Part shown: positions 1 through 64,000 of the stretch, one piece after another
How positions within the stretch are numbered: the first letter of the stretch is position 1
Layout of the letters: each line of letters begins with the position of its first letter
Origin: Polyangiaceae bacterium
GTDB lineage: Bacteria > Myxococcota_A > Polyangia > Polyangiales > Polyangiaceae
DNA: 64,000 nucleotides
Assembly: GCA_029941785.1 (NCBI GenBank)
Contig: JAPYTK010000001.1
Location: forward strand, 1-64,000
Direction of reading: 5' to 3'
The notes under the pieces: model-generated
Database searches by the model: none
What the model saw: the letters and a program-made list of their open reading frames with translations, nothing else
Told to the model about the DNA's origin: nothing
Made by a program: the position numbers and the translations under genes

Positions 1-290
1 GCCTGATCCACGAGACCGAGTTCCGTGAACAGATCATCGATGACGGCCTGCCTAAAATCGGAGCGTCCTGGGATCGGTGCGTAGGCAGCGGTCACGGCCG
101 GTGGCAAGGACCGGATCGCTTCGGCCACGGAGGGCATGATCGACAAGCTCCCGTCATCATCGAGCAGAGCGCCAATGGTCGCGTTGACGACTTCTTCACC
201 TTCTGCCGCGCGCCGCTTGGCCTCGGCGTTCAATGAGAAAATCGGATCGTCGCCGGGCCGCTCTCGTCGTGAACCGATGAGAAAATCCAT
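1..290 (-). CDS. Aminotransferase class I/II, N-terminal part (cut by window edge)
   Basis: This frame is not in the ORF track because it runs off the left edge. Reading the minus strand from an ATG at 290 gives an open frame of 96 codons to the edge. The protein starts MDFLIGSRRERPGDDPIF and continues with NATIGALLDDDGSL and AYAPIPGRSDFRQAV. This resembles the N-terminus of PLP-dependent fold-type I aminotransferases, where a 'DPI..L...A' segment precedes 'N..IGA..D..G.L' and a 'Y.P..G...FR.AV' substrate-loop region. The PLP lysine and the rest of the domain lie outside the window, so substrate cannot be told. It is divergent from the lipoprotein at 374. No strong ribosome binding site is visible before the ATG. 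Confidence 0.75.
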   Translation of the reverse strand, partial: MDFLIGSRRERPGDDPIFSLNAEAKRRAAEGEEVVNATIGALLDDDGSLSIMPSVAEAIRSLPPAVTAAYAPIPGRSDFRQAVIDDLFTELGLVDQ

Positions 291-373
291 AGATGGCGGC
301 TAACGCTGTTCTGTCAGCACGGCAAGGGTCAAGCGCAGCGACACGGACGGAGAGCTGTTATAAGAGGGCTCAG

Positions 374-634
374 ATGAAGCCACGCCCATCACCACCGCGT
401 CTATCCTACCGCCCGGTCTGGATCACCATGCTCGCGTTCAGTCTCAGCCTCTGGGCTGGGTGCGGCGGCTCGTCCAGCGAAACGCCCTGGCCGAAAGAGC
501 CACCGGGGCGCCACGTCGGGCCTGCCGGAGAAGCGCTCCCCGGCGGTAACGTGGTGGACGTGAAGGCTCTACCGGTCGACAAACGATACAAGAAGTCCAC
601 TAAAGGGAACGAGGCGGACCCGGCCTCTCCTTGA
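374..634 (+). CDS. Small lipoprotein, unknown function
   Basis: The product is 86 residues if started at ATG 374 rather than at the track start 293. That ATG has a GAGG-type ribosome binding site a few bases upstream and puts a normal lipoprotein signal at the N-terminus: basic MKPRPSPPRLSYRP, a hydrophobic stretch, then lipobox LWAGC. The mature part is about 50 residues, hydrophilic and rich in Pro, Gly and Lys, with no recognisable domain. It ends 7 bp before the glycosyltransferase at 642, so the two are probably co-transcribed. The function is unknown. Confidence 0.6.
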   Translation: MKPRPSPPRLSYRPVWITMLAFSLSLWAGCGGSSSETPWPKEPPGRHVGPAGEALPGGNVVDVKALPVDKRYKKSTKGNEADPASP

Positions 635-641
635 ACCGCCG

Positions 642-2327
642 GTGACGATGACCGCCGTGCCTTCGCCAGAACAGCAGATCTCGCTGTGCATGATCGTTCG
701 CGACGAAGCCCGAGATATCGTCGCCTGTCTCGATTCGGCACGCGATCTGGTGAGCGAGATGATCGTCGTGGATACCGGCAGCCAAGACACCACGGTCGCA
801 CTGGCTGAGGCCGCGGGTGCGCGAGTCGAGCATTTTCGCTGGTGCGATGATTTCGCGGCGGCTCGAAATGCTTCCTTGAGTTACGCCACCAACCCGTGGG
901 TGCTCGTGCTCGACGCCGACGAGCGGCTAACAAAGAGCAGCGTGACCGGGATCCGTGACGCGGTAAGCCAGGGAGATTTCGTGTGTGGCCTCATTCGCCT
1001 GCATGACGCAAACAGCCTCGACGCGTCTGCCGAAGATGTCGTGGCTGGCAAGGCGCGCCTGGGCGAGCTGATGTTTGTACCACGCTTGCTCAAGCGGACG
1101 GAGGACCTCGCCTACGAAGGCATCGTGCACGAGAGCTTGAGGCAATGGCTTCGGCGCCATGACAACCAATCGAAGAGTATCGATGCCGACCTGATCCACT
1201 TCGGCGCCGTACCGAGCTTGAGACGTGAACGAGGCAAGAGTGACCGCAACACGAAGCTCCTCAAGCAACGACTGGCGCTCGAGCCGAACGACTTCACGAT
1301 CCACGGTTACCTCGCTCACGAGCTCATCGCAGCCGGCGACGAAGAGGGCGCCCGCTCCTACATCGAACAGGGCTGGGACCTCGTTCGCACCAGCAAACCC
1401 AATTCCCTGTCCTCCGCTCTACGACTCGCGGCTGCGCGTGCGCTCTTGCAGTTCAAACGAGGGGACGTCAACGGAGCGCTAGATACCGCCACGGTGGGGC
1501 TCGCGTACGAAGGGTTCCAACCCGATCTGAGTTTTTTCGCGGGACATGCCCACGAACTTCTCGCGCATCGCGCAGATTCGCCATCGAAGCGAAGCACCCA
1601 CTACAAGTACGCTCGCGAGGCTTACCGAGCGTGTCTCACAACGCGCGGGAAAGTCCTCGCACAACGCTACGTGCGCGGTGTGAGTAGCTGGATGAGCATG
1701 ACCCGCCTCGGCACGGTTCAATTGCTCACCGGAGAGGGCGACGCTGCGCTGCGCAGTTTCGAGGACGCCCTGCAGGAGGAGCCGTCACTCGACGAAGCCT
1801 CGCTCGGACGCGCCCAGGCCATGGTTGAACTCGGCCGCGGGGAGCAAGCGCTCGAAGCGCTCGACCCCTTTCTCGACCCCTCCCAGAAGTCTAACGCCCC
1901 CATGGCGGACGCCTGGCTGATCGCGGCCCACGCCGCGAACCAAATGGGCTCGATCGACGACCTGAAGATGTTCTTGGAAAAGGCCAGAAGCTTCTCACAG
2001 GAAGGTTACCGCTATGCCCACCACAACCGCCTTCACGGCAGCCTGCACTGCCAATTGTTGTGCCTTCTGGGCCAACCCACCGGAGGACTCGGAACGATCG
2101 GCACCGCGGGCGCCTTGATGAGCGGCTCCCCGCCTGCTCAGGCCTGGACCATCGAAGCGGGCGAACGCCACACCATGCAGACCTTCATTCGCAATCTGCT
2201 ATTGACGGGCAACAGCGCGCTCGTCGATGCCCTACTACACCCCGACGCCGACCAGAGCCTCCCCGGCGTGACGGACTTGGTCCGAGGTGTGGTACGGGCA
2301 CTTGGAATGACGGTCGAGGAACAGTGA
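642..2327 (+). CDS. Family 2 glycosyltransferase with TPR-like C-terminal region
   Basis: The first 100 or so residues form a GT-A glycosyltransferase domain. ISLCMIVRDEARDI is the nucleotide-binding first strand, VVDTGSQDTT follows, and VLDADERL is the DxD-type metal/nucleotide-sugar motif. After about residue 200 the protein becomes helical with repeating Ala/Leu-rich units such as 'GDVNGALDTATVGLAYEG' and 'GDAALRSFEDALQEEPSL', which look like tetratricopeptide repeats. This GT2-TPR layout is known for soluble bacterial glycosyltransferases acting on peptides, proteins or glycans. There is no signal peptide or membrane segment, so it should be cytoplasmic. The start is GTG 642, with ATG 648 as an equally good alternative. 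The acceptor is unknown. Confidence 0.85.
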   Translation: MTMTAVPSPEQQISLCMIVRDEARDIVACLDSARDLVSEMIVVDTGSQDTTVALAEAAGARVEHFRWCDDFAAARNASLSYATNPWVLVLDADERLTKSSVTGIRDAVSQGDFVCGLIRLHDANSLDASAEDVVAGKARLGELMFVPRLLKRTEDLAYEGIVHESLRQWLRRHDNQSKSIDADLIHFGAVPSLRRERGKSDRNTKLLKQRLALEPNDFTIHGYLAHELIAAGDEEGARSYIEQGWDLVRTSKPNSLSSALRLAAARALLQFKRGDVNGALDTATVGLAYEGFQPDLSFFAGHAHELLAHRADSPSKRSTHYKYAREAYRACLTTRGKVLAQRYVRGVSSWMSMTRLGTVQLLTGEGDAALRSFEDALQEEPSLDEASLGRAQAMVELGRGEQALEALDPFLDPSQKSNAPMADAWLIAAHAANQMGSIDDLKMFLEKARSFSQEGYRYAHHNRLHGSLHCQLLCLLGQPTGGLGTIGTAGALMSGSPPAQAWTIEAGERHTMQTFIRNLLLTGNSALVDALLHPDADQSLPGVTDLVRGVVRALGMTVEEQ

Positions 2328-2335
2328 GTTCAGCC

Positions 2336-3166
2336 ATGAGTGACGATATGCGGTTCATGCGCCGAGCTCTGGCATTGGCCGAGCCCGGTCTGGGAAGAGT
2401 CTGGCCCAATCCCTCGGTGGGCTGTCTTTTGGTCAACCGAGGCGAGGTGGTCGGCGAGGCACGCACGGCGGACGGAGGACGGCCGCACGCCGAGCCTCTT
2501 GCTCTAGCGAAAGCTGGCCAAGCAGCCATGGGGGCCACAGCGTACGTGTCCCTCGAACCCTGCAGCCATGTCGGGGAAACCTCGCCATGCACCGAGGCCC
2601 TCATTGCGGCAAAGGTCAGACGTGTGCTGGTAGCGATCTGCGATCCGGATCCCCGCGTCAACGGACGGGGGATCGCGCAGCTCCGGGACGCTTCCGTCGA
2701 AGTCGAGGTCGGACTTCTCGCCGCCAAAGCAGCGCAGATGAATGTCGGGTTTTTCCAACGTATTCAGACCGGGCAACCACTCATCCACGCGCTCGAGTCG
2801 GGCGCGCCCCCGCCGGAGCACGGATATGACGCTCACCTGATGGCCCAGAGCGACATCGCCAACGGAGCGCTCAACGGCCACCTGACTTCAGCGGCGGCGG
2901 CCGTCCGCATCTTGGTGGCGCCAACGCTCGATGAGGCCGCGAAGAACCAGCTTGGCACGTGGAGCGACGAAGGTCCGACGTGGCTGGTATCTTCCTCGCG
3001 CCGAGACGACCTCCCGACGGGCGTCGAGCTCATCGTGGTCGATGACGACAGCGGGGACGCCGAGCCGGTGTGGCAGCAGGGCGTGGTCGATGCCCTGGGC
3101 AACCGTGGACTGACGCGGGTGCTCACCGGCGGTCGCCTCAGCGCGTGGGCGACCGAGGAATCGTGA
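2336..3166 (+). CDS. ribD: RibD-type deaminase with degenerate, shortened reductase domain
   Basis: The N-terminal 150 residues are a riboflavin-pathway pyrimidine deaminase: MRRALALAEPGLGRVWPNPSVG, zinc motif HAEPLAL, and SLEPCSHVGETSPC carrying the two further zinc cysteines. RibD deaminates the GTP-derived pyrimidine and then reduces the ribose side chain. Here the C-terminal half is only about 120 residues. The usual substrate-binding segment with 'SLDGKIA' and the GG..L tail are missing or unrecognisable; LGTWSDEGPTWLVSS and LGNRGLTRVLTGG are faint reminders of the fold. The length is 276 residues against roughly 360 for bifunctional RibD. The start chosen is ATG 2336, 8 bp after the upstream stop; the track frame begins too early inside gene 642. 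The reductase step probably needs another protein. Confidence 0.8.
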   Translation: MSDDMRFMRRALALAEPGLGRVWPNPSVGCLLVNRGEVVGEARTADGGRPHAEPLALAKAGQAAMGATAYVSLEPCSHVGETSPCTEALIAAKVRRVLVAICDPDPRVNGRGIAQLRDASVEVEVGLLAAKAAQMNVGFFQRIQTGQPLIHALESGAPPPEHGYDAHLMAQSDIANGALNGHLTSAAAAVRILVAPTLDEAAKNQLGTWSDEGPTWLVSSSRRDDLPTGVELIVVDDDSGDAEPVWQQGVVDALGNRGLTRVLTGGRLSAWATEES

Positions 3167-4149
3167 AGCGAATCTCTCTTCGCGTACGACCCATCGCAGG
3201 CGCGGCGCTTGCCGCGCTCGTAGCCTGCACGAACGCGCCCGGCCCGAAAACCGAGACGAAAACGGACGCCTGGCTCAACGTGCTCAGCGTGAACGTCGGA
3301 AACCTCGATGAGGTGGTCGACAAGACCTGCGGGGTCGCGCCTTACCAGGGCGGGCTCTGCTCGATTGCCCAAGAAGAAATCATCGCCGCTAACCTGGCCC
3401 GCTTGCGCCCCGACGTCGCCTTCTTGACCGAACTCGTCGACTCCGGGCGCTGCGAGGCCGACAGCTGGGAAGGCGACACCGATCTGCTCTGCACCGGCGC
3501 GCCAGATCGGGACCCCAAGGAACAAGTGCGGCGTCTCGTCGGCGACGACTACACCATCAGCTGCGCCAGCACCCACGCCACGTGCGTCGCGGTGCTCAGC
3601 GAGCGCGTGACCCTCCACGGCTGCGCCGCGGGCGAACTGTGCCTCGACGGCAACGACACCGCGCCCCACCCTGACGCGTGTGGGACGATGGGATCGCGCA
3701 CCAGCGTGTCGCGCATCGACGCCACTGTCGATGACGTCAGCTTCGCGCTCATCCCGGTTCACGCGCTCAACGCGCTCAACCAAGACGAAGATCCCTGCCG
3801 GCTCGCGCAATTCAATCTGGCCTTGGAGGACGTGTCGACGGGCGCCGACGCCCTGATCGCGGGCGACTGGAACATGGACCCCTACCGCGCACCTGACGCC
3901 TTTCCGTCCGGCATCTACTGGCACACCCAGGTCGGACCCGAAGCGCGCTTCACGGCCCACAACGTCCCAGGCGACGGCTCCACGCCCACGCCCACCTGGG
4001 CGACCGCCGCCACCCTCGATTTTGTGTTGAGCGATTTTTTGCAGGGGGAGTGCGACGTGCTTGGGGAGACGGAGGGCACGACACGAATCGACGGCGAGGA
4101 CCTCGCGACGATGGACCACCGTGCGGTGTGGTGCGCCCTCTCGCGCTGA
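3163..4149 (+). CDS. Lipoprotein of the endonuclease/exonuclease/phosphatase (EEP) family
   Basis: Start GTG 3163 overlaps the ribD stop (GTGA) and follows a GAGG box; it gives a lipoprotein signal ending ALAALVAC. The mature protein has the EEP order of motifs: LNVLSVNVGNLD near the N-terminus, LRPDVAFLTEL with the metal-binding glutamate, GDWNMDPYRAP matching the GD.N catalytic motif, LDFVLSD, and MDHRAVWCAL matching the terminal D-H pair. The family includes DNase I-like nucleases and phosphodiesterases that use Mg or Ca. Its many cysteines fit an exported protein with disulfides. It heads the run of exported proteins 3163-8879. Whether the substrate is nucleic acid, phospholipid or a sugar phosphate cannot be decided. 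Confidence 0.8.
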   Translation: MKRISLRVRPIAGAALAALVACTNAPGPKTETKTDAWLNVLSVNVGNLDEVVDKTCGVAPYQGGLCSIAQEEIIAANLARLRPDVAFLTELVDSGRCEADSWEGDTDLLCTGAPDRDPKEQVRRLVGDDYTISCASTHATCVAVLSERVTLHGCAAGELCLDGNDTAPHPDACGTMGSRTSVSRIDATVDDVSFALIPVHALNALNQDEDPCRLAQFNLALEDVSTGADALIAGDWNMDPYRAPDAFPSGIYWHTQVGPEARFTAHNVPGDGSTPTPTWATAATLDFVLSDFLQGECDVLGETEGTTRIDGEDLATMDHRAVWCALSR

Positions 4150-4165
4150 GGTAGCATCGCGGGCG

Positions 4166-4762
4166 ATGGACAAGCCGCACTTTCGATCGCCCTTCGTCAC
4201 CATATTGGCCACGAGCGCCCTGCTCGGCGCCAGCGGTTGCAAAGGCGCCGACGCTCCCACTGGCAACCCACCGGCAGATTCTCAACAGGTCCCACCCGAG
4301 GAGTACGGCAACCCGCCTGGGCCCGATCCCGAGCCCACCGCGTCAGCGGCCGACGGCGGAAACGGCCTGCCGAACTGGGGCGACATCAAGTCGAGTCACC
4401 CCGAGGGCGCGACAAACCCGCCCAGCCCCATCCTCACCCTCACCCGCACCGGCGAGTGCCTGAAGAGCTTCGAGGGCGGGATAGGCGGAGCCCCCCGAGA
4501 CACGAAATTTGAGACCTTCGGTGACGGCCGCTACTACGTCCGCATCGTCGCCGACCTCGAGGCGGCCAAAAAGTGGCGGACCACCGTCGTTCAGTGTCCC
4601 GCGGGCGCGAAGGAATTCCTCGCCACGCAAGAGGCGCCGGCCGCGAGCGCATCGACCCCCCAGATCCTCCGCAACCCGCCCCGACCGCTTGTGCCGCCGA
4701 AGCCCCGACCCAGGGGAAACCCGCCTGGGCCGCGCCCGCCGGGCTCCGGCGCAAAGAAATAG
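4166..4762 (+). CDS. Proline-rich lipoprotein, unknown function
   Basis: The start is taken at ATG 4166, 16 bp after the EEP gene; the earlier track start lies inside that gene. The N-terminus is a lipoprotein signal with lipobox LLGASGC. A low-complexity Pro/Gly/Asp region follows. The centre has a short folded-looking segment (LTRTGECLKSFEGG, then DGRYYVRIVADLEAAKKW, TTVVQCPAGAKEF). The C-terminus is a basic Pro-rich tail ending PRPPGSGAKK. I recognise no family. The two central cysteines could form a disulfide. Its position between two putative exported nucleases suggests a partner or anchoring role, which is inference only. Confidence 0.6.
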   Translation: MDKPHFRSPFVTILATSALLGASGCKGADAPTGNPPADSQQVPPEEYGNPPGPDPEPTASAADGGNGLPNWGDIKSSHPEGATNPPSPILTLTRTGECLKSFEGGIGGAPRDTKFETFGDGRYYVRIVADLEAAKKWRTTVVQCPAGAKEFLATQEAPAASASTPQILRNPPRPLVPPKPRPRGNPPGPRPPGSGAKK

Positions 4763-4839
4763 CCGCGCTCCCCGCTTGGTGCACCGGGCGCGTCGCTTGA
4801 CGTCGATCCAAGTCGGCCGTACAGCCCAGCGAGATTGCC

Positions 4840-5814
4840 GTGATGCGATTGCCTTCGAAAATACGTCCAAGAATCGCGCTGCTCGCGCTGACCGCGGCCG
4901 CCGCCGGCTGGATGGCTTCCGCTCCCGAGGCCGAGGCCCAGCCGGTCAGCATGGTGCTGCTCAATGGGCGCGCGACGCCCGTCTTCTACAACGACGGCGA
5001 TACCTATCGTCCGCTCGCTGGCCCCTTGCGGCAACGCAGCGCCCGCCTCGGCGGCTTCAACACGCTCGAAAGCTACGGCCCGGCCCATCAGTGGGGCGAC
5101 TGGACCTTCAAGGAGCTGTACGTGATGGCCAAACTCGGCACGCTCAACGCGCGTCGAGGGATCTGGAACTGCACCGCCGATCCGACCGAGCTCGATGGCT
5201 ACGGCCGGATCCTGGCCGATTGCCCCGATTTGGCCACGGATCAGATCCTCAAGGGCCTCGCCCACGCCATGAGCGTCGACGGCCCGGCGGCGCGGCCCTA
5301 CATCGAAGCCCAGCGCAAGGCCATCGTCGCGCGTCGTGGGATCTGGGCCAAGGGCGTACCGCCGATGGTCATGACCAGTCTTCACTCCGCCGACGAGCGC
5401 TACAACAACAAGAACAACTACAACCGCTTGGTGTCGGCCCTCGATGGCGCCTCGCTCAAGTGGAGGCACCAGAAAATCTTCAAGGAGTGCGAAAAGGTCT
5501 GCCACCCCGCGAAGATGCTCACGAAAAAGGCCGCCGCCGTGGTCATCGCCGCCCTGCGCGCCGACAGCCGCACGAGCAAGCTCGTCCACGGAATGGAAGA
5601 CGTCTACCTCGGCGCCATGCTCAACGAGTACGCCACGACCGACGGCGTCCCGCAGATCTTCAAAGGCCACGGACACAAGGTCGTGGCCCTCGTGCTCGGT
5701 GAACTCAAGGCCGCGAGCTCCTTTGGCACACTGCGTGATGTCAAGGGCGCCTGCATGATGCACGTGTTGTTTCAACGCCGCTACCAGGGCAAACCCGAGT
5801 GCTTGAAGTGGTAA
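4840..5814 (+). CDS. Secreted staphylococcal-nuclease-like (SNase) protein
   Basis: An N-terminal signal peptide ends near PEAEAQP. The next 150 residues follow the SNase (thermonuclease) fold: FYNDGDTYRPL matches the V.DGDT Ca-binding motif, RLGGFNTLESYGP matches R..GI..PE with the catalytic Arg, and ELDGYGRILADC matches D.YGR.LA. After these, YIEAQRKAIVARRGIWAKG corresponds to the conserved AQ..A...R.G.W helix. SNases cut DNA and RNA using Ca. About 140 residues beyond the usual domain have no clear assignment. The product is 324 residues from GTG 4840, or 323 from ATG 4843. It lies 8 bp upstream of the acidic-repeat lipoprotein, so it is almost certainly in the same transcript. Confidence 0.8.
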   Translation: MMRLPSKIRPRIALLALTAAAAGWMASAPEAEAQPVSMVLLNGRATPVFYNDGDTYRPLAGPLRQRSARLGGFNTLESYGPAHQWGDWTFKELYVMAKLGTLNARRGIWNCTADPTELDGYGRILADCPDLATDQILKGLAHAMSVDGPAARPYIEAQRKAIVARRGIWAKGVPPMVMTSLHSADERYNNKNNYNRLVSALDGASLKWRHQKIFKECEKVCHPAKMLTKKAAAVVIAALRADSRTSKLVHGMEDVYLGAMLNEYATTDGVPQIFKGHGHKVVALVLGELKAASSFGTLRDVKGACMMHVLFQRRYQGKPECLKW

Positions 5815-5822
5815 CGAAACCC

Positions 5823-7088
5823 ATGTCCCGACGACGCACCCCGCTGTTTCTGTTGCCCGCGCTCCTGCTCGCCCTCGGTGCTGCCTCCAGCTGTGATTGG
5901 CAGGCGCCGGCTCGCCCGATCACCGGCTACGAGACCGAAGACTTCAAGTGCAGCGACGGCAAGGACAACGACAACGACGGGCTGATCGATTGCGAAGATC
6001 CCGACTGCATCTTCACCTCGGGCAACTGCGGGCAAGACATCCCTAACCCGCCCCAAGATCTGGTGCCCGAAAACACCCTCGAGCTGTGCATCGACAGCAT
6101 CGACAACGACGACAACGGCAAGTTCGATTGCGGTGACAACAAGTGCCGCGACATCGCCGAGGTGTGCTGCGTGCGCGAATTCGACGACACCAGCTGCTCG
6201 GATGGCATCGACAACGATGGCAACGGCTTCGCCGATTGCGAAGACTTCACCTGCCGCAACGGCATTTTCGTCACGGTCTGCAGCGAGAGCGCCGAGACGA
6301 CGTGCAGCGACGGCAAGGACAACGACGGCGACGGCTTCGTCGATTGCGAAGACAGTGGATGCAGCATCGTCGCCGCGTGCAGTCCGACCTGCGCGCAGGG
6401 TGATCCCTGCTTTGGTGCCGAAACCACCCTCGCCTTCTGCCAAGACGGGAAAGACAACGACGGCAACGGCTTCATCGACTGCGAAGACTTCAGCTGCTCG
6501 AAAGCCGCTGATCAAACCATCTTGGACCATTGCGCCACGCAGATGGGCGAAGAGGAAACTTCTCTCGCGGCGTGCTCCGATGGTGAAGACAACGATGGCA
6601 ATGGCTTTACGGATTGCGACGATTTCTCATGCAGCAAGTCATCGGACGCCGCGGTCCTTGCCCATTGCGCCGAGCAATTGAAGGACCAAGAAGTCGATCT
6701 GGCCAAGTGCTCCGACGGCATCGATAATGACGAGAACGGCTACACGGACTGCGCAGACTATTCTTGCTCGCAAAGCGAAGACGCCGAGGTGGTCGAGTAC
6801 TGCGCCGAACGCCTCGAGAACACCTTCGAGCGATGCAGCGACGGCATCGACAACGACGGCAACGGCCACACAGATTGTGGCGACTTTTCCTGCCGCACCG
6901 CCGACGATCTGATCGTGAAAGCCGCCTGCCAGGAGAGCTTGGGCGACGACTCCGGCCAGGTCGACGCCCAGTGCTCGGACGGCAAAGACAACGACGGCGA
7001 CAGCTTCGTCGACTGTGACGATTGGGATTGCAGCTGGAATCCCCTGGTCACGGTGTGCCCGGGAGCGGGAGAACGTGTCTGCGAGTAG
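5823..7088 (+). CDS. Lipoprotein built of nine Cys-rich acidic CSDGxDNDxDG repeats
   Basis: ATG 5823 gives a signal (MSRRRTPLFLLPALLLALG) ending in ASSC, a plausible though imperfect lipobox. Nearly the whole mature protein (421 residues) consists of units of the type CSDGKDNDGDGFVDCED. I count nine, separated by spacers of roughly 15-40 residues. Each unit has an Asp/Asn-rich loop, D.DNDGDG..DC.D, like a single EF-hand-type Ca loop, bracketed by cysteines. This is the 'putative metal-binding motif' found in MopE-like and myxobacterial surface proteins. Inference: rigid, disulfide-linked, Ca-loaded surface rod or binding protein. The downstream barrel protein has three more of the same units. 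Confidence 0.75.
   Translation: MSRRRTPLFLLPALLLALGAASSCDWQAPARPITGYETEDFKCSDGKDNDNDGLIDCEDPDCIFTSGNCGQDIPNPPQDLVPENTLELCIDSIDNDDNGKFDCGDNKCRDIAEVCCVREFDDTSCSDGIDNDGNGFADCEDFTCRNGIFVTVCSESAETTCSDGKDNDGDGFVDCEDSGCSIVAACSPTCAQGDPCFGAETTLAFCQDGKDNDGNGFIDCEDFSCSKAADQTILDHCATQMGEEETSLAACSDGEDNDGNGFTDCDDFSCSKSSDAAVLAHCAEQLKDQEVDLAKCSDGIDNDENGYTDCADYSCSQSEDAEVVEYCAERLENTFERCSDGIDNDGNGHTDCGDFSCRTADDLIVKAACQESLGDDSGQVDAQCSDGKDNDGDSFVDCDDWDCSWNPLVTVCPGAGERVCE
5949..7031 (+). repeat. Nine coding repeats of a Cys-bracketed acidic loop
   Basis: The protein-level repeat is C-[SQI]-D-[GS]-x-D-N-D-x-[DN]-[GS]-x-x-D-C-x-D. The nine copies are not identical in DNA: codons for Asp, Gly and Cys differ between units, so this is an old, diverged array rather than a recent expansion. 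Spacer lengths also vary, which is against a strict tandem repeat. Confidence 0.8.
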
Positions 7089-7127
7089 CGCTCGCAGCAA
7101 GACGACAAGAGAAAAGCGAAGAGTACG

Positions 7128-8879
7128 ATGACCGCAAAAGCAAAACCACGCACAAGCATGACCTTGGCCCTCGCCTTCGTCGCAACTTTTGGTTTCACGA
7201 CGAGCGCCTTCGCGCAAGCCAAGCCCGAGGAGGCCCCCGCCGAGCCAGCGCCCGCAGAAGCTGAGGCGAAAACGGAAGCGGCTCCACCGGCCCCGACCGA
7301 AGCGGCTCCAGAGCCCCCGTCCGAAGCGGCTCCAGAGACCGCGGCGAGCACGAGCGCCGAGGATGACGAGCCACCTGCACCCGTTCTCAAGATCGAAACG
7401 AACTGCACCGATCGCATCGACAACGACAACGACTCGGTGGTCGATTGCGCAGACGCGGACTGCATCGACAAACCCGTGTGTCAACCCAAGGGTGAGCAGG
7501 AGGCGACCGATCTTCTCTGCAGCGATTGGATCGACAACGACGGCGACGGGCAGATGGATTGCGACGACATGGACTGCCAAGCCGCCGGGATCACGGCCTG
7601 CAAGGGCTCATGGCGCGGCAGCGAATCGGGCCTCAAAGGACAGACATCGCGCAAGATTCAAATCGATGCTCCCAGCCTCGACGAAGGCGTTTCCGTCGAA
7701 GAACTGATCGGCAAACTCGGAGATCAAGACGGCGAGCGAAACGACTACCTGTGCTCCGACGGCATCGACAACGATGGCGATGGCCGCACCGACTGCGCCG
7801 ACTTTGGTTGCCGTTTCGATCGCAGCGTCTCGGTATGCAACCCCCAGCCCGGATTTCGCTTCGGCATCGCGGGTCGCGTGCAGCAAAGCTACCGCATCCA
7901 GGACACCCGCAAGAGCGAACTCAATCTGAATGATTGGGACACCCGATTCAGCTTGCTCCAGCTTCGCTTTCTGGGACCGATCTCGAACATCGAGAACAGC
8001 TTCTTCCTGGTGAACATGCGCGTCGAGAAGACGCCCCGCGTCACCTTCGCCATGGCGCAACTTCCCATCGGTGGTGGCGGACACTACTTCAACCTCAACT
8101 CGGGCGGCGGCGGCATCTCGGGCGCGCTCATCGTGTCGACGACCAAAAGCTTGATGCTCGAGCCGGCCTACTTCGTCTACTCGGCCTTCGAGCAGGGTAA
8201 CGGGGCGGCAGTCGAGGGCGGAGGTCCGATCGACAAAAAGGGGATCGCGCATTTTCGCGTCTTCGCGGCCGGCGGCTCGGGTCGCTTCGCGGGCAACGTA
8301 GGTGGCCGTTTCTTCAGCGATGACAAGACCAACTACACCTGGGGCGCCGGCGGGCAGGTCAAGATCAACGCCATCGGCCACTACAACCGCTTCGACAGCG
8401 AGATGATGTACACGCCATCGGCTCAGCTGCTCGCCTTCGTGGTGGGCGGCAAGTACGACGAGCGAGCCCAAGAGCGCTACCCGTCGTGGAATGCGCAGGC
8501 GGTGTGGAAGTGGGGCCACTTTTACGTCAACGCCGAGAGCTACTTCAAGCGAGAACTCGCCTTTGGCTCCTGGCAGGTGTCGTACCTGGCCCGCGCCGGC
8601 TTTCTTCTCTGGCCGCGTCACCTCGCGATGGGCGTCGACTTCGGTGAGTTCCTATCGAGCGACTACGACAACCCGCCGCCCGCTGAAGAGGTGGGCGACG
8701 AGATTGAACGGATCCGCGACGAGCGACAAGCCCGCGCCGTGCTTCACTGGTTCGCCTACGGGCAGACCGGCCGCGTCTCGCTGCTGTACACCTACCGCGA
8801 CGTGAAGAAGAACGAGCAGTTTGACAAGGACGGCTACAAGCTGCAGGAACTGTCCCTGGCGGCCACCTACGTCTTTTAG
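7128..8879 (+). CDS. Outer-membrane beta-barrel (porin-like) with three N-terminal acidic Cys repeats
   Basis: A signal peptide ends at TSAFAQA. It is followed by an Ala/Pro/Glu-rich linker, then three CSDGIDNDGDG-type units (residues about 92-228). From about residue 240 to the end the sequence alternates polar and hydrophobic residues in the way of transmembrane beta-strands (FRFGIAGRVQQSYRI, RFSLLQLRFLGPI, GRVSLLYTYRDVK) and ends in ATYVF, the terminal aromatic of outer-membrane barrels. The barrel recalls phosphate-selective or short-chain porins in size. The repeats would face the periplasm or extend from the N-terminus. It follows the nine-repeat lipoprotein by 39 bp. The transported substrate is unknown. 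Confidence 0.75.
   Translation: MTAKAKPRTSMTLALAFVATFGFTTSAFAQAKPEEAPAEPAPAEAEAKTEAAPPAPTEAAPEPPSEAAPETAASTSAEDDEPPAPVLKIETNCTDRIDNDNDSVVDCADADCIDKPVCQPKGEQEATDLLCSDWIDNDGDGQMDCDDMDCQAAGITACKGSWRGSESGLKGQTSRKIQIDAPSLDEGVSVEELIGKLGDQDGERNDYLCSDGIDNDGDGRTDCADFGCRFDRSVSVCNPQPGFRFGIAGRVQQSYRIQDTRKSELNLNDWDTRFSLLQLRFLGPISNIENSFFLVNMRVEKTPRVTFAMAQLPIGGGGHYFNLNSGGGGISGALIVSTTKSLMLEPAYFVYSAFEQGNGAAVEGGGPIDKKGIAHFRVFAAGGSGRFAGNVGGRFFSDDKTNYTWGAGGQVKINAIGHYNRFDSEMMYTPSAQLLAFVVGGKYDERAQERYPSWNAQAVWKWGHFYVNAESYFKRELAFGSWQVSYLARAGFLLWPRHLAMGVDFGEFLSSDYDNPPPAEEVGDEIERIRDERQARAVLHWFAYGQTGRVSLLYTYRDVKKNEQFDKDGYKLQELSLAATYVF
7403..7811 (+). repeat. Three CSDGxDNDxDG-type repeats in the barrel protein
   Basis: Units CTDRIDNDNDSVVDCADADC, LLCSDWIDNDGDGQMDC and LCSDGIDNDGDGRTDC have the same Cys-bracketed Asp/Asn loop as the preceding lipoprotein. 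They are spaced irregularly; the last is adjacent to the barrel. Confidence 0.8.
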
Positions 8880-8972
8880 GCTCAGGTGCTTTGGGCTGGT
8901 GTCCCGAAAGCGACCACTCCGCATGCTCAGGCTCACCGCCCGCCGACCGGGCTGTGTTAGATCACCGAAGCC

Positions 8973-11756
8973 ATGAGCACGCCTTCCAAGCTGCCGGCCG
9001 CCGGCTCCGACGACGTTTTGTACATCGTCGATCTCTCGGGCTACATCTTTCGCGCCTACCACGCGATCCCCGAGCTCTCGAGTCCGAGCGGCGAGCCCAC
9101 CAATGCGACCTACGGCACGCTCAACATGCTGATCCGCATGATCGCCGATCGACGCCCGAGCCACATGGCGATCACGATGGACAGCAGAGGGCGAGGCCTG
9201 CGGGGCAAGATCGATCCGAAATACAAGGCCAACCGCCCCCCAGCCCCGCCCGACCTACCGCCACAAATGGTCCGCTGCCGCGAGCTCGTGGAGGCCTACG
9301 GGATGCCCGTGTTCAGCACGCCGGAGTACGAAGCGGACGATCAGATCGCGACCCTGACCAAGCGGGCGCGTGAGGCAGGGCTCAAGGTGGTCATCGCCTC
9401 GAGCGACAAAGATCTGTTGCAACTCATCGAGCAAGAGGGCGTCTGGATGTGGGACGCGATGCGCGACCGGGTGTTCGGCCCGGCCGAGGTCGAGTCCAAA
9501 TACGGCGTCGGACCCGACAAGATGGGCGATCTGCTCGCGCTCGTCGGTGACAATTCCGACAACATCGCTGGCGTCCCCGGGGTGGGCCCCAAGACAGCAG
9601 CAAAGCTGCTTGCCCAATACGGAGACATCGACGGGATCTACGCCCATCTCGATGAGATCAAGCGACCCAAGCTCAACCAGTCACTGAGCGACAACCACGA
9701 TGCCGCCAAGCTCGCCCAACGCTTGGTCGAGCTGCAAGATGTGCCCGATCTGAGCTTTGACGAGGTCGCGCTACGCTTTGGTGGCGCCGATACGACGAAA
9801 CTACGCGCACTGTTCGAAGAGCTGGGCTTCAACCGTTTGCTCGATCGCCTTGAGGCGCCAGCACCCGACCAACCGTCCTGTGTGCCGCACGCAGCGACCG
9901 CGATCGACGCCACACCACCCGACGCGGCGGAGGCCACAGCCGACAGCGAAAAGGACACAACGGTCCAGACCGCGAGCGTCATCCTGACGGCGGCCGAGCT
10001 GGCAGACTGGGCGCAGCAGATACGGGACGCAGGCTGCGTGGCGATCATCGCATTCGGCACCGATGTCGAACCCATGCGCAGCCCGCTGACAGGGATCGCT
10101 CTCGCAACCCCAAGCGCTTCGGCCTATCTCCCCCTCGAGCATCGTTTGCTCGGCTCTCCGACGCAGCTACCCCTCGACCAGGTGCGCGAGCTGCTGGGCC
10201 CCGTATTGGCCGACACCAGCATCGCCAAGCTCGGACACGACTTGAAGTACACCCAAGTGCTGCTCGGCAAGCACGGCCTCGACCTCAGGGGCGGCACGCT
10301 CGACACCATGCTCGCGAGCTACCTGATCGATCCGGAATCCAGCCATAAGCTGCTGGTGCTCGCCGAACGTGAGGCCGGCATCCGCCTAGCGACTTTCGAG
10401 AGCATCGCGCCGCGGGCCAAGCGGGGATCCAAGCCCACCGCACAAGACGTCGAGGTCGAGGTTCTTGCGCCGTACGCGACGAGCCAAGTGGAGGCCATCT
10501 TCGCGCTGCGGTCGCGGTTCGAAGCCCATTTGGACGGCAATGATCTCGGCAAACTGAATCGCTCGCTCGAGCTTCCCTTGTCCGAGATCCTCTCGCGCAT
10601 GGAGCGATACGGCGTGCGTATCGAAGCGGTCCCACTGAAGCAGCTCGGCTTGCAAATGGCTGACGAACTCGCCCGCCTCGAAACCGCCGCCTTCGAGGCC
10701 GCCGGCAAACCGTTCAACCTCGGATCCCCAAAACAACTCGAGGCCATCCTGTACGACGAGCTACAGCTCAAATCGACGAAGAAGACGAAAACCGGACGCT
10801 CGACGGACGCCGAGTCCCTCGAGGCGATCAAGGATGACCACCCTCTCCCGAAACTCGTGCTCGATCACCGCGCGGTCGCCAAGTTGAAGAGCACCTACGT
10901 CGACGCGCTCCCCAGGCTCATCCACAGCGACACCGGTCGCGTGCACACTCGCTGGGAGCAAGCCGTCGCCGCGACCGGGCGCTTGTCCTCCAAGGATCCC
11001 AATCTGCAGAACATTCCGATCCGAAGCGAGCACGGGAAGAAGATCCGCGAAGCCTTCACGGCTCCGGAGGGTATGCTCATTCTGAGCGCGGACTACTCGC
11101 AAATCGAGCTGCGGGTGTTAGCCCACCTCTCTCAAGATCCCAAGCTCGTCGAAGCCTTCAACGCCGGTCAAGACGTCCATGTACGCACCGCGATGGAGAT
11201 CTTCGGTGTGGCCGAAGAAGAGGTTACGGCGGAGATGCGCTCACAGAGCAAGACGGTCAACTTCGGCGTGATCTACGGCATGGGATCAGTGGCCCTCGCC
11301 AAGCGGCTCGGAATTACACGCAAGGAGGCCAAGTCCTTCATCGACGCCTACTTCGAGCGCTACGAGGGCGTGCGCCACTACATGGCTGACACGCTCGAGC
11401 GAGCCAAAGCGGACGGCGTGGTGCACACCATGCTGGGTCGACAACGCGTCTTGCGGGACATCGGCAGCAAGCACCACGGTAAGCGCGCCTACGCCGAGCG
11501 CATCGCCCAGAACACGCCGATCCAAGGCAGCGCCGCGGACCTGCTCAAGCTCGCCATGCTCGCCTTCACCGAGCCTGTCGTCGAAGGAGCGCGCATGGTG
11601 TTGACGGTGCACGACGAGTTGGTCTTCGAGGTGCCTGCCGAGCACATTGACGGGGCGACGGCCGAAACGAAAATGCGCATGGAGTCCATTTTTGACATGA
11701 GCGTTCCCCTTGTCGTGGATATCGGGTCCGGCGAGAGCTGGGCCGAAGCGCATTGA
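8973..11756 (+). CDS. polA: DNA polymerase I, with apparently inactive 3'-5' exonuclease domain
   Basis: This is a full-length Pol I (927 residues) for gap filling and Okazaki-primer removal. The 5'-3' exonuclease domain is at the N-terminus (YIVDLSGYIFRAYHA, EYEADDQIATL, VGDNSDNIAGVPGVGPKTA). The polymerase domain is intact: DYSQIELRVLAHLS (about 707), TVNFGVIYGMG (about 762) and VHDELVFEVP (about 879). In the middle domain the proofreading motifs are lost. The DTET-type motif reads AFGTDVEP near residue 350, the NLKYD motif reads DLKYTQ near 420, and the Y...D motif reads YATSQ near 500. It probably cannot proofread, as in Taq-type Pol I. The start is ATG 8973. Confidence 0.95.
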   Translation: MSTPSKLPAAGSDDVLYIVDLSGYIFRAYHAIPELSSPSGEPTNATYGTLNMLIRMIADRRPSHMAITMDSRGRGLRGKIDPKYKANRPPAPPDLPPQMVRCRELVEAYGMPVFSTPEYEADDQIATLTKRAREAGLKVVIASSDKDLLQLIEQEGVWMWDAMRDRVFGPAEVESKYGVGPDKMGDLLALVGDNSDNIAGVPGVGPKTAAKLLAQYGDIDGIYAHLDEIKRPKLNQSLSDNHDAAKLAQRLVELQDVPDLSFDEVALRFGGADTTKLRALFEELGFNRLLDRLEAPAPDQPSCVPHAATAIDATPPDAAEATADSEKDTTVQTASVILTAAELADWAQQIRDAGCVAIIAFGTDVEPMRSPLTGIALATPSASAYLPLEHRLLGSPTQLPLDQVRELLGPVLADTSIAKLGHDLKYTQVLLGKHGLDLRGGTLDTMLASYLIDPESSHKLLVLAEREAGIRLATFESIAPRAKRGSKPTAQDVEVEVLAPYATSQVEAIFALRSRFEAHLDGNDLGKLNRSLELPLSEILSRMERYGVRIEAVPLKQLGLQMADELARLETAAFEAAGKPFNLGSPKQLEAILYDELQLKSTKKTKTGRSTDAESLEAIKDDHPLPKLVLDHRAVAKLKSTYVDALPRLIHSDTGRVHTRWEQAVAATGRLSSKDPNLQNIPIRSEHGKKIREAFTAPEGMLILSADYSQIELRVLAHLSQDPKLVEAFNAGQDVHVRTAMEIFGVAEEEVTAEMRSQSKTVNFGVIYGMGSVALAKRLGITRKEAKSFIDAYFERYEGVRHYMADTLERAKADGVVHTMLGRQRVLRDIGSKHHGKRAYAERIAQNTPIQGSAADLLKLAMLAFTEPVVEGARMVLTVHDELVFEVPAEHIDGATAETKMRMESIFDMSVPLVVDIGSGESWAEAH

Positions 11757-11780
11757 GCCCGCAACTCAGAACGCACCTCA

Positions 11781-11824
11781 CAAAACGAAAGTCGCGGTCT
11801 CGCCCTAGGAGGGGACACCGCGAC
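11781..11824 (-). terminator. Intrinsic terminator of the S20 operon
   Basis: An 8-bp perfect inverted repeat (GTCGCGGT / ACCGCGAC) encloses a second CCC..GGG stem. On the minus strand the hairpin is followed directly by TTTCGTTTTG. It lies 53 bp beyond the rpsT stop, in the convergent gap with polA. The T-rich tail is only on the minus strand, so it should mainly stop the rpsT transcript. Confidence 0.7.
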
Positions 11825-11876
11825 AACTACCTGCTTCGAGAGGCCCGCAGCTTGGGCGCCTCATCGAGGCTGAGCC

Positions 11877-12149
11877 TCACTCGGCCGATTGCTTCGAGGC
11901 GTGCAGATGACTCTCGAGGCGAGACTTCAAACGAGCGGCCCGTTTGGTCGGCAGCACGTTCTTCGAGGCAGCTTGGTCGAGCATGACGCAAGCGGTCTTC
12001 ACGGCGCTGTCGGCCGTCTCAGACTTCTCGGCGACTGCGGCGCGTGCCGCCTTGAGGATGCCGCGCATTCGGCTCTTCACAGCGCGATGGCGGGCCGTGA
12101 TGTTGATGCGCTGTCGGTTGCGCTTTTGTGCACTCTTGTGATTCGCCAT
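11877..12149 (-). CDS. rpsT: 30S ribosomal protein S20
   Basis: The product has 90 residues starting MANHKSAQKRNRQ, the characteristic S20 N-terminus (A..KSA.KR.RQ), followed by a basic helical protein with TARHRAVKSRMRG and a KRAARLKSRLESHL end. S20 binds 16S rRNA and is needed for small-subunit assembly. The start ATG 12149 lies 9 bp after the stop of the small basic protein, so the two share a transcript from the promoter at 12359-12386. The terminator 11781-11824 closes the unit. Confidence 0.95.
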   Translation of the reverse strand: MANHKSAQKRNRQRINITARHRAVKSRMRGILKAARAAVAEKSETADSAVKTACVMLDQAASKNVLPTKRAARLKSRLESHLHASKQSAE

Positions 12150-12158
12150 AACGAAGAT

Positions 12159-12347
12159 CTAGCTTTCTGTGGCCGACGAGGCGGTCGACGTGGTGGACCG
12201 GGCATCGGCAGCCGCAGGATCGTAACCATCCGGATGTACAGGGAAAGTCGGCGTGCCATTCAAACGAGCGGCGCGCTTGCGGGCCTGTCCTGCGCGTTTT
12301 CGGTGGCGACGTCGGATGGTCTTGGTCTGTTTTGTGTTCGAAGACAT
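12159..12347 (-). CDS. Small basic protein co-transcribed with S20
   Basis: The product is 62 residues from ATG 12347 (MSSNTKQTKTIRRRHRKRAG), a better start than the track start, which lies upstream of the inferred promoter -10. The first 35 residues are strongly basic (RRRHRKRAGQARKRAARLNG), followed by PTFPVHPDGYDP and a Ser/Thr/Ala tail. The composition is that of a ribosome- or RNA-associated protein. I do not recognise the family. It precedes rpsT by 9 bp and shares its promoter. The predicted transcript begins only a few bases before the ATG, so translation may be leaderless. Confidence 0.65.
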   Translation of the reverse strand: MSSNTKQTKTIRRRHRKRAGQARKRAARLNGTPTFPVHPDGYDPAAADARSTTSTASSATES

Positions 12348-12358
12348 CGGGGCGGCGG

Positions 12359-12386
12359 TATATAGCTGTACTGAGAACCATGTCAA
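12359..12386 (-). promoter_or_regulatory. Sigma70-type promoter of the small protein-rpsT operon
   Basis: On the minus strand a perfect -35 hexamer TTGACA (12386-12381) is followed by a 16-bp spacer and TATATA (12364-12359); an 18-bp reading gives TATACC. The -10 ends 11 bases before ATG 12347, so the 5' leader would be about 5 nt. Confidence 0.7.
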
Positions 12387-12449
12387 GGGTTTACGGCTCT
12401 CCTCGGTCGAGTGAGCGGTGAACGGCTTCGGCGGCCTTGGAGCGGCACA

Positions 12450-12465
12450 CCCCCCGCCCGGGGGG
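12450..12465. other. GC-only hairpin in the rpsT/ctp divergent gap
   Basis: CCCCCC and GGGGGG are separated by GCCC, making a 6-bp GC stem with a 4-base loop between the two divergent genes. No T-run follows on either strand, so it is not a normal terminator. It lies upstream of the protease gene and could affect its leader; function unknown. Confidence 0.4.
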
Positions 12466-12564
12466 CGCGAGGGGGCATTCGCTCGGGCTGGATGCTGCTT
12501 CCGGCAGAGCCGACTGCCAACACCGCCGGGGGAGTGACATCATCCTGCTGCTACACTGCGCACC

Positions 12565-13875
12565 ATGAATCAGCGCCGGCGCCTGCTCATCCTCCTGTGG
12601 ACCTTCCTCGCGTTCGGAGGGGGCGCTGTCAGCGCCCATGTGGGCCACGCGACGACCAAGGCCGCGAGCCCGTATTCTCCACTGTCGCAGCTCGCCGAAG
12701 TCTTGGTGTTCGTGGAGAACAAGTACGTCGATCCGGTCAAGAGGCAACAGCTCTTGCGCGGCGCGATCAAAGGCATGGTGAGTGAACTCGATCCGCACTC
12801 GAGTTACCTGACCCCTGAGGAATTTCGCGCCTTCAACGAGGATACCCAAGGCACCTTCGGGGGGATCGGGGTGGAGGTGGACTTCAAGCACGACTTCGTC
12901 GTCGTGATCACTCCGCTCGAGGGCACGCCCGCAGCTCGCGCCGGCATCAAAGCGGGCGACAAGATCATCGGCGTCGACGGCAAGGCGCTTCGGGGACTGT
13001 CCATCGACAAGATCGTTCGCCTGATGCGCGGCCCCGCCCGAACGACCGTCAAAGTCAGCATTCGACGCGAGGGCACCCCCGACACCATCCACCTCGACAT
13101 CGTCCGCGAACACATCCGGGTGCGGAGCGTCGAGGGCAAGCGGTTGGTCGACAACATCGCCTACCTACGCATCAAGCAATTCCAGCAAGGCACACATGAC
13201 GAACTACTGGATGTACTGGGCTCGCTTCGGGACGATTCCGCCAAGCCCCTGCGCGGAGTGGTTCTCGACATGCGGGGCAACCCAGGTGGCTTGGTCGACG
13301 AAGCCCAAGCGGTGGCCGACGAGTTTCTCTCCGAAGGTGGCATCTACTCGACCCGCCACCGAGGAAAGATCGACGAAGACGTGCGCGCGCATCGGGGTGG
13401 CGCGCTGAGCGCACTGCCAATCGTCACGTTGGTAAACGAATACTCAGCCAGCGCCGCCGAACTCGTAGCCGGCGCCCTGCAAGACAATGACCGCAGTCTC
13501 ATCATCGGCGCACGCACCTTTGGAAAAGGCTCCGTGCAGACCATCTACACCTTGAGCGGTGACTCCGGGCTCCGTCTCACGACCATGCGTTACTACACGC
13601 CTCGCGGACATGCGATTCAGGCGCGAGGTATCTATCCGGACATCGCCATTCGTTACACCGAAGACAGTGCGCCAGCAGCCGTCAGCGAGGGGAAACTCGA
13701 AGGGCACCTTCCCGCGGAGCGGGGACCGCCTGGGCCCAAGCCAACACGAGTCGTCGCTGGCGGCGCGCGACCCAAATATGCGCCCCTGAGAAAAGTCCCA
13801 AGCGATCCGCGACAGTCCACCGATGTCGCACTTGGGGAGGCGTTCAGAGAGGCCCTTAAACGCGCGCGTCCCTAG
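12565..13875 (+). CDS. C-terminal processing peptidase (S41 family) with PDZ domain
   Basis: An N-terminal signal/anchor (LLILLWTFLAFGGGAVSA) is followed by the CtpA arrangement. A helical cap has YVDPVKRQQLLRGAIKGMVSELDPHSSYL. A PDZ domain follows around residues 95-170 (FGGIGVEVDF, AGIKAGDKIIGVDG). The protease core has the nucleophile Ser in NEYSASAAELVAGAL (about 293) and the general-base Lys in ARTFGKGSVQ (about 320). These periplasmic serine proteases trim C-termini of envelope proteins. The product has 436 residues. The last four bases overlap the convergent glpB-like stop. A Pro-rich segment near the C-terminus is variable in this family. Confidence 0.9.
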   Translation: MNQRRRLLILLWTFLAFGGGAVSAHVGHATTKAASPYSPLSQLAEVLVFVENKYVDPVKRQQLLRGAIKGMVSELDPHSSYLTPEEFRAFNEDTQGTFGGIGVEVDFKHDFVVVITPLEGTPAARAGIKAGDKIIGVDGKALRGLSIDKIVRLMRGPARTTVKVSIRREGTPDTIHLDIVREHIRVRSVEGKRLVDNIAYLRIKQFQQGTHDELLDVLGSLRDDSAKPLRGVVLDMRGNPGGLVDEAQAVADEFLSEGGIYSTRHRGKIDEDVRAHRGGALSALPIVTLVNEYSASAAELVAGALQDNDRSLIIGARTFGKGSVQTIYTLSGDSGLRLTTMRYYTPRGHAIQARGIYPDIAIRYTEDSAPAAVSEGKLEGHLPAERGPPGPKPTRVVAGGARPKYAPLRKVPSDPRQSTDVALGEAFREALKRARP

Positions 13876-15131
13876 TCGATCTCAGTGAGGCACGCGGCCG
13901 CCGCTGCGCGGATCCCGCTCGCCACCGCCTCGAGCACCGTGCGAGGCGCATCACCGACGGCATCGCCCGCGGCATACAGTCCCGGCAGCACCCTTCCGGT
14001 CGGGTCGCAATCGACGCCTACCGCTTCGAGCAGGCCCGGATCGGCGTCGATCGGCCACGCGCAGTCGTCCATCCTCGGACCGTGAATCGAGCTGGTGACG
14101 TCGAGCCGCTTGCCGTGCGCTCGCAGATCGACCGGCGCATCGAGCGACAACTTGAAGGCTCTGCTTCCGCGGTCGGGCGCATCTCTGCCGGCGCGCGTCT
14201 CCGGCGCGCAATACACCACGCCTCCAGCGGCCACGCCTCCGATCGCCAACACGACGGCGTCGGCGATCTCGGGCGGCTGCCGGCCTTCGATCGACAGCGC
14301 ATAGCCATCTTCAACCGGCTCGACAGCCTCGACACAAGCCAACTGCAGCTCGATTCCGAGCTTCGCGAGCATCCGCTCCCGGGCGAATTCGAAACGCAAG
14401 CCTGCGGCGCCGCCTACGCCGCTGAGCACTTCCCCCACCACCAGGCCCAGATTCTTGGAGAGAACCGATGCAACCGGCGAACGCACACCCAGCCAAGGTC
14501 CGAGTAGAATCGCATCTGATGCTCCCGCCTCCGCCACGAGTTGCCCGAGACGCATCTCGAGCCACGCCAACCGCTGAGGCTCATCGTGCCGTAAGGCGAG
14601 GTCCGCGGGCGCAATGCGCTCTTCGCCCTGGAGCTTGAACAGCTTGGCGTCAACGACCTCGAGTTTTAAACCCCGGGACCTGACGTAGGTGTCTTCCCTC
14701 AAGGACCGAGCCAGCGACCCCGCATCCCATTCAGAACGGATGGCGCGGGGAAGGATGACGCGCCCCCCCGCAGGGATCTGGGTCCAATCGAGCAGGGCCG
14801 AATCGGCTCCCCGTGCGGTGCGCAAACGTCCCGCTTCGGTCGCGAGTCGCAGCAGGGGTTCTTCCGCCAGCGGCAAGCTCCAAAGGTCCAAGTCCGCTGC
14901 AAAGTCGGCAACGCCCGCGGGCAACTCCCCCGCCAAAGGGGTCTGCCCCCGCAAGGCGACCGCCCTGGCAATCTCCTCCCACGGCCGGTGATCGGCCGCA
15001 CCGCCCACGAGCGCGCTCACCCCACTTCCGCTGTCCACCAGACGAACCGTGGCGCCGTGGCGCGCCGCAGCCCAAGCCGCAGCCAACCCCGCGGCACCGG
15101 CACCGACGACGAAGACGATACGCTCAGTCAC
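13872..15131 (-). CDS. glpB: FAD-dependent dehydrogenase subunit, GlpB-like
   Basis: The N-terminus IVFVVGAGAAGLAAAWAAARHGATVRLVDSGSG is a Rossmann FAD-binding segment. The C-terminus GLYAAGDAVGDAPRTVLEAVASG is the second FAD contact. Length (419) and the following SALVGGAADHRP segment fit the B subunit of anaerobic glycerol-3-phosphate dehydrogenase. It starts with GTG 15131, overlapping the GlpA-like stop by 8 bp (GTGACTGA), so translation is probably coupled. No GlpC-type iron-sulfur subunit is seen next to it. A different flavoprotein partner role is possible; the assignment rests mainly on the neighbour. Confidence 0.65.
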   Translation of the reverse strand: MTERIVFVVGAGAAGLAAAWAAARHGATVRLVDSGSGVSALVGGAADHRPWEEIARAVALRGQTPLAGELPAGVADFAADLDLWSLPLAEEPLLRLATEAGRLRTARGADSALLDWTQIPAGGRVILPRAIRSEWDAGSLARSLREDTYVRSRGLKLEVVDAKLFKLQGEERIAPADLALRHDEPQRLAWLEMRLGQLVAEAGASDAILLGPWLGVRSPVASVLSKNLGLVVGEVLSGVGGAAGLRFEFARERMLAKLGIELQLACVEAVEPVEDGYALSIEGRQPPEIADAVVLAIGGVAAGGVVYCAPETRAGRDAPDRGSRAFKLSLDAPVDLRAHGKRLDVTSSIHGPRMDDCAWPIDADPGLLEAVGVDCDPTGRVLPGLYAAGDAVGDAPRTVLEAVASGIRAAAAACLTEID

Positions 15132-16929
15132 CCTGACCGCCGTCCTGCGGCGCTCCGGCTTCTCGCGCGGGGCTCATCGTTGTCACCTCGGTCTCGGAAT
15201 CGCCGTCGACCGGTAGCCTCTCCGGCACGGCGGCCAAGGAAGGCTTGGCCACGATACCTATTTGAGAACGGAGCTGCGCAATACACAGCGCCTCTTGGCG
15301 AGCCTGTTGAGGTCCAAGTCCGCACACGCGCGTGCGCGCCTGACGCGTCATGAACTGCATCGCATCTCGCATGCCCGCGAGGGGAGACATCCCTCGCTGT
15401 TCAGCAAGCAATGTCCCGCACCTGGCGACACATCGCATCCCACCACAAGCACCGAGGCCCAAGCGGGTACGGCGCGACACTGCCGACACCGACCGGGCCA
15501 TCTCATGTTCGATGACGTAACGAACTTCGGCCTCGAGCACTGGCTCGCACACGCAAACGGTGCGACGTTGTCGGGGATCGCGTTTCATTTGCTCGCCAAT
15601 TCGCCACGCCCGTGAGCCGTGGCGATACACGAGGCGTCGAGCCGCTATGGCATCGATGTCGAGTTCGCCGGACAGTCGAAAAGCGTCCACCTCTTCGTCC
15701 CCGCCCGGCAAGGCGGTCAGATGTGTGGTGCACGTGCGCGACAAATCGAAACGGCGAGCCAAGACATCCACCATCTCCTGAGCGAACAGCCGAAAGCTCG
15801 CCAGTTTCCCCCCGAGCATCGAGTACATCCCATCAGCACCATGCTCTGCGTGGTCGACGATGGCGTGCTCGCGCGATAGCTCATCCTCGAGCTTGCCATA
15901 TTCGTACAAGGTTGGGCGGACACCAGCCGTCGTGCCGATGATCCGCCCTTGGCGAATGGCAGGAAAAACCTTGGCCAGTCCCTCGACGAGATAACGCACC
16001 TCTTCGCTGTTCGCGACGACGTCATCGAGATCGCCGTAGTAGTCGTCATCCGTCGTCCCGATGACGCTCATGTTCTGCCACGGCTCGATGAAGATGCTCC
16101 GACCGTCGATCGTCTCCGACATGACCGCGTAGTTCGTCAAGCGGCGATCAAACACGACGTGGATCCCCTTTCCTGGACGGACGCGAGCCGCCGTCGGTGC
16201 AACATCACCCAGCGAAGCGGTGATCGGCGCCCACGCACCGGTCGCGTTAACGACCGAGGCGGTGGTCAACCGCCCAACGCGACCGTCGTGGCGATCCCGA
16301 TAACGCACCGCCTCCACCTCCCCATCCGGTCCACGTTCCACCCGCTCGACGGTCACGCCGACAAATAGCTTCGCTCCCCGTTCGCGAGCATCGACCGCGT
16401 TGGCGGTGCAGAGCCGAGCGCCATCGATCCCCCACTCATCGAAGCTAATCCCACCACAAAGATCGCCAACGATGCCCGGCTCGAGCTCGCGTAGCTCGTC
16501 GGGCGTCAGTCGGGTGTGCGGCTTCCCTCGTTTGAGAGGTTGGTAACGATCGTAGGCCTCGAAGTACGCATCGACGAGGGGAAACAGCCAGCTCTTGCGG
16601 CTCGGGAACGGAAGCAAGAAAGGAATACGAAACAGTAAATGCGGCGCTATGGCTTGGATGTGACCGGAATCACGACATGAAGTCTGGGTCACCTCGGGAT
16701 CGGTCCTCAGATAGCGGACTCCGCCATGAATCATCCCGCTGCTGTTGCCACTCGCGCCAAAGGCCAAGTCATTGCGTTCGAACAAGGCCACGCGCAGGCC
16801 CCTCATGGCCGCATCTCGGGCGACGCCCGTCCCGTTGACGCCCCCACCGATCACAACGACATCGACATCTCGCTCGCGCGCTTGGCGCAGTTTGCGCGGG
16901 GGACGCACCGAAGTGGCGGAGATCGACAC
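15124..16929 (-). CDS. glpA: Glycerol-3-phosphate dehydrogenase, GlpA-like, with BFD [2Fe-2S] domain
   Basis: Residues 20-400 are a GlpD/GlpA-type FAD oxidoreductase: VVVIGGGVNGTGVARDAAMRG, ERNDLAFGASGNSSGMIHGGVRYL and VRPGKGIHVVFDRR. From about 455 there is a BFD-like ferredoxin domain, CVCEPVLEAEVRYVI followed by LGACGGMRCVARC, giving the four cluster cysteines. This domain is present in GlpA but not in aerobic GlpD. It oxidises glycerol-3-phosphate to dihydroxyacetone phosphate. The length, 601, is somewhat above the family norm because of a polar C-terminal tail. The GlpB-like gene follows with an 8-bp overlap. The electron acceptor is unclear since GlpC is not adjacent. Confidence 0.85.
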   Translation of the reverse strand: MSISATSVRPPRKLRQARERDVDVVVIGGGVNGTGVARDAAMRGLRVALFERNDLAFGASGNSSGMIHGGVRYLRTDPEVTQTSCRDSGHIQAIAPHLLFRIPFLLPFPSRKSWLFPLVDAYFEAYDRYQPLKRGKPHTRLTPDELRELEPGIVGDLCGGISFDEWGIDGARLCTANAVDARERGAKLFVGVTVERVERGPDGEVEAVRYRDRHDGRVGRLTTASVVNATGAWAPITASLGDVAPTAARVRPGKGIHVVFDRRLTNYAVMSETIDGRSIFIEPWQNMSVIGTTDDDYYGDLDDVVANSEEVRYLVEGLAKVFPAIRQGRIIGTTAGVRPTLYEYGKLEDELSREHAIVDHAEHGADGMYSMLGGKLASFRLFAQEMVDVLARRFDLSRTCTTHLTALPGGDEEVDAFRLSGELDIDAIAARRLVYRHGSRAWRIGEQMKRDPRQRRTVCVCEPVLEAEVRYVIEHEMARSVSAVSRRTRLGLGACGGMRCVARCGTLLAEQRGMSPLAGMRDAMQFMTRQARTRVCGLGPQQARQEALCIAQLRSQIGIVAKPSLAAVPERLPVDGDSETEVTTMSPAREAGAPQDGGQGD

Positions 16930-17015
16930 TCAAACCGTATAGCAGAGGCAAGCCGGCGCAGCGCCAAGCCGCGGAAACTTGGCCCCATTTGGCAATCCAT
17001 GACTGCTTGTGGGCG

Positions 17016-18254
17016 ATGGTGGATCCCATTCGCAATGTGCGGTGCAAGAATCCGCGGGCTGTCGAGGCCCTGTTTCACGCGCCCGCGCAGTATCTGCAGC
17101 ACGCTTACCGCTGGGGGCCGAGCGTCACGCCGACCCCTGCGCCGGTCACCGTGCAGGTGCGCGATGCCTTCGACGCCCCCCTCGAGGAGCCCGCCACGAG
17201 TGAGAACCAACCCGAAGCGGCGCTCGAAGTCCCGATGAGGCCGATCACGGGCGCACTGTGTTTGCTGATGGTGATCGTGCTCAGTTTGGGAACCGTAGCG
17301 TGGGGCGGCATGCCGTTGTTCGGTTTGAACGCAAGCGTGGCCGTCCAGGCGGGTCACACGCTGACCGCGAGCATCCCCAACGACCTAGCGACGCTCGTGC
17401 CGCCCGCACCGCCACCCGTGATCGAGCTTCAACATGAAGGGTATCTGCCTCTGCGCGGCGGAGTGCTCATCGCCCCGAATACCTTCAAGCCGCGAACATC
17501 AGACTACGATCTCGTCATCCATTTCCACGGCAACGTGTCCATCGTGCGGCAGAGCATCGAGCACGCTGGGATCAATGCGGCCTTGGCTGTCATCAACCTT
17601 GGCGAACGCTCGAAAGTCTACCGCACGGCGTACGAAATTCCAGGCGCCTTCGAAGCCCTGGTGACGCAAATCCGACAAGCCGTCCAGCGACGAGGGTTGC
17701 CCGACCCCCGACTTCGTCGCGTCGCGCTCACCGCTTGGAGTGGGGGCTACACCGCAATCGAAAGTGCACTGCGTACGCACGCCTCGAGGGCTGACTTTCC
17801 GCTCGATGCGATATTCGTGCTCGACGGACTGCACTGCGGCTTCAGCTTTTTCGACAAGACACAACTGCGCGTCGACAACATCCGAGGCTTCATTCAAGCG
17901 GCCCACGCCGCCGCGCAAGGTGATTTCCTCTTGTCGCTTACGCACACGCAAATCGACCCCATCACCTACGGATCGACCAAACGAACCGCCGAACACCTAC
18001 TGCGGACCGTCGGCGCCAGCGTCCACCGACCGGCCATCTTGGAGATCCCCGCTCACGTCACGCTGCCGGATCTTCAAGGCGTCGCTCGTCGTCTGCGAGA
18101 ACGTCGAATGGAGCCGGCATCCGACACCGAGGTCGGCGACTTCAGGGTCCGGGGCTTTCGTGGCAACACGAAGGAGGACCATGCGGCCCATTTGCTTCAA
18201 ATGGCAGCGACAGCACTTCCCGATCTGGCGGAGCGTTGGCGGCAGACGCCTTGA
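17016..18254 (+). CDS. Membrane-anchored alpha/beta-hydrolase-like protein, unknown function
   Basis: The track frame begins at a TTG; ATG 17016 is the better start and gives 412 residues. There is a single strong membrane segment near residue 85-105 (ITGALCLLMVIVLSLGTVAW). The rest is a large domain with alpha/beta-hydrolase features: DLVIHFHGNVSIVRQS resembles the oxyanion-hole HG segment, and VALTAWSGGYTAIES resembles a G-x-S-x-G nucleophile elbow with AWSGG in its place. VLDGLH and ILEIPAHVTLP could hold the acid and His. The protein would be anchored with the domain in the periplasm. The last 113 bp overlap the convergent radC tail. I know no named homologue. Confidence 0.65.
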   Translation: MVDPIRNVRCKNPRAVEALFHAPAQYLQHAYRWGPSVTPTPAPVTVQVRDAFDAPLEEPATSENQPEAALEVPMRPITGALCLLMVIVLSLGTVAWGGMPLFGLNASVAVQAGHTLTASIPNDLATLVPPAPPPVIELQHEGYLPLRGGVLIAPNTFKPRTSDYDLVIHFHGNVSIVRQSIEHAGINAALAVINLGERSKVYRTAYEIPGAFEALVTQIRQAVQRRGLPDPRLRRVALTAWSGGYTAIESALRTHASRADFPLDAIFVLDGLHCGFSFFDKTQLRVDNIRGFIQAAHAAAQGDFLLSLTHTQIDPITYGSTKRTAEHLLRTVGASVHRPAILEIPAHVTLPDLQGVARRLRERRMEPASDTEVGDFRVRGFRGNTKEDHAAHLLQMAATALPDLAERWRQTP

Positions 18255-18942
18255 GCCCTGGTTCGGACCGAACCAAATCGCCGAGCTCGTAGAGCGAGCT
18301 GTGCCGGCCGTCCGCGGTGACGATCACGTGATCCAACAACGGCACGCCGACAACATCTGCCGCTTCCCGAAGCTGACCCGTCATCCACACGTCCTCGCGC
18401 GACGGCAAGTGATCGCCGCTAGGGTGGTTGTGGACAACAATGAACGCAGAGGCCCCCTCGCTCAGCGCCACGCGCAAGATCTCCCTCGCGGTCACAGATA
18501 GGCCGTGCGCTCCCCCGCGCGCGACGCACCGCATGCCCCGCAAACGGTTGCGGCCATCAAGGGCGAGGACCCATAACTGTTCCTCGACGAGGGCCCCGAT
18601 CCGCGGGCTCATCCACTCGGCAACCCGGGCCGGCGTCACAAATTGAGCGCGTGGTGCGGCCCGACGCAGTCGTATGCGCCGGGCCAATTCGGCGGCGACG
18701 ACAAGACGTTCTGCAGCGCGCGCGGTCACACCCTTGATGTCCTGAAGACGGCCTAGCCCAACCTCGCTCAATTGAGGGAGGTCTCCGACGTCATCGAGCA
18801 CGCGACCCGCCACCTGTAGCGCAGTGGCCCGCGCCCCGCTTCGTATGAGTGTCGCGATCAGTTCGGTATCGCCCAGCTCGCCATAACCGATGTGCTGACC
18901 GCGCTTCTGGGCTGCTCTCAACCAACTGTCGGCTTGCGTCAT
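18142..18942 (-). CDS. radC: RadC/JAB-domain (MPN+) protein
   Basis: The start chosen is ATG 18942 (MTQADSWLRAAQKRG), giving 266 residues. An N-terminal helix-hairpin-helix region (GLGRLQDIKGVTARAAERLV) leads into the RadC JAB metalloprotease-fold domain. VVHNHPSGDHLPSREDVWMT holds the H-x-H and the downstream Asp, and LLDHVIVTADGRHSSLYELG is the family ending. The name derives from E. coli radC; the biochemical role is still uncertain. About 40 residues after the usual end extend into the convergent gene at 17016-18254. The gene belongs to a minus-strand run with cinA-like and xseB. Confidence 0.85.
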   Translation of the reverse strand: MTQADSWLRAAQKRGQHIGYGELGDTELIATLIRSGARATALQVAGRVLDDVGDLPQLSEVGLGRLQDIKGVTARAAERLVVAAELARRIRLRRAAPRAQFVTPARVAEWMSPRIGALVEEQLWVLALDGRNRLRGMRCVARGGAHGLSVTAREILRVALSEGASAFIVVHNHPSGDHLPSREDVWMTGQLREAADVVGVPLLDHVIVTADGRHSSLYELGDLVRSEPGLKASAANAPPDREVLSLPFEANGPHGPPSCCHESPGP

Positions 18943-19073
18943 GCGGGGACCCAACGCAACTTCGATACCAATGGCTAGGTTACCGTTTTCAGGGCGCCTT
19001 CGACCCACACCGGCCGGCGCCCGCCACATGTTCGCCGGCGCCCGCCACCCGATTTTGCAACCGCCCTCGCCGG

Positions 19074-19826
19074 TCAGTCCTCTGCATCGAGATCGACACG
19101 CGCGCCGTCTGGCAAGAGCGCGACGAACGCATCCCGAGCCGCCATCACCGGTTCGCTCGAAGCACCATCAAAGGTGATTTGGGTCCGATAACGGGGATGC
19201 CTCCACTTCGGGTACGAGCCGATTTCGATCCCTTCGTGCGCGGCACAAACCTGGTCGAGCCACGGCTTGAGCTGGCCCTCGTCGAGTGTGGCGTACACGG
19301 CCGTGCTCACGAACGCCGCACCTTCGCCCAACTCGCTGACGACGACGGGCATCTTCATCGCGAATATTTCAGGGACCCCCGGCAGGATCCACACGTTGTG
19401 CATCACAATGGTGGGCCAAGGCATTTCAGGCGTGGTCACGAGCCGACCGCCGCGTGGGATCCGCGCCATCCGCAGATGATCGTCGGTGATCTCTTCGCCG
19501 TAGAAGCCACGGAGCATCGCCGCCATCTCGGCCGACGCGATCACGTCGACCTCGAAAGCAGCTGCGACCGCATCGATGGTCACGTCATCGTGCGTCGGAC
19601 CGACCCCGCCGCTCGTGAACAACACCTCGCGACTCGACGACAGCTCCTGCACTTCCCTGGTGATCACATCGGACTCGTCCCTCACCATCACGACCCGATC
19701 CAACACTCGCCCCAGAGAACGCAAGGTTCGCGCAAGAACCACCAGATTCTCGTCGGCAATTTTTCCGCTCAACAGCTCGTTACCGATGATCAACGCGGCT
19801 GCGCGGCCCCTCGTCAGCTCCGCCAT
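19074..19826 (-). CDS. CinA N-terminal / molybdopterin-binding (MoCF) domain protein
   Basis: The product has 250 residues. AALIIGNELLSGKIADEN and VLFTSGGVGPTHDDVTIDAVA are the two glycine-rich motifs of the MoCF domain as found in the N-terminal half of CinA. VWILPGVPEIFAMKM continues the match. The C-terminal nicotinamide-mononucleotide deamidase half of CinA is absent; instead there is a short alpha/beta tail, as in stand-alone CinA-N or FAD-synthase-associated domains. It is likely a nucleotide pyrophosphatase-type enzyme, by family. It lies 45 bp after xseB in the same direction. Confidence 0.8.
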   Translation of the reverse strand: MAELTRGRAAALIIGNELLSGKIADENLVVLARTLRSLGRVLDRVVMVRDESDVITREVQELSSSREVLFTSGGVGPTHDDVTIDAVAAAFEVDVIASAEMAAMLRGFYGEEITDDHLRMARIPRGGRLVTTPEMPWPTIVMHNVWILPGVPEIFAMKMPVVVSELGEGAAFVSTAVYATLDEGQLKPWLDQVCAAHEGIEIGSYPKWRHPRYRTQITFDGASSEPVMAARDAFVALLPDGARVDLDAED

Positions 19827-19871
19827 GGCGTCTCCGTCGAGCTGAAATCGGACACCATCACCGATGCGTTC

Positions 19872-20126
19872 TCACTCAAAGTCCCGCGTGCGGGCCTCAC
19901 CGTTTTCGTCAACACTGACGAGTTCTTCGACTCGCTTCTCGGCGCAGTCCAGCTGGTCCTGAGCGCTACGCGCTACGCGGACGCCTTCTTCGAACAACTT
20001 CAGCGAATCCTCGAGCCGAAGCTCGCCGCTCTCGAGCTTGCCCACGATCGCAGCGAGCCGCTCAGAAGCTTGCTCGAAGCTCAAGCCCTCCTCGTCCGAA
20101 ACCACAACTTCATCTTCGGCTGCCAT
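19872..20126 (-). CDS. xseB: Exodeoxyribonuclease VII small subunit
   Basis: The product has 84 residues from ATG 20126 (MAAEDEVVVSDEEGLSFEQA). LSFEQASERLAAIVGKLESGELRLEDSLKLFEEG is the hallmark of XseB, forming the coiled-coil stalk that binds XseA. Exo VII degrades single-stranded DNA from both ends. The large subunit gene xseA is not in the window, so the pair is split. The start overlaps the end of the HEAT-repeat gene by 17 bp, indicating co-transcription. Confidence 0.9.
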   Translation of the reverse strand: MAAEDEVVVSDEEGLSFEQASERLAAIVGKLESGELRLEDSLKLFEEGVRVARSAQDQLDCAEKRVEELVSVDENGEARTRDFE

Positions 20127-22257
20127 TGGGCGGTAGCTTACGCGAGTAAGCGCCAGGCGCAAGCCATAGAGCCTTGGCTCGCCCGTGCTCAACACCGCCG
20201 ATCATCATGTCCCCAGATGGATCGCTGAGGACCACCGTCGCCAAGCCGTCGGCGTGCACGAATTGGGCGGCCCGAACGGCGTCGGAGCCTTCCAATCGAA
20301 CCCAAACCGAACCACCGCCGGCCCGCGTAGCACGCCAGTCGAGTGAGACGTCACGCAATGCCGCTCGAGCCAACGCGCGAACTTCGGGATCGGGATCGAG
20401 CTGTTGCGCCAGTTTCAGGGCGGCACGGCCAAGCGCCTCGTTGCGCAGTGACAATCCTCGCACCAGCGCCCGACGCACGTCGGCCCGGGGCTCGAATCGA
20501 TACGCCTCGCTCAACAGACTCACGGCGTCCGGCTCCGGACTCAGCCCGAGCCCGTGGCCAAGGTGAGCGCGGATCAACGGATCGGAACCGTTCAACCACT
20601 GCCGCACGCGGGGTCGAAACCGTTGAGGATCACGTGCCGCCAAGCGGAACGCCGCCAGCGGAGCGAGCGGAGAGCCACCCTGGATCCAACGAACGAGTTG
20701 GCTCGAAGAGACCTCGACGTCGTCCGCCAACAAGGCCGCTCCGAGAGCGAGTTGGACCAGAGTCGGTCGCTCGCGGCTCGTCTTTGCGTCACGCCCGAAG
20801 CGCGCAACCGCAATCGACGGCAAACGCCTCCCCACGGCCCGAGCTGCGGCGCCAACCACGATGGGATCGGCATGCACCAGAAGCCGAGTGGCTTCCGCGC
20901 CGTCCAAGAGCACCAAACCGTAACTACCGACCGCCCGGCCGTCGGGATCGGAACCCACGAGCTGACCTCGCAACCGCCTCTGCAGGCCCGCTACCCGCTC
21001 AGCATCCGGCCCGCCATGGAAAAGGCAAGCCCGGAGCACGTCCCGCTCAGCCTTCGCCCGTCCCTCGACGGTAGCCAAGCGCCTCGCCAGTTGCAGGCGT
21101 GCGGCTTCGCCTTGCGAACGGCCCAAAGCAAAAAGAGCCTCGTGGCTCAGTTCGGGATCATCGAGGAAGGTCGCCAAAGACTCGATCGCGTCAACCGTCA
21201 TCCCCGTCGCAAGCCATCGAATGACCCGTCTTCTTCGACTCACCGATGGGTCGGACCGAGCGACCATCGTCATGACCTCAATCAGATCCGTCCGCGGCGC
21301 GCGCTCGATCAAAGCCAGTGCGCGGTCACGGGTCTTTTTCGACGACAACAATGGCTTGATCGCGGACGAAAACTCGGGGGCATCGAGCAGCGCAAAGATC
21401 TCTGCAGCGACAAGACGTGCATCGGACCGCTTGTCCCGAAGCCAGCGACGCGCTTCAGGCAACACACTTTCGTCGCCGAGTCCCGCCAAAGCCGTAGCGG
21501 CCGCCCAGCGCACCGCGTCTCGCTTTCGGGTCCGTTGCTTACGAAGCACGGGAATCGCTCGCAAGTCCCCAAGCTCGCCGAGCCATCGGATGTGAACCAC
21601 GGAAAGTCGGCCTGTCTTCCCGACGAAGTCCTCGAAGCGGGCCGGTGGATAGGCTCGCAAGGCCTCGCGGGCGGGCTCAGCGCCAGGTCCGCCAGCGAGC
21701 AAGGCCGTTAGCAAAGGTTTGTGCACCCCGTGGCGGGCCAAGGCCATGGCGGCCGTTCCCCGCGCGAGCGATTGTTGGGGTGATTCCGCGGCACCGTCCC
21801 GCGCTTGTTGCAGCACGGTGGACAAGACACGCCGGACCGGCTTGTGAGCGAGGTGCCTCGACAACACCCGGACCGCGGCGAGCCGCGAACGTGCATCCTC
21901 GTAGACCGCCTCGCCTGAGTGCATCACCTCGACCAGCGACTGCCAAGCGGCGCGTTCACTGCTCGTTCCCAGCCGTTCGATCCCTCGAACACGCTCACGC
22001 CAACCCGATGCGCGAAGCAATCGCCTACCACGACTCAGAGCCGAGCGCCGACTCAAGGTCGACTTGGCCGATACGAGATCGCGCTTGGCCGATACGAGAT
22101 TGCGCTTGGCCAAAACGAGATTGCGCTTCCGCAAGCCCGGGCGCGGGGTCCCCAAGCCGCCCGACCCCAGCGACTGCGCTCGAGCCGAACAGCACAGCAC
22201 GCCGAACAGCATCCCGAGCAGAGCGCTTATTCCCCATCGAGCTTTCCATCGCGACAC
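20110..22257 (-). CDS. Secreted HEAT-repeat protein
   Basis: A signal peptide (ISALLGMLFGVLCCSARAQS) is followed by a basic stretch with the 7-residue repeat RNLVxAK. The rest of the 715 residues is mostly paired helices typical of HEAT repeats: IRWLGELGDLRAIPVLRKQR, RWAAATALAGLGDESVLPEARRWL and RRALVRGLSLRNEALGRAALKL. HEAT arrays are scaffolds for protein binding; the partner is unknown. The final 100 residues look beta-rich (GGSVWVRLEGSDAVRAAQ, GLATVVLSDPSGDMM) and may be a separate domain. The start is GTG 22257 with an AGGAGG box close upstream. It precedes xseB with an overlap. Confidence 0.75.
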   Translation of the reverse strand: MSRWKARWGISALLGMLFGVLCCSARAQSLGSGGLGTPRPGLRKRNLVLAKRNLVSAKRDLVSAKSTLSRRSALSRGRRLLRASGWRERVRGIERLGTSSERAAWQSLVEVMHSGEAVYEDARSRLAAVRVLSRHLAHKPVRRVLSTVLQQARDGAAESPQQSLARGTAAMALARHGVHKPLLTALLAGGPGAEPAREALRAYPPARFEDFVGKTGRLSVVHIRWLGELGDLRAIPVLRKQRTRKRDAVRWAAATALAGLGDESVLPEARRWLRDKRSDARLVAAEIFALLDAPEFSSAIKPLLSSKKTRDRALALIERAPRTDLIEVMTMVARSDPSVSRRRRVIRWLATGMTVDAIESLATFLDDPELSHEALFALGRSQGEAARLQLARRLATVEGRAKAERDVLRACLFHGGPDAERVAGLQRRLRGQLVGSDPDGRAVGSYGLVLLDGAEATRLLVHADPIVVGAAARAVGRRLPSIAVARFGRDAKTSRERPTLVQLALGAALLADDVEVSSSQLVRWIQGGSPLAPLAAFRLAARDPQRFRPRVRQWLNGSDPLIRAHLGHGLGLSPEPDAVSLLSEAYRFEPRADVRRALVRGLSLRNEALGRAALKLAQQLDPDPEVRALARAALRDVSLDWRATRAGGGSVWVRLEGSDAVRAAQFVHADGLATVVLSDPSGDMMIGGVEHGRAKALWLAPGAYSRKLPPNGSRR
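22063..22125 (-). repeat. Three 21-bp tandem repeats encoding RNLVxAK
   Basis: Plus-strand unit CTTGGCCGATACGAGATCGCG occurs three times in a row, with one change in the second copy and more in the third. In frame on the minus strand it encodes LAKRNLVSAKRDLVSAK just after the signal peptide of the HEAT protein. Near-identity indicates recent slippage or duplication. Confidence 0.85.
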
Positions 22258-22357
22258 GACCTCCTACCTATAGCAAGTTGGTGAAAAGGATGCCCCAGTT
22301 TCGCCTACGCAGGCCAAGCCTGGACGCCAGACCCATGATTGAAGTGGAGACGAGAAG

Positions 22358-24307
<1,950 letters not shown>

Positions 24308-24330
24308 CGGCAAGGCCTGCAGTCTCGGCG

Positions 24331-24891
24331 CTAGGATCCGGAAATCGAGGGCCGGCGCCGAAAGCCGAGCCATCCGCCGAGCCGCGCCAACATCGTCGCG
24401 ACGAGCAACACGATGACCGAGGACATGAGCAACTGCAGCACCCCAGGCAATGATGGGGCGCTCGTCAACATTCGCACGCCGTTGCGCAACACCGAATACA
24501 CAACGACCCCTCCGCCCGCGGCGAGTCCGGCCAAGGTCGCCTCCTTGATCTGCGCGCGCCCCCCAAAGCGCCCCACCAGCGCGCCACCAAAGAGCGCCGC
24601 CAGCGCCAAAGCCAAAACCGGAGCAAGCAGCATCACCAAAGAGATCTTGAGGCGGACCGCAGGGTCCAAGGCCTGATAGGCCGCGACGGTTCCTCCTGCG
24701 CTGTCTGGCATATGGGCGCGCGTCACCCAATGGATAAAGCTGTTCGCCAGCATGGCGAGAGGAACGAAGAACAAGCCGATCCCGACCGTGCCAATGACGA
24801 CCCACTGCTTCGGAGAGCGGCTCTCTTCGGCTTCCTCTGGCTGCAGAACCGGCAACCGTCGCTTGCCATCGGAAGACTCGCTCATCGCCAA
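24331..24891 (-). CDS. Four-segment membrane protein, unknown function
   Basis: The product has 186 residues with a hydrophilic acidic N-terminus (EEAEESRSPK) and four hydrophobic segments: VVIGTVGIGLFFVPLAMLA, ISLVMLLAPVLALALAALFG, a Gly-rich one around LAGLAAGGGVVVYS, and LLMSSVIVLLVATMLARLG. It ends RRRPSISGS. No family is recognised. The start overlaps the end of the exonuclease gene by 10 bp, so it is the last member of a DsbA-like, exonuclease, membrane-protein operon. Confidence 0.7.
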   Translation of the reverse strand: MAMSESSDGKRRLPVLQPEEAEESRSPKQWVVIGTVGIGLFFVPLAMLANSFIHWVTRAHMPDSAGGTVAAYQALDPAVRLKISLVMLLAPVLALALAALFGGALVGRFGGRAQIKEATLAGLAAGGGVVVYSVLRNGVRMLTSAPSLPGVLQLLMSSVIVLLVATMLARLGGWLGFRRRPSISGS

Positions 24892-25619
24892 AAACGTCGC
24901 GCTTCTTCTTGTTGCCGTTCGAGCCGCCTCTGCTCCTGCACGAAAGCGGCATAGCCCTGAGGAATACGACTGTCCTCGGCCATCTTGTAGAGGACCATCA
25001 GCGCAGCTTCCGCATCGTCGGTCGCACGGTGCGCGCGATCGAGCGCTACACCCAAGCGGTCAGCCACCGCGCCCAAAGCCCGGCTCACGCCCTTCCCTTT
25101 GTAGAGCTCTCGCGCGAACACCAAGGGGTCGAGCCAGACGACGCCACGCCGCACGGCTGGAGGCGGGTCGCTTGCCTGCACTCCGTTGCGCTCCAATTCG
25201 TTGAGCAAAAAACCGCGATCAAAACTAGCGTTGTACGCTGCGGGGATAGCGTCGCGCAGCGTATCGAGGATCGCCTCGCCGACCTCGGCAAAGCTCGGCT
25301 TTTCGGCGACATCCTCGTCCTTGATACCGTGAACTTCGGTGGAGCCGGCCGGTATGGGCATGCCAGGATTGATGAGCCAGCCGTGCCGAGAGACGATACT
25401 CCCCCCCTTGGCGATGACGATCCCCACCTCGATGATCCGGTCCGTCTTCGAATCCGTCCCCGTCGTCTCCGTGTCGAGAAAGGCGATGGTCTGATCGACC
25501 CACGAATCGTCACCATCCACCCCATCGAGGATCCCAACGGCGCGGACCTTGAGCCGATGCGCGATGCCCGGATAGTGATGTCCCGTCGGAAAACAACCGC
25601 AGTGGTCGTCGTTCTTCAC
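24882..25619 (-). CDS. DEDDh 3'-5' exonuclease (DnaQ/PolC-type)
   Basis: All exonuclease motifs are present: IAFLDTETTGTDSKTDRIIEVG (Exo I), AYNASFDRGFL (Exo II) and HRATDDAEAALMVL (Exo III with the His). The protein resembles stand-alone proofreading-type exonucleases. About 35 residues before Exo I (VKNDDHCGCFPTGHHYPGIAH) contain Cys and His and may bind metal. The start is GTG 25619, which overlaps the upstream stop as GTGA and has an AAAGG box; the longer track frame lies inside the DsbA-like gene. The product is 245 residues. A separate exonuclease of this type could partly compensate for the proofreading-defective Pol I, but that is speculation. Confidence 0.85.
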   Translation of the reverse strand: MKNDDHCGCFPTGHHYPGIAHRLKVRAVGILDGVDGDDSWVDQTIAFLDTETTGTDSKTDRIIEVGIVIAKGGSIVSRHGWLINPGMPIPAGSTEVHGIKDEDVAEKPSFAEVGEAILDTLRDAIPAAYNASFDRGFLLNELERNGVQASDPPPAVRRGVVWLDPLVFARELYKGKGVSRALGAVADRLGVALDRAHRATDDAEAALMVLYKMAEDSRIPQGYAAFVQEQRRLERQQEEARRFWR

Positions 25620-26650
25620 CGTCCGGTACCTTTCGGGGCCGCGCTTGGCGAGGCGAACGCGCTTGGCGAGCGGGCCGCACGCGTCGCGGAAGAAGCGTTT
25701 GGTTTCGTCGGGGAAGTCACACCGACCAGCGCGAATTCGAGTTCGATCCACTCCGGCAGGGCTTGAATATCAGCGGACCGACCATTGACAAAGACCGTCG
25801 GTGTTCCGGGCAAGCCGAGACCATCTCCCTGCCGCATGTCCTGTTGTACCCGCTGCTTGACGCCTTGGCTCTTGAGGTCCGCAGCAAAGCTCGCCGCGTC
25901 CAGACCAATCTTCTTGGCGTAGGCGAGAAGGTCACTTTCGGTGAGCTTCTCTTGGTTGTCGAACAAGACGTGGGCCAGCTTCCAAAACTGACCCTGCTTT
26001 TGCGCAGCGACGGAGGCCTGGGCCGCGAGGGTCGCATGCGGATGATGAGCCTTGAGAGGGTAGTGCTTGAACACCAGTCGCACCTTGCCCTGACTCGCCT
26101 TCTGTAAGGCCACAAGGGGTCGGGAGAGCTGGGCACAGGCAGGGCACTCGAAGTCGGCAAATTCCACGACGGTCACCGGAGCATCAGCCGGTCCGATCGC
26201 AGGCGAATCGCCCACGACGATCGTCTTCTTCTCGTCGGGATGGAAGCGCAAGCGGTACATGCCGCGGACGTCTTGTTTTGTTCGGCCAGACTGGACCAAA
26301 CCGACGACATAGCGCGCCGCCAGTGCGCAACTCGTGCAGGCACGCTTCTCTTGAACGCATTGTGCAATCGAAACCGCGACCGCCGGACAAGGGGCGAGAA
26401 GTTCACGAACCATGCCCGACCAGAGACGATGCTCGCGCGCGGTCATCTTGGCTGTATCGACCCCCTCGAGGGCAAGCCTCGCTCCCTTCAGCGACGAGGT
26501 CGGCGTGGGAGCGTGGGTCGAGGCGCTCGGCTCGTTGCCATTCTTCTCGCCCGGCCCCTTCTTGCACGCGCCGAAGGACACGGCGAAGACGAGCAAGCCC
26601 GCACCATAGGCGGCCCGAGAGATGCGATGAATCAGCCTGCTTGTCATCAT
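25616..26650 (-). CDS. DsbA-like thioredoxin-fold lipoprotein
   Basis: The ATG at 26650 gives a lipoprotein signal ending VFAVSFGAC. A first small domain has four cysteines (LLAPCPAVAVSIAQC, then KRACTSC). The second domain is a thioredoxin-4/DsbA fold: DAPVTVVEFADFECPACAQLS holds the CPAC active site, VRLVFKHYPL follows, and LGLPGTPTVFVNG carries the cis-proline. Such proteins catalyse disulfide formation or isomerisation in the periplasm. This fits a genome whose exported proteins are very Cys-rich. The Ala/Ser/Pro tail after the domain is disordered. It is followed by the exonuclease with a 4-bp overlap. Confidence 0.85.
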   Translation of the reverse strand: MMTSRLIHRISRAAYGAGLLVFAVSFGACKKGPGEKNGNEPSASTHAPTPTSSLKGARLALEGVDTAKMTAREHRLWSGMVRELLAPCPAVAVSIAQCVQEKRACTSCALAARYVVGLVQSGRTKQDVRGMYRLRFHPDEKKTIVVGDSPAIGPADAPVTVVEFADFECPACAQLSRPLVALQKASQGKVRLVFKHYPLKAHHPHATLAAQASVAAQKQGQFWKLAHVLFDNQEKLTESDLLAYAKKIGLDAASFAADLKSQGVKQRVQQDMRQGDGLGLPGTPTVFVNGRSADIQALPEWIELEFALVGVTSPTKPNASSATRAARSPSAFASPSAAPKGTGR

Positions 26651-26689
26651 GGCGAGCGCCAAGCGATATGCCCGGGGGCTGGCTCACCG

Positions 26690-27589
26690 TCAACCCGAAG
26701 CGGCGCCAAGCATCCAGTGGGCCACGTGGTTCCACAGAGGCAAACACTCGGGATCACTTACCATCTCGACATGACCCGGTCGTAAATGCCGTAGAGCGGG
26801 AACGGAACAGTTCGCGCCCAACTTCAAGATCTCGCGGTACTCGGCGAGGGGCTCACTGAAACGAAGAGCATCCTCGGGGCGACTCAACAGGCGATCGCCC
26901 TCGCTCACTACGTGCAAGAACGGTCGGCGAACCCGACCGAGTCGCTCGACATAATCATCGCCGGCGGCGTTGCCCCAGGTATCGCTCCTCACCCAGCGGA
27001 CCATGTCCCGCCAATAGGCGCCCGACTCGTCACTGCTGCCAAAACCAATCCGCTTGGTCGGTAAGTATCCGAGCACCTCGACCGCAGGCCGCGAAAGCTC
27101 GATCAAACTGCGCTTGAGCCACCACCGATGCGCGCCAACATTCCACCGCTTGTTCCAAATGTTGACCGCAAAGCCAACGATCGCTGCGACGGGCGCGGTT
27201 GCGGCCGCACCAACGTGGGCCAAGCCGACATGTCCGAACAAGCTATTGCCGACGAGGACAATCGGAAGCTCCGGCTCGAGTTGTTGCGCCAGAGCGATGT
27301 ACCGTCCGACATCGTCGATGAGATCCTCGTAGGTCCAGTCAGCACCTTGCGCGGCCGACGGTCCACTCGCTCCGTGCCCCCGCAAGTCAGGGACCAATAC
27401 CCGAATCGAAGCGTCGGCCAAGGCGCCGCACAAACTCGGCCTGTCCTCACGATAAACCGTCCGCCGGTCCACCATCATGGCATGACCCACAATGGCCACC
27501 AGCCGGGCCGTGCCTTTCGGCGGTACATCGACCACGCTCAGTCGCGAGCCATCGGGCGCATCCAGCCAATGCTCGACGGCAGGCCCCAC
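26690..27589 (-). CDS. Alpha/beta hydrolase
   Basis: The product has 299 residues with a normal alpha/beta-hydrolase order: LVAIVGHAMMVDRR (oxyanion-hole loop), LVPDLRGHGASGPS, PIVLVGNSLFGHVGLAHVG (nucleophile elbow), HVVSEGDRLLSRPED (acid) and LRPGHVEMV (His). The nucleophile motif is G-N-S-L-F-G rather than G-x-S-x-G, which is slightly unusual. There is no signal peptide. It starts at GTG 27589, two bases after the mscS-type stop. The substrate cannot be predicted. Confidence 0.8.
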   Translation of the reverse strand: MGPAVEHWLDAPDGSRLSVVDVPPKGTARLVAIVGHAMMVDRRTVYREDRPSLCGALADASIRVLVPDLRGHGASGPSAAQGADWTYEDLIDDVGRYIALAQQLEPELPIVLVGNSLFGHVGLAHVGAAATAPVAAIVGFAVNIWNKRWNVGAHRWWLKRSLIELSRPAVEVLGYLPTKRIGFGSSDESGAYWRDMVRWVRSDTWGNAAGDDYVERLGRVRRPFLHVVSEGDRLLSRPEDALRFSEPLAEYREILKLGANCSVPALRHLRPGHVEMVSDPECLPLWNHVAHWMLGAASG

Positions 27590-27591
27590 GC

Positions 27592-29286
27592 TCAGCCTTC
27601 GCCCGCCTGCGAATCATCGGCAGATGGCCCCCGCCCAACCTGGCCATTCGGCACGTATTTTTCCTTGGTGATCTGCGGTCCATCGACGCGAGCCCGGGCG
27701 CCCTCCGGCGCGTAGTCGTGCACGATTTGAGCCAAGGCTTTTGCGTTCGGCACATCGATCGGTGGCTTTTCGCGGGCCACCGCCGCCGACTCGACATGCA
27801 AGGACTGCGTGGGGAACGCGAAGCTGACGCCGAGGTCGTCGGCCAAGCGCATGATCTCCAGGAAAACATTGTGCCGCTCTCGCAATTCGTCGGTCCAGGT
27901 ATCACAACGAAAGAAGAAGTAGAGCATCACGTCGAGCGAGCTCGCCCCGAACCCTGCCATGTGCACTTCGAAGCTGTCTTTTCGGGTGAAATCATTCGCC
28001 TGAATGATGGCCCGGAGCCCTTCGACAAAGGCCTGCATCTGTTCGGTTGTCGTATCGTAGGTCAAACCCAAGGTGAGGAAACATCGTCGAAATTCGCGTC
28101 GCCCAAAATTGTCGATTTTGGCATCGGCGAGCCGGCTGTTAGGCATCACGACGACCGAGTTGTAGAAGGTGCGTAACCGGGTCGATCGAAAGCCTACCTC
28201 TTCAACCGTCCCATCTGTGCCATCAACCTTGATCCAATCTCCGATTTGAAACGGACTGTCGACGAAGATGCTGATGCTGCCGAAGAAGTTCGCCAAGGTG
28301 TCTTTGGCGGCGAGACCAACCGCCAAGCCGCCGATGCTCAGGCCCGCCACCATCGCGGTGACGTTGATCCCCACGTTCTGCAACAGAACCAGAACACCGA
28401 GAACGAACACGATGATCTTGAGTGACTTGCGTACCAAGGGAACGAGCTGGTCGTCGAGCTTGGATTCGGTGCTTTCAGCCCGCTGCGCGAGCTTGGCGCC
28501 AACGAGTTCAACCGCCCGGTAACCGGCCCAGAACAGGGAGAAGGTCACCAACACTTGGACGACCGTCGACAACATGGCCGCTACGTTGAGCGGCAGATGC
28601 AGCCGCGGATAACCAAGCCGAAGAATGATCGCCGTCACCAGGGTCGCTCCCGGCGCGTCGATCACGTCCACAACCTTGGTGGCCCATCCCTGGCCCAATT
28701 TTTCCCCGACGGATCGCACCCGAGCCGCCACCACGGCTTGAAGCAGGCGGCGAACCACCAAGCCAAAGGCCGCGAGCAAGAGCAGCGCGAGGTATTGCCA
28801 GTAGGCGACGTCGAACATCGTCCCCTTGAGCGGTGCGGGAATTCGCTCGATGAGGCTGTCAAACTTCGCGATCTTGGCATAGTGGTGGTCGACGCGATCG
28901 AGAGAGGCTGCCGTCCAAAGCCACCGTTTGCCCGTCCGTTCGATGACGATATCCCCGAAGTCGGAATGAGGGACCACCCGTTGCTGCCCATTCGACCCGA
29001 CATAGTCGCGATTGTCCGACAATTCGGCGACCCGTATGATCGCGCCAGCGTTGTTGTAGACGGCGCGCAGACGCACGGCCATACGCTGCAGCTGCTTGGG
29101 AGAGCGACCCTTCGCCTCAAAACAACTCGCCGCGCTAGCGAGTTGCGCGCGCGGCGGCGTCTGCCAGTAAAAGGGCACGTCGGCAGCACCGCGCGGCGTG
29201 GCGCAGTTCGGTGCCGCAGCCGACGCCTGGGACGTCAGGGCGACGAGAACGAATAGGATCGAGGTAGTAATGATTGAACGAGGCAC
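27592..29286 (-). CDS. MscS-family mechanosensitive channel with periplasmic N-terminal domain
   Basis: GTG 29286 is preferred because GGAG lies 8 bp upstream; the track TTG six bases earlier is too close to it. A signal peptide is followed by about 140 periplasmic residues, then several membrane segments. The pore helix and following beta domain are typical: GLSIGGLAVGLAAKDTLANF, SIFVDSPFQIGDWIKV, GTVEEVGFRSTRLRTF and VVMPNSRLADAKIDNF. The family opens under membrane tension to release solutes. The C-terminal vestibule segment DELRERHNVFLEIMRLADDLGVSFAFPTQ is also typical. A charged extension of about 60 residues follows. Confidence 0.9.
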   Translation of the reverse strand: MPRSIITTSILFVLVALTSQASAAAPNCATPRGAADVPFYWQTPPRAQLASAASCFEAKGRSPKQLQRMAVRLRAVYNNAGAIIRVAELSDNRDYVGSNGQQRVVPHSDFGDIVIERTGKRWLWTAASLDRVDHHYAKIAKFDSLIERIPAPLKGTMFDVAYWQYLALLLLAAFGLVVRRLLQAVVAARVRSVGEKLGQGWATKVVDVIDAPGATLVTAIILRLGYPRLHLPLNVAAMLSTVVQVLVTFSLFWAGYRAVELVGAKLAQRAESTESKLDDQLVPLVRKSLKIIVFVLGVLVLLQNVGINVTAMVAGLSIGGLAVGLAAKDTLANFFGSISIFVDSPFQIGDWIKVDGTDGTVEEVGFRSTRLRTFYNSVVVMPNSRLADAKIDNFGRREFRRCFLTLGLTYDTTTEQMQAFVEGLRAIIQANDFTRKDSFEVHMAGFGASSLDVMLYFFFRCDTWTDELRERHNVFLEIMRLADDLGVSFAFPTQSLHVESAAVAREKPPIDVPNAKALAQIVHDYAPEGARARVDGPQITKEKYVPNGQVGRGPSADDSQAGEG

Positions 29287-29411
29287 GGGCAAATCTCCGT
29301 TTCCGGGTGTAGTGCACCTCGCCCGCGAGTCAAAGAAGCGTCGTCGACAAGCTTGTGAACGCGGGGGATTGACAGCCAGCGATGGCGTCGTAGATTGGGG
29401 GCACCGCCATC

Positions 29412-29882
29412 ATGACAGACGACCCACTCGGACCGCGCGTGTTCTCCATCGAAGAAGCCAACAGCCTCGTACCAGAGCTAAATGATCGAGTCGGCGAACT
29501 GATCCAAGAGCACGCCACGATTCGAGAATTGGCCCGGATGCTTTATCTGCAAACGAAGGAAGGGCCCGTTGAAGAGGGCGCGTTTCTTCTCGATATCGGC
29601 CCCCAGGACAACGACCCACCGGAAGTCCATGCACTCAAGCGGGATCTCTCTTCCCGTCTCGGAAAATACCACCACGGCTGGGAACACATCGAGGACCTCG
29701 GCGCGGTGGTCAAAGACATGGAAAGCGGCCTGATCGACTTCTACGGGCGTATCGACAATCGGCTGGTATGCCTATGCTGGAAATACGGCGAAGCTCAGAT
29801 CGACCACTACCACGATCTGGACAGCGGCTTCGACGGACGCAAACCACTGATTCACACCTTGCGCGAGCGCATGCTCAATTAG
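29412..29882 (+). CDS. DUF2203-family protein
   Basis: The product has 156 residues. FSIEEANSLVPELNDRVGEL at the start and LICWK-type ending VCLCWKYGEAQIDHYHDLDSGFDGRKPL match the DUF2203 pattern, as does VVKDMESGLIDFYGR. The family is small, helical and cytoplasmic, with no established function. The end overlaps the convergent GT-C gene by 8 bp. Confidence 0.8.
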   Translation: MTDDPLGPRVFSIEEANSLVPELNDRVGELIQEHATIRELARMLYLQTKEGPVEEGAFLLDIGPQDNDPPEVHALKRDLSSRLGKYHHGWEHIEDLGAVVKDMESGLIDFYGRIDNRLVCLCWKYGEAQIDHYHDLDSGFDGRKPLIHTLRERMLN

Positions 29883-32031
29883 CCATCTTGGCCGGGCCCA
29901 GCGGCTGTCCATTTTCGGATCCGGCCTTGCCCGAAGAGGTCGCGGCGTACCACCAATAGTGGAGTGCTGTGAATCGCTGCCCACCTGCGCGCCGTACGCG
30001 TAGGGTCCGCTCTTCTTGGCTCCCGGGTAGGGCCAGCTCAAATTCTTGCCATCCGGACGTCTCGCCGCGCAGCTGGGGCTCGTCCTGCCTCGATTCGTCA
30101 CTCCAAACTTCGAGCGGTGCAGATACAGCGGCGCGGATCACCATGATCGATGCCCCCTGCGGGCCAAGTGTGAAGCGATCCTCCAGACGTCGTCTGCGCC
30201 CCCCGTCGACCATGGTCCGTCCGTCTTTCGTCGTGCCGCTGATCGGGCGGTTGTCGCGCGAACGGGATCCGGTGACGGCGTAGTCGTGGTGTGCTTCGCT
30301 GACGAGATCGGCCACGTCCAGCTCCGCGAGCAAGCGGGCTCCCCTTGGCACGTGCAGCGGCGACTGACCGCTCCCGAGTCGATCGTAAACGGCCTCGTAG
30401 GCGATCATTGTCGGTCCGCCGAGAATGCTCTGGTCAACGACGGTGGCACGGCTGATCTCGGCGCCGAGAAGCTGAGGGATCGCCATCCAGTTGGGGTAAA
30501 CGATGAAGTGAGTCGGCAAGTGTCGCGCCCCGAGTCGCTCGTAATGTTCGAATCGGGACCCCGCACCGGCCGCCCAGTGCCGAGCCTCTCCTTCCGTCGT
30601 CAATCCGACCACATCGAAGGTAGGGCGACGGGAGAAGTAAGCGATGGCGCCCGTATCGTTGACGCCGACGCGTGCGTTTGGCGGCAGGTGCTGCTCTGCC
30701 CAACGACCGAGTTTGACTTGCTGCAGCTCGATGGCCCGCGCCGATTGCGCCACATCGTCGATCGCGCTGGGCAATTTCATCGCGAGCCAAGCCGCCCCAC
30801 CCCACAGCAGGATCGGGCTGAAGATGCCAGCGACCACCCGGTAACGCCCCACCGAAGCCTGTCGTCGTCCCCCGGTCACGAGAAGCCTCGCGAGCGCCAC
30901 AGGAAAACACGATGCCGCAACGAACCATGCCGGCGCGAAAGGCCAAATGTAGCGCACGCGGTTCCAGAGCAACGTCTCGTAGGTGCAGACGCCCAAGGTG
31001 CCGGCAACGACAGCAAAGATCACCAGCGCTCGCCCCAAGCGACGCGTTCGCCAGCCGAGCCACAGCATCGACAGCAGCCCGAGAAGAAGGAGCCACAAGA
31101 ACCCCTCCGGCAAGAAGCGGTTGGTCCAAATTCCTCCGCGCAACAAGTCGGAGAACATCAGCTCGACGTTGGCCCACGTGGCGCCGTACACCCCAGCGGC
31201 ATCCAGATAGGGGTCGGCGAACAACCACTTGACCTCGGCGGTGGACGAGACCGCGTGCCCCGCGAAAAGACGGTGGCTCATGGGGATCAGGCAAGGTCCG
31301 AGAAGGGGGCTCAGTACCATCAGGAGCTTCGCGCCAAACGACCGAGACCTCTTCGCTTCGCCTGGCGCCGAAGAACCCGATCGTAAACCGGAAACGGAAA
31401 ACATACTCACACCGAGCGCGATGCTGGCAAGGACGCTAACGATGGCCCCCTCGGGGCGAACGAGCGGCGCGAGGAGGCCTACCGCCAACAACTTCCGCGT
31501 GGCTCCACGACCACCGTTTCCCTCGATGCAGTCGCTTGCCAGGCGTGCACCGAGCACCAACACATAAGCGAGCGCCATCGTCTCCATGCCGCTGTACGCA
31601 AACCAGGCGAAGGCGGGAAACACGAGACACGCTGCAGCCACCGCCCACGCCGCGACATCCCCCGCCAAACCCCGACTGAGACGCGCCGCCTCCAGCATGG
31701 TCCCTGCGTGAAGCACGCATCCCAGCAGCCAACAAGCCCAGATCGGCTCCGCCCCGTCGAGTCCGAGCCAGAAGGTCGGAGCCAATGCCATCGGCCAGAG
31801 CCAACTCGTTGCGCCGGTCGTATAGGAGCCACCGGGCACGTAACTGAACCAGCTACCTTCGGAAAGTCGCCGAGCATACTGAAGATGGATAAAGGCATCG
31901 TCGAGCGGAAGCGCCGGTCCACCCGCGCGCGCGCAGATCCGCACCGTGACCCACAGGCCGATGACCCCGGCTGCCAACACCGCCCACGCTGCGGGCGTCG
32001 AGAGCGCACGAGAGATCCGACGGCTGAGCAC
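29875..32031 (-). CDS. GT-C-type integral membrane glycosyltransferase
   Basis: The GTG at 32031 (VLSRRISRAL) is chosen because it avoids overlap with the divergent trmB; the track start lies further into it. About ten or more membrane segments fill residues 10-440. Motifs are typical of polyprenyl-phosphate-sugar-using GT-C enzymes: LPLDDAFIHLQYARRLSEG (the DD motif in the first loop), TTGATSWLWPMALA, YSGMETMAL and RPEGAI. The C-terminal 300 residues are soluble and beta-rich (ARVGVNDTGAIAYFSRR; VRRAGGQRF). It is likely to transfer a lipid-linked sugar to an envelope acceptor in the periplasm. The acceptor is unknown. Confidence 0.75.
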   Translation of the reverse strand: MLSRRISRALSTPAAWAVLAAGVIGLWVTVRICARAGGPALPLDDAFIHLQYARRLSEGSWFSYVPGGSYTTGATSWLWPMALAPTFWLGLDGAEPIWACWLLGCVLHAGTMLEAARLSRGLAGDVAAWAVAAACLVFPAFAWFAYSGMETMALAYVLVLGARLASDCIEGNGGRGATRKLLAVGLLAPLVRPEGAIVSVLASIALGVSMFSVSGLRSGSSAPGEAKRSRSFGAKLLMVLSPLLGPCLIPMSHRLFAGHAVSSTAEVKWLFADPYLDAAGVYGATWANVELMFSDLLRGGIWTNRFLPEGFLWLLLLGLLSMLWLGWRTRRLGRALVIFAVVAGTLGVCTYETLLWNRVRYIWPFAPAWFVAASCFPVALARLLVTGGRRQASVGRYRVVAGIFSPILLWGGAAWLAMKLPSAIDDVAQSARAIELQQVKLGRWAEQHLPPNARVGVNDTGAIAYFSRRPTFDVVGLTTEGEARHWAAGAGSRFEHYERLGARHLPTHFIVYPNWMAIPQLLGAEISRATVVDQSILGGPTMIAYEAVYDRLGSGQSPLHVPRGARLLAELDVADLVSEAHHDYAVTGSRSRDNRPISGTTKDGRTMVDGGRRRRLEDRFTLGPQGASIMVIRAAVSAPLEVWSDESRQDEPQLRGETSGWQEFELALPGSQEERTLRVRRAGGQRFTALHYWWYAATSSGKAGSENGQPLGPAKMAN

Positions 32032-32084
32032 GGCACGCGTATACCACGGCGTGTTGCGTGGTCTCCTACACAAGGGTAAAGCGC

Positions 32085-32714
32085 ATGACCATGCGAAGCA
32101 CGACCTACGACTCACCGCCGCGTTTGCCGGACGGAGACACGGTACGGCTGAGCGACATCCTTCCTGGCGACCTCCCCTTCGAGCTGGAAATTGGCCCTGG
32201 CCGAGGCCTGTTCATGGTCGAGCGATGCCACAGTGCCGCCGAGATCCGAATCATGGGATTCGAGATCAAGCGCAAGTGGTCTTGCCTCGTCGACCAGCGT
32301 CTATCGCGCGAGGGATTCGGGGACCGTGCGCGGGTGTTTTGTGAAGACGCCCGCCTCGCGCTGCCACGATTGAGGCCCGACGGCGGCCTCCATCGCGTCT
32401 TCATTCACTTCCCCGACCCCTGGTGGAAGAAGCGACACCAAAAGCGACTTGTGCTCGGAGAAGACGTGCTCGATGAAATCGCCCGCCTGCTATGTGATGG
32501 CGGCCAGCTCTTCATCCAGACCGACGTGATGGAGCGGGCCGAGCAGTATCGCTCGCTCGTGGATGCCCATGCACGATTTGAGGGTGCGGGGGACGAGAAG
32601 GACTCGGCGGTGATCGCCGAAAACCCCTTCGGTGCGCGGGGCAATCGGGAACACCGCGCCGACGACGACGGGCTACCGGTCTATCGGCTGCTGTACCGCC
32701 GCCGCAACCGCTGA
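32085..32714 (+). CDS. trmB: tRNA (guanine-N7-)-methyltransferase
   Basis: ELEIGPGRGLFMVER is the SAM-binding motif I, GFEIKRKW the motif II, and FIHFPDPWWKKRHQKRLVL the diagnostic TrmB catalytic segment. The enzyme makes m7G46 in tRNA. The product is about 209 residues from ATG 32085; ATG 32091 is also possible. It is divergent from the GT-C gene with only about 50 bp between the chosen starts. Confidence 0.93.
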   Translation: MTMRSTTYDSPPRLPDGDTVRLSDILPGDLPFELEIGPGRGLFMVERCHSAAEIRIMGFEIKRKWSCLVDQRLSREGFGDRARVFCEDARLALPRLRPDGGLHRVFIHFPDPWWKKRHQKRLVLGEDVLDEIARLLCDGGQLFIQTDVMERAEQYRSLVDAHARFEGAGDEKDSAVIAENPFGARGNREHRADDDGLPVYRLLYRRRNR

Positions 32715-32755
32715 GAGAGCCCAACGGCGATCGCGCAGCATGGAACGTTCTCTCG

Positions 32756-34747
32756 CTATTTCTTGGGTATGCGAATCGTCACACGGGCCGTCTTGCCGTC
32801 TTTGACGACGGTACCGCTACCGATGCTGCGACCATCGGGCAACTTGCAGACGATACCCACCGGGCCCGCAGGCACGCTCACGCCAGCGACCGGGGAAGGC
32901 CCCACGCTACGCCCGCCAATGATCACATTGCTGCAGTAGCCGCCTCGTGAAGCCACATTGACCGTGCCCCGCCCACCGGCTTTCGCTGGCGTCTTTTGTT
33001 TTCCACCAGCTGGCCCCCCACCGAGCTTGGGAAGAACGACCTCGACCCGTTTGGTTTCGCCGCGTTTTGCGTCAAACTCGATGGTCTTCGAGGCATGCCC
33101 AGGCGCACTGAACACGGCTTTGTGTTTGCCGGTCGACAGTTCTTCGAGGCGCGAGGACTCCCCGTCGTGCTTCTTTCCATCGAGCGACAACTTCGCCGAC
33201 TTTGGGGTCACCTCGTATTCGAAGGTGACCGTGCCCCGCACCAATTTCGTCGATAACTCGCCGCGCCTTTCCTCGTCGCTCAGCTCAATTTTGGAGATGT
33301 GATCCTCGAAGCCCTCGAGCGACAGTTTGATCTCCAGTTCGATGCCGAGCGGCAAATCTTCGAGGGTGGCGGGCGTCTTGACGCCCTGTAGCTCACCCGC
33401 GACTCGAATGTAGGCTCCCTCTGGAATGGAGGCCACAACGATGGATCCCTTCTTCTTCGTTTCGACCGCTGGCTGGACAACCGCTGGCTGGGGAGCTGGC
33501 CGGCTACGCATCACCCCCGCGACAACGCCCAGGCCGACCAATACCACCGTCGCCGCCGCCGCCGCCCAGAGATACCAAGGCGCCGAAGGACGAGCGCGGA
33601 TTCCGGTCCCGGTCCCGGTGCTGTCAAAGGTCGTCGCACCACCGGTGGTCCCTCCCAGAGCGCCCGAGGCGTAAAGGTCGACCATGTCCGATTGTTGTTG
33701 AGCGATGACGTCCGCGAGCTGTTTGGCATCGTGGAGCGCCAACTTCTGTTGTTCGATCTTGTCGGCGAAGAGCATCGCCATCCACTGGCCGAGGCTCACC
33801 GACGACGCTGCGATTCGCTCCTCGCGGACGAAGGCCTCGATCTCCGCCTGCATGTCACGTGCACTCTGGTAGCGCTGCGCCGGATCCTTGGCCAACGCCT
33901 TCGTGACGATACACGCCAACCCCGGCGGATAAGATGGCACCACATCCGCCGGATTGGGATACTTACGGTCGCAAATGAGCCGCAGCGTGTCGTAATCGCT
34001 CTTGGCCTTGAACAAGCGTCGGCCGGTCGTGAGTTCGAAAAGAAGAATTCCTACGGCGAAGATGTCGCTGCGGTGGTCCACAAGCTCGCCGCGCGCTTGT
34101 TCGGGAGACATGTAGGGCACCTTGCCCTTGAGCTGCCCCGCTGCGCTGTTCTCGGCACCGATGACTTCGGTGCTCTTGGCGATACCAAAGTCGACCACCT
34201 TCACGTCACCGCTGTGCGTCACCAGGATGTTCTGTGGCGAGATGTCTCGGTGAACGATCTGCAACAACTCGCCACCGATCCCACGTTTCTCGTGGGCGTA
34301 TGCCAAGCCAGCGCAGACGCCGAGGACCATGCTGAGCGTGTGCTCGAGCGGAAAACTCGCCACCTTGGCTCCCCGCATGGCGCGAACGATGGCTCGAATA
34401 TCCTCGCCATGGATGTGCTCCATGGCGATGTAATAGACACCGTCCACTTCGCCGACGTCGAAAGTCTGCACGACATTGGGGTGGTTGAGCGTGGCAGCGG
34501 TCCGCGCCTCACTCAGAAGCATCGCCACGAATTCCGCGTCACGCGTGAGCGCCGGAAGGATCTGTTTGATGACGACGAGTTTCTCGAAGCCAGCCACCGC
34601 TCGCTGAATCGCGAGGTAAAGCTGCGCCATGCCGCCGGCCGCGAGACGTCGCAACAGGGTGTACTTCCCGAACTGACGCGGAAGCACTTCCTCGACCTCC
34701 TGAGCAGCCCCGGGCGACTTCTCTTCAGCTGACTTGCTCTCGGTCAC
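32756..34747 (-). CDS. Ser/Thr protein kinase with membrane segment and PEGA-type tail
   Basis: The kinase domain (residues about 27-310) is complete: LAAGGMAQLYLAI (P-loop), VVIKQIL (Lys), IVHRDISPQNILV (catalytic loop), VVDFGIAKS (DFG) and GKVPYMSPEQARG (activation end). A linker is followed by one membrane segment (LWAAAAATVVLVGLGVVAGVM). Outside it, GSIVVASIPEGAYIRVAGELQG is a PEGA domain, followed by a second beta-rich repeat. The arrangement is a Hanks-type receptor kinase sensing at the envelope. The start is GTG 34747, preceded by GAGGAG. The regulator's targets are unknown. Confidence 0.92.
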   Translation of the reverse strand: MTESKSAEEKSPGAAQEVEEVLPRQFGKYTLLRRLAAGGMAQLYLAIQRAVAGFEKLVVIKQILPALTRDAEFVAMLLSEARTAATLNHPNVVQTFDVGEVDGVYYIAMEHIHGEDIRAIVRAMRGAKVASFPLEHTLSMVLGVCAGLAYAHEKRGIGGELLQIVHRDISPQNILVTHSGDVKVVDFGIAKSTEVIGAENSAAGQLKGKVPYMSPEQARGELVDHRSDIFAVGILLFELTTGRRLFKAKSDYDTLRLICDRKYPNPADVVPSYPPGLACIVTKALAKDPAQRYQSARDMQAEIEAFVREERIAASSVSLGQWMAMLFADKIEQQKLALHDAKQLADVIAQQQSDMVDLYASGALGGTTGGATTFDSTGTGTGIRARPSAPWYLWAAAAATVVLVGLGVVAGVMRSRPAPQPAVVQPAVETKKKGSIVVASIPEGAYIRVAGELQGVKTPATLEDLPLGIELEIKLSLEGFEDHISKIELSDEERRGELSTKLVRGTVTFEYEVTPKSAKLSLDGKKHDGESSRLEELSTGKHKAVFSAPGHASKTIEFDAKRGETKRVEVVLPKLGGGPAGGKQKTPAKAGGRGTVNVASRGGYCSNVIIGGRSVGPSPVAGVSVPAGPVGIVCKLPDGRSIGSGTVVKDGKTARVTIRIPKK

Positions 34748-35003
34748 CGTGCGGTGCTCCTCATGCTCCCTGCCCCTCTCGTGGGACCATACGCGTGATT
34801 CCTCTCGTAGATCAATGTAGGTCGCATGGACGAATGGCGCAAATCTCCTTCAGTCGCCGGATGTGGCTGGAATCATCCGCTAGGGGCGGCCGGACGCGTC
34901 GAGCCGGCCGCGCGAACCGTACGGCCTACGCGATGAGAGGAACGACCGTCGGGCCCATTTATGCCAGACTTCGAAGAGAAAGCCCGCTACCATCCCACTC
35001 GCG

Positions 35004-35531
35004 ATGCCTAGCCGAGTATTCACCGTGCCGATATTCCTCATCGTGATCGCGCTGGCGGGATGTCAGACCTACCAGAGAGATTTGGACCGCTCAGCCCGTC
35101 ACTACCAAGAGAACCGCCACGCCGAAGCGCTGGCCCTGCTGGAGGTCCTGGAGAACGACACCGATTCGCTGTCGTCGACGGAGCGAGCCCGGTATGCCTA
35201 CTTCCGCGGCATGGCCAATTTTCGCCTCGAAAAGCCCCGTGAAGCCCGCCACTGGCTCGGTCGGGCCGCAGCCAGCGAGAAGCTCTATCCAGACTCACTG
35301 TCGACCGACGAAAAAGAGCGGGTCGAGCAAATCCTGACGAAGCTCAACACCGCGCGGCTCGGCGGAGAGAACGCCCCCACCGCTGTGGCAGCCGCGCCGG
35401 GCGAAACAACGAAAGACGGAGCCGCTGCCGTAGCGGCCAAGCCGTGCTCGCTCGATGCGGATTGTGTGCGTGGTGAATTTTGCGACGGCGGCTCCTGCCG
35501 CAAAGCCGCCGCAGCACCAGCTCCAAAGTGA
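35004..35531 (+). CDS. Lipoprotein with TPR-like helices and C-terminal Cys-rich motif
   Basis: Lipobox ALAGC ends the signal. The mature part first has helical repeats like one or two TPRs (HYQENRHAEALALLEVLE, FRLEKPREARHWLGRAA). An Ala/Thr-rich linker then leads to CSLDADCVRGEFCDGGSC, a four-cysteine mini-motif of the kind seen repeatedly in myxobacterial secreted proteins. The function is unknown. It is divergent from the Ser/Thr kinase across a 256-bp gap in which I see no other gene. Confidence 0.7.
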   Translation: MPSRVFTVPIFLIVIALAGCQTYQRDLDRSARHYQENRHAEALALLEVLENDTDSLSSTERARYAYFRGMANFRLEKPREARHWLGRAAASEKLYPDSLSTDEKERVEQILTKLNTARLGGENAPTAVAAAPGETTKDGAAAVAAKPCSLDADCVRGEFCDGGSCRKAAAAPAPK

Positions 35532-35538
35532 GCGAATC

Positions 35539-37098
35539 TCAAGGCGCGACGAGCTGCGCTTGAACGTACGCGGCGTGGAGTCTCGTCGGCTGGCCACGGC
35601 CCGCGGCGTCCATGACGGCTCGTCCGCCCTCGCCCAAGAAAGCCAGGCTGTACGAAGCTCCGAAAGACAGGGCTTGCCAAGGCCGATACCAGGCCGTCAA
35701 GTCCAGTTCGTTGGCGATGGTGTGGGCCGTGTTATCTGGCGCTACGCCTACCGGAATCAGCGACGCCATCGTCCAACGGTCGGCTGGTTCGGCGAGGCCC
35801 GCATAGACGTAATGCAAGCCGACGTGAATGCCCTCACGTGGAACCGCCGTGACGCCCAGTGAGGCTTGGATGCTATTGGACCAGGCCATCAAGTCCATCT
35901 GGCCCATCTGTCCATGGATCTCCGGCAAGATGGGGTCAAAGCGTGTCAAGGTGTCGCCCGTGCCGCCAGAGTCGTCGCCCGAGCCGTAAGCAACGCTACC
36001 CTCGAAGCGCAACGATGCCGGCAGCTTGCTCTGCCAAGCGACGTCCATCGCGGTCGCAAGACTCGATAGATCTCGATTCTGTCCGTGGCTCGCCACCCTG
36101 CCCGTCTGGTAGGCGATCTCGGCTGCGTAGTCGAAGTCCCGAAAGCTCCCGTGAAGTCGTAAATCGAACACCGCCGCGTCGCTCGGGGTCAAGTGGACTG
36201 GCAACGGGGGACGAGCCATGCGTGCGAGCCCCGTGAGTTCGATCCCAAGCCACTTCGTGGGCTGCATGATGCCGTGCGCGCCAAGTAGCTGCGCGCCGGA
36301 GCCTTCGCGGTTCACCACTTCGCCGGTCTCCGCATTCGTCGCCGCCTGATGAGCGTGAGTCGCGTACTCCGGAGACAGGGCGCCAGGTACTGCGAGCACC
36401 GCGCCGAGCAGTTGAACCTCCAGACCGCCCCGACGCGACCACAACCTCAGCCCGTCGATCGCGCCGCCACGAGCTTGCCACTCGTTGTCTCCGACCAGGC
36501 GGCCACTTCCCCATTGCACCCGCTGCCGGCCCGCCCGAATCTGAAAGAGAGGTCGATCCGGATCGCTCTTGATATCGAGATACACTTGGTGGGCCGAGAA
36601 CTCGCCAATCGGCCCGGTCGCGCCGGTCTCGTGACCAAACAGCCGCGCATCTTGCAAGACGATGACGCCCGTGACCTGGTGATATTCGGCCGACAGCCCG
36701 AACCGCGCGCGGGAGGCGAGTCCCCACACCGCATCCACCGCCGGCTGGCGGACGGCAACCGGAGGCACCGCATCGCGAAAGCCATCACCGAGCACGGCCG
36801 TCGACGTGTAGACGTCCCCGCCCACATCCAAGCCGCGTCGCCTGAAGTTGCCCCTCATGCGTAGCGCTATCGATGGGCGAAAAAACCAATCGCCAATCCC
36901 TATCCCCTTGCTCAGATCCTCGACCTGAGCAGCGATCGCCGTCGCATCCCTGGGGGCATAGTCGGCATCGAGCGAAGAGCCATCCGCGCGGGCCTCGGGG
37001 CCAGAGGGATCCGCAGCCGCGGACGGCGCCATCGCCAAACTCGACACGGCGACCAAGCCCCACACCGGAGCGTGATGCACGAGCGAGAAAACACGCAT
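35539..37098 (-). CDS. Outer-membrane beta-barrel, alginate-export (AlgE) type
   Basis: A signal peptide ends near APSAAADP. The barrel has FQIRAGRQRVQWGSGRLVGDNEW and GGAIDGLRLWSRRGGLEVQL, which match the alginate-export domain ('GRQ...G..R..G..W...FDG.R'). Long amphipathic strands follow to the C-terminus. Proteins with this domain export polysaccharide or act as general porins; in the absence of alginate genes here the substrate is unclear. Its 3' end converges on the lipoprotein at 35004-35531, leaving 7 bp between stops. 519 residues is usual for the family. Confidence 0.8.
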   Translation of the reverse strand: MRVFSLVHHAPVWGLVAVSSLAMAPSAAADPSGPEARADGSSLDADYAPRDATAIAAQVEDLSKGIGIGDWFFRPSIALRMRGNFRRRGLDVGGDVYTSTAVLGDGFRDAVPPVAVRQPAVDAVWGLASRARFGLSAEYHQVTGVIVLQDARLFGHETGATGPIGEFSAHQVYLDIKSDPDRPLFQIRAGRQRVQWGSGRLVGDNEWQARGGAIDGLRLWSRRGGLEVQLLGAVLAVPGALSPEYATHAHQAATNAETGEVVNREGSGAQLLGAHGIMQPTKWLGIELTGLARMARPPLPVHLTPSDAAVFDLRLHGSFRDFDYAAEIAYQTGRVASHGQNRDLSSLATAMDVAWQSKLPASLRFEGSVAYGSGDDSGGTGDTLTRFDPILPEIHGQMGQMDLMAWSNSIQASLGVTAVPREGIHVGLHYVYAGLAEPADRWTMASLIPVGVAPDNTAHTIANELDLTAWYRPWQALSFGASYSLAFLGEGGRAVMDAAGRGQPTRLHAAYVQAQLVAP

Positions 37099-37173
37099 TG
37101 AGGTTAGGTACCACGGCCTCCACGCTGCGTGAGCAGGAAAGCGTCAAGTCCGTGATGTTCTGGAAGGCACAAC

Positions 37174-38025
37174 CTACATCGAGAAGTCGTCACCGCGCGG
37201 TGGCGGCCGGCGTTTGGTAGGCTTCCCACGACGACGGCGACGTGAGCGGCGCTTCGGGCGAGGATTCGAGAGCGCGGCCTCACACTTCTCGTCGATCTTC
37301 GTGGCCGCCCCCGTGTCTGTGGCGTCGGCCAGCGCGATCATGAAAAACGAAAGCGTCCGCGTATCGCCGAAGAGCTTCTTTTCGGCGGAACGCAAGACAC
37401 GGCCCGATGCCACCAGTTCCCGTTCGATGAGATCGCGCTTGGGGTACCCTGCCTCGAGGTCGTCCAAGCGATTGGCGAGAATACCCCGACGCTTTCCGAG
37501 TCGCTGTACCATCGACAACAGCTTGCGGTACTTCTTGTAGGTGGACAGCGCTCGATTGGCGCTTTCCTCGATCGAGCGTACGAGCCTTTCGTCGCTTTCT
37601 GTGGCCTCGAATGTGCCGCGATCAACCACCAGCCTCGGTCTCGGCATGAGACGCAAATTGAGCAAAACCCCGTAGTCTCGCTGTTTGGCTACCTGAGCAC
37701 GGACCTTGTCGACAAGCGTTGCGAGCGCAACGTCGACATCGAGTTCGAGCGTCTCGACGAGTGGCTCGCGAACGGGAAAAAGATCCGAATTGAGTTCACT
37801 CACTTCGTCACGCAGTTCGATAACCGCCTCGAAATAGGCATCGTAGCGACGTTTGCCGGTATCCACGGAGTCGGCATACTCGACACGCGCTCGACCGCTA
37901 GCGGCGCAAGCCGTCATGCTGAGAAACACGATCATGAGCAGCGCGCAACGCACGATGTGACCAACACGACAATGGTTCAAACGAAAGTAGGAGGTGATTA
38001 ATCGCACTGTAAGACCGTTCCCCAT
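37174..38025 (-). CDS. Lipoprotein with helical domain and Arg-rich C-terminus
   Basis: Lipobox LSMTAC follows a hydrophobic segment preceded by an unusually long N-terminal part, so the true start may be downstream of 38025. The mature protein is mainly alpha-helical (YDAYFEAVIELRDEVSEL; RLVRSIEESANRALSTYKKYRKLL). It ends in a strongly basic region RRSRRRRRGKPTKRRPPPRG. No family is recognised. The basic tail could bind an acidic polymer such as nucleic acid or LPS. The first 28 bp overlap the end of the GYF-domain gene in the same direction. Confidence 0.6.
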   Translation of the reverse strand: MGNGLTVRLITSYFRLNHCRVGHIVRCALLMIVFLSMTACAASGRARVEYADSVDTGKRRYDAYFEAVIELRDEVSELNSDLFPVREPLVETLELDVDVALATLVDKVRAQVAKQRDYGVLLNLRLMPRPRLVVDRGTFEATESDERLVRSIEESANRALSTYKKYRKLLSMVQRLGKRRGILANRLDDLEAGYPKRDLIERELVASGRVLRSAEKKLFGDTRTLSFFMIALADATDTGAATKIDEKCEAALSNPRPKRRSRRRRRGKPTKRRPPPRGDDFSM

Positions 38026-40106
38026 AACTCGTAGCGACCTCTGCCCGTCGCGAGAAGAAACGCAATCGCTGCGCGCGTCGCAGAAACTCCGACTGTACCT
38101 TGACCAAAGTTCCCCGTCGCAGGCGAGACGCGCAACGCATCACCCAACACGTGGAAAGCGGCATCAAACGTCTGGGCGCGGAGCACTCGCCTTCCGCGGC
38201 TGCCCTCGGTCCACATGAGGATCCAGCGCCCATCTGCAACGCTGGCGATAGCCGGCGCGATGGCATCGCCCCCCGGACCGCCAGCGGGAATGCCCACGGG
38301 CTCACTGGCCCCCATCGCCCCGCCCACTTCACCCCGCGCCCAGCGGACTTCCTTGACGGCATCTTCCTCATCGGGCTCGTTGGAAAAGACCACGACGGCC
38401 TGCTTGCCATGGTAGGCGAGCATGGGCTTGCCGACACGACGGCCACTCCCCGACACCGCCTCGGCAGCACGCAAGACCGTGCCGTCGGGTTTGAGCCAAC
38501 CGACCCAGATCGTCAATCCGTGCCGGTAGGTCACGCCGACGGCTTGACCGGACAGGACGACGACGCGCAACGATTCGGGTTTCCGCGCCCCTTCCTCCAA
38601 AGCCCACACCGCAATCGGCGCGCTTTCATGATGCTGCACCACGACAGCGCCCTCAGCAAACCCAACCGCAAAGGGGTCCTCGACGCCGACCGCCACACCG
38701 CGCTTGACGCCCTCCATTTCAGCGACGGTCGTCGCGAACATCACGCCTTGCGCCGTCGCCTTGGGTGTCACCCGCGAGAGCCTGGTTTCGCCCTCCTCGG
38801 GTGAAAACGCTACCTCAACCGCGCCATTCGCCGGATCCACGATCAGACCGCGTCCTTCGTATGCGGAGGCCGCATAACCAATGGCGAGACGTTGATCCGA
38901 CGTCGCCGCCAACTCGAAAGGCACATCTCGTGAGGCACTGTCAGCCCAAGACGAAGGCGCACGCAACATCAAGCACGGGCGAAGTGCGACATCCGTTGCA
39001 CTCGGCGGCGCCGCGGGAAGCCGCGGGCCCAGAACGAACCGCGCCTGTGGCTCAGACTCCGGATAGGACCAGCGGCCAAAGCAAAAGAAAACCGTCGAGA
39101 CGATGAGGGCAGCTACGGCAGCTTTTCCAGCAACACGACGCGAAAGGTAGAAGGTCTCGGGCAAGCGTTGCCAAGTGCGAGAAATCGAATCCGCCGCACC
39201 CGCGAACCACGGTTCATGTGCGATAGCCGGCCCCTGTGCCCGCCATTCATCGGGCGGGGCGTAGCCCGGATCCATACCCGGCATGGCGCGAGGAGGCGCC
39301 GTCGAACTCGTTTTTTGAGCCATGATCTGGGCCGCGTCGACGATGTCCGTTGGTCCTTGACTCGACACCTCCTGGTCGACCATCACGACGATTTTTTCAT
39401 TGGGGGCTCTCGCGCTACTTACACCGCTCGCGGTTGCGTTGTCGATACCGAGCGGGCGGGACACGGCGCTAGAGCTTCGCAACAACTTCGCAGACAACAG
39501 CTCGTCGCTGGGGAGCGCGCCGCGTGATGGCGGGGGGGGTGCCGATGCAGATGGCGGAGGGCTCTCGTGCGCCTGATTCCACGGGTGTAATCGGGGTCGA
39601 AGGTGCGCCACATCGCGCCTGCTCCTGGTGGCTCGCGGCAGCGGTCGCGCCTGCGTTGCTTCATCGTCATCGCGTGACGACAAGGGCGAAGCCACACGCG
39701 TGACGGTGTCTTCCCCACTCTCCGGTAACCGCTCCCAATTCTGATCGACCGACACGGTCCTGGGCATCGTGGAGAAGGACGGAACAGCAGACGAGCTGGG
39801 GGGGGGCGGCTCACTCGCAGCAGAGCCGCGGCGCGTCGAGTTTCGCGCCTTCTGAAGCGCTTCGATGTCGATGATGTTGCTGGGCCTCTCGCGACGTTCG
39901 GTAGAGGCATCGTCCGACGCTGGCGACACTTCGCTTTTCAGCTCGGCCACGTCCGCCGCAGGAAGCCAATTCGCCATCCCCTTCTTCCAAACGAGGGTGC
40001 CGGGGCGCAACCGGCCCTCTTCGAGCGCAACACGCAACTCTTCATGCCCCAGCAGGCGCTGGACACCGTCCTCGTCGGTCCATCTCCATTTGTCTGCTGT
40101 AGCCAT
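37998..40106 (-). CDS. GYF-domain membrane protein with C-terminal beta-propeller-like region
   Basis: ATG 40106 is used so that the gene does not run into divergent comF. Residues 1-55 form a GYF-2 domain: WRWTDEDGVQRLLGHEELRVALEEG, then TLVWKKGMANWLP. A long Ser/Pro/Ala-rich disordered stretch follows. The single membrane segment is near residue 350 (KAAVAALIVSTVFFCFGRW). Beyond it is a beta-rich domain with repeated strands (LAIGYAASAYEGRGLIVDP, AVGVTYRHGLTIWVGWLKPDG, VADGRWILMWTEGSRG) suggesting a propeller. GYF-2 domains are frequent in myxobacterial signalling proteins and probably bind peptides. The propeller would be periplasmic. Confidence 0.75.
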   Translation of the reverse strand: MATADKWRWTDEDGVQRLLGHEELRVALEEGRLRPGTLVWKKGMANWLPAADVAELKSEVSPASDDASTERRERPSNIIDIEALQKARNSTRRGSAASEPPPPSSSAVPSFSTMPRTVSVDQNWERLPESGEDTVTRVASPLSSRDDDEATQARPLPRATRSRRDVAHLRPRLHPWNQAHESPPPSASAPPPPSRGALPSDELLSAKLLRSSSAVSRPLGIDNATASGVSSARAPNEKIVVMVDQEVSSQGPTDIVDAAQIMAQKTSSTAPPRAMPGMDPGYAPPDEWRAQGPAIAHEPWFAGAADSISRTWQRLPETFYLSRRVAGKAAVAALIVSTVFFCFGRWSYPESEPQARFVLGPRLPAAPPSATDVALRPCLMLRAPSSWADSASRDVPFELAATSDQRLAIGYAASAYEGRGLIVDPANGAVEVAFSPEEGETRLSRVTPKATAQGVMFATTVAEMEGVKRGVAVGVEDPFAVGFAEGAVVVQHHESAPIAVWALEEGARKPESLRVVVLSGQAVGVTYRHGLTIWVGWLKPDGTVLRAAEAVSGSGRRVGKPMLAYHGKQAVVVFSNEPDEEDAVKEVRWARGEVGGAMGASEPVGIPAGGPGGDAIAPAIASVADGRWILMWTEGSRGRRVLRAQTFDAAFHVLGDALRVSPATGNFGQGTVGVSATRAAIAFLLATGRGRYELWGTVLQCD

Positions 40107-40148
40107 TTTGCGCGCAACGATCTCGCCTGATCGTGACGATACAATAGT

Positions 40149-40922
40149 ATGAATCAAGTCGCCTTGCCGCTAACTGGCGTCAACTCGTACTTACGGCTGC
40201 TCGGCCGCGCCGTCGCCGCACAATTCGCATCCGTACTCGCGCCACCGCGTTGCGTGAGCTGTCGCTCTTCGATGACGAGCACCGCGGTCTTTTGCCTTGC
40301 CTGCGCAGTGACCTTAAGACCTCTCCAACCTACTGAAATTGCGGAAAAACTGGTAGCATTCGGTCACTATGGGGGCGCTCTGGCGGTTGCGATTCAACGC
40401 CTCAAATATCGACGTTGTCCCGAACTCGCGCACCCTCTCGGCACCTTGCTCGTCCGAGCGCTCGGACGTTGTTCTCCGAGGCGCGCTCTGCTCGTCCCCG
40501 TCCCGCTTCACCCGGTACGCCTTGCTCAAAGAGGCTTCAATCAGGCCGGTTTGCTCGCACGCGTCGTTGCCGAAAAGACCGGACACGCCATCGCCTTCGA
40601 CGCGCTTCGGCGATGCCGTCACGGCAGACCTCAAGCGCGGACATCGGCTCCGCAACGCTGGGAAAACGTCGCTGGGGCTTTCCTCGCATCCCCTGTTCCT
40701 CGATTGCAGCGATCGCACGTCATCCTCGTCGACGACGTCTCGACAACCGGGGCCACCCTCCACGCTTGTCGCCGTGCCCTGCGACGGGCGGGTGCCAAGC
40801 GAGTCACGGGTCTGGTACTCGCTATCGCCGACGCGCCACCAGCTCCCGGACAGGCACCACCACCGCTCCGTGACACGCTCAGTTCGTGGCGAACGGTGCT
40901 TCGGTCAGGGCCCGACACTTGA
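40149..40922 (+). CDS. comF: ComF-family phosphoribosyltransferase-like protein
   Basis: An N-terminal zinc-finger-like part (PPRCVSCRSS, FCLACAV) leads to a type I phosphoribosyltransferase fold: GALAVAIQRLKYRRCPELA, PVPLHPVRLAQRGFNQA and VILVDDVSTTGATLHAC, the PRPP-binding loop. ComF is needed for DNA uptake in naturally competent bacteria. Its frequent presence in others is unexplained. The C-terminal tail overlaps the convergent pseudokinase gene by 44 bp. Confidence 0.9.
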   Translation: MNQVALPLTGVNSYLRLLGRAVAAQFASVLAPPRCVSCRSSMTSTAVFCLACAVTLRPLQPTEIAEKLVAFGHYGGALAVAIQRLKYRRCPELAHPLGTLLVRALGRCSPRRALLVPVPLHPVRLAQRGFNQAGLLARVVAEKTGHAIAFDALRRCRHGRPQARTSAPQRWENVAGAFLASPVPRLQRSHVILVDDVSTTGATLHACRRALRRAGAKRVTGLVLAIADAPPAPGQAPPPLRDTLSSWRTVLRSGPDT

Positions 40923-43098
40923 AAATGACGGTGCGCCCTCGGGACACCCACTTGATCGGCATTCCCGGCACGCCAACCCGCACGAAAGCAGGACGCGTGC
41001 AGGGCACCTTCAATTTTTGGTTCACGACGCCGATGTCTTTGCCGAACAGGTAAACCTTCGCCGCAGGCGTCCCGTGATGGGCGACACGCAAATAACCCAT
41101 CGTGAACGGCAGGTCCGTACCCGTCTTGCCATCATCGGGCGGTGCGGCAGCAGGTGCGGTCGTGGCAGATGCTGCTACCGACGCGCTGACGCTCGGACTG
41201 GGGCCGGCCGATGCACTGGTGCTCGCGCTTAAGGCAGCGGAAGCGCTCGCGAGCGTCTTCGTCGCGGACGCACCTGCCATCGCCGGCAAAACGCGACCCA
41301 ATGCGCTGGGGAGCGCGCTCGGATCGGGCTGTTGTCCCGCAGCCGATGGCGCCTGAGCGGCGCTCGCAATACCCGCAAGATCTGCACTAGGATCAGCTGG
41401 GGGCGGAGTCACCGACGAACCACGGAGCGCCAACGACACGCCGATCCCCATCACGACAATTGCCGTCAACAAACCGATGCCGAGTAGTTTGCCCCAGCCT
41501 ACCGCCGACGAGGTCTCTTCCGAAGGGGCCGAGTCTCCCCAAGGCGAGTCCTTCGACTCGGACTCGTCGCCATCTGCAATCTTGTGCAGATCGACGACAC
41601 CCAAGACTTCCTCCATGTTGTCGTCGAATCCATTGCTGGAGGGTTCGGTTTCGACGGCTGCCGGGACGGGCTCGTCCGAGGGGGCCTCTTGCCCCATCGC
41701 TCCGGCGACGTCGGCGGCGTTGTACGCCAAGGTAGCCTGAAAATCGCTGGAAGAGATCGGTGCTTCCTCATCCACGTCGAACTCCATGTCGAGTTCCGAT
41801 GAATCGAGAGCCATGGTGGCATCCAAGGCACCGTCGCCCACCGGGGCTGCCGGCGGAACGGCGCCATCGCGGGCGGACTGTTGCGTCGCCTCATCGGCAA
41901 ACGATCCTGCCTCGGCCTCACGCGCTGCCACTTCGGCGTCCAATGCAGCGCGAGGCTTGATCGCCGTAGGCTCGTCACTGCCCCAATCGAGGGCCGGCAC
42001 GGGTACGCTGGCCGGTGATTCCGCCACCGTCACGTTGCCCTCAAGAGCAATGGTGTGATCCAAACCAACGAGGTTGAGATCGTTCAGTCCGGGAGCAAAC
42101 TGTGCCGGATCCGGCGTGACAGGTGCAGCGATCGCAGCGCCGGGCTCATCGAGTCCCAAATTCGGGCGCGGGGTGCCCAGAAGCGTCGCCTTCTTCGAAC
42201 GCATGGGGGGAGCCCCCGCAGAACGAGGGGCCGTCCGCAGCGGAGGCGGGGCCGGCGTGCTGTCAGGCGCCGGCGCCGAGCTGCGGCTTCCCGTCGTGTT
42301 CATAGCGTGCGCGAGGGCTGCGCGACCTGCATCGTCGCTCGCCGCTCCGAAACTCTGCTCGAGTTCCATCGCGGTCAGCTTCCGGTCAGACAACTTCTCC
42401 GCCAGGCCACGACGCAGATCATCGCGCATCTCTGGGGAAACAATATCGCCCAAGGTAGTGACATCCAATTGCCGGCCCGTAGGCTCGCGATCAGATAAAA
42501 TCGACCACAGGATGGCGCATAGAGCATAGACATCACCCCGCGGCGTGACACGTCCGCCGTCTCGTTGCTCAGGGGCCGTATAGCCGACGTCTGGCGCGAT
42601 TCCGCCCCCACCCACGAGAGAAGACAATCCGAGCCCCCTCAGCCGCACGGAGCCGTCCATCCCCACGAAAATAACCTCAGGCGACAAGAAGCCGTGGGAC
42701 ATGCCCATCGAGCCCGTTTCCTCATCTTCATGTTCGTGAGCGAGTGCCAATGCCTCGGCGACCCGGTGCGCCACGTAAAACACGGATTGGACATCGAGCC
42801 TCTCGCTGCGACTACGCAATCGCTGGACGAGTTCGGCCAGACTGCCACCCTCGACGAACTCACTTGCAACCGCCAACTGGCTGCGATCGATGAACGCCGC
42901 CTGGGGCGCCGCCAACGTTTCGTGGCCAAAACTTCGGCAAGACCCGAGAGCGCGCTGGGCGTCCTCGAAGCCTACGCCTGCAGGAGCCGAATACAGCCGA
43001 ATCTCACAATCCACGCCCATGGCGGACCGCGCGACGTACGCCTCAACGCCGCCAGCCAGGCGCCGCAGTACGGTATATGCTCCGATGCTCGTCCTCAT
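40879..43098 (-). CDS. Membrane pseudokinase (Hanks-type fold lacking catalytic residues)
   Basis: The first 260 residues follow the kinase fold, but each catalytic motif is changed. The strand-3 Lys position reads CEIRLYS. The catalytic loop HRD....N reads SHGFLSPEVIFV, and the DFG reads RGLGLSS. Structural marks persist: GYTAPEQRDGG and RGDVYALCAILW. After a long acidic/Pro/Ala region comes a membrane segment (LLGIGLLTAIVVMGIGVSLAL), an Ala/Ser linker, and a C-terminal domain of about 75 residues (GYLRVAHHGTPAAKVYLFG) related in style to PEGA domains. It probably acts as a scaffold or signal sensor rather than an enzyme. It is 739 residues long. Confidence 0.8.
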   Translation of the reverse strand: MRTSIGAYTVLRRLAGGVEAYVARSAMGVDCEIRLYSAPAGVGFEDAQRALGSCRSFGHETLAAPQAAFIDRSQLAVASEFVEGGSLAELVQRLRSRSERLDVQSVFYVAHRVAEALALAHEHEDEETGSMGMSHGFLSPEVIFVGMDGSVRLRGLGLSSLVGGGGIAPDVGYTAPEQRDGGRVTPRGDVYALCAILWSILSDREPTGRQLDVTTLGDIVSPEMRDDLRRGLAEKLSDRKLTAMELEQSFGAASDDAGRAALAHAMNTTGSRSSAPAPDSTPAPPPLRTAPRSAGAPPMRSKKATLLGTPRPNLGLDEPGAAIAAPVTPDPAQFAPGLNDLNLVGLDHTIALEGNVTVAESPASVPVPALDWGSDEPTAIKPRAALDAEVAAREAEAGSFADEATQQSARDGAVPPAAPVGDGALDATMALDSSELDMEFDVDEEAPISSSDFQATLAYNAADVAGAMGQEAPSDEPVPAAVETEPSSNGFDDNMEEVLGVVDLHKIADGDESESKDSPWGDSAPSEETSSAVGWGKLLGIGLLTAIVVMGIGVSLALRGSSVTPPPADPSADLAGIASAAQAPSAAGQQPDPSALPSALGRVLPAMAGASATKTLASASAALSASTSASAGPSPSVSASVAASATTAPAAAPPDDGKTGTDLPFTMGYLRVAHHGTPAAKVYLFGKDIGVVNQKLKVPCTRPAFVRVGVPGMPIKWVSRGRTVIFKCRALTEAPFATN

Positions 43099-43246
43099 CC
43101 CGTTGGCCTCCCATCAGCTTCGATGTGCGCAAAGCCTGACACCGCCCGAGCGTATGCGACGTATGTCGTCGCGTCCATGATGGTGTTTCCGCCTCTGCAC
43201 TTTGCGTGAGCCGTGACAAATCGCAGGGTTGGGCTATGGTCGAGCG

Positions 43247-43621
43247 GTGACGATCATCTTATCCGAAGAATCCGCACGCAGCCTCATCGAGGCCCACGTG
43301 AGCATGGCCGCCTGGCACCATCAGATGGCGGGCGCACTGAACGCCGCGGGAGGTCAAACCGCCCCCCCCGACGCCAGCCAGCTCCGTGCGTACATCAAGC
43401 TCTTCTCAGCACAGTTTCCCGAACTCGCGGCAATCGCAAACGCCATCAGCGAGCCACGGCCCTATACGCCGCCTCCTGCGGTGGCGGCACCGGAGACCCT
43501 CGTCGAGAACGAAGGCGTGCCGATCGCTCCACCGCCCGCCCCCCTTCAAGATGCTCCACCGGCAAGCGATAGCCCGGCCCCGCCTCCGATGGTCGAGCCG
43601 CACAACGTGAAGTACGAGTAA
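43247..43621 (+). CDS. Short Pro-rich protein, unknown function
   Basis: GTG 43247 is taken as start (the track TTG is 18 bases earlier). The product has 124 residues. The N-terminal 65 are helical (LIEAHVSMAAWHHQMAGAL; YIKLFSAQFPELAAIANAI), the rest Pro/Ala-rich and disordered. No signal peptide or family is recognised. It stands between the pseudokinase start and kbl. It could be co-transcribed with kbl, which starts 34 bp later. Confidence 0.5.
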   Translation: MTIILSEESARSLIEAHVSMAAWHHQMAGALNAAGGQTAPPDASQLRAYIKLFSAQFPELAAIANAISEPRPYTPPPAVAAPETLVENEGVPIAPPPAPLQDAPPASDSPAPPPMVEPHNVKYE

Positions 43622-43655
43622 GCACACGCGCCGGTCCGTTGTATAAGGCGGAGCC

Positions 43656-44840
43656 ATGTTCGACTCTGCCCGCGCGCACTACTCAGCCACGCTCAACGAC
43701 ATCCGCGACGCCGGTCTCTTCAAGGAAGAACGGGTCATCACGACGCCGCAGGGGGCGAGCATCGAAACCGCTGGGCAGAAGGTGCTGAATTTCTGTGCCA
43801 ACAACTACCTCGGACTCTCTTCGCACCCCGCTGTCATCGAAGGAGCGAAGAAAGCGCTCGACAGTCATGGCTTTGGCCTGAGCAGCGTGCGCTTCATCTG
43901 CGGCACCCAAGACATCCACAAACAGCTCGAGCAGCGGATCAGCGACTACTTCGGGACTGAGGACACGATCTTGTACACGTCCTGTTTCGACGCCAACGCT
44001 GGATTGTTCGAGACGGTCCTCGGCCCGGAAGACGCCATCATCAGTGACCAGCTCAACCACGCCAGCATCATCGACGGCGTTCGCCTCTGCAAAGCCGAAC
44101 GTCACCGCTTCGCCAATGGGGACATGGCTGCGCTCGAAGAGGTGTTGAAAAAGACCGCCGGCAATCGCCTGCGCATGATCGCAACCGACGGTGTCTTCTC
44201 GATGGACGGCTACTTGGCGAAACTGGATGAGATTTGCGATCTCGCCGACCGCTACGATGCGATGGTGATGGTCGATGAGTCGCACGCGACAGGATTCATC
44301 GGCCCCACAGGCCGCGGCACCCCGGAACACCACGGCGTGCTCCATCGCGTCGACATCATCACCTCGACGCTCGGAAAAGCACTGGGCGGTGGCAGCGGGG
44401 GCTTCACCACGGGGCGGCGAGAGATCGTGGCTCTCTTGCGGCAGCGCTCCCGGCCGTACCTCTTCTCGAACACCGTAGCCCCGCCGATCGTCGGTGCCGC
44501 CTTGGCCGTCTTCGACCTTCTCGCGGGCGACGACGAACCGCGCAAACACCTCGCGACGATCACGACACAGTTCCGAGACGGAATGACCTCCCTGGGCTTT
44601 GACATCAAGGAAGGGATCCACCCCATCGTCCCGGTGATGATCGGCGATGCGCGCAAGGCGACCCAGCTCGCTGACGCCTTGCTAAGCGAGGGGATCTACG
44701 TCATCGGGTTTTCCTTTCCGGTCGTACCCAAGGGTCAGGCGCGCGTCCGCGTGCAAATCAGCGCAGCACACAGCCACGCCGATGTCGCTCACGCCATCGA
44801 CGCCTTCGGCCGCTGCGGCAAAAAGCTCGGGCTCATCTGA
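43656..44840 (+). CDS. kbl: Glycine C-acetyltransferase (2-amino-3-ketobutyrate CoA ligase)
   Basis: The product has 394 residues and is a clear member of the PLP alpha-oxoamine synthase family. Marks are [69 protein letters not shown] and [14 protein letters not shown] with the PLP lysine. It cleaves 2-amino-3-ketobutyrate to glycine and acetyl-CoA in threonine breakdown. Threonine dehydrogenase (tdh), usually its partner, is not adjacent. A TATAAGGCGGAG sequence precedes the start and includes the ribosome binding site. Confidence 0.93.
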
Positions 44841-44862
44841 GCGCCGTCGGCGCCGGCTCGCA

Positions 44863-45576
44863 TCACTTGCAGCTGGCGTCAGGGTAGTACCTCTGACCGC
44901 TCTTCATGGCGTCGCACTCGCTGTTGCAGTTCTTTTGGTCGCACCGACGGTGCTTTTTGAGCGCCGCCAGGGACGGGCACATGGTCGGCAAAACCCAACA
45001 CCAACCGGGCACGTCCGATGTCAAACACCCTGTCTGGTTGACCACCTCGTACACGCAGTGCTGAGTGGTCGGATCCGGGCACTTGAGCGCGGCGATCCCA
45101 CCGCAGAACTCCTGCGGCATGCACACGCCGCTGTTCGCGACAGACATGCCGTGCACAGCGGCGATCTCATCGCTCCAGTAGTTGATGCCGTCACACCCAC
45201 ACACGGCATTCTTCGCGGCGTTCTGCGTCGTGCCGAGAGCCTTGCAAGTCCCCTGGCCGCACCCTGGCGCGTCGCAATATTCCCCCATGGGGCACGGATT
45301 GCTGTTGTCCGACCACATGCACGTGTTGCCGCTTTGACCGCCACTGCCGCCGGCGCCACCCGATCCGCTGCTCACCGCGCCGCCCGCGCCGCCCGTGGCG
45401 CTGCTCACCGTGCTGGTCACGCTCATGCTGCTCGACGTCATGCCCCCTTGACCGGATCCACCGGTCGACACGCTGCTCGTGCTCGTGCTCGTGCTCGTCG
45501 TGGTCGTTTCTCCGCTGCCACAGGCAAGAAACAAGAAGCCAACCAAGATCCCGCCGCCCCATCGCCAATCGTTCAT
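44863..45576 (-). CDS. Ser/Thr/Gly-linker lipoprotein with Kazal-like domain
   Basis: The lipobox is FLFLAC. A 70-residue linker of Thr, Ser and Gly follows (TSTSTSTSSVSTGGSGQGG). The folded part has about 18 cysteines. One piece, AVCGCDGINYWSDEIAAVHGMSVANSGVC, looks like a Kazal protease-inhibitor domain (V-C-G-x-D-G..Y.....A...G...C). A cysteine-rich segment follows to the C-terminus. It is likely surface exposed, and may inhibit or bind proteases; this is inferred from the fold only. It lies in the same direction as the vWA lipoprotein upstream, 38 bp away. Confidence 0.75.
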   Translation of the reverse strand: MNDWRWGGGILVGFLFLACGSGETTTTSTSTSTSSVSTGGSGQGGMTSSSMSVTSTVSSATGGAGGAVSSGSGGAGGSGGQSGNTCMWSDNSNPCPMGEYCDAPGCGQGTCKALGTTQNAAKNAVCGCDGINYWSDEIAAVHGMSVANSGVCMPQEFCGGIAALKCPDPTTQHCVYEVVNQTGCLTSDVPGWCWVLPTMCPSLAALKKHRRCDQKNCNSECDAMKSGQRYYPDASCK

Positions 45577-45614
45577 GCCCTCTTGTTAGCAGACCGCTGC
45601 TCTGGGGGCACGGC

Positions 45615-46661
45615 TCACTTCGGCGGCGTGAAGTCGTCGCAGGTCTCGTCGATGATCTTCACCGCTTCTTGGAAGGGCGGGCCGAAGTCCTGTTCGCAAA
45701 CCGAGACCTCGAGCCCACGATCGCCCCACATCGCGATGAACTCCGACCAGTGCTTGCCCTTATTTGGCTTGGTGGTCGGGCCACAGCCAGGGAAGGCCGG
45801 GGTGAAGCCGAGCACGGCGACCGCCTCGGCGTTGCCATCTTTCGCCGCAACGACGACGTCATACCAATCTTGAGGCACGCCCGCGTCCTCGTAGTTCGGA
45901 TCGTCGCTGATGAAGGTCACCACGAGAATGGCGTCCTCCCGCAAGAAACCCGCGTTGCAACCACCGGGCGCGTTGATCTCGCTCGCCATGGCCGCCACGA
46001 GCGCGTCCATCGGTCGCTCCGCGGGATGCCCCGCGAGCCCAACCTGCGCCACGCACGTAAAACTCGCCGTCTTGTCCGGCTCGGCCTCCACGATGTAACG
46101 CTCGTCGCCTACGAGCTGGCACAGCTTGTTGCTCGCCCCCTGCCCCGCTGGATGGAGCACGCCGGCCCCTATCGTGCTGTCGCACGGCTCGAAGTTGGTG
46201 TTGCACGCGTAGCCCACGCACGTACTGTGCGGAGCGGACTGGCAACTCTGTGGTGTGCACCGTGTCTCCGCATCAGTGTCGACCACCATGATGTGGTAGT
46301 TGCTGCCAGCCTTGATCGTGCTTTGGATGGTGCTGATGAAGTTGGGAAAGCTGGCGATGAGCGCCACTTGTTGCTCCTGCATCGAGATGGAGTTGTCGAC
46401 GATGAACAGGAAATCGACTTTCTCGCAACCGCTCTGTGCGCCCCCGCTCCCGGTCAAGTTGATCCCTCCGCTGCCCGACCCGATCGTCGTGTCGCCGGCG
46501 CCGCCGCTTCCGCCGTGGCCCGCTGTACCTACGCCACTCGACGCACTACTGGCGCTTGGGGCATACACCGGCGATTCAGCCGAACAGCCTACATGAGCAC
46601 TGGCTGCGATCAACACGACGACACACCCTGTCGTCATCCACCCACGATGTTTGTCGAGCAT
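45615..46661 (-). CDS. Ser/Gly-linker lipoprotein with vWA domain
   Basis: ATG 46661 is set by the GAGGAG box 7 bp upstream; the track frame extends 66 bases further. The lipobox is AHVGC, then a Ser/Gly linker (SASSASSGVGTAGHGGSGG). The domain begins with VDFLFIVDNSISMQEQQ, the MIDAS D-x-S-x-S-type metal site, and has VVTFISDDPNYE and EFIAMWGDRGLEVSVCE later. Ten or so cysteines lie in the loop TRCTPQSCQSAPHSTC and after. vWA domains bind proteins through a metal. It is likely an adhesion-type surface lipoprotein. Confidence 0.8.
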   Translation of the reverse strand: MLDKHRGWMTTGCVVVLIAASAHVGCSAESPVYAPSASSASSGVGTAGHGGSGGAGDTTIGSGSGGINLTGSGGAQSGCEKVDFLFIVDNSISMQEQQVALIASFPNFISTIQSTIKAGSNYHIMVVDTDAETRCTPQSCQSAPHSTCVGYACNTNFEPCDSTIGAGVLHPAGQGASNKLCQLVGDERYIVEAEPDKTASFTCVAQVGLAGHPAERPMDALVAAMASEINAPGGCNAGFLREDAILVVTFISDDPNYEDAGVPQDWYDVVVAAKDGNAEAVAVLGFTPAFPGCGPTTKPNKGKHWSEFIAMWGDRGLEVSVCEQDFGPPFQEAVKIIDETCDDFTPPK

Positions 46662-46668
46662 AAACAAG

Positions 46669-46674
46669 CTCCTC
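46669..46674 (-). promoter_or_regulatory. Ribosome binding site fixing the vWA lipoprotein start
   Basis: GAGGAG on the minus strand, 7 bases before ATG 46661. It settles the start at the residue MLDKHRG rather than the longer track frame. Confidence 0.75.
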
Positions 46675-46723
46675 ACTAGTGCCCCGTCGCTCTCAAGGAT
46701 AGCACGTGTACGCCAACATTCGA

Positions 46724-47512
46724 TCACGCTCGATGATCGAGCAGCGCCGACGCCAACTCAGCGAAACCCTCACCTGCCGCAGCGGTCGTAACGAAACGCG
46801 GGGGTATGGTCAGCCTCGGGACGAAGGGCCGAATGTTCGCCACACCGAACGTGGTCTCGAAAGCCGCAAAACACGCGGCGTCATTGCTGCTATCGCCCAC
46901 AAACGCATAATGCCGTCGGCAGCTCACCTCATCCTCGGCGAACAGCTCTCGCAGGGTGCGCATGCTGCCGGTGGCCTTGTCGTCACTATCGAGGGTCAGG
47001 TGCAGATGAATACTCGACGCACACGTGCGCGCGCCCAACGCTTCCGCCGCCCGCCGAATCTCCTGCACGCGAGCGTGCGGAAGTCGTTGCGTCTCGCCAA
47101 TGTCAAAGGTGGTGTCCGTTAGGCGAGCGTCGTTGTCATCTGCGAGCACCGCATCCTCGAAACGCGCGCGAATTTGCGACACGATCGCCTGTAACTTCGT
47201 GCGACGCGCCGCCCTGTCCTCTGCACACAATCTGTCGATGCGCTGCAGGCCAGCACCTTTTCGCGTATATGCGATAGCTCCATTTTCCGCTATCGCCGCG
47301 TCCACGGGCCACTGCCGTGCGACGACTTCTCCCCATCCTGCGGAGCGGCCCGTACACGCGATGAGACGCAGACCGGCGTCCGCCATGTTCCACAAAGCGC
47401 CAAACGCATCCCGCGTGAGACGACCATCGGACAACACGGTGCCGTCGAGGTCGAAGATCAACCCCCGGAGACGTTTCGCATTCTCTGGTTCGAGCTCGAC
47501 GAGGGGTCTCAT
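46724..47512 (-). CDS. HAD-superfamily hydrolase (Cof/MPGP-like, type IIB)
   Basis: The four HAD motifs are visible: GLIFDLDGTVLSD (motif I nucleophile Asp), LIACTGRSAGW (motif II), DKATG (motif III Lys) and HYAFVGDSSNDAACFAAF (motif IV). A cap region with LTDTTFDIGE is typical of type IIB phosphatases such as Cof and mannosyl-3-phosphoglycerate phosphatase. It is cytosolic, and the substrate is probably a sugar phosphate or similar small phosphoester. 262 residues. Confidence 0.85.
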   Translation of the reverse strand: MRPLVELEPENAKRLRGLIFDLDGTVLSDGRLTRDAFGALWNMADAGLRLIACTGRSAGWGEVVARQWPVDAAIAENGAIAYTRKGAGLQRIDRLCAEDRAARRTKLQAIVSQIRARFEDAVLADDNDARLTDTTFDIGETQRLPHARVQEIRRAAEALGARTCASSIHLHLTLDSDDKATGSMRTLRELFAEDEVSCRRHYAFVGDSSNDAACFAAFETTFGVANIRPFVPRLTIPPRFVTTAAAGEGFAELASALLDHRA

Positions 47513-47651
47513 GGCCCATGCTCCATCTCACACCCCCAGACACGGTTGCAGGTCGATGACACGATTGTCTTTATACACGGACTGGGCGCAGCAAGGTTCG
47601 GTCACCACGTCATGCTGGACCCCGCCTCGTACCCTGCTAGTCTAATTCGCG

Positions 47652-48746
47652 ATGTGGTGTCGAAAATTCATGGTGGGGTGCGTGACGATCGGGGCGTTGG
47701 GATCGCTCAGCATTTCGACGCAGGCGGCGCCGGCCGCGGGAAAGAAGGCAGCACCCGCGAAGAAGGTGGCACCCGCGAAGAAGGCAGCACCCGCGAAGAA
47801 GGCAGCACCCGCGAAGAAGGCTACACCGGCGCAGGCTACACCCGCGAAGGCCGACGACAACGCAGAGGCGGCAAGCACATGCCCACCCGGCGCATTCTGT
47901 GACCAGGCCCAAATCGACGTGCCAAAGTCCAAGCCAGCGGACGGCTCCAATGAGCCAGCAGACCGCTCCGATGAGCCGCCCGCAGGCCAAACCGTGACCC
48001 TTCCTCCTCCGCGACCCGGGAGCGATCCCGATTCACCACGAGTGATCGTCGTGCATCCCGACCGACCGGGACGACCCGGCCAAGTCGTGATCTACGAGGA
48101 CGGTGAGATGCCGCCCTATTGGGAAGGCGATCCCGGCCCACCACCAGCGGCAAAAAAACGCAGGAGTCGGCGAAGGCGATCGCGAAGGCGGCGACGTTTC
48201 AACCAGAAGTGGGGCATCAACCTCCGCTTGGACGGCGTCCTGCTGCCAAGTGCGCGCAGTCGAAGCGAGGACGAGGGGATGGGCGGTATCGGCGCCAGCG
48301 TGCGCTATCGGCCCATGCCTCATCTCGCTTTCGATGCAGGCGTCGATTACATCGGCGGCATCGATGCCAATGGTTACCGACGGTACGAGCTGCCGGTCGG
48401 ACTCAACCTCATGTTCTTCCCCAACCCGCATTCCCTGGCGCAGTTTTATCTGTTCGGCGGCGTCAACTGGTCCATGGCCGAGGTACAAAGTGACACCTGG
48501 CAGAGCCATTTGGCCAACGGAACGTCCGATTCGTACGGCTATTTCGGCGGCCAACTCGGTCTGGGTCTCGAGTTCCGCGTGAGCCCTCTTCTCGGCATCC
48601 ACATCGACGGCCTGGGCTTCGCACGTACCCGCACCGACGATGACGAAGGCGGCCGCTTCGCAGAATACATCTCTCGCCGCACGGGCGAGACGACGAACAG
48701 TTCGGCCGGAGGAATGTTGCGTATCGGCGTGAACTTCTGGTGGTAG
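47652..48746 (+). CDS. Outer-membrane barrel protein with Lys/Ala/Pro repeat N-terminus
   Basis: A signal peptide (VTIGALGSLSISTQA) is followed by repeated AAPAKK units, an acidic/Pro linker, a basic cluster RRSRRRRSRRRRRF, and then a beta-barrel of about 180 residues (KWGINLRLDGVLLPSA; PLGIHIDGLGFARTRT; ending GVNFWW). The AAPAKK stretch resembles histone-H1-like tails and could reach peptidoglycan, LPS or nucleic acid. The barrel is of the small OmpA/OmpW-like kind. The start is ATG 47652, or ATG 47670. It overlaps the next gene by 7 bp. Confidence 0.7.
   Translation: MWCRKFMVGCVTIGALGSLSISTQAAPAAGKKAAPAKKVAPAKKAAPAKKAAPAKKATPAQATPAKADDNAEAASTCPPGAFCDQAQIDVPKSKPADGSNEPADRSDEPPAGQTVTLPPPRPGSDPDSPRVIVVHPDRPGRPGQVVIYEDGEMPPYWEGDPGPPPAAKKRRSRRRRSRRRRRFNQKWGINLRLDGVLLPSARSRSEDEGMGGIGASVRYRPMPHLAFDAGVDYIGGIDANGYRRYELPVGLNLMFFPNPHSLAQFYLFGGVNWSMAEVQSDTWQSHLANGTSDSYGYFGGQLGLGLEFRVSPLLGIHIDGLGFARTRTDDDEGGRFAEYISRRTGETTNSSAGGMLRIGVNFWW
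47742..47825 (+). repeat. 18-bp tandem repeats encoding AAPAKK
   Basis: The unit GCAGCACCCGCGAAGAAG occurs about four times almost without change (the second copy has GTG for GCA). It encodes the AAPAKK array of the barrel protein. Near-identity of the DNA copies indicates recent slippage expansion. Confidence 0.85.
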
Positions 48747-50404
48747 TCGGCGCGACGCGCGACAACTCCTTGCTGCGTGCAGCCGCCGGCGGCTTACTTT
48801 TCGGGCTGGCGACACCGCCGACCGACGTTTTGCTCGGCGTGCCCCTGGGGCTCCTGTTGCTCGCACGAGCCCTTCGCTCGGCCAAGAGCGTGCGCCGCGG
48901 CGCCCTGCTCGGCATCGTGTGGGCAACAACAGCAGGCTTGATCGGGATGCGCTTCATTCCGAGCGTGATCACGCTGTTCACCGATCTCGGCCAAGTAGCG
49001 GCGATTGCCGCACACCTCCTGCTATCCGCTGCACAATCGCTTTGGTGGGGGCTCGGCATGGGCCTGTGCGTCGCCCTCCACCGTCGCCTACACACGGCTT
49101 TCGAGATCTCCTTTGCCCTCGCGGTGCTCGTCACGCTCTGTATGCCCAACGTCTTCGTCTGGTCGCCGGCTGGCTTGCTATCGCCGTGGCCACTGTTCGT
49201 GCAGTCCGCCGATCTGATCGGCGAGCGCGGTGTGAGCGCCGTGCTCGCCTTTCACATGGCACTCGCCTCAGCGATCAACAGAAACGTATTGCGTGACCTT
49301 CGCGCGAAACGCGGGGCCCGTCGACTCGTGCTCTGCGTGCTGCTGTTGCCCCTCCCCTTCGTGCTCTACGGCCTGTCCGCCATGACCCGGTACGCAAACG
49401 ATGACGGACCTCAGGCCCGCATCGGGCTGGTCCAAGCCGCCATCCATCCGCAATACCGCTGGAAGGCCAAGAACTGGCCACGCATCTTGGACACCCTACG
49501 GCAACAAACCCGAATCGCAGAGGCAGCGGGCGTCGATCTGACCGTGTGGCCTGAGGCGGCCTATCCCTATCCGCTCCGACACGACGCGACACGGGCGCCC
49601 CGCGACGAGCGGCGACGGCTTCTCGACGACCAACTCCGTGGGCCCCTCTTGTTTGGTCTGATCTCGATGGCCCCACCTACCCGCGAGCCCGACGGTCGGT
49701 ATCGGCGCGACCGCTACAACTCGGCCACGATCTTGTCCTCAGACGGGACCTTGCAGCCCAGCTACGACAAGATGGAACTGTTGTGGTTCGGTGAGACCGT
49801 ACCTGGCGGCCGCTACCTGCCATGGCTGAGGCGCATGTTCCAACGGAGCGGCGGTCTCATCCCCGGTGCAGAACTACGCGCCTTGCGAACCGCGATCGCC
49901 GGCGGTGTCGAGCTTCGAATCGGCGTACTCAATTGTTACGAGGACACGCTGCCAGACTTGGGGCGTCGCATCGCACAGGATCTCGACCCCAACCTGCTCG
50001 TCAACGTCACGAACGACGCTTGGTTCATCGGCACCGCCGAGCCGGAGCTGCACTTGCGCCTGAGCGTGATGCGAGCCATCGAGCTCCGGCGAGATCTCGT
50101 CCGATCCGTCAATCTCGGCGTCTCGGCTTGGGTCGATGCCGGCGGACGGATCAGAGCACAACAAGCCACGAGCGAACCCAGCGCACTCATTGTCACGCCG
50201 CGGTTGCGGAACACGCCGGCCACATTGTACGCACGATTCGGTGACCTTCCTCTTCTCCTGCTGCTCGCAGCGGCGGCCTGCACGCCGTGGCTCCGTCGAA
50301 TGTTCGGCGCAAACAATCACTCTAAGGGACCGGCGTCCGCTGGCGAGCAAGACGGATCGATGGGTCGTCATTCGGCAGCGCTGGGGGACAGCGACCGATG
50401 TTAA
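48740..50404 (+). CDS. lnt: Apolipoprotein N-acyltransferase-type protein (Lnt-like)
   Basis: The N-terminal 220 residues have about six membrane segments. The C-terminal 300 are a nitrilase-fold domain with the catalytic triad: Glu in DLTVWPEAAYPY (about 272), Lys in YDKMELLWFGETVPGG (about 343) and Cys in GVLNCYEDTLPDL (about 398). Lnt adds the third acyl chain to the N-terminal cysteine of lipoproteins, an important step here given the many lipoproteins in the window. The protein starts at GTG 48740, overlapping the previous stop. At 554 residues it is slightly above E. coli Lnt, owing to a polar C-terminal tail. A second Lnt may exist elsewhere. Confidence 0.85.
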   Translation: MVVGATRDNSLLRAAAGGLLFGLATPPTDVLLGVPLGLLLLARALRSAKSVRRGALLGIVWATTAGLIGMRFIPSVITLFTDLGQVAAIAAHLLLSAAQSLWWGLGMGLCVALHRRLHTAFEISFALAVLVTLCMPNVFVWSPAGLLSPWPLFVQSADLIGERGVSAVLAFHMALASAINRNVLRDLRAKRGARRLVLCVLLLPLPFVLYGLSAMTRYANDDGPQARIGLVQAAIHPQYRWKAKNWPRILDTLRQQTRIAEAAGVDLTVWPEAAYPYPLRHDATRAPRDERRRLLDDQLRGPLLFGLISMAPPTREPDGRYRRDRYNSATILSSDGTLQPSYDKMELLWFGETVPGGRYLPWLRRMFQRSGGLIPGAELRALRTAIAGGVELRIGVLNCYEDTLPDLGRRIAQDLDPNLLVNVTNDAWFIGTAEPELHLRLSVMRAIELRRDLVRSVNLGVSAWVDAGGRIRAQQATSEPSALIVTPRLRNTPATLYARFGDLPLLLLLAAAACTPWLRRMFGANNHSKGPASAGEQDGSMGRHSAALGDSDRC

Positions 50405-50410
50405 GCGTGC

Positions 50411-50965
50411 TCAGTTGGAGAACTCGATCCGATGACTCAAGGGCTGGTCACGCTGTAGGCTAAAAAAGCTCGGTGTGCCAAGCCGACCGAAACCAAAATC
50501 GAGGTAGCTCCAGCCGAGCAGCAGTCGACTGTCTCCTGTATTCACGGCGACGATCGGATCCCGCAGCCATCGAAACGAGTTGTACCAGCTCGAATTTTCC
50601 GCGCCGTAGTCGATGAGCAAGCCGCCCCCCGCCCCCCGAGGCACCCGGGCTCCTTCGCACTCGACAACACGAAAACGTCCAAAGGTCACGGGCTTGCCCC
50701 CCCGCATCTTCGGTTGCCACGGCTGGTCGAGCGCTCCTTGCTCGATGCGCATGTTCCACCCCCTCAACCAACCGGTTTCAGGATCCCGGAAAAATACCTT
50801 CTTGAACTGTTTCCAGGTGATGGCCTCGATCACGCGGGGCAAACCAAGACTCAGACCTTTGAATTCGAAATCGTCGAGCGATTCCGGATCAATCATGGAA
50901 CCGGCGCGCATCACGCCGGCCAATTCACGGCGATTCATCGCGAGGAGGTCCGTCACCGTCAGCAT
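50411..50965 (-). CDS. Beta-rich protein of unknown function, FadR-linked
   Basis: ATG 50965 is fixed by an AGGAGG box 4 bp upstream and overlaps the upstream stop as ATGCTGA; the longer track frame is not used. The product has 184 residues. Phrases are KQFKKVFFRDPETGWLRGWN, GKPVTFGRFRVVECEG, LLIDYGAENSSWYNS and LLLGWSYLDFGFGRLGTPS. They suggest a beta-barrel-like binding fold, but I cannot name a family. It is the last of a three-gene unit with a FadR-type regulator; a lipid or acyl ligand is a guess from that context. Confidence 0.6.
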   Translation of the reverse strand: MLTVTDLLAMNRRELAGVMRAGSMIDPESLDDFEFKGLSLGLPRVIEAITWKQFKKVFFRDPETGWLRGWNMRIEQGALDQPWQPKMRGGKPVTFGRFRVVECEGARVPRGAGGGLLIDYGAENSSWYNSFRWLRDPIVAVNTGDSRLLLGWSYLDFGFGRLGTPSFFSLQRDQPLSHRIEFSN

Positions 50966-51657
50966 GACGCCTCCTGCAATCCGTCGGCGACCGAGAAACG
51001 ACCTGCACGCCACGCACGCCACGTCGACGCGGCAGACGGGGGCTGTCGGGCGCACCACTTGAGGTAGGCCCAAAACGACACGTCTGGATCATTTATCTCT
51101 TCTTGCTTGAGTGATTCTGTCTGTGCCAGCGCGCGCTCCACAGCTCCGAGGAGCGCCTCGTGGTAGCCCTCATAGACGGTAAGATCACGCAACCATTCGG
51201 CGCGAGGATCGCTGCCATCGACGACATCCCTGCACGCATCTCGAATGGATTCGAGACAGCCCGCGTAACAGCCCGCTAACTGTAGATCGTAGACGAACTG
51301 ATTGCCATCATGGTGCGCGCCAAGCAAGTGGCGGGTGAGCCGCTCCTGAGAACTCATCAGTCCCGTATAATCCCACGGCGCCACCGCGCCCTCGAAGAGC
51401 AAAAACGGAAAGCGAAGAAGACGGTTGTGCAGCGCACGTGCTCGCCACGTCTTGCGCACCGGGTGGTCGCCGCTCGTCCCCACGCTGTCAAAACGAAACA
51501 GGACACGATGGTGCATACGCATCACGCCCAGCCCCAGTTGCCATAGGTTCGGCAGACCTTCCGGTCCGCGATAGTCGGCCACCTTTGCGAGGTTCTTGGC
51601 AACCCGCGCAGGCGAGTACAGAACGAGTCGCAACAACAACCGTTGCAGACGGCTCAT
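50959..51657 (-). CDS. Helical protein of unknown function, FadR-linked
   Basis: ATG 51657 overlaps the regulator stop as ATGA, and the C-terminus overlaps the next gene by 7 bp. The product has 232 residues. The N-terminus is basic and hydrophobic (MSRLQRLLLRLVLYSPARVAKNLAK). The rest is mainly helical, with FRFDSVGTSGDHPVRKTWRA, LSSQERLTRHLLGAHHDG and YDLQLAGCYAGCLESI. I recognise no family. It is translated with the FadR-type regulator and probably performs the function the regulator controls. Confidence 0.6.
   Translation of the reverse strand: MSRLQRLLLRLVLYSPARVAKNLAKVADYRGPEGLPNLWQLGLGVMRMHHRVLFRFDSVGTSGDHPVRKTWRARALHNRLLRFPFLLFEGAVAPWDYTGLMSSQERLTRHLLGAHHDGNQFVYDLQLAGCYAGCLESIRDACRDVVDGSDPRAEWLRDLTVYEGYHEALLGAVERALAQTESLKQEEINDPDVSFWAYLKWCARQPPSAASTWRAWRAGRFSVADGLQEASC
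50970..50975 (-). promoter_or_regulatory. Ribosome binding site fixing the start at 50965
   Basis: AGGAGG on the minus strand, 4 bases before ATG 50965, inside the end of the upstream gene. It supports the short frame MLTVTDLLAM. Confidence 0.7.
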
Positions 51658-52403
51658 GACGTCCCCCGTCGTGACGTCGTTTGAGCACGGCGGATCGCGT
51701 ACACGGTAGCCTCATCACGTTGGCGCATCGCCGCGACGAGTTGGTCGACATGCACGATGGGCCGCTTGCCGAGCCACAAGAGAAACACTTGGTACGCTTC
51801 GACGTTCTTTTCCGGCTCGGTGTACATTGCCGCACCCAGCTGCGGCAGCTCCGCCACGACGGCGATCACCGGATTTTGGCATAACTGCAGAACCGTGCTG
51901 CCCGTCGCCGCGGTCACCGCCACGACCACCCCGAGGTCGGCCCTCGCGAGAGCTGCGGCATCTGCACCATCGGCGACCGCGTTGGAAAAGACTTCTACAG
52001 CGCGCCTAATCGGAGCCAGATCAAGACGCTCCTTCTCGCTCAAACGCTCGAGCACCGCCCGGGCGAGCTGGCGCCGAACCAGCAACAGATCGGAGACAAT
52101 CGCGGCCACATCACCTTGTTCGCGCGCCCACCTCAACAGGCCCGTGAGCAGATCGGGCCCGCCGCGTTGTCGATAGTCTTGAACGACGTAGCCACTTCCC
52201 TGTCGCACTTTCAGCAGCCCCGCCGCCGCTAGCTTCGCCAGAGCGCTGCGTACGCTGACTCGGTTGACCCCGAACGACTCAGCCATTCGCCGCTCTGGAG
52301 GCAATCGCGACCCAACCTCGAGTTGGCCGCCAATGATCGCTTGCTCGATCGCATCCGCACAAGCATCGACGACCGAGCCCCGCAACTCAATGGATTGGAA
52401 CAT
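51654..52403 (-). CDS. GntR/FadR-subfamily transcription regulator
   Basis: The N-terminus is a winged helix-turn-helix: AIEQAIIGGQLEVGSRLPPERRMAESFGVNRVSVRSAL, then KLAAAGLLKVRQGSGYVV. The C-terminal 165 residues are helical, as in the ligand-binding half of the FadR subfamily. ATG 52403 is the start; the longer track frame would begin at TTG inside the promoter. A sigma70-type promoter (52411-52439) ends just before the ATG, and a palindrome overlapping it is probably its operator. The regulator leads a three-gene unit with two unknown proteins, joined by ATGA overlaps. The ligand may be an acyl-CoA or a small organic acid. Confidence 0.85.
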   Translation of the reverse strand: MFQSIELRGSVVDACADAIEQAIIGGQLEVGSRLPPERRMAESFGVNRVSVRSALAKLAAAGLLKVRQGSGYVVQDYRQRGGPDLLTGLLRWAREQGDVAAIVSDLLLVRRQLARAVLERLSEKERLDLAPIRRAVEVFSNAVADGADAAALARADLGVVVAVTAATGSTVLQLCQNPVIAVVAELPQLGAAMYTEPEKNVEAYQVFLLWLGKRPIVHVDQLVAAMRQRDEATVYAIRRAQTTSRRGTS

Positions 52404-52410
52404 GATCGGT

Positions 52411-52439
52411 ATAATGGTCCGACCAATATTGGATATCAA
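52411..52439 (-). promoter_or_regulatory. Promoter of the FadR-type operon, apparently leaderless
   Basis: On the minus strand TTGATA (52439-52434), an exact 17-bp spacer, then CATTAT (52416-52411), followed by ACCGATC and ATG 52403. Transcription should start at or next to the A of the ATG. There is no Shine-Dalgarno sequence. The operator palindrome covers the spacer end and the -10. Confidence 0.65.
52415..52425. promoter_or_regulatory. FadR-subfamily operator palindrome, site 1
   Basis: TGGTCCGACCA is a perfect inverted repeat around a central C. It fits the T-N-G-T-N3-A-C-N-A pattern of FadR-subfamily operators, and with flanks (AATGGTCCGACCAAT) resembles ATTGGTNNNACCAAT. It sits across the -10 region, so binding should repress the operon. 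Confidence 0.65.
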
Positions 52440-52461
52440 GTAAAATAATCAATTGGATGAA

Positions 52462-52472
52462 TGGTCCGTCCA
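52462..52472. promoter_or_regulatory. FadR-subfamily operator palindrome, site 2
   Basis: TGGTCCGTCCA is a close copy of site 1, 47 bp away. It is also inside a wider inverted repeat, AATTGGA / TCCAATT. It lies upstream of the -35, in the AT-rich gap downstream of the SMUG1 gene, and may help a dimer pair or loop. Confidence 0.5.
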
Positions 52473-52518
52473 ATTATAACTGTGATCTATCTGTCACTTG
52501 TCACGTGAATTCAATCAG

Positions 52519-53235
52519 TTATATGGATATTCCGGCTGCATATAGATCTTCTTCGGCATACTTCACCCATCCCCGGTTCGCCTTGGGACTGGCAGGACTA
52601 GGGTGGAGCATGACCCCGACGTCAACCGGAAGGTTCGCAAGGGCCGACTCAGCACGCTTCCGGGCAAAAGCACCGACACCAACAACGACACGTGGCTTCA
52701 ATAAGTTGACCGTCGCGCGCAGGGCCTCGTCGCAGACCTCGAACAGCGCCGCACGCTCAGCCTTGGGCAGCTTGTCCGGTGTGCGGTTGCGTCCCCCTTC
52801 CTCCATGAACACCAGGGGGCAGTAGTTGACGACGAAGAAGCGCTCAAAGAAGCGCTCCGGCGTCTTGAATCGATCGCGGGCCCAACCCCACAACCGAGAG
52901 CCACTTACCTCGGAACGCGTACAATCAAATCCCAAGATGGGCCTCTTGGGGTGTTGTCGAGGAGGTTGGTCGACCGGAGCGACAACGCCCAGCCAATCCC
53001 GAGCGTAGCCGACGTCACCAAATGGCACGCCGCTCTGGGCCATGCCGAAAGGACCGGGATTCATCCCGAGGAAGAGAGCCTCCTTGGGGCCCCCACCCCA
53101 ACGCTTCAGATAGATCTCGTGAGGGCGACGCGCGTAGCACAGTGGATTGTAGACCTCGTGAACCGGCGCAGCGAAGTGAAGGTCATCGACAGCTCGAGAG
53201 AGCCGACGCGAAATGGTGACGAGGGAGCGACTCAT
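52519..53235 (-). CDS. SMUG1-type uracil-DNA glycosylase
   Basis: LFLGMNPGPFGMAQSGVPFG is the SMUG1 active-site loop and LHPSPASPKANRGW its second, DNA-intercalating motif. The protein removes uracil and some oxidised pyrimidines from DNA. ATG 53235 gives 238 residues; the track start is earlier. SMUG1 is common in animals but patchy in bacteria, with known examples among deltaproteobacteria-type genomes. It is divergent from tadA across 121 bp. Confidence 0.9.
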   Translation of the reverse strand: MSRSLVTISRRLSRAVDDLHFAAPVHEVYNPLCYARRPHEIYLKRWGGGPKEALFLGMNPGPFGMAQSGVPFGDVGYARDWLGVVAPVDQPPRQHPKRPILGFDCTRSEVSGSRLWGWARDRFKTPERFFERFFVVNYCPLVFMEEGGRNRTPDKLPKAERAALFEVCDEALRATVNLLKPRVVVGVGAFARKRAESALANLPVDVGVMLHPSPASPKANRGWVKYAEEDLYAAGISI

Positions 53236-53356
53236 GACGATGCGATGTCTGTTGCACGGACGCGTCGCGGCGAGGTGCACAAAGCAAGGGCACCGCTGGA
53301 CAAGCTTGCGGTGAAGCCAGACTCAGTGCAGCTTTCCCAGTCCGTAGATCGAAACC

Positions 53357-53884
53357 ATGACGGACCATCAGGTGACAACAGGCGACGCTCCCCATGTCGG
53401 GCCCATGCGGATGGCCATGCACGAAGCACAAGAAGCCGCAGCCGCCGGTGACGTTCCGGTCGGTGCCGTCATCGTCGACGGCTCGGGGCGCGTCGTGGCG
53501 AGGGGGCGAAACCGTCGCGAGGAGCGGGGCGATCCTACCGCTCATGCCGAGATTGAAGCCTTGCGCATGCTGGGTGAAAGTCGCGGCGCCATCGACGGCG
53601 GCTGGCGCTGCACCGGAATGACACTTTACGTCACGCTCGAGCCTTGCGTGATGTGTGCCGGCGCGATGATCAACGCACGCATCGATCGCGTCGTCTACGG
53701 CTGCCGTGATCCCAAAGCAGGAGCGACAGACTCCTTGTTTACCATCGGCCGGGACCCTCGCCTCAACCACCGCTTCGAGGTCGTCGCCGGGGTGCTGGCT
53801 GACGAGTGCAGCGCACAACTAAGAGACTTCTTCAGCGCACGACGCGGCGGCGATGGCGACGTCGTTGCAGTAAGCAAGCCGTAA
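53357..53884 (+). CDS. tadA: tRNA-specific adenosine deaminase
   Basis: The cytidine-deaminase-like fold has DVPVGAVIVDG, the zinc motif TAHAEIEAL with the catalytic Glu, and YVTLEPCVMCAGAMINARI with the two zinc cysteines. VVYGCRDPKAGATDSLF and RLNHRFEVVAGVL complete the TadA pattern. The enzyme makes inosine at the wobble position of tRNA-Arg(ACG). 175 residues. The last 53 bp overlap the convergent membrane-protein gene. Confidence 0.93.
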   Translation: MTDHQVTTGDAPHVGPMRMAMHEAQEAAAAGDVPVGAVIVDGSGRVVARGRNRREERGDPTAHAEIEALRMLGESRGAIDGGWRCTGMTLYVTLEPCVMCAGAMINARIDRVVYGCRDPKAGATDSLFTIGRDPRLNHRFEVVAGVLADECSAQLRDFFSARRGGDGDVVAVSKP

Positions 53885-54509
53885 ACGCAATCACGACAGC
53901 GACGAGCAGTCCGACGCTCAGCACCGGATGCTGCGCCGCCAAGACGAGCCCCTGAAACCACGAGCCGCTCGCTGGAGGACCTGGTCGAAGACCGGCAAAG
54001 GTCATCTGGTCGACCGAAGAGGCACAGCCGCTCGAACCCGCACAGGTGAAGGTACACAAGAGCGGCGCGTCGTCAGGCGCACAAAAACCAAGGTGGTGTG
54101 TCCCGTGCACTGCCAACTGCGCACCTGCGACTGTCTTGTCCAACGCTCGGGCGCGAAACCGGGTGACGTAACGGCCCTTCTCTTTGCTGGTCGCATCCGC
54201 CGCGACGTCGCTCAGAGCGTGCCTCGCGGTGGTTTTCGACATCGCTGCCTCCGCAAGCGTTTGCTGTACACCTGGCAGCCAAATCGGCGGCGCGGATCGC
54301 AGGCAGACGAGATCGGCCCAAGCCGCTGGCGGTGCACGCCACGCGCGCCGAAGCACCGTTTCGACGCCCGCCACTTCCGCGACCGGAGACGCCGACTGCT
54401 CGCGCATTCCGCTCGGCAGGGACAGGGAAAGGCGAACCTCACCGATCGCAAAGACCTGGGAAGTGCTGGTCAATTCACCCCTTCTCAGGGGAGCGACAAA
54501 CTGGCTCAA
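53832..54509 (-). CDS. Protein with C-terminal membrane anchor, co-transcribed with MerR regulator
   Basis: The product has 225 residues. The C-terminus carries one membrane segment (PVLSVGLLVAVVIAFTACLLQ) followed by a basic stop-transfer end RRRRHRRRVVR, so it is tail-anchored. The remainder is mixed, with LVCLRSAPPIWLPGVQQ and a small group of cysteines (FCAPDDAPLLCTFTCAGSSGC). The start overlaps the merR stop as ATGA. That argues against the plus-strand ORF 53928-54587 in the same place. The function is unknown. Confidence 0.6.
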   Translation of the reverse strand: MSQFVAPLRRGELTSTSQVFAIGEVRLSLSLPSGMREQSASPVAEVAGVETVLRRAWRAPPAAWADLVCLRSAPPIWLPGVQQTLAEAAMSKTTARHALSDVAADATSKEKGRYVTRFRARALDKTVAGAQLAVHGTHHLGFCAPDDAPLLCTFTCAGSSGCASSVDQMTFAGLRPGPPASGSWFQGLVLAAQHPVLSVGLLVAVVIAFTACLLQRRRHRRRVVR

Positions 54510-54877
54510 GCCGTGATCGTGTCGAGTTCCGTCATGGCCGACTCGATGTCACCGCGCAGGGAGATCAGACTCTCCCGTAGGGCATGAAGCTCGCGCATTT
54601 CAGGGTCGCTCGCGTCCGACGGCTCAACCCCGTCGCCACGTAGCTTTCGCTTGGCGCCCGCAATCGTATACAGGTGGCCATAAAGAAGATCTTTCACCTT
54701 CAACAAAGTGTCGACATCGCGCCTCGAATACACCCGCTGGCCCTTGCGCGATTTTTCCGGTCGAATGGATCGGAATTCCGTTTCCCAGTATCGCAGAACG
54801 TGAGGCTCTACGCCCACGATGCCGGCGACCTCACCGATGCGAAAGTACAGCTTGTCGGGCAGTTGACCAGTCGCCAT
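54506..54877 (-). CDS. MerR-family regulator
   Basis: The product has 123 residues. YFRIGEVAGIVGVEPHVLRYWETEF is the MerR winged-helix and RVYSRRDVDTLLKVKDLL the wing/helix that follows, then a short coiled coil (ELHALRESLISLRGDIESAMTEL). There is no ligand-binding domain. A short MerR protein next to IHF alpha is a recurring arrangement in deltaproteobacterial genomes. It lies 31 bp after ihfA. Confidence 0.88.
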   Translation of the reverse strand: MATGQLPDKLYFRIGEVAGIVGVEPHVLRYWETEFRSIRPEKSRKGQRVYSRRDVDTLLKVKDLLYGHLYTIAGAKRKLRGDGVEPSDASDPEMRELHALRESLISLRGDIESAMTELDTITA

Positions 54878-54908
54878 GAAATTCCGAAGTCCTTACTGGG
54901 TCAATCGT

Positions 54909-55349
54909 TCAATAGGTACCCGCACCACCGAAGCCGCCGCCCGAATCACCGGTAGGCGGTTGAGGAGATGCCGCAGGACTCGCCTGTTCGGCGGGCGAAA
55001 GCCCTGGCGCAGCTGCGGACGAATTCCCCGCCGGAGACTCTTCGCCACCGTTCAGCGCCTGCTTCAACAGCTGGCTCGGCTTGAAGGTCAACACACGCCG
55101 CGCGGTGATCGTGATCGGTTCGCCCGATTGCGGATTTCGTCCTTGACGTGCTCGCTTGTCCCGCAACACAAAATTGCCGAAACCGGAGATCTTGATTTGC
55201 TCGCCGCGGCCGAGCGTTTCCTTCATCAACTCGAACACGAGGTCCACAAGGTCGGCTGCTTCCTTTTTGGAAAAGCCACCAAGCTTGCTGTAAACGGCCT
55301 GGACCAATTCGAACTTGGTCGTACGTTGCTCTTTTGTTCCCTTGCCCAT
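54909..55349 (-). CDS. ihfA: Integration host factor alpha-type DNA-binding protein with long tail
   Basis: Residues 10-100 are an HU/IHF domain: TKFELVQAVYSKLGGFSKKEAADLVDLVFE, then IKISGFGNFVLRDKRARQGRNPQSGEPITI with the DNA-inserting Pro in the arm. IHF bends DNA by about a half turn and helps recombination and gene regulation. From about residue 103 there is an unusual Ser/Pro/Ala/Gly tail (GLSPAEQASPAASPQPP, ending GFGGAGTY). The start ATG 55349 has a GGGGG-containing Shine-Dalgarno 7 bp upstream. merR follows in the same direction. Confidence 0.88.
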   Translation of the reverse strand: MGKGTKEQRTTKFELVQAVYSKLGGFSKKEAADLVDLVFELMKETLGRGEQIKISGFGNFVLRDKRARQGRNPQSGEPITITARRVLTFKPSQLLKQALNGGEESPAGNSSAAAPGLSPAEQASPAASPQPPTGDSGGGFGGAGTY

Positions 55350-55465
55350 TCGATATCCCCCGAAAGGTTTCGTCTGTACGATGGCAGTTCTCAGGCGCCC
55401 AGTCTAGCCTAGAGTCTTAGAATCGAAGGTTTTTTTGCTTGGCCCACGAACGAGCATGCTGCCGT

Positions 55466-57034
55466 TCAGGCTGCAAGCCGTTGCTTCGCGGCGGTGGGCT
55501 CGCCCGCAAAACTCGGTTCGGGCTGCGGCACGTCGAGGGCCTGCTCGACGACCGTAGACCGCGCGCGGCGCGCAAGTTGAAGGCGTTCGCCGATCAGCTG
55601 TTGAGATATGTAGCCATAGCCAAGGGCGAACAACAGCGCAAACGGCGCAGCAAAGTAGTGCCCATAGGTCACGGCAGCGACGACAGAACACACCGAAACG
55701 GCGGCACAACCGAGCTCGAGCCACGGCAAATCGAATGCCGCCCGATAACGCCAACGGTCGGTCCCGTGCTTCGGCGTACGAACGAACTCGCCGGCCGAGT
55801 TTTTCCAACCGTCGATGACCGCGCGAGTGAGGTGTGGTGCCAAACCGGCGCCGACCGCAATGAGGCCAGGCAAGAGCTTGATCGCGCCCCAGCGGCTGCG
55901 CCCCTGGGCCGTTTCGGCCAACATGTAAAACGCGAGGAGTGAACTCATTGGCGCCATGCACAGTGGTAAGTCGAAAAGGAGCATGGTCTCGACGTCTGCG
56001 GCAGAAACCGTCAACAGCACCGGTAGCAACAAGAGGCACAGCGCCACCATCAGTGGATACGCAAAGTGCGGGGTGAGGTGGAAGAACGCCTCCACACGCT
56101 GCGCGCGCGTCAAATCGGCTCGCAGCACCCGACCGAGTAGCTTGCGTGCGGTCTGCACGGTGCCCTTCGCCCAGCGATACTGCTGAGCACGCAGCGCAGA
56201 GATGTCCTCGGGCAATTCGGCCGGTGACACAACGTCAGGCCGGTAGATGAAACGCCATCCTCGGAGCTGAGCCCGGTAGCTGAGGTCGAGATCTTCGGTG
56301 ATCGTGTCGTGCTCCCAACCGCCAGCGTCCGTGATGGCCACCTTCCGCCACATACCGCCCGTTCCCGAGAAGTTGAACAAAAGCCCGGCACCGTAGCGTG
56401 CGCGGTTTTCCACCATGTGGTGACCGTCGAGCATCAGCGCTTGCACGCGAGTCAGAAAAGATACCTCGCGATTCAAGTGCGCCCAGCGGGTCTGCACCAT
56501 CGCGACCTTCGGGTCGGCGAAGTGCCCCACGAGTTCGCGCACGAAGTCGGCGCGGGGTAAGAAGTCAGCATCGAACACGGCGAGGAGCTCGCCCTTGGCC
56601 ACCTTCATGCCGTTCTCGAGCGCCCCGGCCTTGTAGCCCGTCCGGTCGGTCCGGTGGATGTAGACAGCGTCGATGCCCTGCGCCTTGAGCCGGTCGACGG
56701 CCGCACGAGCAATGTCCTGGGTCTCGTCGATGGAATCATCGAGGACTTGGATCTCGAGAAGTTCTCGGGGGTAATCCATCTTTGCAACTTCGTCGAGCAA
56801 TCGAACCACGACGGTCGATTCGTTGAAGATCGGTAGCTGAATGGTCACTCTCGGGCCGAGCTCGGCTATGCCAGAAATCCCGGCGGCCGGCGCCCTACGC
56901 TGGGCCAACTCGGCGACCGCGGCGATCTTCTCCTTGTGCCGACGGCAGAGCATGACCAAGTGCAGTCGGTGCAACCCGTAGGTGCTGAGAAGGACCAAAA
57001 CGAAAAAATAGGCGATGCACAAGATGACGACCAT
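55466..57034 (-). CDS. Processive-type family 2 membrane glycosyltransferase
   Basis: ATG 57034 with GAGG upstream is chosen over the track start, which would include 170 residues antisense to the next gene. One N-terminal membrane segment (VVILCIAYFFVLVLLSTYGL) precedes a GT-A domain with VTIQLPIFNESTVV, VLDDSIDETQ, AVFDADFLPRADF, TEDLDLSYR and the QxxRW-type motif QQYRWAKG. Several C-terminal membrane segments follow. This is the layout of cellulose-synthase-like or ceramide-glucosyltransferase-like enzymes that make beta-linked glycans or glycolipids. The product is 522 residues. The polymer is unknown. Confidence 0.85.
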   Translation of the reverse strand: MVVILCIAYFFVLVLLSTYGLHRLHLVMLCRRHKEKIAAVAELAQRRAPAAGISGIAELGPRVTIQLPIFNESTVVVRLLDEVAKMDYPRELLEIQVLDDSIDETQDIARAAVDRLKAQGIDAVYIHRTDRTGYKAGALENGMKVAKGELLAVFDADFLPRADFVRELVGHFADPKVAMVQTRWAHLNREVSFLTRVQALMLDGHHMVENRARYGAGLLFNFSGTGGMWRKVAITDAGGWEHDTITEDLDLSYRAQLRGWRFIYRPDVVSPAELPEDISALRAQQYRWAKGTVQTARKLLGRVLRADLTRAQRVEAFFHLTPHFAYPLMVALCLLLLPVLLTVSAADVETMLLFDLPLCMAPMSSLLAFYMLAETAQGRSRWGAIKLLPGLIAVGAGLAPHLTRAVIDGWKNSAGEFVRTPKHGTDRWRYRAAFDLPWLELGCAAVSVCSVVAAVTYGHYFAAPFALLFALGYGYISQQLIGERLQLARRARSTVVEQALDVPQPEPSFAGEPTAAKQRLAA

Positions 57035-57127
57035 GACCTCGGAGAGGTAGCACTGACGCACTGCGCAATTGTCATCGAGATGTATTTCTTTGCAGCCCAA
57101 TGTCGTGATTTCACCTACACTCCGGAT

Positions 57128-60100
57128 ATGTCTTCGGTTTTCGGCAAAACTGCCAGCGGGTTGAGCATCGGCTTGAGGGGTTTCCTGTTGTCGCTCATCA
57201 CAGGAATAGGGGTTTGCTCGTGCACCTTCGATCGGGTGCCAGAGAGTCTCGGTCTCACGCCGGATGGCAGCGGCGCGAGGGTCCGTTTCGACTTGAGTCA
57301 CCAGCCTCTGCCTGAGATCCCCATGCCGAACGACACGGCGACGTGGCCAGACCCCACGAGTCGAACCGGCCTTCGCATCAACGCGAGTCTGGTCGCGCCC
57401 ACGCAAATCGAACAACAAGCACGGGAGCGATTCTCGCAAATGGAAGGTTGGGGCACCTTCGCCCCGATCACCGTATCCTTCGACCACCGCGGTGGCTCCA
57501 CGGCAACGAGCGCGGCTTTGGATCTCGGAAACGTCCGCACTCGCCACCAAGGTGACGATTACGACTTCGTCAACGACGCGATTTACCTGATCGACATGCA
57601 GACCGGTGTCCCCGTTCCGCTCGATCTAGGAGACGGCAACTTCGACTACACGCTGAAGAAGCTGGACCGTTACTGGGCAAACGACAGTCGGGCAAGCGAA
57701 CGAAACCTGATGTTCGAGACCATCGACGAGACCGCCGGCGGAACGATCACGCAGTACGCGCCAGAGCACGACACCGACTTCGATGGCGTGCTCGACCAAC
57801 CGAACTTCGAGAATCCCGCCGCCTGTCCGGACCCCGATCCGATCTGCGACGACCCCGGCAGCGGAGCAGCCTACACAGAGGAAAATTGCGTCGAGATGCG
57901 CCGCTCACGGGATCGCTGCGTAATGGACAATCTGCTCACCTGGTACGAGCGGGAGACCGACACGCTCATCGTCCGTCCACTGCTGCCCCTTCGAGAAATG
58001 AACCGTTACGCTGTCGTGCTGACGAACCGACTCCTCGACAGCGAGGGCGAGCCGGTGCGCTCACCTTTCGATCAAATCTATCACGCCAGTCAGGGGCTCA
58101 GCGCGGAGCGTGTCGCCCAGATCCTCGATACGCCTTCCCTCCAAAGCTACTACGGCGACATCCATGGAACGGGACTCTCCAACGTCGCCTTCGTGTGGAG
58201 CTTCACGACCCAACCAACCGTCGACGACATGAAGCGTCTACGCGACGGACTGTACGGTCACGGGCCTTTTGCTCGCTGGAGCACCGCTTTCCCACCAAAA
58301 CTGGAAATGCAGCGCATGGTGGGCCTGCGAGGCGATCTCGACCAAGGGGTTACCGAAGATGACGGTTGGCCCGATTCGGCTCTAGGCAAGGCTGCCGACT
58401 GTCCCAACAAGGCCGGCGACCTCTTTCGCGTCGATTACGATGGCGTCCGCGACGTCATGAAGTTGCTCGTCGAGCAGGGCTTCGGCCTCGGTACCGGACC
58501 GAGCACAGACCTCTTGTTGCGGCGCTTTGAGGCTATCGATCACTTGGTGATCGGCACGTTCCGAGCTCCCTTCTTGTTGGAGGGCGGGCCCCAAAACACC
58601 GATCCCAACGCCGCCTTTTCGCTCGATTACGTCGCCGGCACCGGAGTGGAGAGTGAGGACACGGTGCAGGTGTGGATGATCGTGCCCAAGGAAACCGAGA
58701 CCCACAAGCAGCCCTTCGACGTCAACGTCTACGGCCACGGATACACCGGCAGCTTCCTCGAGATGATGATCTACGCCGGCAACATGGCCGATCACGGTCT
58801 CGCCACGGTGGGGATCAACGCCATGGGGCACGGCCTCGTCGTGGACGAAGGAACCAAGATCGCCGCCTCAGCCCTGCTCGGCAGCGCTTGCTATCGGCCC
58901 ATGTTCGACGCGATGACGTTGAGCCGCGCCCGTGACTTGAATCGCGACGGCATCGCAGACTCGGGTGGCGACTTTTGGTCGAGTTTCTTGTTTCACACAC
59001 GGGACGGCGTGCGCCAGTCCGTACTCGATCAGATCCAACTGGTGCGCATCATGCGCGCCTTTGGGCAGCCATCCGCAGTCATGGATTGTCGGGACGATGC
59101 CAAGGGTCCGCTCGCCGTCTCACCATGCACCTCTACGTCTGATCCCTCGCCTCGCTTAGCCGGCGACTTTGACGATGACGGCGTCGCCGATTTGGGCGGG
59201 CCGGATGCGCGATACGCCACCTGGGGCGAGTCTTTGGGCGGGATCCTCAGTGGCATCCATGGTGCGATCGATCCCTACGTCACCAGCACCGTTCCCGGCT
59301 CCGGCGGGGGCGGCCTGACGGACATTGGCGCGCGGTCCTTCCAAGGCGGTGTTCTGGAAGCTGTGCTGCTGCGATTGTGGGGTCCGCTCTTGGTGAGCGT
59401 GCCAGCCGAATCGCGCAAGGCCTGCGCTGACGATCCACGTGAGGGCTGCACGGTCTGTAAGGGCGACCAGCTGAGTGTGCGCTGGACACTTCCCAACGTG
59501 AACGACACCGGTGAGGTTGAAATCACCTGTGTGGAAGTGGGGACCATTACCAACACGACCGTGCTCGCCCGCAACATCGATGGCAAAGAGACTCGCTGCA
59601 CCCGCGTAGGGGACGACGGTCACTTTCGCATCGGCTTGCCTGCATCGACGGGCGATCGGGTGGCGATCACCTTCTGGAATGGGGTCGATCAGGTGGACAG
59701 TTACGGGAGCTGCAGGCTGAGGGACGGGGCGGAACTACGCCACACGATCGAACAGTGGGGCGCCGGCGACCGATCGCCCGGCGACGAAGGCCCGACAGCA
59801 AGCTGTCAGCATGCGAGCTGCAAGACGTTTCAGGGTCTGTTCTTCGGGGAAGGCGAAGGGCTCAGCTCGCCGGGCGACGGGTTTGGATTGCTCCGGCAGA
59901 GCCCCGCGCTGCGTCGCTTCCTCGGTCTCGCGCAAGCCGCGCTCGAACCCGGCGATCCCATCAGCTTCGCACCGTACTATTCGATGCGCACCATGACGGA
60001 TGCTTCCGGCCAGATCATCGAGCCGCACGCCGTACTAACACTCAACACGATCGGAGACATGAGCGTGCCCCTCAACGCCGGAATCGCGTTCGCGCGCGCC

Positions 60101-60886
60101 ACCGGGGCGCTCCCCTTCTTCCGTCCCGATCAACTCGCGAGTTACCCGGCCTACGCCGACTTCGTCACGCCGCCTGCCCTCTACGAAGCGCTCGGGCAGC
60201 AAACGCCAAACCAGCAACTCGTCGATCGACACGTGATCGAGGGGATCACCGCGCTCGCTCGGGAGCCGGCGGGACCTGAGTGCGCCGCGAGCGCCAACAG
60301 CGGAGACCTCACCGCGAGCTATGCCGATCCATCGGGCCAGACTCACGCCTGTTTCCCGAGCGGTTGCAGCGCCACGACAGAGCAGAGTTCCGAGACACGC
60401 GTTTGCCACAGCGGCAGCAGCTGCGACCTGATCACAGGACAGTGCGCCCCCAAGCGCCTCGGAAAGAACACCTGCGACGAGGCGCTTTGGGATGCCGACG
60501 ATCTCGACGAGGGCGCGCAGCGCTACTTCGAACAGCACGCCAAGGTACCGCACCGCCTGGCACGACTCACGCAGGCGGTAAACAATAGCTCGCTCGAAGA
60601 AGTCTGGGCGCCGCGACTTCAAGGTGTACCCTTCGCTTCAGACGACAGCGCCTACAAGCCACAAGCTGCCCCCGAAGGCCGTCTCACGGCTTTGCTCGAT
60701 GCCTACGTCGTGCCTCAAGGCACGCATACCTTCGCCAATGGCAACCCCTGCGAGGCCTTTGACTCAGCCACCTACTTGACCAATCTCGTCGCCCGATTCT
60801 TCGCGTCGGACGGAACCGACGTCTACTACCTCTCGCACCCCGCGACGCATCGCTGCTTGGCGAACGAATTTACCCCCTGCCAGTAG
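57128..60886 (+). CDS. Large surface lipoprotein with alpha/beta-hydrolase (esterase/lipase-like) domain
   Basis: ATG 57128 gives a lipoprotein signal ending GIGVCSC; the track start lies in the divergent gene. The mature protein has 1,230 or so residues. Around residues 530-760 it contains FDVNVYGHGYTGSFLEMMIYAGN (oxyanion-hole type) and YATWGESLGGILSGIHGAI (G-E-S-L-G nucleophile), as in esterases/lipases. Before it are about 450 residues of unknown structure and after it a Cys-rich region (GCTVCKGD, CFPSGCSATTEQS, CDLITGQCAPK). It is likely a secreted esterase or lipase held at the outer membrane. Its exact substrate is unknown. Confidence 0.7.
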   Translation: MSSVFGKTASGLSIGLRGFLLSLITGIGVCSCTFDRVPESLGLTPDGSGARVRFDLSHQPLPEIPMPNDTATWPDPTSRTGLRINASLVAPTQIEQQARERFSQMEGWGTFAPITVSFDHRGGSTATSAALDLGNVRTRHQGDDYDFVNDAIYLIDMQTGVPVPLDLGDGNFDYTLKKLDRYWANDSRASERNLMFETIDETAGGTITQYAPEHDTDFDGVLDQPNFENPAACPDPDPICDDPGSGAAYTEENCVEMRRSRDRCVMDNLLTWYERETDTLIVRPLLPLREMNRYAVVLTNRLLDSEGEPVRSPFDQIYHASQGLSAERVAQILDTPSLQSYYGDIHGTGLSNVAFVWSFTTQPTVDDMKRLRDGLYGHGPFARWSTAFPPKLEMQRMVGLRGDLDQGVTEDDGWPDSALGKAADCPNKAGDLFRVDYDGVRDVMKLLVEQGFGLGTGPSTDLLLRRFEAIDHLVIGTFRAPFLLEGGPQNTDPNAAFSLDYVAGTGVESEDTVQVWMIVPKETETHKQPFDVNVYGHGYTGSFLEMMIYAGNMADHGLATVGINAMGHGLVVDEGTKIAASALLGSACYRPMFDAMTLSRARDLNRDGIADSGGDFWSSFLFHTRDGVRQSVLDQIQLVRIMRAFGQPSAVMDCRDDAKGPLAVSPCTSTSDPSPRLAGDFDDDGVADLGGPDARYATWGESLGGILSGIHGAIDPYVTSTVPGSGGGGLTDIGARSFQGGVLEAVLLRLWGPLLVSVPAESRKACADDPREGCTVCKGDQLSVRWTLPNVNDTGEVEITCVEVGTITNTTVLARNIDGKETRCTRVGDDGHFRIGLPASTGDRVAITFWNGVDQVDSYGSCRLRDGAELRHTIEQWGAGDRSPGDEGPTASCQHASCKTFQGLFFGEGEGLSSPGDGFGLLRQSPALRRFLGLAQAALEPGDPISFAPYYSMRTMTDASGQIIEPHAVLTLNTIGDMSVPLNAGIAFARATGALPFFRPDQLASYPAYADFVTPPALYEALGQQTPNQQLVDRHVIEGITALAREPAGPECAASANSGDLTASYADPSGQTHACFPSGCSATTEQSSETRVCHSGSSCDLITGQCAPKRLGKNTCDEALWDADDLDEGAQRYFEQHAKVPHRLARLTQAVNNSSLEEVWAPRLQGVPFASDDSAYKPQAAPEGRLTALLDAYVVPQGTHTFANGNPCEAFDSATYLTNLVARFFASDGTDVYYLSHPATHRCLANEFTPCQ

Positions 60887-60927
60887 GCGCCAGAGCAGCG
60901 AGCAGTGCCCCGACCCGCTGCCACGAG

Positions 60928-62727
60928 CTACGAAGGCTTGCCCCGCAAGGCGTGCCGCGCATAGCCGAGCTGGCTCTCGGCTAGCTGTTTGGCGGTGCCC
61001 ACGGCGCTGCCGTCGCGGGTCGACGTCCGGATGAAAATCTGACCGTTTTCGTAGAGCTCGCGGGTCGTCGCCCGTTTCAACTTCCCGCTCGAAGTCTTCG
61101 GTAAAACGCCCGGATCGAGCACAACGACGTCATCGACGGACAGACCGGTCGCCTGACGGACCACGCGCCGCAACTCCTTCTTCATCGCTTCACGCGCGTG
61201 CTCGTCCGCAATATTCGTCTCGAAAGCGATGACCACACGTTCGCGATCCCCAAGCGGTTTTCGTGTGCCAAAGGCGATGACATTGCCCTTGCGCACACCG
61301 CGAACCTTACTCGCCTCCCACTCCATGTCTTGGGGGTAGTAGTTACGGCCGTTCACGATGATGATCTCCTTGCTCCGACCGCAGACGTACAGGCGGCCCT
61401 CGACCAGGTAGCCGAGATCACCGGTCCGCATCCAGCCACCGGCAAAAGAAGCACGGGTGATCTCGGGCTCCGCATAATAACCCGAGGTCACGCTCGCGCC
61501 TCGGATGCGAATCTCACCAACCGCGCGGTCTGCCAAGGGATGCAATCCGTCGACATCCTCTAAGGCAAAAATCGCGATTTCGTGATCGTCGAAAGAGCTG
61601 CCACAACAAACCACCTCAGCCACCTCATCGGCTGACGTATCGTCAGATGCGAGTTCGGCCTGGCCCTCCGCGAGCTTGATGCTGTCTACGCGCTCGGCGT
61701 GAATCCCCTCGCCCATCCGACCAAAGGAGATAGCAAGCGTCGCCTCTGCCATTCCATAACACGGAAGAAAGTGTCGGGCGTTGAAGCCAAAAGGCGCAAA
61801 CTTCTCGGCGAAAGCACGCAGGTTCGCCGCCCGGATCGGCTCGGCACCACAGCCAGCGATGCGCCAATGCGACAAGTCCAGCGTGTTCGGCGCGACGTCC
61901 CGAACACGCTTCACGCAAAGCGCGTAGGCGAAATTCGGACCGAATGAAATCGTTCCTCGATGGCGCGAAATAGCCTCGAGCCAACGTATCGGCCGCTTCA
62001 AGAAAGACAGAGGGGGCATGAAGCTGACCGTGGTCCGGTGATAAAGCGGCGCTAGCACGAAACCGATCAAGCCCATGTCGTGATAAAGCGGCAGCCACGA
62101 CACGCCGCTATCGACGCCATCCTGTACTTGCAAACCGTCGCGCATGAAGGCCTGGACGTTCGCCGCGATATTCCGGTGGCTCACGATGACGCCCTTCGGC
62201 TGGGAGGTCGAACCACTCGTGAATTGCAAGAATGCCGTGTCGTCGAGATCGACATGGACCGGAACCAAGGTATCCTTGGCGCGGCGCAAACTCTCGACAG
62301 TCACGATTCCGCGCAGGTCCGAAGCTCGCGCTTGAATGCGGCCGAGGAGTCGCTTGATATCCGTGTCCGTGACGACCATCTTGGCGCCACTCTTGGCAAT
62401 GATGTGGAGGGTATTGTCCAGATAACCACCGAGCTTGCGCAATCCCGCGGGCGGATAAATCGGTACGGGCACGATCCCTGCGCGAAGCGCGCCCAAGAAC
62501 GCGAAAATGAAATCCTGATTGTCCGGCAAGATCAACGCGAGCCGATCGCCCTTGTTCAGACCCATCGCCTGAAACGCGCCGGCAAAACGGGCCGTCGCCC
62601 GCTCGACCCCTCCGTAGGTCAAGAAGGGCTCCGCCGTCGTCCCTTCCTCGATGAAGCGGTATCCGGTGCGCGTGCTCTCGGCCGCGTCTTCCAGAGCCTG
62701 AACGACGGTGCGTAGCGAGTCACTCAC
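60928..62727 (-). CDS. Fatty acyl-AMP ligase (FAAL)
   Basis: The product has 599 residues of ANL-superfamily type: LQFTSGSTSQPKGVIVSHRN (P-loop A3), WLPLYHDMGLIG, SFMPPLSFLKRPIRWLEAIS (the FAAL-type insertion), PCYGMAEATLAISF (A5), WMRTGDLGYL (A7) and KTSSGKLKR (A10 Lys). FAALs activate a fatty acid as acyl-AMP and pass it to an acyl carrier protein, not CoA. The start GTG 62727 overlaps the acyl carrier protein stop as GTGA, so the pair is translated together. No PKS or NRPS gene is within the window, so the final product is unknown. Confidence 0.92.
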   Translation of the reverse strand: MSDSLRTVVQALEDAAESTRTGYRFIEEGTTAEPFLTYGGVERATARFAGAFQAMGLNKGDRLALILPDNQDFIFAFLGALRAGIVPVPIYPPAGLRKLGGYLDNTLHIIAKSGAKMVVTDTDIKRLLGRIQARASDLRGIVTVESLRRAKDTLVPVHVDLDDTAFLQFTSGSTSQPKGVIVSHRNIAANVQAFMRDGLQVQDGVDSGVSWLPLYHDMGLIGFVLAPLYHRTTVSFMPPLSFLKRPIRWLEAISRHRGTISFGPNFAYALCVKRVRDVAPNTLDLSHWRIAGCGAEPIRAANLRAFAEKFAPFGFNARHFLPCYGMAEATLAISFGRMGEGIHAERVDSIKLAEGQAELASDDTSADEVAEVVCCGSSFDDHEIAIFALEDVDGLHPLADRAVGEIRIRGASVTSGYYAEPEITRASFAGGWMRTGDLGYLVEGRLYVCGRSKEIIIVNGRNYYPQDMEWEASKVRGVRKGNVIAFGTRKPLGDRERVVIAFETNIADEHAREAMKKELRRVVRQATGLSVDDVVVLDPGVLPKTSSGKLKRATTRELYENGQIFIRTSTRDGSAVGTAKQLAESQLGYARHALRGKPS

Positions 62728-62990
62728 GGCTGCAACCTCCCGACCTGTTGCAAGCGCGTCTCCACAGCCTTCGCCACATCCCCAATGGTCGCGACGTCAC
62801 GCAGATCGGCTTCGTCGATGACCAGAGAGAACGAGTCCTCGAGGTCGGCCATGACTTCCATCACGCCGAGTGAATCGATCCCGAGATCACCGACGAGTTC
62901 ACTCGCCGCATCCACCCGCTCGCAATCGTCCACGTGCGACTGGATCACGCGTATCAGTTCGGTGACAATCTGGGCGTGGGTCCAACTCAT
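62724..62990 (-). CDS. Acyl carrier protein
   Basis: The product has 88 residues from ATG 62990 (MSWTHAQIVTELIRVIQ), with GAGAG before it. LVGDLGIDSLGVMEVMADLEDSF contains the phosphopantetheine serine in DSLG, and FSLVIDEADLRDVATIGD is the typical helix-3 region. It is probably the acceptor of the acyl chain activated by the FAAL that follows with a 4-bp overlap. Confidence 0.9.
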   Translation of the reverse strand: MSWTHAQIVTELIRVIQSHVDDCERVDAASELVGDLGIDSLGVMEVMADLEDSFSLVIDEADLRDVATIGDVAKAVETRLQQVGRLQP

Positions 62991-63035
62991 GAAGACTCTC
63001 GGCTTGTTAGCGGGACCCTCCCCGGAGCGCAATTG

Positions 63036-63992
63036 TCACGGCTCGAGCGTGGCAAAAGACGTCGATTCACAGCCTCGCACGCCATCGATGACTCGAGTCA
63101 GGCGCTGTAGGCCTTCCACGCTCCGGAGGCCGTACCACATCAGATCTTTCCCGTCGCAAAAGCGCACGGCGTCATCGCCATCGTCGAGTCGGCGTGTCGC
63201 CGCAGGAATATCGAGTTGACGAAAAACATCCGCGTCCGCTGGCGAAAACTCATGGGGTTCGTCGGGTAGCAAAATGAGTTCGGGCCGTCGTTCCGTCACC
63301 TCTTCCAGGCGGATCCGAGGGTAGCGAGTGTCCCGTTCCGAGACGGCCTCAGGCGCCAGTGCCTCTCGCTGGCCCAAGTCGGCCGACAGCGGATAGCGAC
63401 GCTCACGATCACCGAAGACGTTTCGGCCTCCGGCGAGCTCGAGGACGTCCGAAATGAAGGTGTTCGCGTGGACCGTCATCAAGGGGTCCATCCAAATCGG
63501 AATGAAGGTGAGCACGGCTCTCCCTTCTCGCGCAGCCAATCGCAGATAGGTCTCACGGGCGGACCGAATGATGGGCGCCGTTTGCCTGGCAGCGCCGGGA
63601 AAAAGATCGGCGATCCGTGCCACGTGGTCAATGCCCTCGATCACCGTCTTGGGAAAACTCAACAAGATCGGAATGCCCAAGGATTCGATCGCCTCGATGT
63701 CTGCACGGCGATTCTCCTCTTGATTTGCGATGACAAGATCCGGCATCGAGCGCGCCAGCGCATCGACGTCGATGTTCTTCGTCCCGCCAAACACAGGCAC
63801 ATCACGCACGGCATCGATCGGGTGAACGCAATACCGCGTTCGGCCCACGAGGGTATGACCCAAGCCGAGAGCGGCCAAGGTATAGGTGTCGCTCGGCACC
63901 AGCGAGACGACGCGCGTCGGCGCCTGCTTCAACACCAAAGCCGGAGCGGTCCGCTCGCTCACGTCAAGAACAGAAGCTGCGAGGCGAGCCAC
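63036..63992 (-). CDS. TroA/BtuF-like helical-backbone metal-receptor protein, no signal peptide
   Basis: RVVSLVPSDTYTLAALGLG, the first strand after the N-terminus, and VPVFGGTKNIDVDALARSMPDLVIANQEENRR match the BtuF/TroA solute-binding fold for cobalamin or metal chelates. ISDVLELAGGRNVFGD is another typical segment. Yet there is no signal peptide or lipobox at the N-terminus, so this version may be cytoplasmic. The start GTG 63992 is only 8 bp from the window edge and the frame stays open beyond it, so an earlier start is possible. The ACP gene follows, 45 bp away. Confidence 0.75.
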   Translation of the reverse strand: MARLAASVLDVSERTAPALVLKQAPTRVVSLVPSDTYTLAALGLGHTLVGRTRYCVHPIDAVRDVPVFGGTKNIDVDALARSMPDLVIANQEENRRADIEAIESLGIPILLSFPKTVIEGIDHVARIADLFPGAARQTAPIIRSARETYLRLAAREGRAVLTFIPIWMDPLMTVHANTFISDVLELAGGRNVFGDRERRYPLSADLGQREALAPEAVSERDTRYPRIRLEEVTERRPELILLPDEPHEFSPADADVFRQLDIPAATRRLDDGDDAVRFCDGKDLMWYGLRSVEGLQRLTRVIDGVRGCESTSFATLEP

Positions 63993-64000
63993 GCACCCCC

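Follow-up and report, generated by a model that had tools for sequence, protein, structure and literature searches.

The SNase-like exported protein (SNl), the acidic repeat lipoprotein and the predicted porin-type barrel described here are the products of an obligate three-gene operon of Myxococcota, read from a 64,000-nucleotide stretch of a Polyangiaceae genome (the window; Table 1). Their folds are known, while the strictly co-inherited operon of nuclease, Ca-repeat lipoprotein and porin appears to be undescribed. The first-pass annotation knew of no described system with this gene set, and a search of the open-licence literature likewise found no published description of such an operon. 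Judging by the genes that flank the operon in other species, it may encode a cell-envelope machine, so far undescribed, for the processing or import of DNA. The chances are judged even that the three products make up a Ca-scaffolded nuclease-porin module, which would process DNA at the outer membrane, either to take it up or to scavenge it.

Table 1. The conserved operon and its upstream neighbours, with positions counted from the first nucleotide of the window.
Feature	Position	Strand	Description
EEP-like lipoprotein	3163..4149	+	PF03372 below cut-off; neighbour outside the conserved unit
Pro-rich lipoprotein	4166..4762	+	no Pfam family in the profile search; neighbour outside the conserved unit
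SNase-like exported protein (SNl)	4843..5814	+	323 aa, signal peptide; core gene 1 of the operon
Acidic repeat lipoprotein	5823..7088	+	421 aa, nine predicted Ca-loop double-disulfide repeats (NF033662); core gene 2
Predicted 16-strand porin-type barrel	7128..8879	+	583 aa, N-terminal domain with three predicted Ca-loop repeats; core gene 3

All five adjacent plus-strand reading frames named in the first-pass annotation were confirmed. They are separated by gaps of 16, 80, 8 and 39 nt, the second of which falls to 77 nt if SNl starts at the GTG at 4840 instead of at 4843, and polA follows the barrel gene at 8973. A search for this five-gene order in other Myxococcota found that only the last three genes are kept together. 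The EEP-like and Pro-rich genes are missing from 80 of 80 related loci, as is polA, and the five-gene unit was therefore rejected in favour of a conserved unit of three. Homologues of the EEP-like lipoprotein occur in 10 of 97 relatives, unlinked to the operon. In the window, the GTG start codon of its gene (3163) overlaps the stop of an upstream RibD-like reading frame (3163-3166), which makes it look like the last gene of that upstream unit. The EEP identity itself is weak, with a PF03372 profile score below the gathering cut-off (E=0.003; 17.8 bits against 24.5), although NVGN, E, H, GDWNMD, LDFVL and DHR motifs are readable by eye.

Of 97 relatives, counting the window genome, 20 have a homologue of SNl, and in the loci read SNl, repeat lipoprotein and barrel keep the same order and direction on every contig that extends far enough. 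Named genomes, when scanned, yielded 80 SNl loci, some of them the same places as among the 97 relatives. The records concerned are assigned to Myxococcota or to unplaced bins of proteobacteria or bacteria, apart from one single-cell record that carries the name Hydrogenedens. The barrel lies downstream, with all three genes in order, in 67 of these 80 loci, and the contig ends too early in the remainder. Across 379 sampled Myxococcota genomes, 62 had a strong SNl match (E<1e-90) and 61 had the barrel, all 61 barrel genomes also carrying SNl; the sole SNl genome without a barrel match is G044, where the gene is cut by the contig end. The median intergenic gaps in the operon are -5.5 and 6 nt, as estimates from start codons picked by rule, and the three genes are probably translationally coupled.

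The SNase-like call for SNl was borne out by its family and its structural model. The window protein alone gave no PF00565 match in the profile search (below reporting) and none in a PDB sequence search, its sequence being too divergent for the Pfam cut-off. Among 16 members of its family, however, 15 matched PF00565 at E<=1 (best E=2.8e-4), and two relatives scored above the curated cut-off; an SNl profile searched against the PDB found weak thermonuclease matches only (E about 0.07). High-probability matches of the AlphaFold model (pLDDT 91.8) were solely to Staphylococcal nuclease and SND1 structures (1syb, E=9.8e-4, probability 1.00), and in this model SNl has an SNase (OB) fold. In SNase, Arg35, Glu43 and Arg87 are catalytic, and Asp21 and Asp40 are metal ligands, Asp40 for Ca. 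SNl shares with the PF00565 thermonucleases the equivalents of D21, R35, E43 and R87, which are invariant in 69 of 69 sequences, whereas the Asp40 position is Asn in all 69, leaving the metal and even the activity uncertain. Given the conserved catalytic residues, nuclease activity is likely. SNl further differs from the Staphylococcal nuclease family in six Cys and four His that are invariant in the 69 sequences, and in an extra C-terminal region. Short SNl forms without the middle insert (L152-L161, L164 and L167) occur in other Myxococcota groups. They are solitary, several are lipoproteins, and no informative shared neighbours were seen among the 12 loci read.

The nine lipoprotein repeats and three barrel repeats counted in the first-pass annotation all belong to NCBIfam family NF033662, far beyond chance (lipoprotein, E=3e-76, 250.8 bits, nine stretches; barrel, E=4.7e-29, 99.8 bits, three stretches; cut-off 41 bits). 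The definition of this family covers the repeat alone and does not include the operon context. In the window's own genome it has 42 matches, several in long frames outside the operon (contigs C16, C67, C292 and others). The proposal that the repeats are Ca loops is supported by a match to a structurally proven Ca domain, the C-rich domain of teneurin-4 (7PLP; barrel profile, E=7.6e-8; lipoprotein, E=3.2e-6), whose crystal structure holds three Ca bound via acidic residues and Asn844 (PMC9058538). The bacterial Cys pattern corresponds in spacing to the teneurin disulfides C838-C857 and C852-C863 (PMC9058538), and most Ca ligands are shared, although the Cys spacing and the Asp/Asn at +13 belong to the repeat search pattern and are no independent evidence. 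Among 857 family repeats, Asp occupies ligand positions +5, +7 and +16 in at least 98% and +2 in 86%. Compared with 7PLP, sites I and II are largely kept, while positions -3 and +18 vary, and because of the variable +18 the third Ca site would often be incomplete. The operon repeats are predicted, from their sequence, to bind Ca. The mature repeat lipoprotein has a net charge of -81 and SNl one of +14, which makes contact between this very acidic protein and the basic SNl plausible. A strict lipobox pattern is present in only 38 of 70 repeat lipoproteins; in examples of the rest, a hydrophobic stretch runs up to a Cys.

For the barrel, sequence searches of Pfam and the PDB matched the repeat and nothing further. 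Its model has 16 strands, with fold matches to OmpU (E=3.3e-10), OprP (E=7.1e-10), OmpC and OmpF, and is that of a 16-strand porin fold. Across the profile searches as a whole, weak DpdA, 5'-nucleotidase and TonB matches were dismissed as chance. The barrel is set apart from OmpU, OprP, OmpF and other 16-strand porins by its N-terminal domain of three Ca-loop repeats and by its obligate nuclease partner. Known barrels with an even number of strands have both termini in the periplasm, so the three N-terminal repeats most likely lie there, and on the modelled fold they probably face the periplasm and not the surface. For the apparatus proposed in the first-pass annotation, this makes the periplasmic side of the outer membrane a more probable site than the surface.

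The genes beside the operon in other lineages lend support to the earlier idea that it acts on nucleic acid. In one GTDB family (f27) the gene order is ExbB, ExbD, ExbD, SNl, lipoprotein, barrel, ComEC. This full order was found in L084, L099, L113, L126, L140, L145, L148, L150 and L151, and again in L179-L183, of which L181, L182 and L183 coincide with L145, L113 and L126, respectively. The ComEC, ExbB and ExbD assignments were confirmed by Pfam and NCBIfam, and the operon-adjacent ComEC is the only PF03772 copy in 12 of 12 f27 genomes tested. The ComEC linkage is confined to this family, and most carriers, including the window genome, have no ComEC linked to the operon. The linkage may go back to one ancestral event, yet it is kept across ComEC proteins at about 33-54% identity. 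In six genomes of another family (f3), the barrel gene is followed immediately by the sole canonical SNase, with a contig end at that point in G081, and in G044 the sole canonical SNase lies divergently upstream of the operon; a PF00565 search of the window genome found no canonical SNase. Linkage to the sole ComEC in f27 and to the sole SNase in others points to DNA processing in the envelope. If DNA is processed, predatory and environmental Myxococcota would have an outer-membrane nucleic-acid route in this operon, an idea that the ComEC linkage renders testable.

For the proposed module we infer nuclease activity, Ca binding, complex formation, a periplasmic placement and a purpose in uptake or feeding. 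SNl, as a divergent Staphylococcal-nuclease-fold enzyme with a signal peptide, would cut DNA or other nucleic acid at the outer membrane. The Ca-loaded repeats of the lipoprotein and the porin would form rigid rods that bring all three proteins together where the porin opens to the periplasm and that keep a local Ca pool for the nuclease. The porin would be the conduit for DNA fragments or nucleotides. ComEC is an inner-membrane DNA channel. In f27, with the module joined to ComEC and an ExbB/ExbD-type energiser, the products would continue into the cell, and in other lineages they may serve as nutrients. Four points count against a DNA-processing module: the ComEC linkage does not extend beyond f27 and may be one ancestral event, the SNase Ca ligand Asp40 is replaced by Asn throughout SNl, duplex DNA does not fit through a 16-strand porin, and the repeat is also present in many unrelated proteins of the window genome.

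In competence, nucleases such as NucA of Bacillus subtilis and pneumococcal EndA assist DNA uptake together with ComEC. The operon resembles these systems, in f27 only, in the genetic linkage of a predicted envelope nuclease to ComEC. It differs in that the nuclease is of another family, the envelope is diderm, and a dedicated porin and a Ca-repeat lipoprotein are present; a role in uptake is putative. PilQ-type secretin matches were found in 22 of 22 genomes tested, and small ComEA-type matches (TIGR00426, frames of 137-360 aa) in 6 of 6 genomes tested from f1 and f3. In contrast, none of 16 f27 genomes had a small ComEA-type HhH match to TIGR00426, the only matches being in frames of 472-825 aa, a negative that leaves room for a ComEA too divergent for the profile. 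A version of the module in which the Ca-scaffolded complex hands DNA to ComEC, and in f27 replaces the undetected small ComEA-type DNA receptor, is tentative and judged rather unlikely.

Phosphate or nucleotide feeding through the barrel, as suggested in the first-pass annotation, may take place, and one rival explanation is nutrient scavenging alone. Under this explanation, environmental or prey DNA would be degraded and the porin would admit nucleotides or phosphate, making the ComEC linkage in f27 incidental. The best fold matches of the barrel include OprP and OprO, some lineages have a second, canonical SNase next to the operon, and a linked ComEC is missing in most carriers, all of which favour scavenging. 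Against it, the lumen of the modelled barrel, read by strand parity, has only a mild positive charge and shows no clear arginine ladder, and no gene under phosphate control was seen among the operon's conserved neighbours. Scavenging as the only role is a minority possibility.

A structural or adhesive Ca-dependent assembly in the envelope, with SNl as a binding module instead of an enzyme, would fit the high repeat dose, which is mostly 8-12 per lipoprotein (18 in one) and exactly three in 62 of 63 barrels. The matching teneurin domain also stabilises a compact dimer (PMC9058538), and in every SNl the Asp40 position is Asn, which also speaks for such an assembly. Even so, such an assembly has a small chance of being the answer: none of the other SNase catalytic residues varies among the 69 sequences, which is unexpected for a dead enzyme, and a canonical SNase or ComEC repeatedly adjoins the operon. 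A barrier, in which the repeats hold the nuclease at the porin so that phage or transforming DNA entering the periplasm is destroyed, would suit the probable periplasmic repeats and conserved catalytic residues, but has a similarly small chance, as the operon is stable, vertically co-conserved and outside any defence island, and the ComEC linkage would oppose such a role; anti-phage defence was rejected after a PADLOC search gave no family matches.

Beyond the Ca-scaffolded nuclease-porin module, the repeat may bear on the origin of an animal protein domain. The teneurin C-rich domain was reported by its authors as unlike other known folds as a whole (PMC9058538). It belongs to an animal adhesion protein and is present in one copy with three disulfides, whereas the bacterial repeats often lack the third-site ligands. 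The sequence match suggests that the bacterial repeat is a relative, or the source, of this C-rich part, and so offers a bacterial relative of the teneurin Ca domain. Additionally, the operon has another repeat protein as a neighbour, in many cases upstream and divergent, at L071:5986-6858 and similarly in about 10 other loci.
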